Positions 1 through 36,134 of a stretch of 36,134 bases of DNA are shown in pieces. Origin of the DNA: Desulfobacterales bacterium (GTDB lineage Bacteria > Desulfobacterota > Desulfobacteria > Desulfobacterales > JAOZSB01); contig JAOZSB010000010.1 of NCBI GenBank assembly GCA_029939895.1, positions 1 through 36,134 of the forward strand. The letters run 5' to 3'. The notes beneath the pieces were generated by a model that saw only the letters and a program-made list of their open reading frames with translations, made no database searches and had not been told where the DNA came from. Position 1 is the stretch's first letter; the number at the start of each line of letters is the position of its first letter. Both the position numbers and the translations under genes were made by a program.

Positions 1-848
1 ACCCAAAAAAACCAATAATTAAACTTGCCGCAGGAAAAAGGCATATAAAAATCTGGAAAGGCTCAAAGCGCAAGGAGTTTTCCATTGATGTCTGGATTAA
101 CGATTTTTTGCGAAAGGATTATGGTCAGCTTGAAAAACCGGGAACCTTTGCAAACCTGATTACAAACTCCCTTGGAATGGAGTTTGCCCCGATTAAACCG
201 GGAGTCTTTATGATGGGATCAGAAAAAGGTGCCAGCGATGAAGAGCCGATCCATAAAGTTACAATCACAAAGAGCTTCTACATGCAGACCACAGAAGTAA
301 CCCAGGGGCAGTGGCGGGCCGTTATGGGAAGCAATCCATCATATTTTCCAAAGTGCGGTGATGATTGTCCCGTGGAAAGTGTGTCGTGGAACGATGTACA
401 GAAATTTGTTAAAAAATTGAACCAGCAGCAAAAAAACAAACAATATCGCCTGCCCACCGAGGCTGAGTGGGAGTATGCATGCAGGGCCGGAAGTACTGCA
501 AAGTACTGCTTTGGAGACAAAACCGTTGATTTGGATAACTATGCCTGGTATGAAGATAATTCTGAATCCAAAACCCACAGCGTAGCAAGAAAAAAACCCA
601 ATGCCTGGAACTTATACGACATGCACGGCAATGTCCGGGAATTGTGCAGCGATTTGTATGGGGACAACTTCACGTACCTCTCTGAAACAGACCCCGAAGG
701 AGCAACATCTGGCTCAAACCGTGTCAACCGTGGCGGCAACTGGATCAGCATTGCCCAGGACTGCCGATCAGCAGAACGGGACTATAGCGAGCCGAATGTT
801 CGCTACAGCGGCGTTGGATTCCGGCTTGTTGCTGTCCCTGGTAAATAA
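1..848 (+). CDS. Formylglycine-generating-enzyme-fold (FGE/SUMF1) protein, 5' truncated
   Basis: The frame is open to the left edge (first complete codon at base 3), so the true start lies outside the window; the first possible internal start is the TTG at 108. The first ~35 visible residues (LAAGKRHIKIWKGS and after) resemble the end of a PEGA-type beta domain. From ~160 to the stop the protein shows the FGE-sulfatase signature order: NSLGMEF, PGVFMMGS, EEPIHKV, TEVTQGQW, PVESVSWNDV, YRLPTEAEWEYACRAG, NLYDMHGNVREL, NRGGNW and GVGFRLV. Members either oxidise a sulfatase cysteine or act as regulatory and binding modules. Here the usual GNVWEW motif reads GNVREL, and the cysteine pair of true FGE is not obvious, so a non-catalytic or different role is likely. 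A 12-bp direct repeat begins at its last codons (see 839-968). Confidence 0.88.
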   Translation, partial: PKKPIIKLAAGKRHIKIWKGSKRKEFSIDVWINDFLRKDYGQLEKPGTFANLITNSLGMEFAPIKPGVFMMGSEKGASDEEPIHKVTITKSFYMQTTEVTQGQWRAVMGSNPSYFPKCGDDCPVESVSWNDVQKFVKKLNQQQKNKQYRLPTEAEWEYACRAGSTAKYCFGDKTVDLDNYAWYEDNSESKTHSVARKKPNAWNLYDMHGNVRELCSDLYGDNFTYLSETDPEGATSGSNRVNRGGNWISIAQDCRSAERDYSEPNVRYSGVGFRLVAVPGK

Positions 849-968
849 TTGCCAATCGTTCAGGGACTCTGCATCAAAACAAGTGCCGGGCTGTTGTGAC
901 ATCCGAGGCGGAGCCTCGACTACTGCATTCCCAGGCAGAGCCTGGGAACGAGATAGTGGTAAATAATT
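839..968. repeat. 106-bp hairpin element flanked by 12-bp direct repeats
   Basis: The sequence TGGTAAATAATT occurs at 839-850, covering the end and stop of the upstream gene, and again at 957-968. The 106 bp between them contain two compact palindromes: GAGGC/GCCTC at 904-916 and CCCAGGC/GCCTGGG around 930-946. This is the geometry of a small insertion with a target-site duplication, or of a REP-like hairpin unit. The upstream gene keeps its stop codon because the duplication includes it. Confidence 0.6.
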
Positions 969-1015
969 AAGATAAACTCAACCCAACAATAATACACCAA
1001 ACAGGGACATCACAA

Positions 1016-2941
1016 ATGTCTGGAAAAAGAAATATATATCTGAAAATGAAGAGCCTGGAACAGGCCAGAGAAATACTTCTAAATACTTTTACTTCTCAAT
1101 CCAAAGTAGAGACAATCGCAACCGTAGATTCAGCAGGCAGGGTGCTTGCCGGGCCTGCATTTGCTTCTGTCTCTTCTCCGAATTTTCACTCCGCTGCAAT
1201 GGACGGTGTGGCAGTAAAAGCAGGCATCACATTTAATGCCACTGAAGCAGAACCCAAAAAGCTGAAAATTGGAACTGACGGGTACTACATAAACACCGGC
1301 CGTGTCATGCCGGAAAACTGCGATGCAGTTATAATGATCGAAAATGTAAACGATGCAGGGGACGGGTGTATAGAGATTGAAGCACCAGTCTTCCCGTGGC
1401 AGCATGTCCGCAAGATGGGAGAGGATATTGTTGCTACAGAACTGCTTTTTGCCCGGAACCATAAAATCACGCCATACTGCATTGGTGCGCTTTTAACTGG
1501 CGGCGTTTTCAGGGTTGATGTGAAAATAAAGCCAAAGGTTCTTATTATTCCTACTGGCGGTGAGCTGAAATCATGGAACCAGGCAGAAGAAAACGGCCTG
1601 GAACCTGGCGATGTGATCGAATCGAATGCATGGGTGCTTGGCGGCCTTGTGCAGGAGCTTGGCGGAGAATTCAACCGCATTGAAACCATTGTTGATGATC
1701 AGAAAAAAATAGAAGATGCAGTACAAAAAGCTGTTGACGGTGTTTACGACATTGTCTGCATCCTGGGCGGTTCTTCGGCTGGCTCGGAAGACTTTTCCAG
1801 GGCAGTGCTGGAAAGCCTTGGCCAGGTGCATGTCCACGGCGTAACAATAATGCCGGGCAAACCAACGGTAATAGGCAGTGTTGCAGACAAGCCGGTCTTC
1901 GGGATTCCCGGCTATCCAGTATCTGCAATAATAGCCTTTGAACAGTTTGTTGCCCCGGTTATTGCCAGGATGTTAAAACAGCCCGAAAAAACAAGGCAAC
2001 GCATGGAAGTACTTCCTGCAAGAAAAATCCCGTCAAAACTCGGCACAGAAGAATTCCTGCGGGTAAAGCTCGGAAAGGCAGGCGAAAACGTGATTGCCGC
2101 CCAACTCCCGCGGGGGGCAGGCTGCATAACCTCCATTACAGAGGCAGACGGCATTATCAGGATACCCAGGGACTCAGAGGGTATTGCCGGGGATGAAAAA
2201 GCCGTTGTTGAGCTGCTCAAACCAGCCGCTTCAATAGACAATACAATCGTAGTTGTGGGAAGCCACGACAACACCCTGGACATACTTGCTGACCAGCTCA
2301 GAACAGTTCCACAGGGTTACGAACTATCGTCAAGCCACGTTGGCAGCATGGGCGGGCTTATGGCGCTAAAGCGTGGAACGTGCCATATTGCTGGCTCACA
2401 CCTCCTTGATGCAGAGGACGGCTCCTACAATATTTCGTACATCAAACGCTACCTGCCAGATATCCCCGTCGTCCTTGTAAACCTTGTGATGCGTGACCAG
2501 GGCCTGATTCTACCAAGGGGCAACCCAAAATCCATTCAGGCAATTGAAGATCTGGCAAGGGACGATGTGCGGATAATAAATCGCCAGGGGGGATCTGGAA
2601 CCAGGATTCTCCTTGATTACAAGCTGAAGCAGGCTGGAATAAATCCTGATAGTATTGCAGGGTATCAGGACGAAGAATTTACACACATGTCTGTGGCTGC
2701 CGCTGTATTAGGGAACCGCGCAGATGCAGGCCTTGGAATATTTGCTGCTGCAAAGGCTCTTGACCTTGATTTTATACCGATTGTGACTGAAGAATACGAC
2801 CTTGTGATCCCCAAAAAACATTTTGATAGTAAAAAGATTAAAACCCTGATATATATTATAAAATCAGATGGGTTCAAGGGACGGGTAAATGACCTTGGAG
2901 GATACAACACCATAAGTACTGGCAAAATCGTTTGGGAATGA
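1016..2941 (+). CDS. moeA: Molybdopterin molybdenumtransferase MoeA fused to a periplasmic-binding-like domain
   Basis: The protein has 641 residues. Residues ~11-405 are MoeA, which inserts molybdate (or tungstate) into adenylylated molybdopterin: SAAMDGVAV near residue 60, the MoCF-type core IIPTGGEL, GDVIESNAWVL, ILGGSSAGSEDF, PGKPTVIG, and FGIPGYPVSA. Residues ~412-641 are a PBP-like domain (PF12727 type) with GSHDNTLDILAD, HVGSMGGLMAL, RQGGSGTR and DAGLGIFAAA, the kind that binds a small anion or ligand. MoeA alone is ~400 residues, so the fusion explains the length; such fusions are known in archaea and anaerobes. The ATG at 1016 follows a weak AGGGAC; a second ATG at 1046 (MKSLEQ) is the alternative start. 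It probably serves the molybdo- or tungstoenzymes of the anaerobe. No partner gene is adjacent. Confidence 0.93.
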   Translation: MSGKRNIYLKMKSLEQAREILLNTFTSQSKVETIATVDSAGRVLAGPAFASVSSPNFHSAAMDGVAVKAGITFNATEAEPKKLKIGTDGYYINTGRVMPENCDAVIMIENVNDAGDGCIEIEAPVFPWQHVRKMGEDIVATELLFARNHKITPYCIGALLTGGVFRVDVKIKPKVLIIPTGGELKSWNQAEENGLEPGDVIESNAWVLGGLVQELGGEFNRIETIVDDQKKIEDAVQKAVDGVYDIVCILGGSSAGSEDFSRAVLESLGQVHVHGVTIMPGKPTVIGSVADKPVFGIPGYPVSAIIAFEQFVAPVIARMLKQPEKTRQRMEVLPARKIPSKLGTEEFLRVKLGKAGENVIAAQLPRGAGCITSITEADGIIRIPRDSEGIAGDEKAVVELLKPAASIDNTIVVVGSHDNTLDILADQLRTVPQGYELSSSHVGSMGGLMALKRGTCHIAGSHLLDAEDGSYNISYIKRYLPDIPVVLVNLVMRDQGLILPRGNPKSIQAIEDLARDDVRIINRQGGSGTRILLDYKLKQAGINPDSIAGYQDEEFTHMSVAAAVLGNRADAGLGIFAAAKALDLDFIPIVTEEYDLVIPKKHFDSKKIKTLIYIIKSDGFKGRVNDLGGYNTISTGKIVWE

Positions 2942-2996
2942 TTTTAATCGTTATTCCCCTGGCAGAGCTTCATCCTTATTAAGGCGGCGGTTTATT

Positions 2997-3419
2997 ATGC
3001 TGAAAACAAGATACGAAAGCTTTGATCACACGGCAGACCTTGGTTTGAGAATCTATGGCAAAGACTTAAAGGAGCTTTTTGAAAATGCTGCCTTTGCCCT
3101 TTTTGATCAGATAACTGCAACCGACAGCGTTGGCGCATCAAAAAGCGAGGTTTTTGAAGTAACGGGTGATGACCCGGCAGACCTGCTGGTAGAGTGGTTA
3201 AGGGAACTTTTGTTTTTCTGGCTCGGCCATGACAAGCTTGCCCCAAAAACCGTGATAAAAGAAATTTCAAACAACCGGGTAAAAGCCAAGGTTTATTACG
3301 AAGAATATTTGCCAAAAAAACATCCTATTAAAACCGAAATCAAAGCCGTCACATATCACATGAATAAAGTCACCGAAATCGACGGAGGCTATGAAGCCAC
3401 AGTAATATTCGATAAGTAA
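2997..3419 (+). CDS. Archease, RtcB-activating protein
   Basis: The 140-residue protein matches the archease family in length and in its N-terminal signature SFDHTADLGLRIYG, followed by ELFENAAFALFDQ, LLVEWLRELLF and a C-terminal MNKVTEIDGGYEATVIFDK-like end with the metal-binding acidic residue. Archease speeds guanylylation of RtcB and broadens its nucleotide use. The gene lies just upstream of rtcB on the same strand, the usual pairing, separated by ~300 bp of palindromic repeats. The ATG at 2997 has only a weak GGCGG upstream. Confidence 0.93.
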   Translation: MLKTRYESFDHTADLGLRIYGKDLKELFENAAFALFDQITATDSVGASKSEVFEVTGDDPADLLVEWLRELLFFWLGHDKLAPKTVIKEISNNRVKAKVYYEEYLPKKHPIKTEIKAVTYHMNKVTEIDGGYEATVIFDK

Positions 3420-3425
3420 GTCGTT

Positions 3426-3567
3426 GTGCCTGATAAAAAAAGTCTTCGCAGACAATCTCTGCGTTGGAAAAAAAATATAATCCTCAACGTACAACCGAGT
3501 ACGTCTCCGGTTATATTCTTTTTTCCGCCTTGATCTTGACTGCGAATCCATTTTTTTCTTCAGGCAC
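3426..3567. repeat. Long imperfect palindromic element, copy 1
   Basis: The element starts with GTGCCTGA (3426-3433) and ends with TTCAGGCAC (3559-3567), so its ends are inverted repeats. The whole 142 bp folds back on itself: GGAAAAAAAATATAA near 3466 pairs with TTATATTCTTTTTTCC near 3511, TTCGCAG with CTGCGAA, and the tip is ACGTAC-AACCGA-GTACGT (3487-3504). There is a local hairpin CGCAG/CTGCG on the left arm. It lies directly after the archease stop and is partly repeated at 3591-3700. Confidence 0.8.
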
Positions 3568-3590
3568 GTTCAAAAGTTTTCGAAGTCGTT

Positions 3591-3700
3591 GTGCCTGATA
3601 AAAAAAGTCTTCGCAGCCAATCTCTGCGTTGGAAAAAAATATAATCCTCAGCATACAACCGAGTATGCTGAACAAAAAAACGTAACTATCATTCAGGCAC
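3591..3700. repeat. Palindromic element, copy 2, shortened right arm
   Basis: Bases 3583-3664 repeat 3418-3500 almost exactly, in the same orientation at a 165-bp offset. The copy also starts GTGCCTGA and ends TCAGGCAC (3692-3700). The tip stem differs but still pairs: AGCATAC-AACCGA-GTATGCT instead of ACGTAC/GTACGT, with the loop AACCGA unchanged. The right arm is shorter than in copy 1. It ends a few bases before the rtcB ribosome-binding site. Confidence 0.8.
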
Positions 3701-3716
3701 TTATAAGAAGGTGATT

Positions 3717-5156
3717 ATGAGAAAAGATATTAAACAGGCAGGCGAGTTTGTATGGGATGTTGAAAAAACAGATAATATGAACGTGCCGGGCAGGATATAT
3801 TCCAGCGTTGAGTTGATAGGCGATGTGGTAAAAGATAATGGAATTGATCAGGTCAAAAACGTGGCCCGCCTTCCTGGAATCGTAAAGGCCTCCCTTGCAA
3901 TGCCGGATATTCACTGGGGCTACGGTTTTCCAATCGGCGGCATGGCTGCCTTTGACTGGGATAAAGGCGTTATTTCTCCAGGCGGTGTGGGTTACGATAT
4001 CAACTGCGGTGTCAGGCTGGCTGTCACAAGCCTTACTGAAAGCGATGTTCAGCCAAAAATCAGCAAACTTGCAACTGCCCTTCATCAGGGGATTCCTTCG
4101 GGGGTTGGCTCAACCGGCTCTGTTAAGCTCGATAAAAAAGAAGTACTAAACGTACTCAAGAATGGAAGTAAATGGGCCGTTGAAAACGGGTTTGGAGTGC
4201 CTTCTGATGTTGACCGTACCGAGGAACAGGGCTGCCTTGCTGGTGCTGATCCTGAAGCCGTTAGCGACCGGGCCATAACAAGGGGTCTCAAGCAACTTGG
4301 AACCCTGGGTTCTGGCAATCATTTTCTGGAAATTCAGGTTGTGGATAAAATCTTTGATCAAGATGCAGCCCGTGCCTTCGGGATTTCACTGGGCCAGGTG
4401 GTTGTGATGCTCCATTCCGGCTCGCGGGGGCTTGGGCACCAGGTTTGCGACGACTACCTGTCATTGATGACAAAGCAGGCTGCAAAACTCGACATTGAAC
4501 TCCCTGACAAGCAACTGTCCTGCGCCTATATTAACTCTGAGAGAGGAATGCGCTACTTCCAGGCAATGTGCGCTGCTGCAAACTATGCCTGGGCAAACAG
4601 ACAAATACTTCTCCATCAAACACGGAAAATTTTTCAGCAGGTTTTCACAACAAGTGCTACATCCCTCGCAATGAACCTTGTATACGATGTGTGCCACAAC
4701 ATTGCAAAAAAAGAAAACCACATAGTAGACGGGAAAGAGCAAACACTCTGCGTCCACAGAAAAGGAGCAACACGAGCCTTTCCCCCTGGCCACAGTGCGT
4801 TGTGTGATGCATACAAGGAAATTGGCCAGCCAACCCTGATACCCGGCGACATGGGCTCAAACTCCTTTATCTTAAAGGGGACACAAAAAGCCATGGATGA
4901 GACATTCGGCTCCACGTGCCACGGCGCTGGCCGCAGGTTGAGCAGAACTGCTGCAAAAAAATTGTGCAAGGGACGCGCCATCCACAGAGAACTTCTCGAT
5001 AAAGGCGTACACGTTAAATGGACCGGCAGATCAACACTTCCAGAAGAAATGCCGGAAGCATACAAGGATATTGAAGCAGTTGTTGAGGTGGTGCATGGTG
5101 CAGGCCTGTCCCTCAAAGTTGCCAAAATGAGACCAATCGGGGTTGTTAAAGGATAA
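3717..5156 (+). CDS. rtcB: RtcB RNA ligase (3'-phosphate/5'-OH, GTP-dependent)
   Basis: The protein has 479 residues from the ATG at 3717. The in-frame GTG at 3711 overlaps the AGAAGG ribosome-binding site (3706-3711), so 3717 is chosen. RtcB joins RNA 2',3'-cyclic phosphate or 3'-phosphate ends to 5'-OH ends in tRNA splicing and RNA repair, using Mn2+ and GTP. The family residues are all visible: MPDIHWGYGFPIGG, VGYDINCGVRL with the metal Cys at 97, GSGNHF (His202), LHSGSRGLGHQV (His233), VYDVCHNI (His327), HRKGATRAFPPG, and CHGAGRRLSR with the guanylylated His at 402. Archease is the upstream neighbour. The length is normal for the family. Confidence 0.96.
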   Translation: MRKDIKQAGEFVWDVEKTDNMNVPGRIYSSVELIGDVVKDNGIDQVKNVARLPGIVKASLAMPDIHWGYGFPIGGMAAFDWDKGVISPGGVGYDINCGVRLAVTSLTESDVQPKISKLATALHQGIPSGVGSTGSVKLDKKEVLNVLKNGSKWAVENGFGVPSDVDRTEEQGCLAGADPEAVSDRAITRGLKQLGTLGSGNHFLEIQVVDKIFDQDAARAFGISLGQVVVMLHSGSRGLGHQVCDDYLSLMTKQAAKLDIELPDKQLSCAYINSERGMRYFQAMCAAANYAWANRQILLHQTRKIFQQVFTTSATSLAMNLVYDVCHNIAKKENHIVDGKEQTLCVHRKGATRAFPPGHSALCDAYKEIGQPTLIPGDMGSNSFILKGTQKAMDETFGSTCHGAGRRLSRTAAKKLCKGRAIHRELLDKGVHVKWTGRSTLPEEMPEAYKDIEAVVEVVHGAGLSLKVAKMRPIGVVKG

Positions 5157-5202
5157 AAAAAACCACCCCAAAAGCAAATAGTAACACCGGAGCAAAACTG
5201 AT

Positions 5203-6033
5203 ATGAGCATGATAGAAGCCCTTATTCTGGGCGTAATACAAGGGCTGACTGAATTTCTTCCTGTAAGCAGTTCCGGTCATTTAATAATTTTTCAGCGGCT
5301 GTTCGGACTTGAAGAGCCAGACATGCTGTTTAACGTCAGCGCACATGTAGGGACATTGCTGGCTGTAGTCGTTATATATTGGCGGGACATCTGGTCAATT
5401 GCAGTTAACCTTTTTAAAAACTCCTTTCTGCTTTTAACAAAAAAAATCGATGCGCACGGTTTCTGGGCAAACCCCGATGCCCGGCTTGGGCTTATGATTA
5501 TAATCGGGTCTGTGCCTACTGCAATTATTGGGCTGTTTTTTCACACATCTGCAAAGGCTGTTTTTTCCTCCATGATCCTCGTCGGCTGCGCCCTGCTGGT
5601 CACCGGAACTGTACTTATTGCCACAAAATTTATACAGCAGAAGTCGTCAAAGCAAACGCCATCCGGCTTGAAAGAGGCGTTGATTATCGGCACAGTACAA
5701 GGGCTGGCTGTAATCCCCGGCATCTCAAGATCCGGCTCTACAATAGCTGCCGGGCTTTTCTCAGGGCTTGACCGGGAAACCGCAGCCAGGTATTCATTCC
5801 TGCTTTCCATACCAGCCATTGTCGGTGCAGAGCTGATAAGCCTGAAGGATGCATTTGAAAGCGGCAGATCCCTTGATCTCTCCATCATAGCCGGAACAGC
5901 CGCTGCATTCATAATCGGCTGCATAGCATTATTACTGCTTATAAAACTGGTAAAACAGGGCAGGCTGTATCTCTTTGCACCATACTGCTTTTTCGCTGGC
6001 GTAGCATCAATTTTTTACGGGGTGTTTTTTTAG
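5203..6033 (+). CDS. uppP: Undecaprenyl-diphosphatase UppP (BacA)
   Basis: The 276-residue polytopic inner-membrane protein dephosphorylates undecaprenyl pyrophosphate to recycle the lipid carrier of cell-wall synthesis. Both halves of the active site are present: GLTEFLPVSSSGHLI near residue 15-28, and IPGISRSGSTIAAGLFSGLDR in the middle, followed by AARYSFLLSIPAI. There are about eight hydrophobic segments. The ATG at 5203 follows GGAG at 5189-5192. It lies 46 bp after rtcB and may be cotranscribed, though no functional link is evident. Confidence 0.96.
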   Translation: MSMIEALILGVIQGLTEFLPVSSSGHLIIFQRLFGLEEPDMLFNVSAHVGTLLAVVVIYWRDIWSIAVNLFKNSFLLLTKKIDAHGFWANPDARLGLMIIIGSVPTAIIGLFFHTSAKAVFSSMILVGCALLVTGTVLIATKFIQQKSSKQTPSGLKEALIIGTVQGLAVIPGISRSGSTIAAGLFSGLDRETAARYSFLLSIPAIVGAELISLKDAFESGRSLDLSIIAGTAAAFIIGCIALLLLIKLVKQGRLYLFAPYCFFAGVASIFYGVFF

Positions 6034-6056
6034 GGGATGTTATTATCAAGGGCGGC

Positions 6057-6446
6057 TTAATTATCTATAAGCCAGGTGTCAATGTCGAGCCTGTGATATT
6101 TTAAAGCTTTGTTAAGATCCTTCCAGTACTTGTAGTCATTTTTATTGCGGATAATAAGTACCACACCCGGTTTTTTGCCGGATTTGCGGGCGTAATGCAG
6201 TGCCTGACCAATGGCCTCTTTCCATTTTCTGGCAAATTCAACCTCAACTGCATGGGTGTCGGTCAGGCAATCGCACCGGGTTCTGTCTACAAAAACCACC
6301 TCCACCTGTCCATTATAATCCCGGCACCATTTTTCCTGATATGCCCGCTCATTCAGCCTGGTCTTTTTATAGGGCGCATTTTGTGCAGCACCAGGCCCAA
6401 CAAGACTGATTGCGATAACTCCCAGCATTATTATTCGCATATTCAT
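6057..6446 (-). CDS. Small exported protein, possible PD-(D/E)XK nuclease-like fold
   Basis: The 129-residue protein has a signal peptide (MNMRIIMLGVIAISLVGPGAAQ, probable cleavage after residue 20-22). The mature part contains FVDRTRCDCLTD, AVEVEFARKWKEAIGQALHYA, and KKPGVVLIIRN. The order Asp59, Glu68-x-Glu70, Lys74 and the WKEAIGQAL helix resembles the core of restriction-endonuclease-like proteins. This is a fold guess, and the family is not one I can name with certainty. Cys41, Cys58 and Cys60 could form disulfides. The gene runs convergently to uppP with a 23-bp gap. Confidence 0.6.
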   Translation of the reverse strand: MNMRIIMLGVIAISLVGPGAAQNAPYKKTRLNERAYQEKWCRDYNGQVEVVFVDRTRCDCLTDTHAVEVEFARKWKEAIGQALHYARKSGKKPGVVLIIRNKNDYKYWKDLNKALKYHRLDIDTWLIDN

Positions 6447-6838
6447 AAATACATTATATGAATATTGATAGCAAAAAGCAAGAATTATTTAGATTTGCAC
6501 CAATCTATTTATGCATGGCGAAAAATACTTTTTGATTTCTCAGGAGGACTCTTTTGAAAGATGCCTGAAAGTGGCTTGTCAAACACCACGCCACAACATT
6601 GAATTTCATTGTATTTTCAGAATATTAGCAGGCAGCAGCCTGCATCGCCAGATGCTTTGTCAAAAAAAACCACAAAGGACACCCATCGCGCCTTTCTTTT
6701 AACGGGCATTCTTGGCTCTGTTTATTATACATGAATGAATTTGACTTGAAAAAAAAACGCAACTACTGCACCCTGCCCCATGTGCAGCGAAGATTAAAAT
6801 CTGCTCAACAATGATTAAAGGAGTTGTTATTCGAACTT
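6447..6838. other. Intergenic region, no convincing gene
   Basis: This ~390-bp stretch between the two minus-strand genes holds only short ORFs (for example 63 codons at 6511-6702) with no recognisable family, ribosome-binding site or protein-like composition. No clear terminator or repeat was seen. Confidence 0.5.
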
Positions 6839-9250
6839 TTAAGATACGCCCTGCCTGCCATCAAGAACATCACGAATTTTTTTGGAAATAACATCTATTT
6901 TAAAGGGTTTGACAACATACCCCCTGGCCCCGGCATCGATCTCATCGCATATCTGGCCTTCTTCAGAATACCCGCTGGCTATAACGACTTTTACGTTTTT
7001 ATCAAACTCGATCAGCTTCTCAAGGCACTTTTTGCCTCCCATCCCTGGCATCCCAAGGTCAAGCAGAATCAAATCGATTTCATTGTGCTTTTCCGTGTAA
7101 AGCTCCAGCGCGGCTTCCCCGCAATTGGTTGAAAAAGAAGTATAACCTAAACGCCTGACCATTGTCTCCAGAACATGTACAACACCTTCTTCATCGTCAA
7201 CAATAAGCAAGGTTTCCGTGCCCTTTGGTAGTTGCTTGACCTTTTTTTTCCGGGCAATGGATATTTTATTTTCATCCACAGCAACAGGGAAAAAAACCTT
7301 AAAGGTTGTTCCTGCTCCAGGCTCACTTTCACAGACAATATGCCCCTGGTGGCCCTTTATTATGCCATAGATAACAGACAGGCCCAGCCCTGTACCTTTT
7401 CCAATCTCTTTTGTTGTAAAAAATGGATCAAAAATATGCTCTTTGGTTTTTTTATCCATACCCAGCCCGGTGTCAGAAACTGTCAGGATAACGCACTTGC
7501 CATAGGGCAAACCCGCTGTCCAGTCACGATGCTCTTCAAAAGAAAACTCACCATTTTCCGTTTTAATAGTCAGCAAACCGCCCTCTGGCATTGCATCCTG
7601 CGCATTTGTACTTAAGTTCATTATTATCTGTTCCAACTGTCCCGGGCCTGCCTTTACAGGATTTAAATCCGGATCAAGATCAAGATCAATTTTAATCATC
7701 CTGGGCAAAAGCTGATTAAGCATCGTCTCCATTTTATTAATTTCTGTATTCAGAATGACCCTTAAAAAATCTGTTTCAGCCTTGCGACTGAACGCCAGAA
7801 GCTGCCTAACCAGCTTTGACCCTCTTTGAGTTGCATTAACTATTTCCTTTAGATTTGATTTAGTGCCAGACACTGCATCAATCAAAAGAAGTTCTGCTAT
7901 ACCCGATACTACAAAAAGCAAATTGTTGAATTCATGCGCTATGCCGCCAGCTAAAATTCCCACAGATTCCATTTTCTGGGATCGCTGAAGTTGTGCTTCT
8001 TTTTTCTTTACTTCCTCTTCTGCCAGTTTCTGTTCAGTAATGTCTACGCTAAAGCCCTGGAGGTGCTTAAAACTGCCATCACCATTAAAAATCGGCACAG
8101 CATGGCTGTAGAAATCCCTGTATACGCCATCTTTTCTTCGCAGCCGAAAATAATTATCATGCTCTACTTTTGCTTCCATATTTTCCTTCCAAATTCTCCA
8201 GGCAGCATCAATGTCATCCGGGTGAACAACTTCTGTCCATCTTTCCACGGTGCGGGGCAGGGCCAGATCCTGGCCGGAATAATGATACCATTCGTCATTG
8301 AGGTAGGAAAAATATTTTCCATCAAAGGCCCACATAAGAAGCCTGGTATTATTTAAAAGATCACTTAATTTTTTTTCACTTTCCTTTAATGCATTCTCAA
8401 CTTTTTTCCGTTCAGTTATGTCACGCATTACAAGCTGGATTTCTACTACTTCATTGTTATCTCCAATTATTGGGATATATGAGTTTTCTACATAAAAAGG
8501 TTCTCCTGTTTTTGGTTTAAACAAAAACTCAAACCTTCCTCCTTTTTTTGATTCAAATATTGCTTCAAGCAGATGGAGACCGCGAACAAGGTCTTCTTCA
8601 TCGGCAAAGTAATTTGAAACATCACTCCCTATTTCGCCCTCAGGATCATACCTGCCAAACTCTATGATTGAGGGGCTGACATACAAAATATTTCCTTCAG
8701 GGGAAACTCTGACAACTACATCATTCATTGAGGATAATAATAAACGATACTCTTCTTCGCTTTTTTTCAATGAATCCTGAGCCTTCTTTCGAAGGGATAT
8801 GTCACGTGTGGAGCCTTGAATGCCTGTTGGTTTACCTGAATCGTCGAGCACAAGACTTGCAGATACTTCAACATCAAGCACAGAGCCGTCCCTGGTATAT
8901 TGTTGCACTTCAATTATAACAGGGCTTCGTTCGCCAGGGGGACTTTCCAGAGCTTCAGCGATAGTTTTTGTTATCACGCTGTAGGATTCTGGAGTAACTG
9001 AGTTTTCAAGGGGTATTTTTTTTAATTCTTCTGGAGTAAAGCCGACCAAAGCAACCGAGGACGGGCTAATGTAAGTATATTCGCCATCAAGGGTCAATGC
9101 CCAGATAACATCTAAAGAATTTTCAGCAAACAGGCGGTACTCTTTCTCGCTTTTTTCGAGCTGATCCTTTAACTGCCTGTGCATCAAATTTTCCTGCTCA
9201 AGCTCAATTACTCTCTGCTCTAATTCTTCATAGGTTGACTTCTCCGGCAT
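6839..9250 (-). CDS. Three-PAS hybrid sensor histidine kinase with C-terminal receiver
   Basis: The 803-residue protein has no membrane segment, so it is a soluble sensor. Order: N-terminal coiled coil (1-38), PAS/PAC 1 (~35-155), PAS/PAC 2 (~165-285), PAS/PAC 3 (~293-408), a dimerisation helix with the phospho-acceptor His439 in GGIAHEFNN, the ATPase domain (~540-655, motifs [26 protein letters not shown]) and a receiver (~678-798) with DDEE, the phosphorylated Asp731 (LLLDLGMPG) and Lys781. Each PAS ends in the RDIT/RDIS-type linker. A hybrid kinase without an output domain needs a partner phosphotransfer protein or a separate regulator; none is next to it. The signal sensed cannot be read from the sequence. 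Confidence 0.93.
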
Positions 9251-9307
9251 AGCTGAATACTCCTGTAATTCCAGTGCAATAACTTTAAGGACGACGAGTA
9301 AGAGATC

Positions 9308-9588
9308 TTAAGCATTTTCGTATTTGCACACAATATAATAACTGTTTTTTTGCAGGTTATCATTTGCATGACATTCCTTAATAACTGAAAACCCTTTTTT
9401 TTGCAAGCAACTTGAGGCGATACGCACCTGGCATATTTATGAAAAAATTTCATAAGTAAATCACCTTCATATTCATTGTAACATCTGATGTCAGCATACA
9501 GACATTCCAAAATATTTTCAGACAACAGCCTTTTTAAAAACCATGACCAGAAATAACTTGAAAAATTACTACATATACAGTAAGAATT
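9308..9588 (-). pseudogene. Possible gene remnant with a frameshift in a homopolymer
   Basis: A minus-strand frame is open from 9588, after an in-frame stop at 9591, and contains SSYFWSWFLKRLLSEN and DIRCYNEYEGDLLMKFFHKY. It reaches a run of eight A's (9395-9402). A one-base shift there continues into KKKGFSVIKECHANDNL, then QKNSYYIVCKYENA and a TAA at 9308. The joined reading looks more protein-like than either frame alone and has the feel of a C-terminal tail. I do not recognise the family, and chance is possible. Confidence 0.3.
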
Positions 9589-9850
9589 TTAATATAGCAA
9601 TTTTAGAAAATAATGTTTTCAAAGCCACCCTTTATGTGCTGTGTTTATACCTCACTTATTCAAGGCTATGAGGTAGATGCACTGTTCCTGGGGTTTCTTC
9701 CCAGACTTTTACTTATGCGGGCTGGATCAGTTTAAGATAATCTTATTTTTTAAAAAATAGTTATTATTACTTAAATACCTGACTTACTAGTCATAAGTTT
9801 TGCAAGAATTCTCAGTTGCGTGCTTCATTGAATTATTTATTTCACAAGCT

Positions 9851-9881
9851 GCCCGCACAGTATTTGCGGGCCAGATTTTTT
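9851..9881 (+). terminator. Hairpin with T-run, terminator-like
   Basis: GCCCGCA (9851-9857) pairs with TGCGGGC (9865-9871), followed by CAGATTTTTTT. No intact plus-strand gene ends just upstream, so it may be a leftover, or an attenuator-like structure in the leader of the gene at 9967. Confidence 0.45.
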
Positions 9882-9966
9882 TGGAACCAATAGTTATCCA
9901 TCCAAATAAAATTCCATCAGCTTAATTGAAGAAACTCACCTGGAACAACCCACCAAGGGGAGAGCT

Positions 9967-10758
9967 ATGCACAACCTTTTATTATCAGTTATTTGTATTC
10001 TTATTCTCGCAGGAAATGCGATTGCAATTGAATTTGAAGTTGCCTACGGTGTTGATGAGCACTTTCCATTTGTTATGGAAAACTCTGAAAAAATACCTGA
10101 AACAAACCCCGGCATTACAGTGGAAATGATTATCAGTGCTTGCAGTAAGATTAAAGGCCTGAACCTGAAATTGATTCGACTTCCCTGGAATCGAGCAAAG
10201 TACAGTCTTAAGAACAGTAAAATTGATGCTTTGTTTGGGGCCAGCTACAACAAAAAACGTCTTAGTATGGGCTGGTTCCCGACAACCACTGGAAAGCATA
10301 AAGGGCCAATTGATGTTAGTCGAAAGCTGAGCACCAACGCATATGCACTGTATACACCTGAAGGTTCAAAAATAAGATGGAATGGAAAAACCTTTTCAAA
10401 CCTAAACCGACAGATGATGTTTGGTGCACCCTTGGGCATTTCAATCACAGACGACATGACCATGATGGGGCTGAAAATTGATGAGTGCCCGGACTCAAAA
10501 TGCAACCTTGGAAAAATAGAACTTGGCAGGATTGTCGGGGCCTTTCTCCTTGAAACAACAGGTGATGCCCTGCTCAGAAGCGGTGAATTCAAAGGAATTA
10601 TAAAAATTCGACCACAGATTGTGTCAAAGGATTACTACCTTATGCTCTCCCATGGATTTGTGATGAGAAATTTTGAACTTGCACAGAAAATTTGGGCGAC
10701 ACTCGGATTAGTTCGGGATAAGGAAAAGGAAATAATTTCAGCAAAATATTACAAATAG
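9967..10758 (+). CDS. Exported solute-binding protein, amino-acid type (SBP_bac_3-like)
   Basis: The 263-residue protein has a clean signal peptide (MHNLLLSVICILILAGNAIA) and then the pattern of periplasmic family 3 binding proteins: FEVAYGVDEHFPFV at the start, PGITVEMI, LKLIRLPWNRAKYSLKNSKIDALFG (the typical step where the family assesses low-affinity ligand residues), and an alpha/beta C-terminal lobe. Members bind amino acids or related small ligands and serve transporters or sensors. No permease or ATPase is adjacent, so it could be an orphan or a sensory protein. The ATG at 9967 follows GGGGAGAG, a good ribosome-binding site. A terminator overlaps its stop codon. Confidence 0.75.
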   Translation: MHNLLLSVICILILAGNAIAIEFEVAYGVDEHFPFVMENSEKIPETNPGITVEMIISACSKIKGLNLKLIRLPWNRAKYSLKNSKIDALFGASYNKKRLSMGWFPTTTGKHKGPIDVSRKLSTNAYALYTPEGSKIRWNGKTFSNLNRQMMFGAPLGISITDDMTMMGLKIDECPDSKCNLGKIELGRIVGAFLLETTGDALLRSGEFKGIIKIRPQIVSKDYYLMLSHGFVMRNFELAQKIWATLGLVRDKEKEIISAKYYK

Positions 10759-10791
10759 CCTGCAAGATAACTTGCAGGCTACAGGGTTTTT
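10757..10791 (+). terminator. Rho-independent terminator of the solute-binding-protein gene
   Basis: A perfect 10-bp stem, AGCCTGCAAG (10757-10766) and CTTGCAGGCT (10771-10780), with loop ATAA is followed within a few bases by TTTTT. The left arm overlaps the TAG stop of the gene. Confidence 0.85.
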
Positions 10792-10817
10792 CAAAAAAAC
10801 AATTATTCTGCCAGAGG

Positions 10818-12374
10818 TTAGTCAAGCTTGACCCGGCAGGCATTGATGCTGCAAAATCGGGTTATGTTTGATGAAACGCTCTGGTGATCACGCTGCAAAT
10901 GAAAGTTGATCCAGGAAGATGTTTTATTTAGTTCCCACATTCGCGGCGGCACACAGCCGGTTGCCATTTCTGCTGCCCGGCCTGTAGCTGAAAGCCGCAT
11001 ATATGCAAGATACCACACACAGTACCTGTCCTTGTGAACTTCGCACTTTCCCAGCCTGCTTCCGCCACAGGCACCGTTACGGGTGTGTTTGGGGCATTTT
11101 GATTCCGGGCATAAATACCCAACATGCTGGATACCGCAATCACCGCATTGTCGACACGACAGCAGTACTTTTTTAAAACCATCTTCCAAGATTTTAAGTG
11201 CATGAAATCCAAATCTGTTTTGGTCGATGCGCTTGCAGAGCCGGTTAAAAAAGCCGGCATGGGGGGAGTCAAACCTGAAAAATGCCTCATGCATGGCGTT
11301 GAGCAAGCCAAAATGGGCCCTCTGATACAGGTTCGCTGTTTTTGTTGTGTGGTTTATTGCAACCTCCGTGGAATCCTTTTCCAGGTTCTTATCAAACACA
11401 TAAAAATTTTCCGATTGCGGATAATCAAATTCACACAAATAATCCTGCCAGTTGTGTTCCATTTCCTTCATGTGATCGAGAATCAGCCCCACGGTTTTAA
11501 AACTCCGGTGTACCCCGCCAATATGGATACCACGATACCCAAGCCCTTTAACAATCACCGCCAGTTTTGCTGCCCGCTCAACTGCGGCATGGTAGCCGGC
11601 CCTCTTGCTTGTTGCCCATTCCTGGGTTATTTTTTTCAGCAGCCTTGCATGAACCACGGCCCCTGGAATCCTGCCAGAATTCATAACCCTTGCTGTCCGG
11701 GGTGTTAATAAAAATATTGATGCAATTGCCGGTACATTGATTTGAAACTGCTTTTGAATTTGAATCAGTTCCTGAAATTTACGGGCATCATATCCAAGCT
11801 GGGTAACAATATAATTGGCACCAGATGAAACTTTTTTGCACAGCTTGAAATACTGGGCAAATGCCTCTGGCTCTGTCCACTTAAAAGGCGAAATCGCACA
11901 ACCAGGATAATAAAACTTTTCCTCACCCCTGGCCCTTGATTTTTCGTTCATCATGGAGAACAGGCACAAAAGGCTTGAGGAGTCCAGATCAAACACAGGC
12001 GCACCCTGCCCGCCGAAACCCTTGCCGGAATAGTCGCCAGTCAGCGCAAGGATGTTTGGCATCCCCATCCGCTTGAGCTGCAAGGCCCTACTTTCGACTC
12101 CTGCCCGGTTTGTATCACGGCAGGTAAAATGGATGATTACATCCATGCCGTTAGTTTGAATTTCCCTGCCAAGCACATCAGGGCTTAGCGATGGGTTCCC
12201 ACCTGGGTTATCGGTTATGGTCACGGCTGACAACCTGCCGTCTATCAGCGCATCATTTGCAAGCCGATGTGCTGTATCAATAGATCGTCCTGCGGACTCT
12301 CCCTTTGGAACCAACTCCATTGTCACCACAAAATGGTCGGGATCGGCAAGATCGTTCTGAAAATTTCTTGACAT
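10818..12374 (-). CDS. metF: Methylenetetrahydrofolate reductase with zinc-binding C-terminal domain
   Basis: The 518-residue protein has an N-terminal MetF TIM barrel (~15-300): TMELVPKG, AVTITDNPGGN, IIHFTCRDTNR, NILALTGDY, GANYIVTQLGYD and IPGAVVHARL. It reduces methylene-H4folate to methyl-H4folate using FAD or partner electrons, for the reductive acetyl-CoA pathway and methionine synthesis. Residues ~400-500 form the cysteine-rich MTHFR_C-type domain: CRQCGDCGIQHVGYLCPESKC and later Cys residues, the type found in anaerobes where the enzyme often works with electron-transfer partners. Canonical MetF is ~300 residues, so the extension is real. The ATG at 12374 is close to the first family-like residues. 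The MetE-like gene downstream on the map (13666-14691) may use related methyl groups. Confidence 0.88.
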   Translation of the reverse strand: MSRNFQNDLADPDHFVVTMELVPKGESAGRSIDTAHRLANDALIDGRLSAVTITDNPGGNPSLSPDVLGREIQTNGMDVIIHFTCRDTNRAGVESRALQLKRMGMPNILALTGDYSGKGFGGQGAPVFDLDSSSLLCLFSMMNEKSRARGEEKFYYPGCAISPFKWTEPEAFAQYFKLCKKVSSGANYIVTQLGYDARKFQELIQIQKQFQINVPAIASIFLLTPRTARVMNSGRIPGAVVHARLLKKITQEWATSKRAGYHAAVERAAKLAVIVKGLGYRGIHIGGVHRSFKTVGLILDHMKEMEHNWQDYLCEFDYPQSENFYVFDKNLEKDSTEVAINHTTKTANLYQRAHFGLLNAMHEAFFRFDSPHAGFFNRLCKRIDQNRFGFHALKILEDGFKKVLLSCRQCGDCGIQHVGYLCPESKCPKHTRNGACGGSRLGKCEVHKDRYCVWYLAYMRLSATGRAAEMATGCVPPRMWELNKTSSWINFHLQRDHQSVSSNITRFCSINACRVKLD

Positions 12375-12769
12375 TACTTATAAAACCTTTCTTAAAAAAA
12401 ATTACTACACAAAATAAAAAAACAAACTATCTCATCAGAAATAATTATATACCACTTCTTCATATTAGAAATATGATTTATGTCAATTTATAAAAAAGAG
12501 ATTTCAAAAATAAATTGCATGGAATGTTTTTTTATTCATTTTCTAACCATACCTTTATTATAAACCAGGCAACTGGCTTCGTCAAAACATTTAAGTTTTT
12601 TGGATTGGCAATGCATCAAAAAATCATCACAACCCTTTTTCTTGACCGCATCAAATTGATGTGCAAAAATTGATACTGCATGATTGCCATTGGAAAAACA
12701 AATTATCTGGCTTGCTCAAATATTGTTTTTTTCAAATGCCTTCAAGTAAAATAAAAAGGAACCTTAATA
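12375..12769. other. Intergenic region, AT-rich, no gene seen
   Basis: This ~395-bp divergent region lies between the MTHFR gene (minus) and the lipoprotein gene (plus), so it should hold both promoters. I could not pick a convincing -35/-10 pair, and no repeat or RNA structure stands out. Confidence 0.5.
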
Positions 12770-13612
12770 ATGAAAAAAATGTACATGACCGCATTATTGT
12801 TTGCGCTATCCCTCCCAGGATGCGGCTACAGTCCGGTACAAAAACCCTTTGTAAAAACTGGCGACAGTTATTCAAGTGCTGCAATTGAGGGCAGCAGGGT
12901 TCGCATACTGGTCTGGAATATTCACAAGGAAGTGAGCCAGGACAAATGGAAAAATGAGTTCCTCGAAATTGTAAAAAATACAAATAATGCACCAGCCATA
13001 ATCCTGCTCCAGGAATTTCGGATGGAAAAAAGTATGCACCAGTTTTTTATTGATGATTTAAAGCTGGGCTGGGAGTTTTCCGGCAATACATATCAAAAAA
13101 AGCATGATGCATACAGCGGTGTTCTGACTGCATCCAAAACCAAACCATCGGAAGCTGAGGCCCTTCTCAGCAAAGGCCTGGAACCTTTTACCAATACACC
13201 AAAAGCTGTTCTGCTTACCAAATACCCTCTGCAAAAGGGAACCCCGGACTTGCTGGTGGTTAATGTTCATGGCATCAACTTCAAAATTGGCTTAAAGGAT
13301 TTCAAAGCTCAAATTCGCTCAATCGCAGACCGTGTCAGGCTCCATGACGGGCCGGTTATTGTGGCTGGCGATTTTAACACATGGAGCAAAACCAGGGACA
13401 ATCTCCTGAACAGGATTTTTGAAGATGTAAAATTAAAAAAGATAGAGTTTAAATCCAAAGAAAAAGATATTGAAACCACCTTTGGCAATCCCCTGGATCA
13501 TATTTTTATCAGCAGGGAAAAATTTAAAACTGTCAAAGGCAGCCAGGATGTTTTGCCTGCGAAATCCTCTGACCACCAACCGCTTTTTGTTGAATTAATG
13601 ATACTCCAGTAA
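12770..13612 (+). CDS. Endonuclease/exonuclease/phosphatase-fold lipoprotein
   Basis: The 280-residue protein has a lipoprotein signal peptide with lipobox LSLPGC (Cys18), so it should be membrane-anchored on the outside. The body is an EEP-fold domain: VRILVWNIHKE, IILLQEFRM (the metal Glu), VIVAGDFNTWS (Asp/Asn), NPLDHIFIS and SSDHQPLFVE (Asp-His catalytic pair). The superfamily includes nucleases, sphingomyelinases and lipid phosphatases; surface location suggests extracytoplasmic nuclease or lipid phosphodiesterase activity, but the substrate is not visible. The start has AGGAA 8-12 bases upstream of ATG 12770. Confidence 0.88.
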   Translation: MKKMYMTALLFALSLPGCGYSPVQKPFVKTGDSYSSAAIEGSRVRILVWNIHKEVSQDKWKNEFLEIVKNTNNAPAIILLQEFRMEKSMHQFFIDDLKLGWEFSGNTYQKKHDAYSGVLTASKTKPSEAEALLSKGLEPFTNTPKAVLLTKYPLQKGTPDLLVVNVHGINFKIGLKDFKAQIRSIADRVRLHDGPVIVAGDFNTWSKTRDNLLNRIFEDVKLKKIEFKSKEKDIETTFGNPLDHIFISREKFKTVKGSQDVLPAKSSDHQPLFVELMILQ

Positions 13613-13665
13613 ATTGCTGACAGAAGACGTACCTGGCTGCATGTCGAGGATCATTTTTTCGGCAT

Positions 13666-14691
13666 TTACACTAAATTATATTTTTCCCGAAGTATCCCGG
13701 AAAGCTTCTGCACACTGGCAAACGCCTGGTCAACGGTCTTGTCCTTGTCAGGATTAACAAGGCAGCAAGTCGCCGGGGAGAGCATACTTTTTTCGAGCAT
13801 ATGGTCAAGATCAATCCCCTTTTTTGTCAGAACCTGCCAGACATTTTCCAGTTGCGCTGTCAATGAATCTAAATTTTCTTTGGCAAAGGTTTCAAAACCC
13901 GTGGGGGTTATGCCCCATGCAATGACTCCGCCCTTATCAAGAAACCGCTTTATTGAAGGTGCATAGGATGAAAAAATTTCCGCATTTGTATAAATATCAA
14001 GGGAAAGAATATCAATATCCAGGCCCAGCAAAAAATCCCAATCCGGGTTTCCGCAAAGGTGAATGCCGCGCGGTGACTCGATCATTGAGAAAAACATCTC
14101 AAGATCGCCCTTTGCCTTGAGATCAGTATAACCCGCCATTGAAGAAAAAAGAAACTGAAGACCAGGCTCATCCACGAACATGAAGGCATTTTCATTAAGC
14201 TTTTTGAGCCTGTCGAGTTGTGCGTTTATCCTTTTCGCCATAATTTCGAACATAAAAGGACGCACCGTATCATCAAAAAGAATGGGTCGCTCATCCTGGT
14301 CCAGCACATTAAAACCAAAGCTGATCGGGCCTTCAAGCTGCCCCCGGATAGCTGGCCTGTCAGAGAAATCCATCTCAAGAAAACGATGATAAACCACGGA
14401 GTATTCTTCGCTCACATCAAAATAAGACGGGTCTTCAAAATGACTGAGGGTTTCTTCAAGCTCCTCCACAAATTTTTCTATGGAAAATTTTAATGTCCGA
14501 TTTTCCATATCAAGAAGGATGCCTGGAAAATGCTCTGCCGCCTGGACGTACATATCCTCGTAATAGCTGTAGTTCGGCAACTGGGGCCAGAAGGGAACAT
14601 CCATGGACAATGCAGTTTCAAGCGCACGATCTGGGTCAGTATGCGGCATGACCGCCATTGCAGTTGTTATCAGGTTACCTGGTATCGGCAT
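13666..14691 (-). CDS. MetE/MtaA-like (UROD-superfamily) zinc methyltransferase
   Basis: The 341-residue TIM-barrel protein corresponds to only the catalytic half of cobalamin-independent methionine synthase. Zinc-site candidates are His211 and Cys213 (GIHLCGNPDWDFL) and Cys309/Cys310 (LSPATCCLVNP); MFVDEPGLQF at 171-180 is the family DEP motif. Asp232 (LSLDIY) sits where MetE has the fourth ligand Glu. Short MetE forms (core-MetE, MesA-D) take methyl groups from methyl-corrinoid proteins rather than folate; MtaA-type methyltransferases share the fold. Which of these applies is not decidable by eye. The gene lies 57 bp downstream of rubredoxin on the same strand. Confidence 0.78.
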   Translation of the reverse strand: MPIPGNLITTAMAVMPHTDPDRALETALSMDVPFWPQLPNYSYYEDMYVQAAEHFPGILLDMENRTLKFSIEKFVEELEETLSHFEDPSYFDVSEEYSVVYHRFLEMDFSDRPAIRGQLEGPISFGFNVLDQDERPILFDDTVRPFMFEIMAKRINAQLDRLKKLNENAFMFVDEPGLQFLFSSMAGYTDLKAKGDLEMFFSMIESPRGIHLCGNPDWDFLLGLDIDILSLDIYTNAEIFSSYAPSIKRFLDKGGVIAWGITPTGFETFAKENLDSLTAQLENVWQVLTKKGIDLDHMLEKSMLSPATCCLVNPDKDKTVDQAFASVQKLSGILREKYNLV

Positions 14692-14748
14692 TTGAGTCCT
14701 CTTTATGTATAGTTGATATTATAAACCTGTGCTGGCTGGTTATGTTTT

Positions 14749-14913
14749 TTATTCTTCAACCTTTTCAAACTGATCCTTATCAACAAAACACACCGGGCAA
14801 AGCCATTCATCGGACAGGTCTTCAAAGCTTGTCCCAGGCGGAACATCATTGTCAGGGTCGCCCAGTTCCGGGTCATAAACATAGTCACAGGGGAGGCATA
14901 CGTATTTGTCCAT
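14749..14913 (-). CDS. Rubredoxin with altered knuckles
   Basis: The 54-residue protein has the two iron-binding pairs CLPC (Cys6, Cys9) and CPVC (Cys39, Cys42), with [27 protein letters not shown] and VDKDQFEK, which is the rubredoxin fold at its usual length. Rubredoxin carries one electron on a Cys4 iron and serves oxygen and superoxide reduction or other redox enzymes in anaerobes. The usual Gly after the second Cys of each knuckle is replaced: Cys9 is followed by Asp and Cys42 by Phe. The ATG at 14913 follows AAGGA. It is too short for most ORF filters. It is probably cotranscribed with the methyltransferase gene next to it. Confidence 0.93.
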
Positions 14914-15031
14914 TTTGTTTTCCTTTATAATTAAATCTGCGTTGGAATTTTTTAGTATATAATTTTAAAATATTTGGGGCAGGCGTGTCAAGCAAAACAA
15001 AAATGCTATTTTTCAAGTCATCACGAAATTG

Positions 15032-15075
15032 GCTTTACGCTACAACTCGTAGCCTTTCGCATACGAGAGTAAAGC
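15032..15075. repeat. Nested palindrome
   Basis: GCTTTAC (15032-15038) pairs with GTAAAGC (15069-15075), and inside it CTCGTA (15046-15051) pairs with TACGAG (15062-15067). No T-run follows, so it is not a simple terminator; it may be a small REP-like unit. Confidence 0.6.
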
Positions 15076-15119
15076 GAAAGCAGATTATACCTATTATAAA
15101 GTTTATAATGTTAGTTTTC

Positions 15120-15148
15120 TTGACAAATAAATTATATTTACATATTAT
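15120..15148 (+). promoter_or_regulatory. Sigma-70-type promoter
   Basis: TTGACA (15120-15125), a 17-bp AT-rich spacer, then TATTAT (15143-15148). The -35 is perfect and the -10 matches five of six consensus bases. It points at the small-gene pair starting at 15320, with ~165 bp of leader. Confidence 0.65.
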
Positions 15149-15319
15149 ATACATATTATAAATTACCCTATGGTTTCGACATAGAGTTCGGAGCCACTAA
15201 GATTATTTTTGTAGCACCTGCTTTTTTCAACAAAAAAATTGGCGAGGAAGAAAATCTTTATTCCTGGACTTCCTACCGTCAGCCCAGCTTACGTGCTTAT
15301 TTGTAATATTGGATAAACT

Positions 15320-15436
15320 ATGCAAGAGAATCAAAAACTGGAAAGTCCTGTAAAAAAGATGATTATCGCTGTTATGACAATTAGCATAACCATATTAGGT
15401 GTTATCGCAACTATCGCGGAATTAATAGTCTTTTGA
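15320..15436 (+). CDS. Small membrane peptide, probable 5' part of a frameshifted gene
   Basis: The 38-codon frame starts with ATG 15320 and consists of a short charged lead (MQENQKLESPVKK) and one transmembrane helix (MIIAVMTISITILGVIATIA), ending at a TGA at 15434-15436. The next frame begins at TTG 15433, overlapping this stop by 2 bases. Reading across with one extra T in the TTTT run gives a continuous protein (IVF followed by LNSRIESAISN). The gene is therefore either split by mutation or uses a -1 shift. No family is recognised. Confidence 0.45.
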   Translation: MQENQKLESPVKKMIIAVMTISITILGVIATIAELIVF

Positions 15437-15747
15437 ATTCACGGATAGAGTCAGCAATATCAAATCCAGAATTCCTAAAAAAATTGTCCAAAAAATTCAG
15501 ACCATCATTATTGATTGATGAAAATGGCAGCATAATAGCTGACATGGGAGCTGTCGTATTAGTAAACAAGACAAGTGTTTCAAAGGGTAAAAACGATACT
15601 TTTGAAATTACTATTTCACCCCGTGAGCATTTAAGTAACGAACCAGTCCTTGAAGCATTAGACAGCGATTACACCGTTAAAGCCGTGCGTGGAATCGGTT
15701 TAGATTGGGTTTTTCACTTAAATGAAATTCAACGACTTGCACTATAA
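15433..15747 (+). CDS. Unrecognised protein, probable 3' part of a frameshifted gene
   Basis: The 104-residue frame opens with TTG at 15433 and has no ATG near its start. It contains RIESAISNPEFLKKLSKKF, SLLIDENGSIIADMGA, ITISPREHLSNEPVLEALD, and RGIGLDWVFHLNE, which look like a folded soluble domain. With the upstream 38-residue peptide it would make a ~140-residue protein with an N-terminal membrane anchor. I do not recognise the family. Gene order and the -1 frame relation are what suggest a split. Confidence 0.5.
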   Translation: MNSRIESAISNPEFLKKLSKKFRPSLLIDENGSIIADMGAVVLVNKTSVSKGKNDTFEITISPREHLSNEPVLEALDSDYTVKAVRGIGLDWVFHLNEIQRLAL

Positions 15748-16370
15748 TCATCACCCAAACCAGAAAAACAAAGATTTCGTATAGAAATTATTAATTAAAA
15801 AAGAAATTAAAGTTTGTGCTGGTTTACAAAAAATGGGAAGTGTTTCCTGGAATAGCCGATGTGCCTGATTCATCAATATACAACAAGTACATGCCAAGCC
15901 TTATGCTTTATGCTTTATTGATTGTGAGATTGCACAAAAAAAAAGCGACTGGGGTTTAGGGCTAAAAGATCAAGGCAACCATGGCAGTTTATGTGAGACA
16001 TTGCGTCAATTTCTTTGATGTGGGTGACACTGGCAACTCGTTGCCAGTGTACGAAGCACAAGAGGTTGCCGAGATTTTGTTGTGGATACGACAAGAAGTT
16101 GCTTTTACTTTTTTTGTCGCTCCCTCTTGCCCTTCGGACACCGGCAACGAGTTGCCGCTGTCACCCAAATTTACCTGAAACACAGAAAATAATTAGAACA
16201 GCGAAAGCCTGTGAGCCTGGGGTGCAGGTGTATTTATGTTGAAGTAAAGTCAATATTGCTGGGCTTCTTTGAAAGTCATTCCCTTGAACATGACCCTATG
16301 CAATTTTTCAATCATAGACATAAGAAAATGGAACGATCAGCCCAGCCTACGAACTCACCTTTCTATTATT
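15748..16370. other. Gene-poor region with a MITE-like repeat
   Basis: The stretch holds a structured repeat at 16022-16166, listed separately. A 54-codon open frame at 15795-15959 (KKWEVFPGIADVPD, YNKYMPSLMLYALL) with no clear start may be a gene fragment. A minus-strand 23-codon ORF near 16250-16320 (FKGMTFKEAQQY at its end) is too short to judge. The ORFs inside the repeat on both strands are products of its palindromes. Confidence 0.45.
16022..16166. repeat. MITE-like element, copy A
   Basis: The 145-bp unit starts GGGTGACACTGGCAACTCG and ends with the inverted form CGGCAACGAGTTGCCGCTGTCACCC-like end. Each end is also a hairpin in itself (ACTGGCAAC/GTTGCCAGT; CGGCAAC/GTTGCCG). It matches 33756-33902 in inverted orientation, including AGGTTGC, CGAAGCACAAGAGG and TCGCTCCCTC. 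Similarity continues ~25-40 bp outward on one side (TCAATTTCTT, GATGTGGGTGACAC). Confidence 0.85.
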
Positions 16371-17180
16371 TCACCCCTCGTACAGTTCCGGCCTTCTATT
16401 ACGAAAGAAATAACCCATCTTGCTTTTTTTTATGCGCTCAATGTCCTGTCCTGTAAAATCGACAATAATGAGTTTTTCATCCTCGCCCTTATACGATTCG
16501 AGTGTTTCGCCCGAGGGACTGAGGATAATGGCGACACCAGGGAACACAAGGCCGGTGTTATTCGGGCCAACCTGGTTACAGGCGACCATGAAGATGCTGT
16601 TGTCATAGGCTCTGGCTGGCAGATGGCGCATCCAGGATTTATGTTTTTCCTCTGGCCCGCTGCGCGGGGAGGCGTGGGGTATGAATATAATCTCTGCGCC
16701 CTTTTCGGTCATGTCAGTTGACAGGCCCGGAAAATGAATATCATAGCAAAGCTGGATACCAAACCTGATTCCAGCCACATCAAAAACCGGGACTTCCTCA
16801 CCCTGCTTAAAGGTGGATTTTTCTGGCGGTGCAATATGAAGTTTTCTGTATTTGCCCTTCAGCCCTTCCGGGGTGATGACCAGGTGGGATGCAAAAATTT
16901 CATCATGCTCTCCCTTTTCCGGCAATCCTGCGAGGATTACAATATTATTTTTTTGGGAAATTTTCTCAAGACGGGCAGTTATTGGCCCTGGAACCGGTTG
17001 CGCAGCATCTGCGATCTCTTCCCTGGAAACATAGCCTGTTACGCAGAGTTCTGGAAAGCAGATAATTTTTGCCCCTTTTTCAGATGCAGTTGACGACATC
17101 TCATCAATTTTTTGCAGGTTTTTGTCAACCTCATATATTGGGGAGTGCATTACCGCCGCAGCTATTCTAATATCTATCAT
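16371..17180 (-). CDS. Carbon-nitrogen hydrolase (nitrilase superfamily)
   Basis: The 269-residue protein has the catalytic Glu-Lys-Cys triad: Glu44 in IICFPELCVTGY, Lys113 in KGKYRKLHIAPPE and Cys145 in GIQLCYDIHFP. Length and motif spacing fit the single-domain amidase branch, which hydrolyses small amides or carbamoyl groups in the cytoplasm. RAYDNSIFMVACNQVG and VFPGVAIILSPSGE are further family motifs. The substrate cannot be assigned. It lies between unrelated genes; the upstream minus-strand neighbour is the siroheme decarboxylase gene, 93 bp away. Confidence 0.92.
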   Translation of the reverse strand: MIDIRIAAAVMHSPIYEVDKNLQKIDEMSSTASEKGAKIICFPELCVTGYVSREEIADAAQPVPGPITARLEKISQKNNIVILAGLPEKGEHDEIFASHLVITPEGLKGKYRKLHIAPPEKSTFKQGEEVPVFDVAGIRFGIQLCYDIHFPGLSTDMTEKGAEIIFIPHASPRSGPEEKHKSWMRHLPARAYDNSIFMVACNQVGPNNTGLVFPGVAIILSPSGETLESYKGEDEKLIIVDFTGQDIERIKKSKMGYFFRNRRPELYEG

Positions 17181-17273
17181 TGGATACCCGCAATTTCATC
17201 TGGCTGTTTGCTCATCTATTTTTTGATTATCATCTTTTAGCTTTTTTGAGTGGCCATGAAAAAAAACAAAAGG

Positions 17274-17738
17274 TTATTTCTCTGCTTCTCCGCCGACCTT
17301 GAATTTCGCGCTTATCTTAAAAACCTTGGTGGCCGGGAGGTTGAGAATTTTTTCAACCCCTGTTTTGTTCTGTATCTCATCAAGGCTCTCTGCAATCTCG
17401 TCCCTGGATGGAGCTATGAATGTGAACCAGACATTAAAATCATTGTCACGCTCGTAATTATGCGTCACGCCGGAATAGGCATTCACAACATCCTTAAAAT
17501 TTTCCATCTTGTCATCGGGAACCCTGGCAGCGCACAGTGTGCTGACATGCCCAAGTTTTTCCGGAAAAAAGTTTCCGCCTATTCTTCTAATATGTCCGCT
17601 TTCTCGCAGGTTTTTAACTCTGCGAATTACTTCTTCCTCAGTAAGACCCAGGGTCTGGGCAACAACAAGATATGGCTGTGCTGTGACCGGAAAGTCCGAT
17701 TGAATTTCATTAACTATTGCCGCATCTATTTTGTCCAT
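17274..17738 (-). CDS. Siroheme decarboxylase subunit (AhbA/AhbB, NirD/L/G/H-like)
   Basis: The 154-residue protein has an N-terminal Lrp/AsnC-type winged helix (MDKIDAAIVNEIQSDFPV, EEVIRRVKNLRESGHIRRIGG) followed by a domain with VTHNYERDNDFNVWFTF (His93), the residues associated with siroheme decarboxylase rather than with amino-acid-sensing Lrp. AhbA and AhbB together decarboxylate siroheme to didecarboxysiroheme in the alternative heme pathway of sulfate reducers and archaea. Only one subunit gene is in the window, and the two types cannot be separated safely by eye. The ATG at 17738 follows AGAGGAAG. A nitrite-reductase heme d1 role is less likely without nir genes. Confidence 0.85.
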   Translation of the reverse strand: MDKIDAAIVNEIQSDFPVTAQPYLVVAQTLGLTEEEVIRRVKNLRESGHIRRIGGNFFPEKLGHVSTLCAARVPDDKMENFKDVVNAYSGVTHNYERDNDFNVWFTFIAPSRDEIAESLDEIQNKTGVEKILNLPATKVFKISAKFKVGGEAEK

Positions 17739-17844
17739 ATCTTCCTCTTTACTGTCAATTTTTAATACACCTTAAAATATTTAGAATTACTTCTTTTTTT
17801 ATTAAACCCTTGCAAACTTTCCCTGATGTCAGCATAACTGCAAC

Positions 17845-19116
17845 TCAAGGAGCGGTTATGCCATTTTTTATATTCTCAATCGTTTTAACATATGGCTGAA
17901 AATATGAATAGGCATTTGTCCTTTTTGAGAATATATTTTTCAGCGGGTCACCACAATGAGGCAGGTGCCACAATAAAGAGTATGATATGAAAAATAATAC
18001 CAACAGTAAACTTATTTTTATATTTTCATACCTGTGCTCACTTGATCTTTCCTCTTTTTGTTCGCCATGATTGGTTTTTGTCTGTGGGCTGCCCAGTAAG
18101 GATATAAGAAAAAGTGATATTAAATGGCAATAAATAAACCTTCCCCAGTCCATGGCAACAATAAACAGAAAAATGGTTCCAGTAATACTGATGAAAATCA
18201 AAACCAGAGATATTTTTTTTTCAAAAACAAAATTCAAATTCCTTTGCAAAGGAAAAAAAGCAACCATACACACAGGCAGGAAAAACAAATAATAAAGATA
18301 ATTGGCAACATCTAATGCATACTTTACGCATACCATGCCATATGTTGCTGATTTATCTAACCACTCAATCGAACCCCTTCCGATTCCATACCCCTGCCCC
18401 TTTATTGAGCCAAGTATTTCTAAAATCTGACTTGTTTCTGCAGGCCCATAAGTACTAATAAAAAAGCAGATAACAGAGGGCAGGATAAAAACAAAAACAA
18501 TCGCTAATTTTTTTGCAGTTATTTGCGTTGTTGCAAAATACACAATCAAATAATAGGGCAGGAGGATTGCCAATATTTCATGGCTTAAAACCAGAAAAGG
18601 AAAAAGCAGCAGGGTTGCGAAAAATACTTTTTCAAAAGTATCATATTTATGTGATTTATAAGAATACAATAGGAACGCCAAAAGCGCGAAACACATTATT
18701 TCTTTTCTGAACCCGCCCAATGGATCATTTAATTGAAATGTAAAAATAAATGGAGAGAATATTATCAGGGAATAAGGAAGCAAAGATTCCTGTTTTTTTA
18801 AAAGCAAATATGAGTAAAAAAAATAAACAGCATAGCATATCACCTGGAATACAAATGTTAAAAATCCAGGGTCAATATTTGTGAGACATGAAAGTTGAAA
18901 AAAGATTTCTCCTATCAGGCCCCTTCTTACCCCCCCGCCCTGATAATTTATCAACCAGTCACCAATTGTCCAGGCATTATGCTCAAGGTAGCCGTCTAAA
19001 GCAACAATTACAGTTGAAAAAAATATGGTAATAAAAAATACAGGCAAAATCTTTTGTAACAGATTTTCAAAAAACTGCGCCTTAAAGCTAGGAATCTGAT
19101 TTAATATTGAAGTCAT
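17845..19116 (-). CDS. Polytopic membrane protein, possible glycosyltransferase-like
   Basis: The 423-residue protein has about ten hydrophobic segments and a conserved-looking loop near the N-terminus, WLINYQGGGVRRGLIGEIFF, found in uncharacterised membrane proteins with GGFVRRGLLG-type motifs, some next to polysaccharide genes. A second charged loop follows (FQLNDPLGGFRKE). A polar stretch near residue 345-365 (QTKTNHGEQKEERSSEHRYEN) separates the last helix. Function is unknown. It is the last gene before YjbQ on the strand, with a 22-bp gap, suggesting cotranscription without implying common function. Confidence 0.6.
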   Translation of the reverse strand: MTSILNQIPSFKAQFFENLLQKILPVFFITIFFSTVIVALDGYLEHNAWTIGDWLINYQGGGVRRGLIGEIFFQLSCLTNIDPGFLTFVFQVICYAVYFFYSYLLLKKQESLLPYSLIIFSPFIFTFQLNDPLGGFRKEIMCFALLAFLLYSYKSHKYDTFEKVFFATLLLFPFLVLSHEILAILLPYYLIVYFATTQITAKKLAIVFVFILPSVICFFISTYGPAETSQILEILGSIKGQGYGIGRGSIEWLDKSATYGMVCVKYALDVANYLYYLFFLPVCMVAFFPLQRNLNFVFEKKISLVLIFISITGTIFLFIVAMDWGRFIYCHLISLFLISLLGSPQTKTNHGEQKEERSSEHRYENIKISLLLVLFFISYSLLWHLPHCGDPLKNIFSKRTNAYSYFQPYVKTIENIKNGITAP

Positions 19117-19138
19117 AAAGATAGGTTAATCCAGCCCA

Positions 19139-19540
19139 TCAGCCTGATTTATAGACATTAACATAAAGTTTTCTGTTGCGTGGCCCGTCAAACTCGCAGA
19201 AAAATATCCCCTGCCATGTTCCAAGGACAAGGCTGCCGTTTTCCACTGCAATATTTTCCGATGCCCCGACCAGGGTTGATTTAACATGGGCCGCAGAGTT
19301 TCCCTCCAAGTGCCTGTACCCGTCATCCCAGGGAATAATCTTGTTAAGCACCTTGAGCATGTCATGCTTGACGCTTGGGTCAGCATTCTCGTTGATGGTG
19401 ACTCCGGCTGTGGTGTGGGGAACAAAAACCATGCAAATGCCATCTTCCACGCCGGATTTTTCAACAGCCTCCTGCACCAGGGCTGAAACATCAACCAACT
19501 CTGTTTGTCCCGTTGTTGCAACATTGAATATCATCTGCAA
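19139..19540 (-). CDS. YjbQ family protein (UPF0047)
   Basis: The 133-residue protein shows VFVPHTTAGVTINENADPSVKHDM, IPWDDGYRHLEGNSAAHVKSTLVGAS, and LVLGTWQGIFFCEFDGPRNRK, the complete UPF0047/YjbQ signature with its His/Asp/Glu ligand cluster. Family members have weak thiamine-phosphate synthase-like activity; the true role is unsettled. Start choice: TTG 19540 is 6 bases after GGAG, while ATG 19534 is 12 bases after it; both read the same domain. Confidence 0.9.
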   Translation of the reverse strand: MQMIFNVATTGQTELVDVSALVQEAVEKSGVEDGICMVFVPHTTAGVTINENADPSVKHDMLKVLNKIIPWDDGYRHLEGNSAAHVKSTLVGASENIAVENGSLVLGTWQGIFFCEFDGPRNRKLYVNVYKSG

Positions 19541-19580
19541 AGAAATCTCCTATAAACTCTTTTTTTATATGCCGGTCTGC

Positions 19581-19689
19581 TTTAGCCACCGGTTCAGCCC
19601 CCCAACCAAACCTCCTTCGTCCTGAAGGGACGGTGTAATTATTATCACATCGACGAGAGAGATGGGAGCGATTTATTCTGGTGGCTAAA
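19581..19689. repeat. Short element with 10-bp terminal inverted repeats
   Basis: TTTAGCCACC (19581-19590) and GGTGGCTAAA (19680-19689) are perfect inverted repeats bounding a 109-bp unit. Inside is the hairpin CGTCC/GGACG (19618-19632). No coding capacity is evident. Confidence 0.6.
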
Positions 19690-19732
19690 TTATGCCTTCC
19701 CAAGTGAACTTAGACTTTTGTTGAAGCCAATT

Positions 19733-19771
19733 GCTTAGTTTACACCCAGGGTCTGGCTATAAAATAAGCAA
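19733..19771. repeat. Hairpin repeat downstream of dsrC
   Basis: A 39-bp palindromic unit starting GCTTAGTTTA and ending AAATAAGCAA. The same 39-bp unit, with a changed centre, is at 20311-20349 in the same orientation, on the other side of dsrC. The outer arms GCTTA/TAAGC pair, and the inner differences largely keep the pairing. Confidence 0.55.
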
Positions 19772-19806
19772 AAAAAAAGCCCTGCTTTTAAATAAGCAGG
19801 GCTTTT
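19771..19806 (-). terminator. Rho-independent terminator of dsrC
   Basis: On the minus strand AAAAGCCCTGCTT (19806-19794) pairs perfectly with AAGCAGGGCTTTT (19787-19775), ending in a run of T's (19778-19771). It lies 38 bp beyond the dsrC stop codon. Confidence 0.9.
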
Positions 19807-19844
19807 AAATTTAAATCTTTCGGCATAGCTGATTCGTATTTAAA

Positions 19845-20162
19845 CTATACGCAGCCTGTAGGTTTCGGAAGACCAGCCATTTTACAAGCTCCCTTACCTG
19901 GGCCTGACGGAAACAATTCATAAATGTGTTTCAGTTTGTAGCCAGTAACCTTGGAAAGTACACGAACCATAGGAGCGATTCCGTTTTTCTCATAGTATTC
20001 GCGAAGAACAGTAACAACCTTGTGATGCTCATCAGTTAATTCTGCAATACCTTCTTCACCCTTAACAAACTCGACCCAATCTTGATTCCAGTCTTCGTAG
20101 TTACCGATGAATCCGTCCTCATCAACCTCAAATGATTTTCCATTACATTCTACTGTCGGCAT
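19845..20162 (-). CDS. dsrC: DsrC, dissimilatory sulfite reductase sulfur carrier
   Basis: The 105-residue protein matches DsrC in length and sequence: FEVDEDGFIGNYEDWNQDW, KVVTVLREYYEKNGIAPM, and the C-terminal arm GKGACKMAGLPKPTGCV with both redox cysteines, Cys93 and Cys104. Proteins lacking the first Cys (TusE-like) are excluded. DsrC receives sulfur from DsrAB as a trisulfide between the two cysteines and passes electrons toward membrane or soluble reductases. dsrAB are not in the window. A very strong ribosome-binding site AAAGGAGGT precedes the ATG, its own terminator follows, and a possible promoter is upstream, consistent with a highly expressed single gene. Confidence 0.97.
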   Translation of the reverse strand: MPTVECNGKSFEVDEDGFIGNYEDWNQDWVEFVKGEEGIAELTDEHHKVVTVLREYYEKNGIAPMVRVLSKVTGYKLKHIYELFPSGPGKGACKMAGLPKPTGCV

Positions 20163-20234
20163 TGAAATACCTCCTTTAAAAAAATTATAAGTAATATTTT
20201 TGGCTAACTGCCAATAATCAAAAATTCAAGCGTT

Positions 20235-20265
20235 CACAATACTATATTTTCTCGACCATTGTCAA
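20235..20265 (-). promoter_or_regulatory. Possible dsrC promoter
   Basis: On the minus strand TTGACA (20265-20260) lies ~100 bp before dsrC. A weak -10 (TAGTAT or nearby) follows at less-than-ideal spacing, so only the -35 is convincing. Confidence 0.35.
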
Positions 20266-20310
20266 TAATAAAAAATTCGCAACAACTTTGATTTTTTTCG
20301 AAGCTTTTTA

Positions 20311-20349
20311 GCTTAGTTTATACCTGATATTCGGTTATGAAATAAGCAA
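20311..20349. repeat. Hairpin repeat upstream of dsrC
   Basis: This is the second copy of the 39-bp unit at 19733-19771: identical outer arms (GCTTAGTTTA and AAATAAGCAA), changed centre. The arms form an imperfect stem of about a dozen pairs. It sits in the 265-bp gap between flxA and dsrC. Confidence 0.55.
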
Positions 20350-20427
20350 AAAAACTATATTCACATTTTTGAGAAAACACACTTAAAATAATATAATCAT
20401 TTATCTCAAACCTGCAACCACAATATC

Positions 20428-21273
20428 CTAATATTCCTTGGGGATATGTGTCAGTTCTGACAGTGTAAAAACAGGCCCGTCCTTGCAGACAAATTCCTTG
20501 CCTATGTTGCAGCGACCGCAGATGCCTATTCCGCACTTCATCCTGTTCTCCAGGGACATGATAATATTGTCGTGGAGATAACCAAGCTTGTCAAGTACCG
20601 GCTGAGTAAATTTTATCATAATCGGAGGCCCGCAGATAATTGCGTATGTGTCTGAATCTGCCGGCGGTGCTTTTTCCTCTGTGATAGTCGGAACAAAGCC
20701 TACATTGTACTTCCAGTCTGGATCATCGGTTCCGTCAACGGTGATATGCACGTTAATATCATCGCGGGCTTCCCACTCTGCCAGTTCGTCCTTATATAGA
20801 AGCATTCCTGGTGATCTGGCACCGTATATTACATGAATATCCTTAAACTTTGGGCGGTTATCAGGATGGAGCATGTAAATAATGGATGACCTCAGCGTGG
20901 TGAAAGCAAACCCACCACCAATGATAAGAACGTTTTTTCCCTCAAGTGTTTCCCAGGGATAAGAGTTGCCCAGAGGCCCTCTGATACCCATGACATCCCC
21001 GACCTTCATGTTGTGAAGGTGAGTTGTGACAAGTCCGACCTTATTGACCGTAAATTTCACGAAGCCTTTTTCAACAGGCGATGAAGCTATACCAATGGGA
21101 ATTTCACCCTGGCCCGTAACTGAAAGCTCCCCAAACTGCCCGGCTTTGTACGCAAACTTATCCTCGTCTTCGGGATTTATGAACTCGAATTTGAAGGTTT
21201 TTAGATTCCTGTCCTCGGTTTCGGTAATTATCTCAGCAATTCGAACCGGAAAAGGCAAATATGGGTTTTGCAC
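20428..21273 (-). CDS. flxA: FAD/NAD(P)-binding oxidoreductase subunit FlxA
   Basis: The 281-residue protein starts at GTG 21273 after AAAGGGGG. It is a ferredoxin-NADP reductase-type subunit: FAD-binding barrel (AGQFGELSV, IPIGIASSP, near residues 45-75), nucleotide domain (GGGFAFTTLRS, YAIICGPP) and a C-terminal 2Fe-2S loop with Cys247, Cys252, Cys255 and Cys263 (PyrK-like). It should oxidise NADH or NADPH, or run in reverse. Gene order hdrA-flxD-flxC-flxB-flxA matches the flx-hdr loci of sulfate reducers. It is the last gene of the operon, separated from dsrC by a repeat. Confidence 0.85.
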   Translation of the reverse strand: MQNPYLPFPVRIAEIITETEDRNLKTFKFEFINPEDEDKFAYKAGQFGELSVTGQGEIPIGIASSPVEKGFVKFTVNKVGLVTTHLHNMKVGDVMGIRGPLGNSYPWETLEGKNVLIIGGGFAFTTLRSSIIYMLHPDNRPKFKDIHVIYGARSPGMLLYKDELAEWEARDDINVHITVDGTDDPDWKYNVGFVPTITEEKAPPADSDTYAIICGPPIMIKFTQPVLDKLGYLHDNIIMSLENRMKCGIGICGRCNIGKEFVCKDGPVFTLSELTHIPKEY

Positions 21274-21302
21274 TTTTATACCCCCTTTAATAAAGCCTGA
21301 AG

Positions 21303-22349
21303 TTAGGCTTTAACATATGAATTCATTTTATCGCAAATTCTGCGTATATCTATATTTACAGGACACATGCGGATGCATCTGCCGCACCCGGTACACAAAA
21401 CATCGTCCTCATACTTGTCAACGTAATACTTGAGCTTATGCATGTAACGCTGGCGAAGGCGCATGTATTTTTGATCTCTGGGATTGTGGCCTGTTCCATG
21501 TACAGTAAACAATGGAAACATGCAGCTGTCCCAGTTTCTCATGCGAACGCCTTCTTTGCCTTTGTTTTCGTCTTGAATATCGAAACACCAGCAGGTGGGG
21601 CATACGAATGTACAGGTTCCGCAGTTAATACACGCAAAGGCTTCTTTTTCCCAGAAATCAGCTTCATACAGGTCGAGTATAGCCATATCCCGCACCTTGC
21701 TGATATCTATGCTTGAGGTTACTTTTTCCTCAGCCGCTTTTTTCAGGGAAGCAAATTTATCCTCGCCACCTTCGGCAGTGGTTGCCCATCCAGCATCTGC
21801 GAGAAGTTTTTCGCCTTTTTCCGTTACAGCTTTTGCAATATAGCCGTCTCCGTCTTCCGCCAGAATAATGTCAGAGCCTTCCTCATGAAAGGGCCCGCAT
21901 CCAGCAGTGGTGCAGAAGCATGTAGAGTATGGCTGTGAGCATGCGATGCTGATGAAAGCAGTTGCTTCATAAGAATCTGCCCAGTATGGGTCCCTGTATT
22001 CCGGGGATTCAAAATTGCGCTGTACCAGTTTAAAGGAATATGCATCACAGGGTCTGAGTCCCACAACAACCCGCGGGGCGTAGTCCTTTTCAACATCCTT
22101 CATCAGGTTAGCGTCGGGATCTGCCTCCTCGGTTGTGTACTCAAACATTGTCTCGGATTGGGGATAGATCAATGATTTTGGAGACATCCCTGTATTCCGG
22201 CAACCTTCGAGATCTGGAACCTCTCCGGCATCGAGTTTTGCAAACTCGAAGTCTTTCCCTTTCTTCGCCGGGCTGAAAAGCTTGTTAGAACCTTTTAGCT
22301 TTTCAAGTCCGCTGGCGAATTCCGTCTTGTCAATCTTTATGACCGTCAT
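21303..22349 (-). CDS. flxB: Iron-sulfur subunit FlxB
   Basis: The 348-residue protein carries a large N-terminal domain (GLRPCDAYSFKLVQRNF, ACSQPYSTCFCTTAGCGPFHEEG) and two C-terminal [4Fe-4S] cluster motifs: CINCGTCTFVCPTCWCFD and CTGCGRCIRMCPVN. It resembles anaerobic sulfite-reductase subunit A and hydrogenase beta-type proteins, which relay electrons between a flavin subunit and partners; FlxB fits best because of its neighbours. The start ATG 22349 follows AAGGGCGG with a 13-bp gap from flxC, so the two are translationally linked. The alternative name would be a generic 4Fe-4S dicluster protein. Confidence 0.82.
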   Translation of the reverse strand: MTVIKIDKTEFASGLEKLKGSNKLFSPAKKGKDFEFAKLDAGEVPDLEGCRNTGMSPKSLIYPQSETMFEYTTEEADPDANLMKDVEKDYAPRVVVGLRPCDAYSFKLVQRNFESPEYRDPYWADSYEATAFISIACSQPYSTCFCTTAGCGPFHEEGSDIILAEDGDGYIAKAVTEKGEKLLADAGWATTAEGGEDKFASLKKAAEEKVTSSIDISKVRDMAILDLYEADFWEKEAFACINCGTCTFVCPTCWCFDIQDENKGKEGVRMRNWDSCMFPLFTVHGTGHNPRDQKYMRLRQRYMHKLKYYVDKYEDDVLCTGCGRCIRMCPVNIDIRRICDKMNSYVKA

Positions 22350-22362
22350 AGTATTCCGCCCT

Positions 22363-23310
22363 TTATTTAATAAATTCCTCAGGATCGTTCAAATTATACT
22401 GGTCGAGGGCCGGACGTGCATCAACAGTAAGACCGGCTTCCCAGCCCCAGGTTTCCAGGCAATCCATGTTGAGCTTCTTTGTCAACTGTCTTACCTTGAT
22501 ACCCATTGGACATGCATTTTCGCAGGCTCCGCACTCGGTACATCTGCCAGAGCAGTGATATGCTCTTAGAAAATGAAATGTCTTCACATCCGTAATGTCC
22601 TGGCTTTTTCCCAGCCACTGTGGTCTCGACTCATCCACGAAGCATGTTGGACAGTAGCACAGAGGACATGCATTACGACAGGCATAGCATCTGATGCATG
22701 GTGACAAAAGCTCATCAAAGTATGCAGTCTTTTCCTCCGGGCTTAATGCCTCAATCTTTTTCACATCTTCGTAGGGATTAGTGTCCTGCTGCTCTTCAAC
22801 CTTGTCTGCGACCATTTCGTCCACAATAACAGGATTTCTGTGGGTACAGGTTTTACAATTATCCTGCAGCATATCCACCAGGGAATAGGTTGCCTCTCCA
22901 TCCACACCTTTAACCACAAGGCTGTCGGCATTTTCTACAGCCTCCAGGATTTCTCCGCCAAGGGCAGCACCAACAGCGTGTCTGTCTACCATGCCCCGAC
23001 AGGGAATTCCTATAATGTAAAGCTGTTCCCTTTTGATTTTATTTTCAATAATATGGTTCACGATATTTCTTGAGTCGCAGCCTTTTGCGACAATACCGAT
23101 CTTTTCCTTCCTGTCCATAATATAATTGGCCAGGTTGCTTCCACAATTTGAATCAAAGCTGAGTTCACCAACGCCATCTGCGTCAGTTACGAAACATGGC
23201 TCGCTCATCATCGGAATGGTTCCCTTGCGGAAACCGATCACCATATCGACCTTGCCCTCGGAAAGAATCTTCTTAGCGATTTCCTGTATTTTGTTTGTGT
23301 ATTCTAGCAT
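22363..23310 (-). CDS. flxC: Iron-sulfur subunit FlxC (F420-hydrogenase beta-like)
   Basis: The 315-residue protein has an N-terminal domain like the FrhB/FdhB beta family (GTIPMMSEPCFVTD, FDSNCGSNLANYI, VAKGCDSRNIVNHI) and two Fe-S motifs near the C-terminus: CIRCYACRNACPLCYCPTC and CTECGACENACPMG. It should transfer electrons within the Flx-Hdr complex. Its ATG at 23310 is one base after the flxD stop (TGATATG on the minus strand), so translation is likely coupled. Confidence 0.82.
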   Translation of the reverse strand: MLEYTNKIQEIAKKILSEGKVDMVIGFRKGTIPMMSEPCFVTDADGVGELSFDSNCGSNLANYIMDRKEKIGIVAKGCDSRNIVNHIIENKIKREQLYIIGIPCRGMVDRHAVGAALGGEILEAVENADSLVVKGVDGEATYSLVDMLQDNCKTCTHRNPVIVDEMVADKVEEQQDTNPYEDVKKIEALSPEEKTAYFDELLSPCIRCYACRNACPLCYCPTCFVDESRPQWLGKSQDITDVKTFHFLRAYHCSGRCTECGACENACPMGIKVRQLTKKLNMDCLETWGWEAGLTVDARPALDQYNLNDPEEFIK

Positions 23311-23311
23311 A

Positions 23312-23743
23312 TCAGTCTACCTTGGGTTTATCTTTAACAAAATCTTTTGCCGGTCCAAGCTTCCTGACCGTCTCGATAACCTCGTTTATCACTTGAACAT
23401 ATTTGGTTGACTCAGCAGAGGATATCCAGGAAAACTGGACACGTCCCGGCTCAAGTCCCATATGCTCCAGAAGGTTTTTCATCAGGTTGAATTTCCGCCT
23501 GGCGTAGTAATTACCTTCAATGTAATGGCAGTCACCTGGGTGACAGCCTGAAACCCAGACTCCGTCCGCACCCTGGCGTAAAGCAGCCAGTATAAACTTG
23601 GGACTTACCCTGCCGGAGCATGGGAGTCTGATTACCCTGGTATTCGGCGGATGTTCCATCCTGCTGACCCCGGCGAGATCCGCAGCACCGTAGGTACACC
23701 AGTTACAAAAAAAACTAACTATTTTGGGTTCCCAGTCTGACAT
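23312..23743 (-). CDS. flxD: FlxD, MvhD-type [2Fe-2S] electron-transfer subunit
   Basis: The 143-residue protein is the MvhD/FlpD family: FFCNWCTYGAADLAGVSR, RLPCSGRVSP, and VSGCHPGDCHYIEGNYYARR. MvhD passes electrons from the hydrogenase, formate dehydrogenase or Flx module to HdrA. In some methanogens the GCHPGDC region has selenocysteine; here it is Cys. The ATG at 23743 follows AAGGAG. There is a 119-bp gap after hdrA in which I found no convincing gene. The second Cys pair and His suggest the usual 2Fe-2S site. Confidence 0.93.
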   Translation of the reverse strand: MSDWEPKIVSFFCNWCTYGAADLAGVSRMEHPPNTRVIRLPCSGRVSPKFILAALRQGADGVWVSGCHPGDCHYIEGNYYARRKFNLMKNLLEHMGLEPGRVQFSWISSAESTKYVQVINEVIETVRKLGPAKDFVKDKPKVD

Positions 23744-23862
23744 TTCCGCTTCTCCTTATTGACCGCCAAAGAAAACTTTTTACTTCAGGGGTCGTTTTCA
23801 TGTCTGTACTATAATAAAATATCCAAACTAAAATAATTACAAAATTACAATATCGAGCTATA

Positions 23863-26800
23863 CTATATTGCCTCGTTAAATGCAAATATTTGTGAGAATA
23901 CCTGATCATTGCCAAAGCCAAGCAGATTAATTGCTCCAGATCGGCACGATGCCACACACAAACCGCAGCCTTTGCACAGTACTGGATTAATTTCTGACTT
24001 GCCCGGAAAGAACCTCTCATCTTCTGCCCGGAAATATGATGCAGAATACGGACACACGGCAATACACACACCGCATGTGCTGCATACATCAGGTTTCACT
24101 CTGGCAACCTGACCGCTTGTGCTTATGTTCTTCCTTGCCAGCAGGGTAACCGCACGTGATGCAGCGCCCTTGCCCTGTGCTACTGACTCATCCACCGGCT
24201 TGGGATAATGCGCCAGCCCGCAGAGGAAAACACCATCGGTTGCAAACTCAGTCGGGCCGAGTTTTGCGTGCTTTTCAACAAAGAATCCATCGTCATTAAT
24301 GGGAACCTTGTAGAACTGTGACAGTGTCTCGTTGGCATTAGGCACGATTGCCGAAGCCAGAGTCAGAAGATCAGCCTCTATCTCAACGGGTTTTTCAAGA
24401 ACATGGTCAATAACCGTAATGGTGAGCCTGTCGCCCGTTTTTACTTCGGGCTTGTTGTCCACGCTGTAACGGATAAAAAATACGCCCTTTTCCCTTGCTT
24501 CTCTGTAAAGGTATTCCCTTTCACCGTATGCTCTTATGTCCCTGTAAAGGATGTATACATCCATTTCAGGTTTAAGCTCCTTGAGTTCTATTGCACTGTG
24601 TATTGAATGTGTACAGCAAACCCTGGAGCAGTATGGTCTGTCATCGTTCCTGGAACCAACGCACTGAATAAATACAGCAGAGTTGACATCCTTTATGGAA
24701 GGATCGTTTGCCATGAGTTTTTTATCCAGCTCAAGGCTGTACAGAACCCGTGGGTCCTGACCATAGCTGTACTCGTCAGGCAGGTATGGGTTACCGCCGG
24801 TAGCTACAACAGCAACACCGTATTCTATATCTTCTGAGTTTCCATTTCTGGAAATTTTTGATTTATAGTTACCAACAAATCCATCAACTGAATCGAGTGT
24901 GGTTTCAAGGTGAACAGAAACCTTTGGACTTCCTTCAACCTTGCTTATCATGCCCTTTAGCTCTGTCTGTACATCCTCATTTTTGACAGTCTTATAAAGG
25001 TTGAGCGCCTGTCCGCCCAGTTCTTTATTTTTCTCGACCAGAAGAGTTTCATAGCCCTGATCGGCAAGGCTCAGTGCTGCCGACATACCGGCAACTCCGC
25101 CACCAAGAACAAGTGCAGTCTGATTGATTTCAAGTTCAGCCTCTGGGAGTGCTTCCATGAGGGCGACTTTCATTACAGCCATTCTGACGAGGTCTTTTGC
25201 CTTTTCGGTGGCTACTTCAGGATTGTTTTTATGTACCCAGGAGTCATGATTTCTAATGTTGGTCATCTCAAAAAGGTATTTGTTGAGACCAGCGTCCATC
25301 AAGGTTTCCTGGAACAGAGGTTCGTGGGTTTTTGGCGTACATGCCGCAAGCACGACCCTGTTTAAGTTGTGTTCCTTTATCAGGGCAACCATTGCTTCCT
25401 GGTTATCCTGTGAGCAGGAGTACAGGTTGTCTGTATAATATTCCACATAGGGGAGATCCTTTGCGTACTCTACAACCGACGGCACATCAACAACACCTGC
25501 GATGTTAGTTCCGCACCTGCATATAAATACGCCGATTCTTGGACGTTCTCCTATGATGTTGGTTTCTTCTATGAGTTCCTTTGTCTTGGTCTGCGTGCCT
25601 CTTGCATCGGACAAAAATTCTCCGGCTGCTGCTGCTGCCGCACTTGCATCAACCACTGACTGTGGAATGTCCCTTGGGCCTTGAAAAGCACCGCAGGCAA
25701 AAATTCCATCAACAGAAGTTTCATATGGAGCAAAGGTCGGGGCTGCTGCAAAATTGCCACTGGTCATCTCAATACCGAGCATGTCAGCAAGATCTTTAAC
25801 GCCATCTGGTGTTTCCATGCCCACGGAGAGAACAACCATGTCAAAAACTTCATTCTCAATCCGACCGTCTTCCGTTGCATATCTAAGGGTCAGACTCTTT
25901 GTCTCATCATCTTCCTCAATTGAATGGATACGGGTTCTGACAAATCTTACACCAGAATCCTGCGCCCTGTTGTAGAATTTTTCAAAATCCTTACCATGAG
26001 TACGCATATCCATATAGAATATGGCGCAGTCAAGGTCATCACCAGAGTGTTCCATTGCAATTGCAGCTTCCTTGATTGCGTACATGCAGCAAACAGAAGA
26101 GCAGTAGGAATTATCACATTTGTTTTGGTCTCTTGAACCTATACATTGCAGCCATGCGATTTTCTTGGGTTCCTTATGATCGCCAAGCCTTACCAGGTGT
26201 CCCTGTGTGGGGCCGGAAGCAGAAAGAATCCTTTCAAATTCCATGGATGTGACTACATTTTCGAATTTGGAGTAGCTGTAGTTGTCAAATTTTGATGGAT
26301 CAAAGGGCTGATAGCCCGGAGCCACAATTATAGATCCAACATCAAGCTCAAGCACCTCGGTAGACTCAGCATGTGTGATGAGGGTGACTGCATCTGCGCC
26401 ACAGGCATCAACACACTGATAACATTCACAGCAGTATCCGCAGTTTACGCACCTTGCAGCCTCTGCCTTGCCAACATCCTCGCTGTAGCCAAGCTCGACT
26501 TCATCAAAATTACCAGCCCTGTCTGCAATTGCAAGCTCAGGCATTTTCGCCCTTGCTGAGACCTTTTCATCCTTTGGGATCGGCCTGTAGACAGGATCAT
26601 CGTATGTTATCGGCTCACGGCCCTTGGCCATGTCAATGCCGTCTATATATCTTGCTATGGATTCAGCAGCCTCTTTACCAGCAGCAATTGCGCCGATTGC
26701 AACCCAGGGACCAGTTTGCAGGTCACCGCCAGCGAAAACTCCCTCGTGGCCTGTTGCATAGGTGATTGGATCAACGTCTGTTGTTCCCCATCTTGAAATA

Positions 26801-28311
26801 TCAAGCCCTGCAACATCGTCTAATGCTGAAAGGTCGGGGCGTTGTCCGATTGCCGGAACAAGCTGATCAATTTCCAGGTCAAACTCGCTGCCTGGAAGTG
26901 GAATCGGTTTTCTTCTGCCGGAAGAGTCTGGCGCGCCGAGTTCCATTTTAATGCACCGGACACCAACAACTTTTCCGTCCTGGACAAGGACTTCCTGTGG
27001 AGCTGTCAGATAATTGATAATTGTGCCTTCATCTTCAGCAGCCTGGATTTCCTCTTCCCACGCCGGCATTTCAGTGCGGGTTCTTCTATATAATATGGTC
27101 ACCTCGCCAGCACCCAGCCTTTTGGCTGAACGGGCAACGTCAATGGCAACATTGCCACCGCCTATGATTGCGACCTTTTTACCTACATCGGTTTTGCCTG
27201 TAAGGTTGGCTTCCCGCAGGAAGTCAACACCCTGGCATACACCAGCAGCTCTTTCATTGGGGATACCAAGCTCAATGCCCTTGTGAGCACCCAGAGCAAG
27301 ATAGACAGCCTTGTAGCCCTGGCTGAAAAGATCATCAATTGTCAGGTCGCTGCCAAGCGGGGTATTTAACTTGATTTCAACACCAAGGTTCGTAACAAGT
27401 TCGATTTCCTTGTCAAGCACTTCCCTTGGCAGTCTATGGGCTGGAATACCAACCCGAAGCATTCCGCCAGCCTGTGGCAGTGCTTCATATATAACAGATT
27501 TTATGCCGTTTCTTGCAAGATGATATGCAGCGGAAAGTCCTGCCGGGCCGGAACCAATGATTGCGACTTTTTCTTCGCGGGTTGCAGCACATTCAACATT
27601 GATTTCCCTTGGATCGCACATATCTGCGGCAAGACGTTTCAGATCCCTGATTGCAATTGGATCATCAACTTCGCACCTGCGGCAGGCATTTTCGCATCCA
27701 TGGGGGCAAACCCTTCCAAGAACTCCTGGCAGGGGAAGGTCTTCCATGATGATCTCAAGGGCTTCCTTGTACTTGCCTTCCTTGACCATCTGGACGTAAC
27801 CCTGGACATTAAGTCCAGCCGGGCATGATAAGCGACAGGGCGCATTGTCAACCTTCTGGATTGCAAATGTCCCTGGAATTGCCTGTGCGTATTTTTTGTA
27901 TGTGGCCTTTCTTATGGAAAGACCCTGATCGTATTCGTCTGGAAGCCCAACCGGACAAACATCGGCGCATTCACCACAGCCGGTACATTTGTCATTATCA
28001 ATAAAACGTGGAGTCTTCTTTACGAATGCCTTAAAATTTCCCTTTGAGCCTTCGACTTTCTCAAGCTCTGCGCATGTAATCAGATTTATATTCAGATGCC
28101 GGCCGAACTCGACCAGTTTAGGTGAAATAATTCACATTGCGCAGTCATTGGTTGGAAAGGTCTTATCCAGCTCACTCATAATACCGCCAACGGCGGGTGA
28201 CTTTTCTACAACGTGTACATAATAACCAGAATCAGCCAGGTCGAGGGCAGCCTGCATTCCAGCAATTCCCCCGCCAAGCACCATTACGGAACCTTGAACT
28301 TTATCAGACAT
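23863..28311 (-). CDS. hdrA: Selenocysteine-containing HdrA with GltD-like insertion and tandem second HdrA module
   Basis: One reading frame of 1483 codons runs from ATG 28311 (AGGAG six bases upstream) to the stop at 23863, with a single TGA at 28134-28132. Bacterial HdrA has Cys at this point (NDCxMC-ILSPKLVE); here it reads NDCAM-U-IISPKLVEFGRH, so residue 60 is taken as selenocysteine. Order: FAD site GGGIAGMQ (13-20), Sec60, Fe-S cluster CTGCGECADVCPV (109-121), Fer4_20/GltD-type NAD(P)H oxidoreductase (~159-560; GSGPAG at 253, GGGNVAID at 384), cysteine-rich CVNCGYCCECYQCVDACG (621-638), rest of HdrA with CIGSRDQNKC, then a second HdrA-like half from ~925 (RCGTNIAG, GGGVAGMS at 1069) and a C-terminal two-cluster ferredoxin from 1410. 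HdrA bifurcates electrons between ferredoxin and a thiol/disulfide or NAD partner. Standard gene calling would split it or start at 27789. Confidence 0.92.
28099..28134 (-). promoter_or_regulatory. Candidate bacterial SECIS element of hdrA
   Basis: Fifteen bases after the UGA (28134-28132), the mRNA forms CUGGUC (28116-28111), loop GAGUUC, GGCCGG (28104-28099): six pairs, two of them G-U, with G as the first loop base. Position and loop fit the loose rules for SelB-recognised hairpins. No SelB-type test is possible from sequence alone. Confidence 0.6.
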
Positions 28312-28693
28312 AATCAACTCCTGACGCAACTAAAAAGTTACATAGTTATACACAGCCCCCAATCATTTGAAGCTGTTACTGAATCTGCTTTTTTTGTATT
28401 GTAAATAATAAGTGCGAGTTATGCCGGGTTACTTTTTTGAAGCTATGTTTTTGTAAATAACACCACCTAATCAAAGCGAACAATCAGCATATTCTTATTT
28501 AATACAAGGTATCCTTATAAATCCGTGTGCTCATGTTTGTCAACTAAATTAATTTAAAAACGTCTTTTAAAGAATCGTCTTGAATCTCTTCTCTCCCTTT
28601 GGTAAAGGTAATAATCAAAGTAAAGTAATAGCCAGACAAAATATAATGCTGGCAGTTAAAACCATAATTACTTCAACAGGGATCATAAAAACT
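28312..28693. other. Divergent intergenic region between hdrA and the sensor kinase
   Basis: About 380 bp hold the hdrA leader and promoter (28514-28543) and the presumed kinase promoter. The frame at 28580 opens 38 codons before the chosen kinase start, without a good start signal. Confidence 0.5.
28514..28543 (-). promoter_or_regulatory. Sigma-70-type promoter for hdrA operon
   Basis: On the minus strand TTGACA (28543-28538), 18-bp spacer, TATAAG (28519-28514). The -35 is perfect and the -10 matches five of six. It leaves ~200 bp of leader before the hdrA ATG. No sigma-54 site (GG-N10-GC type) was seen here. Confidence 0.6.
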
Positions 28694-30226
28694 ATGAACA
28701 CCGAAGCAAAGCCCATTAACATAGCCCTGGTAGGCGGTGGAAGATATTGCGAAGAATTCCTTGATAAAATTGAAAGGGACTACACAGTAGCAATGATGAA
28801 CTCCAGGATCTGCATGGTTATAGACAGCGATCAAAATGCAAGTGGCATGGTACGGGCCAGGGATATGGGGATACCGACCACTTCGGAGTTCCGGGATATT
28901 TACAACCATAATTACGGAATACAATTTGTTATTATTTTGTCCCCGGACAAGGAACTTGAAGACTATATTATCTACCACACCGCAAGGGGCATAAGGATAA
29001 TCACATTCCAGATATTTAAAGTAATCTGGGAAGGTCTCAACCTGGAGCAGAACAGGAACAAGGCCCGATCAAGGGAACTTGAAACGATCTTAAACGGGAT
29101 ACAGGAATTTATTGTGGTTATCTCACCTGAAAAGGACATCCTGGAAGCAAATTCTGCTTTTTTAGAAAATATGAACTACACCAGAGAAGAAGTTATTGGT
29201 AAAAAGTGCTTTGAAGTATACCAGAAATACAACCGTGTGTGCACCCCGGACGACAGGTTCTGCCCGGTCAATAACGTAACCCTGACCAGCAAACCAAGCC
29301 GTGATATTATTCAGCGTCTGGACAACAACAATGAACCCCGGTACATGGATGTTTCTGTTTTCCCGATTTTTGAAAACGATAAGATAACAAAATTTATTGA
29401 GGTCAGCCGGGATGTTACAGACGAAAAGCATCAGGACGAGGCACTCAAGGACAAGCTTGAAAAAATGGTGGCGCAAAGAACCAGAGAGTTGGAGGAAACA
29501 CACGAAAAACTCCTGCACCAGGACAAAATGGCATCCCTGGGCAAGCTTTCTGCATCTGTTGTTCACGAGGTCAACAACCCTATTGCCGGAATCCTGAACC
29601 TTATTATGCTCATGAAACGAATCATGGGTGAGCAGACCCTGACTCAAAATGAGATTGACACCTTTTTGCAGTACCTGAACCTCATGGATACTGAAACCAG
29701 GCGGGTAAGCAGGATTATCTCCAACCTGCTGGCCTTTGCAAGGCAGTCGAAAATCGAATTCACAAGCTTCCATATCAATAAGCTGCTTGAGTCAACCATG
29801 TTTTTAAATTCAAATCTTCTTAAACTAAAACGTGTGAAGCCAGTCACGAAATTCGCTCCAGATCTGCCCTTTTATTCCGGTTCCGAGGATCAGATGCAGC
29901 AGGTTTTCATGAACATGCTCTCCAACGCAGCAGAGGCAATCGACGGTGCAGGCGGTGGCGAGTTATCGGTGGAGACCAGATATTCCATCAGCGAAAGCAG
30001 CATTCATGTAATTTTTAAGGATTCCGGTATTGGGATACCACCGGAAAATCTGGCAAACCTGTTTGAGCCGTTTTTCACCACAAAAAAGAAGGGCAAGGGT
30101 GTTGGGCTGGGCCTTTCTGTGGCATACGGAATCATCGAGGAGCATGGTGGTTCCATCGTGGTTGAATCAGACCCTGGCAAGGGAACAGCTTTTACAATCA
30201 AGCTGCCTGTAAACAAAAAGAGCTAG
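28694..30226 (+). CDS. Sensor histidine kinase with Rossmann-like input domain and PAS
   Basis: The frame is open from 28580, but the ATG at 28694 fits the domain start and follows AGGG; this gives 510 residues. Residues ~7-112 form a Rossmann-like alpha/beta domain (NIALVGGGRYCEEFLDKI, RICMVIDSD, MGIPTTSEF, IQFVIILSPDKELE), an unusual input for a kinase. A PAS domain (~128-243) has spaced cysteines 172, 183 and 190 in KKCFEVYQ, RVCTPDDRFCPVN. The dimerisation helix carries His291 (SASVVHEVNNPIAG), then the ATPase domain (NMLSNAAEAI, DSGIGIPPENL, GKGVGLGLSVAYGI). No membrane segment is present. It is followed by a cognate-looking sigma-54 regulator and faces hdrA, so redox or NAD(H) sensing for the Hdr-Flx block is a reasonable hypothesis. 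Confidence 0.88.
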   Translation: MNTEAKPINIALVGGGRYCEEFLDKIERDYTVAMMNSRICMVIDSDQNASGMVRARDMGIPTTSEFRDIYNHNYGIQFVIILSPDKELEDYIIYHTARGIRIITFQIFKVIWEGLNLEQNRNKARSRELETILNGIQEFIVVISPEKDILEANSAFLENMNYTREEVIGKKCFEVYQKYNRVCTPDDRFCPVNNVTLTSKPSRDIIQRLDNNNEPRYMDVSVFPIFENDKITKFIEVSRDVTDEKHQDEALKDKLEKMVAQRTRELEETHEKLLHQDKMASLGKLSASVVHEVNNPIAGILNLIMLMKRIMGEQTLTQNEIDTFLQYLNLMDTETRRVSRIISNLLAFARQSKIEFTSFHINKLLESTMFLNSNLLKLKRVKPVTKFAPDLPFYSGSEDQMQQVFMNMLSNAAEAIDGAGGGELSVETRYSISESSIHVIFKDSGIGIPPENLANLFEPFFTTKKKGKGVGLGLSVAYGIIEEHGGSIVVESDPGKGTAFTIKLPVNKKS

Positions 30227-30393
30227 CTCATTTATTGATTTTTGATAATTAGTGCTGACTCATCTATTGTTTTTTGTTAATTCTCGTGTATTAAATAGGA
30301 AACAGGCAAAAAAAATTTGTTCAATTTATTGGGTTTTGTACGTTTCAATGTTTTTTAAATAAACATCGATAGCAGCAACAGCGGAGGTTCCAA

Positions 30394-31737
30394 ATGAGCG
30401 GAACTAAAATACTCATCGTAGATGATGAGCTGATAATGCGGGAGTCCCTGGCCGGGTGGCTGGAACGGGACGGCCACGAGGTTCACAAGGCAGCCAGCGG
30501 CGAGGATGCCCTTGAAATGATAAAGGACACACGCTACGACATTCTTCTTGTTGACATCAAGATGGAAGGGATGAGCGGGCTTGAAGTCCTGGAAATAATT
30601 AAAGAAGACGACCCTGACATTGCAATTGTCATGATAACAGCCTATGGCTCGATCTCCACTGCAATTGAGGCTATTAAAAACGGAGCCAGGGAGTATCTGC
30701 TTAAACCCTTTGATCCTAACGAGCTGGGGGTATTGATTGAAAAAATTCTCAGGAGCCAGGCACAGGAGCAGGAAAACCTGTATCTCCGGGAGGAAGTTAA
30801 GGAGCGCACCCGCTTTGAAAGCATGATCGGGCAGTCCAGGCCCATGCAGGAGATATTCCACTTAATTGAAGATGTGGCCCCCACTGGTTCCACAACCCTG
30901 ATTACTGGTGAAACCGGCACTGGCAAGGGTCTTGCTGCAAAGGCAATACACTCCCAGAGCGACAGGTGCTTTGGGCCTTTTGTATCTGTAAACTGCGGCG
31001 CAATACCGGAGCATCTTATGGAAAGCGAGCTTTTCGGCTACCAGAAGGGTGCTTTTACCGATGCCAAGGAAAACAAAAAGGGCCGGCTCGAACTTGTCCA
31101 TACTGGAACCCTTTTTCTTGATGAAATCGGCGAAATCTCCATGAGGATGCAGATCGACCTCCTCAAGGTGCTTGAGGATAAGGTTTTTTACCGGGTTGGC
31201 GGCACACAGCCCATCGAAGCTGACTTCCGGGTGATTGCTGCAACCAACAAGGACATACTGGAGGAAGTAAAAAAAGGCGTGTTTCGTGAGGATCTGTATT
31301 ACAGGCTCAATGTGATTTCCCTTCAAATGCCGACCCTGCGTGAGCGAAAAGAGGACATCCCGCTCCTTGCCGAGCTTTTTTTAAAGAGGTTTGCCAATGA
31401 GATAAACAAGCCCATTGACCGGATCGACAGAGATGCAATGGACGAGATGATGCTCTATGAATGGCCCGGCAACATCCGGGAGCTTGAAAATGCAATCGAA
31501 CGAGCCGTGGTGGTATGTAAAACCCAGAAAATAATGCCCCAGGATCTCCCGATATTCAGTTCTGACGCAGTCTGCACGCCCCTGGACATGTCCCTCAGGG
31601 AGATGGAAAAAAACCACATAAACGAAGTTCTTGAAGCAAACGACTGGAACATTTCCAAAACCGCCGGAGTACTGGGAATCGACAGATCAACACTCTACAA
31701 GAAAATCAAGCTCTTTGATCTTGAAAAAACTGACTAA
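30394..31737 (+). CDS. Sigma-54-dependent response regulator (NtrC family)
   Basis: The 447-residue protein has a receiver (1-120; phospho-acceptor Asp54 in LLVDIKMEGMSG, Lys104), an AAA+ domain (Walker A GETGTGKG with Lys178, GAFTDA at 219-224 instead of GAFTGA, Walker B TLFLDEIGE) and a C-terminal Fis-type helix-turn-helix (NISKTAGVLGIDRSTLYKKI). It should activate sigma-54 promoters when phosphorylated, most probably by the kinase just upstream. The gap to the kinase is 167 bp. GAFTDA is a natural variant of the sigma-54 contact loop. The ATG at 30394 follows GGAGG. Confidence 0.95.
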   Translation: MSGTKILIVDDELIMRESLAGWLERDGHEVHKAASGEDALEMIKDTRYDILLVDIKMEGMSGLEVLEIIKEDDPDIAIVMITAYGSISTAIEAIKNGAREYLLKPFDPNELGVLIEKILRSQAQEQENLYLREEVKERTRFESMIGQSRPMQEIFHLIEDVAPTGSTTLITGETGTGKGLAAKAIHSQSDRCFGPFVSVNCGAIPEHLMESELFGYQKGAFTDAKENKKGRLELVHTGTLFLDEIGEISMRMQIDLLKVLEDKVFYRVGGTQPIEADFRVIAATNKDILEEVKKGVFREDLYYRLNVISLQMPTLRERKEDIPLLAELFLKRFANEINKPIDRIDRDAMDEMMLYEWPGNIRELENAIERAVVVCKTQKIMPQDLPIFSSDAVCTPLDMSLREMEKNHINEVLEANDWNISKTAGVLGIDRSTLYKKIKLFDLEKTD

Positions 31738-31788
31738 TTCCAGGTGTAAATCCAGGATACTAATAATGATGCGCCAAGCGAATCCGCC

Positions 31789-32325
31789 ATGCAAAACAGC
31801 ATAATCGCAGTCTCGCCCATAGGAGACATTGACCAGAATATTATCGAAAGCATCCGTGAAGCCATTTCCAGCGCATACGGATTCGGCACCGTGGTTCTAA
31901 ACGCCTTTGACGACATCACCTTTGCCCATAACCACACCAGGGAACAGTATCACTCAACTGCAATCCTGGAAAAACTCGAAGAAAGCATCGCTGCCGAAAA
32001 TGTTTTAAAGGTAATCGCAATCACAGACAAAGACCTGTTTATCCCAATCCTGACATACGTATTCGGAGAAGCACAGCTTGGCGGAAAAGCCTGCATACTC
32101 TCACTCCACAGGCTCATGGAGGGAGACAGACCAGCTATAATATGCAGAGTAACAAAGGAGGCAGTACACGAACTCGGACACACCTTCAGCCTCCGACACT
32201 GCAAGGAAAAACAATGCGTCATGGGCTACAGCCGGGGAACCCAGGATGTTGATAGAAAAGGTAGCAAAATGTGCCGATACTGCACAGTGCTTTTAAATGA
32301 TGAGCTGAAAAAGATTTTGTTTTGA
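31789..32325 (+). CDS. Archaemetzincin-family zinc protease
   Basis: The 178-residue protein has the full archaemetzincin signature HELGHTFSLRHC (His127, His131, His137, Cys138) followed by Cys143 and the C-terminal pair Cys162/Cys165 (MCRYC), so it has the extra structural zinc site. The N-terminal half (IAVSPIGDI, TAILEKL, IAITDKDLFIPILTYVFGEAQLGG) matches the family. Proteolytic targets are unknown. It lies 51 bp after the regulator gene and may be cotranscribed. The ribosome-binding site is weak. Confidence 0.93.
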   Translation: MQNSIIAVSPIGDIDQNIIESIREAISSAYGFGTVVLNAFDDITFAHNHTREQYHSTAILEKLEESIAAENVLKVIAITDKDLFIPILTYVFGEAQLGGKACILSLHRLMEGDRPAIICRVTKEAVHELGHTFSLRHCKEKQCVMGYSRGTQDVDRKGSKMCRYCTVLLNDELKKILF

Positions 32326-32347
32326 GGGAAGATTTTGTTTAAAAAAA

Positions 32348-32411
32348 GCATGGGGGGACAACTTTTGTGAACAAAAGTTTCCCCCCAAACCCCCCTTCAA
32401 AAAACTTTATG
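32348..32411. repeat. Inverted repeat, left arm
   Basis: GCATGGGGGGACAACTTTTG through CAAAAAACTTTATG. Its reverse complement recurs at 32832-32858 (CATAAAGTTTTTTGAAGG...) and 32943-32970 (...CAAAAGTTTCCCCCATGC). Internal GTGAACAAAAG/CTTTTGTTCAC-type symmetry is present. Confidence 0.75.
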
Positions 32412-32580
32412 TTTGTGTGTTGTGATAAATTTACGGATATTATATTTGCTCATGAATTTATAGGGGTTCTCATATTATAGTGATTGCTAAAAAATCCATA
32501 CTTGTTCCCAAAAAAATTTAATTCCATTATGCGGTTATCCACAAAGGCCAAATTTTTTATAATGATCGGGTCATTAGATT

Positions 32581-32671
32581 TATATTTCGCCCTTACAGGG
32601 CTAATACTACGGGGGCGGGAATCTACCCAGGGCTTACGCCCTGGGCTGGTATATTTCGCCCCTTCAGGGCT
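32581..32671. repeat. Triple-hairpin repeat unit
   Basis: TATATTTCGCCCTTACAGGG (32581-32600) and TATATTTCGCCCCTTCAGGG (32650-32669) are near-identical direct repeats, each a small hairpin (GCCCT/AGGGC; GCCCC/AGGGC). Between them is the perfect hairpin CCCAGGGC/GCCCTGGG (32626-32645). Confidence 0.6.
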
Positions 32672-32831
32672 TGATTGATTTAAAAAGAACATATTTTTGA
32701 TAAACATTTCAGGACAGTGTCCTTACAAAAAAACCAGGCGGGAAGAACTACGAATAACGAGAAAATTTCAGTTTTTCCCGTGCTTTTCCGTATCTTTCGT
32801 GGTAAATTATTTTATTGCTTACCCCCTCAGC

Positions 32832-32970
32832 CATAAAGTTTTTTGAAGGGGGTTTGGGTTTTTTCGCTTAAGTGAATTGATAATTTGTTCACAAAAAGAA
32901 TCTTGCATGGGAAAGAAATATCATGGATGTTTAAGCAAAAGTCTTTTGTTCACAAAAGTTTCCCCCATGC
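32832..32970. repeat. Inverted repeat, right arm, interrupted
   Basis: The right arm is in two pieces, 32832-32858 and 32943-32970, separated by 84 bp that begin TTTTTTCGCTTAA and end TTTAAGCAAAAG. The insert ends are short inverted repeats. The left arm (32348-32411) is continuous. Confidence 0.7.
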
Positions 32971-32996
32971 ACTTAAAATCATTAAAGGAGAGACAT

Positions 32997-33698
32997 ATGA
33001 AGACAGCCGGGTTAATTGGCGGCATGAGCTGGGAATCAACAGCCTCATATTACAGGATCATGAACGAGGAAGTACACAACAGGCTTGGCGGGCTTAACTC
33101 TGCAAAGCTGATCATGTATTCTGTAAACTTTGCGGAATTTGATGCATTTATGGCAAAGGGCGACTGGGACTCCGCAGCTTCAACCCTGATAGATGCTGCA
33201 AAACGCCTTGAAACCGGGGGTGCTGATTTTGTGATGATATGCACCAATACCATGCACAAGGTCGCCCCGGAAGTACAGGCCGCAGTGTGCATTCCCCTGA
33301 TCCACATTGCAGATGCAACCGCAGCGGCAATCAGGACGGCAGGGGTAAAAAAAGTCGGGCTTCTGGGTACGACCTTCACCATGGAGGACGACTTTATGAC
33401 GGGCCGCCTTAAAACCCTGCACGGCATTGAAGCCCTGGTTCCTGACAAGCCGGAGCGTGATGAACTCCACAGAATCATATTCAGCGAGCTTTGCCAGGGG
33501 ATTGTTAAGCCAGACTCAAAAACCGCCCTCCTTTCCATGATTAAAGACCTTGAGGATAAGGGCGCAGAGGGCATAATTCTTGGCTGCACAGAACTGCCCA
33601 TGCTCGTGACCCAGGATGATATAAAAACACAACTCTTTGACACAACCCGAATTCACGCTGTAAAAGCGGTGGATGTTGCCCTGGAGCCTGCGCCGTAA
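32997..33698 (+). CDS. Aspartate/glutamate (broad-specificity) amino-acid racemase
   Basis: The 233-residue protein starts at ATG 32997 after AAAGGAGAG; the upstream frame (from 32877) is non-coding extension into the repeats. It is a PLP-independent racemase with the two catalytic cysteines Cys82 (VMICTNTMHK) and Cys197 (IILGCTELPML) and the family start GLIGGMSWESTASYYR. It interconverts L- and D-Asp or Glu-type amino acids for peptidoglycan or D-amino-acid metabolism. The gene is enclosed by inverted repeats on both sides. Confidence 0.93.
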   Translation: MKTAGLIGGMSWESTASYYRIMNEEVHNRLGGLNSAKLIMYSVNFAEFDAFMAKGDWDSAASTLIDAAKRLETGGADFVMICTNTMHKVAPEVQAAVCIPLIHIADATAAAIRTAGVKKVGLLGTTFTMEDDFMTGRLKTLHGIEALVPDKPERDELHRIIFSELCQGIVKPDSKTALLSMIKDLEDKGAEGIILGCTELPMLVTQDDIKTQLFDTTRIHAVKAVDVALEPAP

Positions 33699-33755
33699 GG
33701 TAAAATGACCCTGGTCAATTGATTGATATCCCGCCCCCCCGGGGCTGCCCAGGAT

Positions 33756-33902
33756 GGGTGACAGCGGCAACTCGTTGCCGGTGCCCGCAGGGCAGGAGGG
33801 AGCGAAATAAAAAGCAAGGGCAACGCAAAAGGTGAACCAGCTACAAAATAAGTCGCAACCTCTTGTGCTTCGCACACTGGCAAAGATTTGCCAGTGTCAC
33901 CC
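33756..33902. repeat. MITE-like element, copy B (inverted)
   Basis: The 147-bp unit begins GGGTGACAGCGGCAACTCGT and ends CACTGGCAAAGATTTGCCAG plus TGTCACCC. Its reverse complement aligns with 16022-16166 along the full length, with extension beyond the right end (AATTTCTTAGATGT in reverse complement). Confidence 0.85.
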
Positions 33903-34021
33903 ACATCTAAGAAATTGACATGATGTTTTGTATATACTGCAATTGGTATGCTTTTTAATCGCTAAAACTTTTTAACAGGTGCTATAGCGTTTATCTACAT
34001 AAGTGTATGTATCGTCAACGT

Positions 34022-34040
34022 TAATATGAGAACCCCTATA
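34022..34040. repeat. Right partner of a 19-bp inverted pair
   Basis: TAATATGAGAACCCCTATA here is the exact reverse complement of 32459-32477. The pair brackets the racemase region. Confidence 0.7.
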
Positions 34041-34121
34041 CATATAAATTCCTTGCCAGAATTCCCATAATTCGATATATTATGTTTTTAATGAATAATA
34101 TCACAATGAGGGCTTATTGGT

Positions 34122-36134
34122 ATGCTTGGAATATTCATCGCTATAATCTGTACTGCTGTGACTGGAACAATTGCTGTTTTTGCTTTACAAGAAGACCAAA
34201 AACAAAAACTGAAAAATTTTCTGATTAAAATAAAAAATTTTGTAATCGTTATTACTGTGGCTACAATAATTGGTTATTTAGCTTATAAAAAAGACCAAAG
34301 ACAAGAACTGATAAATTTTCTGACTGAAATAAAAAATTTTGTGACAGGCCTGTTACCTGACCCTGAATTTATCTGCATATATCAGACTCAAATAATTGTT
34401 TCACTTTCTGTTATATTATTTTTTTTAATTGTCTATATATTAAAGAAGCATTCACAAGACAAAAAGGATAAAAATGATAAACCTTCACCAGTAGACACTC
34501 CCCAAAATGATAACAAACCGATCAGCCCGGCGCAAGAACCCGAACCTGACGATAAAATCGAAAATGATGAAGAGCCAGCGATAATCAATACCCCGGAAGT
34601 ATTAAACCCTGATGTCCTGCCGGGAATCAACCCCCTGCCTGAAATTCATGTCATGCCCTACAGATCAATAAATACTGGCTTTGTTGGCCGGGTTGCGGAT
34701 TTGTGGGGGTTGCACGATATGCTCCAGAAGAGTAGAACGCCTGTTATCACGGCTGATTGTTCGTCAACTGAGTTGTCGCCACAGGATGATAAGGATAAGG
34801 TTGCGCTGGTTTGTGGTATGGGCGGGATTGGGAAGTCGCAGCTTGCGGTGGAGTATGTCCACAGGTTTGGGCATTTATATAAAGGTGGTGTGTTCTGGAT
34901 TGACGCTGAAACAACACGGGCTGACATGGTTGTCAGACTTAGCGTGACTTTGAAGATTGATATTGATGAAAGGCTGACCGATGACGAGCGCATTGAAACG
35001 ATATGGAGTTATTTAACAGGCTTTAAAGCCCCTGTGCTGGTGGTGCTTGATAACTTTAAGGAAACAGGCGAGCTTGGGCCGTGGCTGCCAGTGGATTCTA
35101 CAATCCATACCCTTGTGACGACACGCAGGAAAGACCTTATTGATTACATGACCCTGTCGCTGGATACTTTGAGCAATGAAGAGGGAGCTATACTTATTAA
35201 TTCCAGGGGGCGTGATGTTGATTCAAAGGAGGCTGGAGCATTATCTGAATTATTGGGCGGTCTGCCCCTGGCTTTGGAACTTGCATGTTATTATTTGAAC
35301 AGAAAAAGCACATTGACAATTGAAGACCTTATTATAGAGATTAAAGAACATGGCGAGTTTAAAGCCCTGGAAAAATTTACAGGCAAATACAGCGACCAAC
35401 TACCCACAAAGCATGAAAAGAGTGTTTCTGCAATGTTTGAAATGGCCTGGGATTCTGCCTCTGGCACAGCAAAGGATATACTCAGGGCAATGTCCGTGCT
35501 TGCGCCCTATCCGGTTCCACGCAGGCTTTTAATTAAAATTCTTTATAAAGAAGCAACCCCTGAAAATGAGAACACACTTGATGAAGGCCTGTCTGAACTG
35601 ACAGAAACCCTTGCCCTGACGACCCTTGACGATGACAGCGACCCAATCTGCCACCGCCTTGTAATCGGTTTTGTGCTGACCATTCTTGAAGACGAAGAGT
35701 TTTGCAAAACCCTGGCCCATGCGGTACTTGAGGAGATGAATCGGGTTGAGGACGAATACGACACAGCATCCTATGTTGAATTAGAAAAGGTGGTTCCCCA
35801 CGGGGTTCATCTTTTAGCTACCGACTACCTCGACATAGAGCCGAAAGTCGATATGGGAATTCAAATCACATTTCATTATCGTAAACACGGGCAACTCAGG
35901 CTTGCAGAAAAATATGGAAGAGAGACCCTAAAAACTGCACAGGACAACCTATACCCGGGCCATGAAACTATTGCAAAGATTAGCTCCTATCTGGCATCGG
36001 TTTTACAAGACCTCGGTGACCTTGATGAAGCAAAGGAGCTTTTTGAAAAAGCACTTGAATCGGACATCAAAACCTTTGGACAGGATCATTCAACAGTTGC
36101 CATACGCCGTTCCAATCTGGCATTGGTTTTAAAA
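34122..36134 (+). CDS. Membrane-anchored NB-ARC/STAND ATPase with TPRs, 3' truncated
   Basis: The frame is open from ATG 34122 (GAGGG upstream) to the right edge, 671 codons, with no stop. Residues 4-22, 40-56 and 90-107 are hydrophobic, so it is anchored in the membrane. Two copies of a 17-residue motif lie between them (EDQKQKLKNFLIKIKNFV at 24-41; KDQRQELINFLTEIKNFV at 57-74). A Pro/Asp-rich linker (~110-175) follows. The ATPase has FVGR (187-190), P-loop GMGGIGKS (232-239), Walker B LVVLDNF (306-312), LVTTRR and GGLPLALELA (379-388). TPR-like helices start ~590 (LRLAEKYGRETLKTAQ, YLASVLQDLGDLDEAKELFEKA). STAND proteins of this design act in signalling or antiphage defence; no defence neighbours are visible to the left. 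The effector is not obvious because the C-terminus is missing. Confidence 0.85.
   Translation, partial: MLGIFIAIICTAVTGTIAVFALQEDQKQKLKNFLIKIKNFVIVITVATIIGYLAYKKDQRQELINFLTEIKNFVTGLLPDPEFICIYQTQIIVSLSVILFFLIVYILKKHSQDKKDKNDKPSPVDTPQNDNKPISPAQEPEPDDKIENDEEPAIINTPEVLNPDVLPGINPLPEIHVMPYRSINTGFVGRVADLWGLHDMLQKSRTPVITADCSSTELSPQDDKDKVALVCGMGGIGKSQLAVEYVHRFGHLYKGGVFWIDAETTRADMVVRLSVTLKIDIDERLTDDERIETIWSYLTGFKAPVLVVLDNFKETGELGPWLPVDSTIHTLVTTRRKDLIDYMTLSLDTLSNEEGAILINSRGRDVDSKEAGALSELLGGLPLALELACYYLNRKSTLTIEDLIIEIKEHGEFKALEKFTGKYSDQLPTKHEKSVSAMFEMAWDSASGTAKDILRAMSVLAPYPVPRRLLIKILYKEATPENENTLDEGLSELTETLALTTLDDDSDPICHRLVIGFVLTILEDEEFCKTLAHAVLEEMNRVEDEYDTASYVELEKVVPHGVHLLATDYLDIEPKVDMGIQITFHYRKHGQLRLAEKYGRETLKTAQDNLYPGHETIAKISSYLASVLQDLGDLDEAKELFEKALESDIKTFGQDHSTVAIRRSNLALVLK

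What the first reader, a model, noticed from the sequence alone, without database searches (positions are those of the whole stretch)
3418..3700. Twin palindromes with a covarying tip between archease and rtcB
Two units share GTGCCTGA/TCAGGCAC ends and an AACCGA loop. The tip stem changed in sequence (ACGTAC/GTACGT versus AGCATAC/GTATGCT) while keeping full pairing, a sign that the structure rather than the sequence is kept. Unit 1 is a nearly complete 142-bp fold-back. The position between an RNA ligase and its activator is suggestive but may be coincidence.
Basis: seen in the sequence. Interest (0 to 1): 0.6.

Follow-up and report, generated by a model that had tools for sequence, protein, structure and literature searches.

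The report
Pan-bacterial palindromic MITE with conserved core
The two hairpins between archease and rtcB are copies of a small jumping palindrome that litters this genome and recurs in many bacterial phyla, always with the same central hairpin but with different ends that match different transposases; its place beside an RNA ligase is probably chance.

Summary
Unit 1 (3426-3567, 142 bp) is a full fold-back (z -8.8). Unit 2 (3591-3700, 110 bp) keeps both ends and the tip, but its inner right arm is altered.

It is not an rtcB device. The unit has about 50 dispersed, often tandem copies in this 4.7-Mb genome. A covariance model of its core finds 41 of 58 sampled genomes of the order (1 to at least 70 copies) and 29 of 89 sampled across the phylum. 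A GTDB pattern scan finds the same core in Nitrospirota, Burkholderiales, Omnitrophota, Melainabacteria, Clostridia and others. The core covaries strongly: 127 double-changed cells against 45 expected.

The ends differ between copies, and each end type has its own target-site duplication: 6 bp TANNTA, 5 bp or 4 bp. One genome holds several end types around one core. An ISNCY-type IS carries one of these end types with the same TANNTA duplication. Orientation to neighbouring genes is random (45:40), which argues against a strand-specific RNA.

Best reading: a non-autonomous transposable element (MITE), moved in trans by IS5/ISNCY-like DDE transposases. It appears to be an old lineage that has changed transposase repeatedly. 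E. coli ERIC resembles it in one orientation only, beyond all 2000 palindromic decoys. What the core does is unknown.

The parts
3426..3567 (+). Unit 1: complete palindromic element, 142 bp, GTGCCTGA...TCAGGCAC ends
   Evidence: ~50 relatives in own genome
3447..3548 (+). Conserved core of unit 1 (CAATCTCTGCGTTGG - stem - AATCCTC - tip - CTCCGGTT - stem - CCGCCTTGATCTTGA)
   Evidence: covariance model R1 (which includes this sequence as 1 of 28), 88.2 bits, E 3.6e-23; alignment
3487..3504 (+). Tip hairpin of unit 1, ACGTAC-AACCGA-GTACGT
3568..3590 (.). Spacer between tandem units; its last part (AAGTCGTT) repeats the sequence in front of unit 1, so the tandem period is 165 bp
3591..3700 (+). 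Unit 2: damaged or recombined copy, 110 bp; left half and both ends kept, inner right arm altered
   Evidence: not reported by the R1 search of the window
3650..3669 (+). Tip hairpin of unit 2, AGCATAC-AACCGA-GTATGCT (compensated relative to unit 1)
2997..3419 (+). archease gene upstream; stop codon lies 6 bp before unit 1
   Evidence: PF01951 E 5e-39
3717..5156 (+). rtcB gene downstream (ATG at 3717; a longer GTG start at 3711 is possible)
   Evidence: PF01139 E 3e-178

Best explanation
The two units are a tandem pair (one complete, one damaged) of a non-autonomous palindromic transposable element (a MITE). Family members carry terminal inverted repeats that a DDE transposase (IS5/ISNCY-like) from a resident insertion sequence cuts and inserts in trans, leaving a duplication whose length depends on the end type. 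The central hairpin core, GCGTY...AATCCTC-tip-CTNCGGTT...CCTTG, is kept by selection or by the copying process, while the terminal repeats have diverged to suit different transposases. In this genome the element has also spread as about 164-bp tandem duplications. Shown: copies, core conservation, covariation, end-type-specific duplications, site polymorphism, and a matching autonomous IS for one end type. Inferred: trans-mobilisation, descent of all copies from one lineage, and the cause of core conservation.
For: Dispersed copies: 42 BLAST matches to the window sequence and 77 to the consensus in the own genome, counting tandem and reverse-arm matches. Core found by model R1 in 41 of 58 genomes of the order and 29 of 89 of the phylum, and by pattern across phyla. 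Target-site duplications by end type: GTGYCCATCC 6 bp in 8/13 (0.5 expected); GTGCCTGAACG, the window's type, 6 bp in 8/15 (1.6 expected); GAGCCAATTTC 4 bp in 11/16 (0.4 expected); GAGACCTTTGC 5 bp in 8/13 (0.0 expected). One complete genome carries several end types around the same core. An autonomous 1675-bp IS has ends GTGTCCGTCC/GTGTCCATCC, duplication TAGATA on both sides and an ISNCY transposase (443 bits, cut-off 325). An orthologous Nitrospira site is filled in two species and empty in at least six others. In the complete genome 24 of 25 copies are intergenic.
Against: The window copies show no target-site duplication, and no IS with the window's own end (GTGCCTGA) was found in this genome, so movement of this particular subfamily is inferred from its end type. 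Transposition was not observed. Core-less, end-only elements with duplications exist, so the core may not be needed for movement, and its conservation is unexplained.
Confidence: 0.82

Rival explanations
1. A structured non-coding RNA or cis-acting mRNA element: the hairpin acts in transcripts (stability, processing, termination), perhaps on the archease-rtcB mRNA.
For: Strong covariation on 28 relatives; very stable fold; invariant U-G pair and conserved internal loops on one strand; the position inside an operon spacer would place it in the mRNA. ERIC, a similar palindrome, is reported to alter mRNA stability in Yersinia in an orientation-dependent way (PMC2229807).
Against: Between co-directional genes the core lies sense 45 times and antisense 40 times, and convergent and divergent spacers are about equal (18 vs 17, crude ORF calling). 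No Rfam family matches. Duplications and site polymorphism show a mobile DNA element.
Confidence: 0.1
2. A hairpin moved as single-stranded DNA by an HUH enzyme (REPIN moved by a REP-associated tyrosine transposase, or an IS200/IS605-like element).
For: Long imperfect hairpin with conserved mismatches; one half-element lies about 480 bp from a gene that looks like a REP-associated transposase in G048.
Against: Duplications of fixed length per end type are the mark of DDE transposases and are not made by HUH enzymes. The two Y1 transposase genes of the own genome are not flanked by the element.
Confidence: 0.06
3. Convergence: unrelated MITE families independently evolved similar central hairpins, so there is no single lineage across phyla and ERIC is unrelated.
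For: The cross-phylum hits were chosen by a pattern in the core. Clostridia members share little outside the pattern. HMMs gave no reported ERIC match and model R1 scores ERIC only at E 0.12-0.4.
Against: CGTY and CCTYG blocks outside the pattern recur in 58 of 84 matches with coupled spacing (18% and 7% background for single blocks). Desulfobacterota elements keep nearly the same total length (141-146 bp) under several end types. ERIC mean similarity exceeds all 2000 palindromic decoys, with the reverse complement at p 0.73.
Confidence: 0.25

Closest known systems
ERIC / IRU / RU-1 (enterobacterial repetitive intergenic consensus, 127 bp)
   Same: Intergenic palindrome of similar size, inserted between co-transcribed genes, described as a MITE with terminal repeats and duplications (PMC2229807, PMC10969869). 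Its core aligns in the same orientation: TGCGTT ... tip ... CTCCTGGGG ... CGCCTTCCTG.
   Different: ERIC is reported from Enterobacteriaceae and Vibrionaceae only (PMC10969869). The ends, the tip and much of the arms differ. Similarity is significant only against decoys, not by HMM or covariance model.
ISNCY and IS5 family insertion sequences
   Same: A 1675-bp ISNCY element in G021 has GTGTCCRTCC ends and a TANNTA duplication like the GTGYCC end type. A 462-codon IS5-like element in G048 also leaves TACCTA.
   Different: These encode a transposase and lack the core hairpin. No IS with the window's own ends was found.
REP / REPIN with REP-associated tyrosine transposase
   Same: Dispersed, intergenic, hairpin-forming, in tandem mosaics.
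   Different: REPs are 20-40 bp and tagged GTAG or CGTC (PMC3733652). Here there are fixed-length duplications, and the own-genome Y1 genes are not flanked by the element.
RUP (pneumococcus) and Correia/NEMIS (Neisseria)
   Same: Short palindromic non-autonomous elements; RUP is proposed to be moved by IS630-Spn1 (PMC2229807).
   Different: Each is confined to one genus or species. No shared core with this family was tested or noticed.

Membership tests
MITE (miniature inverted-repeat transposable element) | short, non-coding, many dispersed intergenic copies | tested here: met
   141-146 bp, tens of copies per genome, 24 of 25 intergenic in G048
MITE (miniature inverted-repeat transposable element) | terminal inverted repeats with target-site duplications | tested here: met
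   family level: 4-, 5- and 6-bp duplications by end type; not visible at the window copies themselves
MITE (miniature inverted-repeat transposable element) | ends shared with an autonomous IS | tested here: met
   met for the GTGYCC end type (same order, another genome); not found for the window's GTGCCTGA type
MITE (miniature inverted-repeat transposable element) | mobilised in trans by that transposase | not testable with these tools
   needs a transposition assay
ERIC / IRU | sequence similarity to the 127-bp ERIC consensus | tested here: inconclusive
   72 of 80 members align better forward than reverse; beyond 2000 decoys on mean score; no significant HMM or covariance-model match
ERIC / IRU | found in enterobacteria and vibrios | tested here: not met
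   the window family is in Desulfobacterota-like genomes, Nitrospirota, Burkholderiales and others
REP/REPIN with RAYT | GTAG/CGTC-tagged 20-40 bp REP next to a Y1 transposase | tested here: not met
   own-genome PF01797 genes L072 and L073 are not flanked by it; no tag seen
Structured non-coding RNA (Rfam) | match to a described family | tested here: not met
Structured non-coding RNA / mRNA element | orientation bias relative to transcription | tested here: not met
   45 sense vs 40 antisense
Integron attC site | attC core boxes and an integron integrase | not tested
   no integrase search was made; by eye no RYYYAAC...GTTRRRY pair

The most novel reading that the evidence does not exclude
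One ancient, non-coding palindromic element has persisted across bacterial phyla with a conserved central hairpin while its terminal repeats changed again and again, so that it parasitises unrelated transposases with 4-, 5- and 6-bp target duplications. The enterobacterial ERIC sequence is one late branch of it. The core then must have a function of its own (host-factor binding, palindrome stability or a step in transposition) that is independent of the transposase.
Probability: 0.5. Interest if true: 0.78.

Novelty: new variant of a known kind. Interest (0 to 1): 0.6.

Why it matters
MITEs are normally seen as internal deletions of one insertion sequence and as short-lived and host-specific. 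A core shared across phyla under several different end types would be a long-lived non-autonomous lineage that changes transposase, and would give ERIC, whose mobilising enzyme is unknown (PMC2229807), a family and candidate helpers. It is directly testable. It also warns that many covarying intergenic hairpins in environmental genomes are mobile DNA rather than riboregulators.

Tried and rejected
RtcB/archease device: rejected, because the copies are dispersed. Rfam search at gathering and permissive thresholds: only a chance miRNA match. RAYT/REPIN: the Y1 genes in the own genome lack the element. Full IS with the window's TIR in the own genome: the single GTGCCTGA sites have no inverted partner at IS distance. 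Plasmid and phage collections: one Burkholderiales representative gave two weak plasmid matches and no phage match; a Desulfobacterales one gave no plasmid match. Replication-strand orientation in G048: GC skew of the sampled loci was too noisy to place the origin. nhmmer with family profiles on ERIC: nothing reported. PF01609 IS elements of G048 other than the TANNTA-type one (ends CTCGATG, CTCAAGTTTTCG, CAGTAGTGTCCGG, CCCATCTTTTTGA) do not match the element's end types. Literature searches found no description of the shared core, but the library lacks most subscription papers.

Full report
What is there. Between the stop codon of archease (2997-3419, PF01951) and the start of rtcB (ATG 3717, PF01139) lie two tandem units. 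Unit 1, 3426-3567, is a 142-bp fold-back (-55.1 kcal/mol, z -8.81, none of 200 shuffles as good). Unit 2, 3591-3700, matches unit 1 at 98% over a 57-nt stretch of its left half and repeats the ends and tip, but its inner right arm is altered, so it folds only at its ends, tip and a small local hairpin (-32.9, z -5.5). The tip change ACGTAC/GTACGT to AGCATAC/GTATGCT is as described.

It is a dispersed repeat. The own genome (4.7 Mb, 529 contigs) holds 42 matches to the window sequence and 77 to a consensus (including tandem neighbours and reverse-arm matches); I count about 50 units. Many come in tandem with a period near 164 bp, and many sit at contig ends, as expected of repeats that break an assembly. 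A second repeat of about 79 bp (CTCCTAATAAACTTAA...) flanks many of them.

The core is far wider than the genome. BLAST in the order found a homologous core inside different outer arms. A degenerate pattern, AATCCTCNNNNTAC-loop-GTANNNCTNCGGTT, was scanned once over GTDB genomes. Outside the pattern, 58 of 84 matches have both a CGTY block upstream and a CCTYG block downstream, against background rates of 18% and 7% for the single blocks, with coupled spacing (13/14 or 3/4 nt). Inverted repeats outside the pattern beat shuffles in most members of every group.

Covariation. On 28 diverse sequences (A1), 90.7% of cells pair. Sliding the partners gives 28-43%, shuffles 68.9%. There are 127 cells with changes on both sides against 45.1 in shuffles (0 of 500). 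The fixed columns of the pattern are conditioned by selection, but the stems are not. In model hits from a complete genome, not chosen by pattern, 21 of 23 keep both AATCCTC and CTNYGGTT. The window core scores 88.2 bits (E 3.6e-23) with model R1; it was one of the 28 sequences in the model.

Spread. R1 hits 41 of 58 genomes sampled in the order, with 1 to at least 70 copies (the scoring cap), and 29 of 89 sampled in the phylum, patchily. Several Nitrospira genomes hold 30 or more listed matches each of their own subfamily.

It moves as a DNA transposon. Grouping elements by terminal sequence gives type-specific duplications: 6 bp of form TANNTA for GTGYCCATCC (8/13, 0.5 expected) and for GTGCCTGAACG (8/15, 1.6 expected; the window's end GTGCCTGATAAA and the genome consensus GTGCCTGAATGAAAACTGC belong nearest here); 4 bp for GAGCCAATTTC (11/16, 0.4 expected); 5 bp for GAGACCTTTGC (8/13, 0.0 expected). 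One complete genome, G048, carries several of these types around the same core. Total length stays at 141-146 bp in most Desulfobacterota types, about 125 in Nitrospira and 162-164 in Burkholderiales, so the ends have changed within a fixed plan. In G021 an autonomous IS of 1675 bp has ends GTGTCCGTCC/GTGTCCATCC, the duplication TAGATA on both sides and a 452-aa ISNCY transposase above its curated cut-off. In G048 an IS5-like element leaves TACCTA. A Nitrospira site just after a conserved gene is filled in two species and empty in at least six. End-only 38-bp elements, one with TATTTA duplications, look like deletions between CTATTT direct repeats inside a full copy.

Not a strand-specific RNA, as far as tested. 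Between co-directional genes the core is sense 45 times and antisense 40 times; convergent and divergent spacers are 18 and 17 (simple ORF calling, loci not fully independent). No Rfam family matches. Individual copies could still affect their host mRNA, as reported for ERIC in Yersinia (PMC2229807).

Relation to ERIC. E. coli ERIC copies fetched from ybhJ-ybhI and cusF-cusC align to the family in one orientation: 72 of 80 members score higher forward than reverse. Against 43 non-redundant members the mean local score (21.0) exceeds all 2000 decoys that keep ERIC's palindrome and composition (maximum 20.9), while the reverse complement is ordinary (p 0.73). Model R1 finds the right register but without significance (E 0.12-0.4), and nhmmer reported nothing. 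I take homology as likely, not proven. The sources I could read give ERIC only from enterobacteria and vibrios (PMC10969869) and name no transposase for it (PMC2229807).

What remains unknown. Why the core is conserved. Candidates are a role in transposition, binding of a host factor, and conserved mismatches that keep a long palindrome from being destroyed or deleted. Nothing here separates them. No IS with the window's own ends was found, and the window copies show no duplication, so this subfamily may be old and now spread mainly by tandem duplication.

Noticed in passing
window 32626-32671 (+): Acido-Lenti-1 RNA, 59.4 bits against a gathering score of 37: a known but uncharacterised small RNA family.
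   Followed up: no
own genome, e.g. L095 1501-1760, L100, L103; 134 sites of CTCCTAATAAACTTAARTT: A second intergenic repeat of about 79 bp, often in tandem, whose start borders many of the 164-bp units; together they form mosaics.
   Followed up: partly
L073 about 1160-1400 and 1990-2220 (G000:C24): A Y1 (REP-type) transposase gene lies between two direct copies of a roughly 230-bp repeat starting CGTAGGCTGGGCTGATCG: looks like its own REP array, unrelated to the window unit.
   Followed up: no
L296 1501-1538 and L315 1501-1538 (G048): Core-less 38-bp elements made of the two ends only, one with TATTTA duplications, probably deletions between CTATTT direct repeats.
   Followed up: partly
L377 (G066, Nitrospira), orthologous site: The element's two ends are present but the core is replaced by roughly 250 bp of other sequence.
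   Followed up: no
L301 482-1003 and about 1489-1518 (G048): A half-element lies about 480 bp downstream of a gene that resembles REP-associated transposases.
   Followed up: partly
window 15854-15870: A lone GATGTGCCTGATTC site without an inverted partner nearby; possibly a remnant of one end.
   Followed up: no
G048:C1: This complete genome holds 102 DDE_Tnp_1 (PF01609) matches, including some 40 near-identical 390-codon copies with CAGTAGTGTCCGGTTA ends.
   Followed up: no
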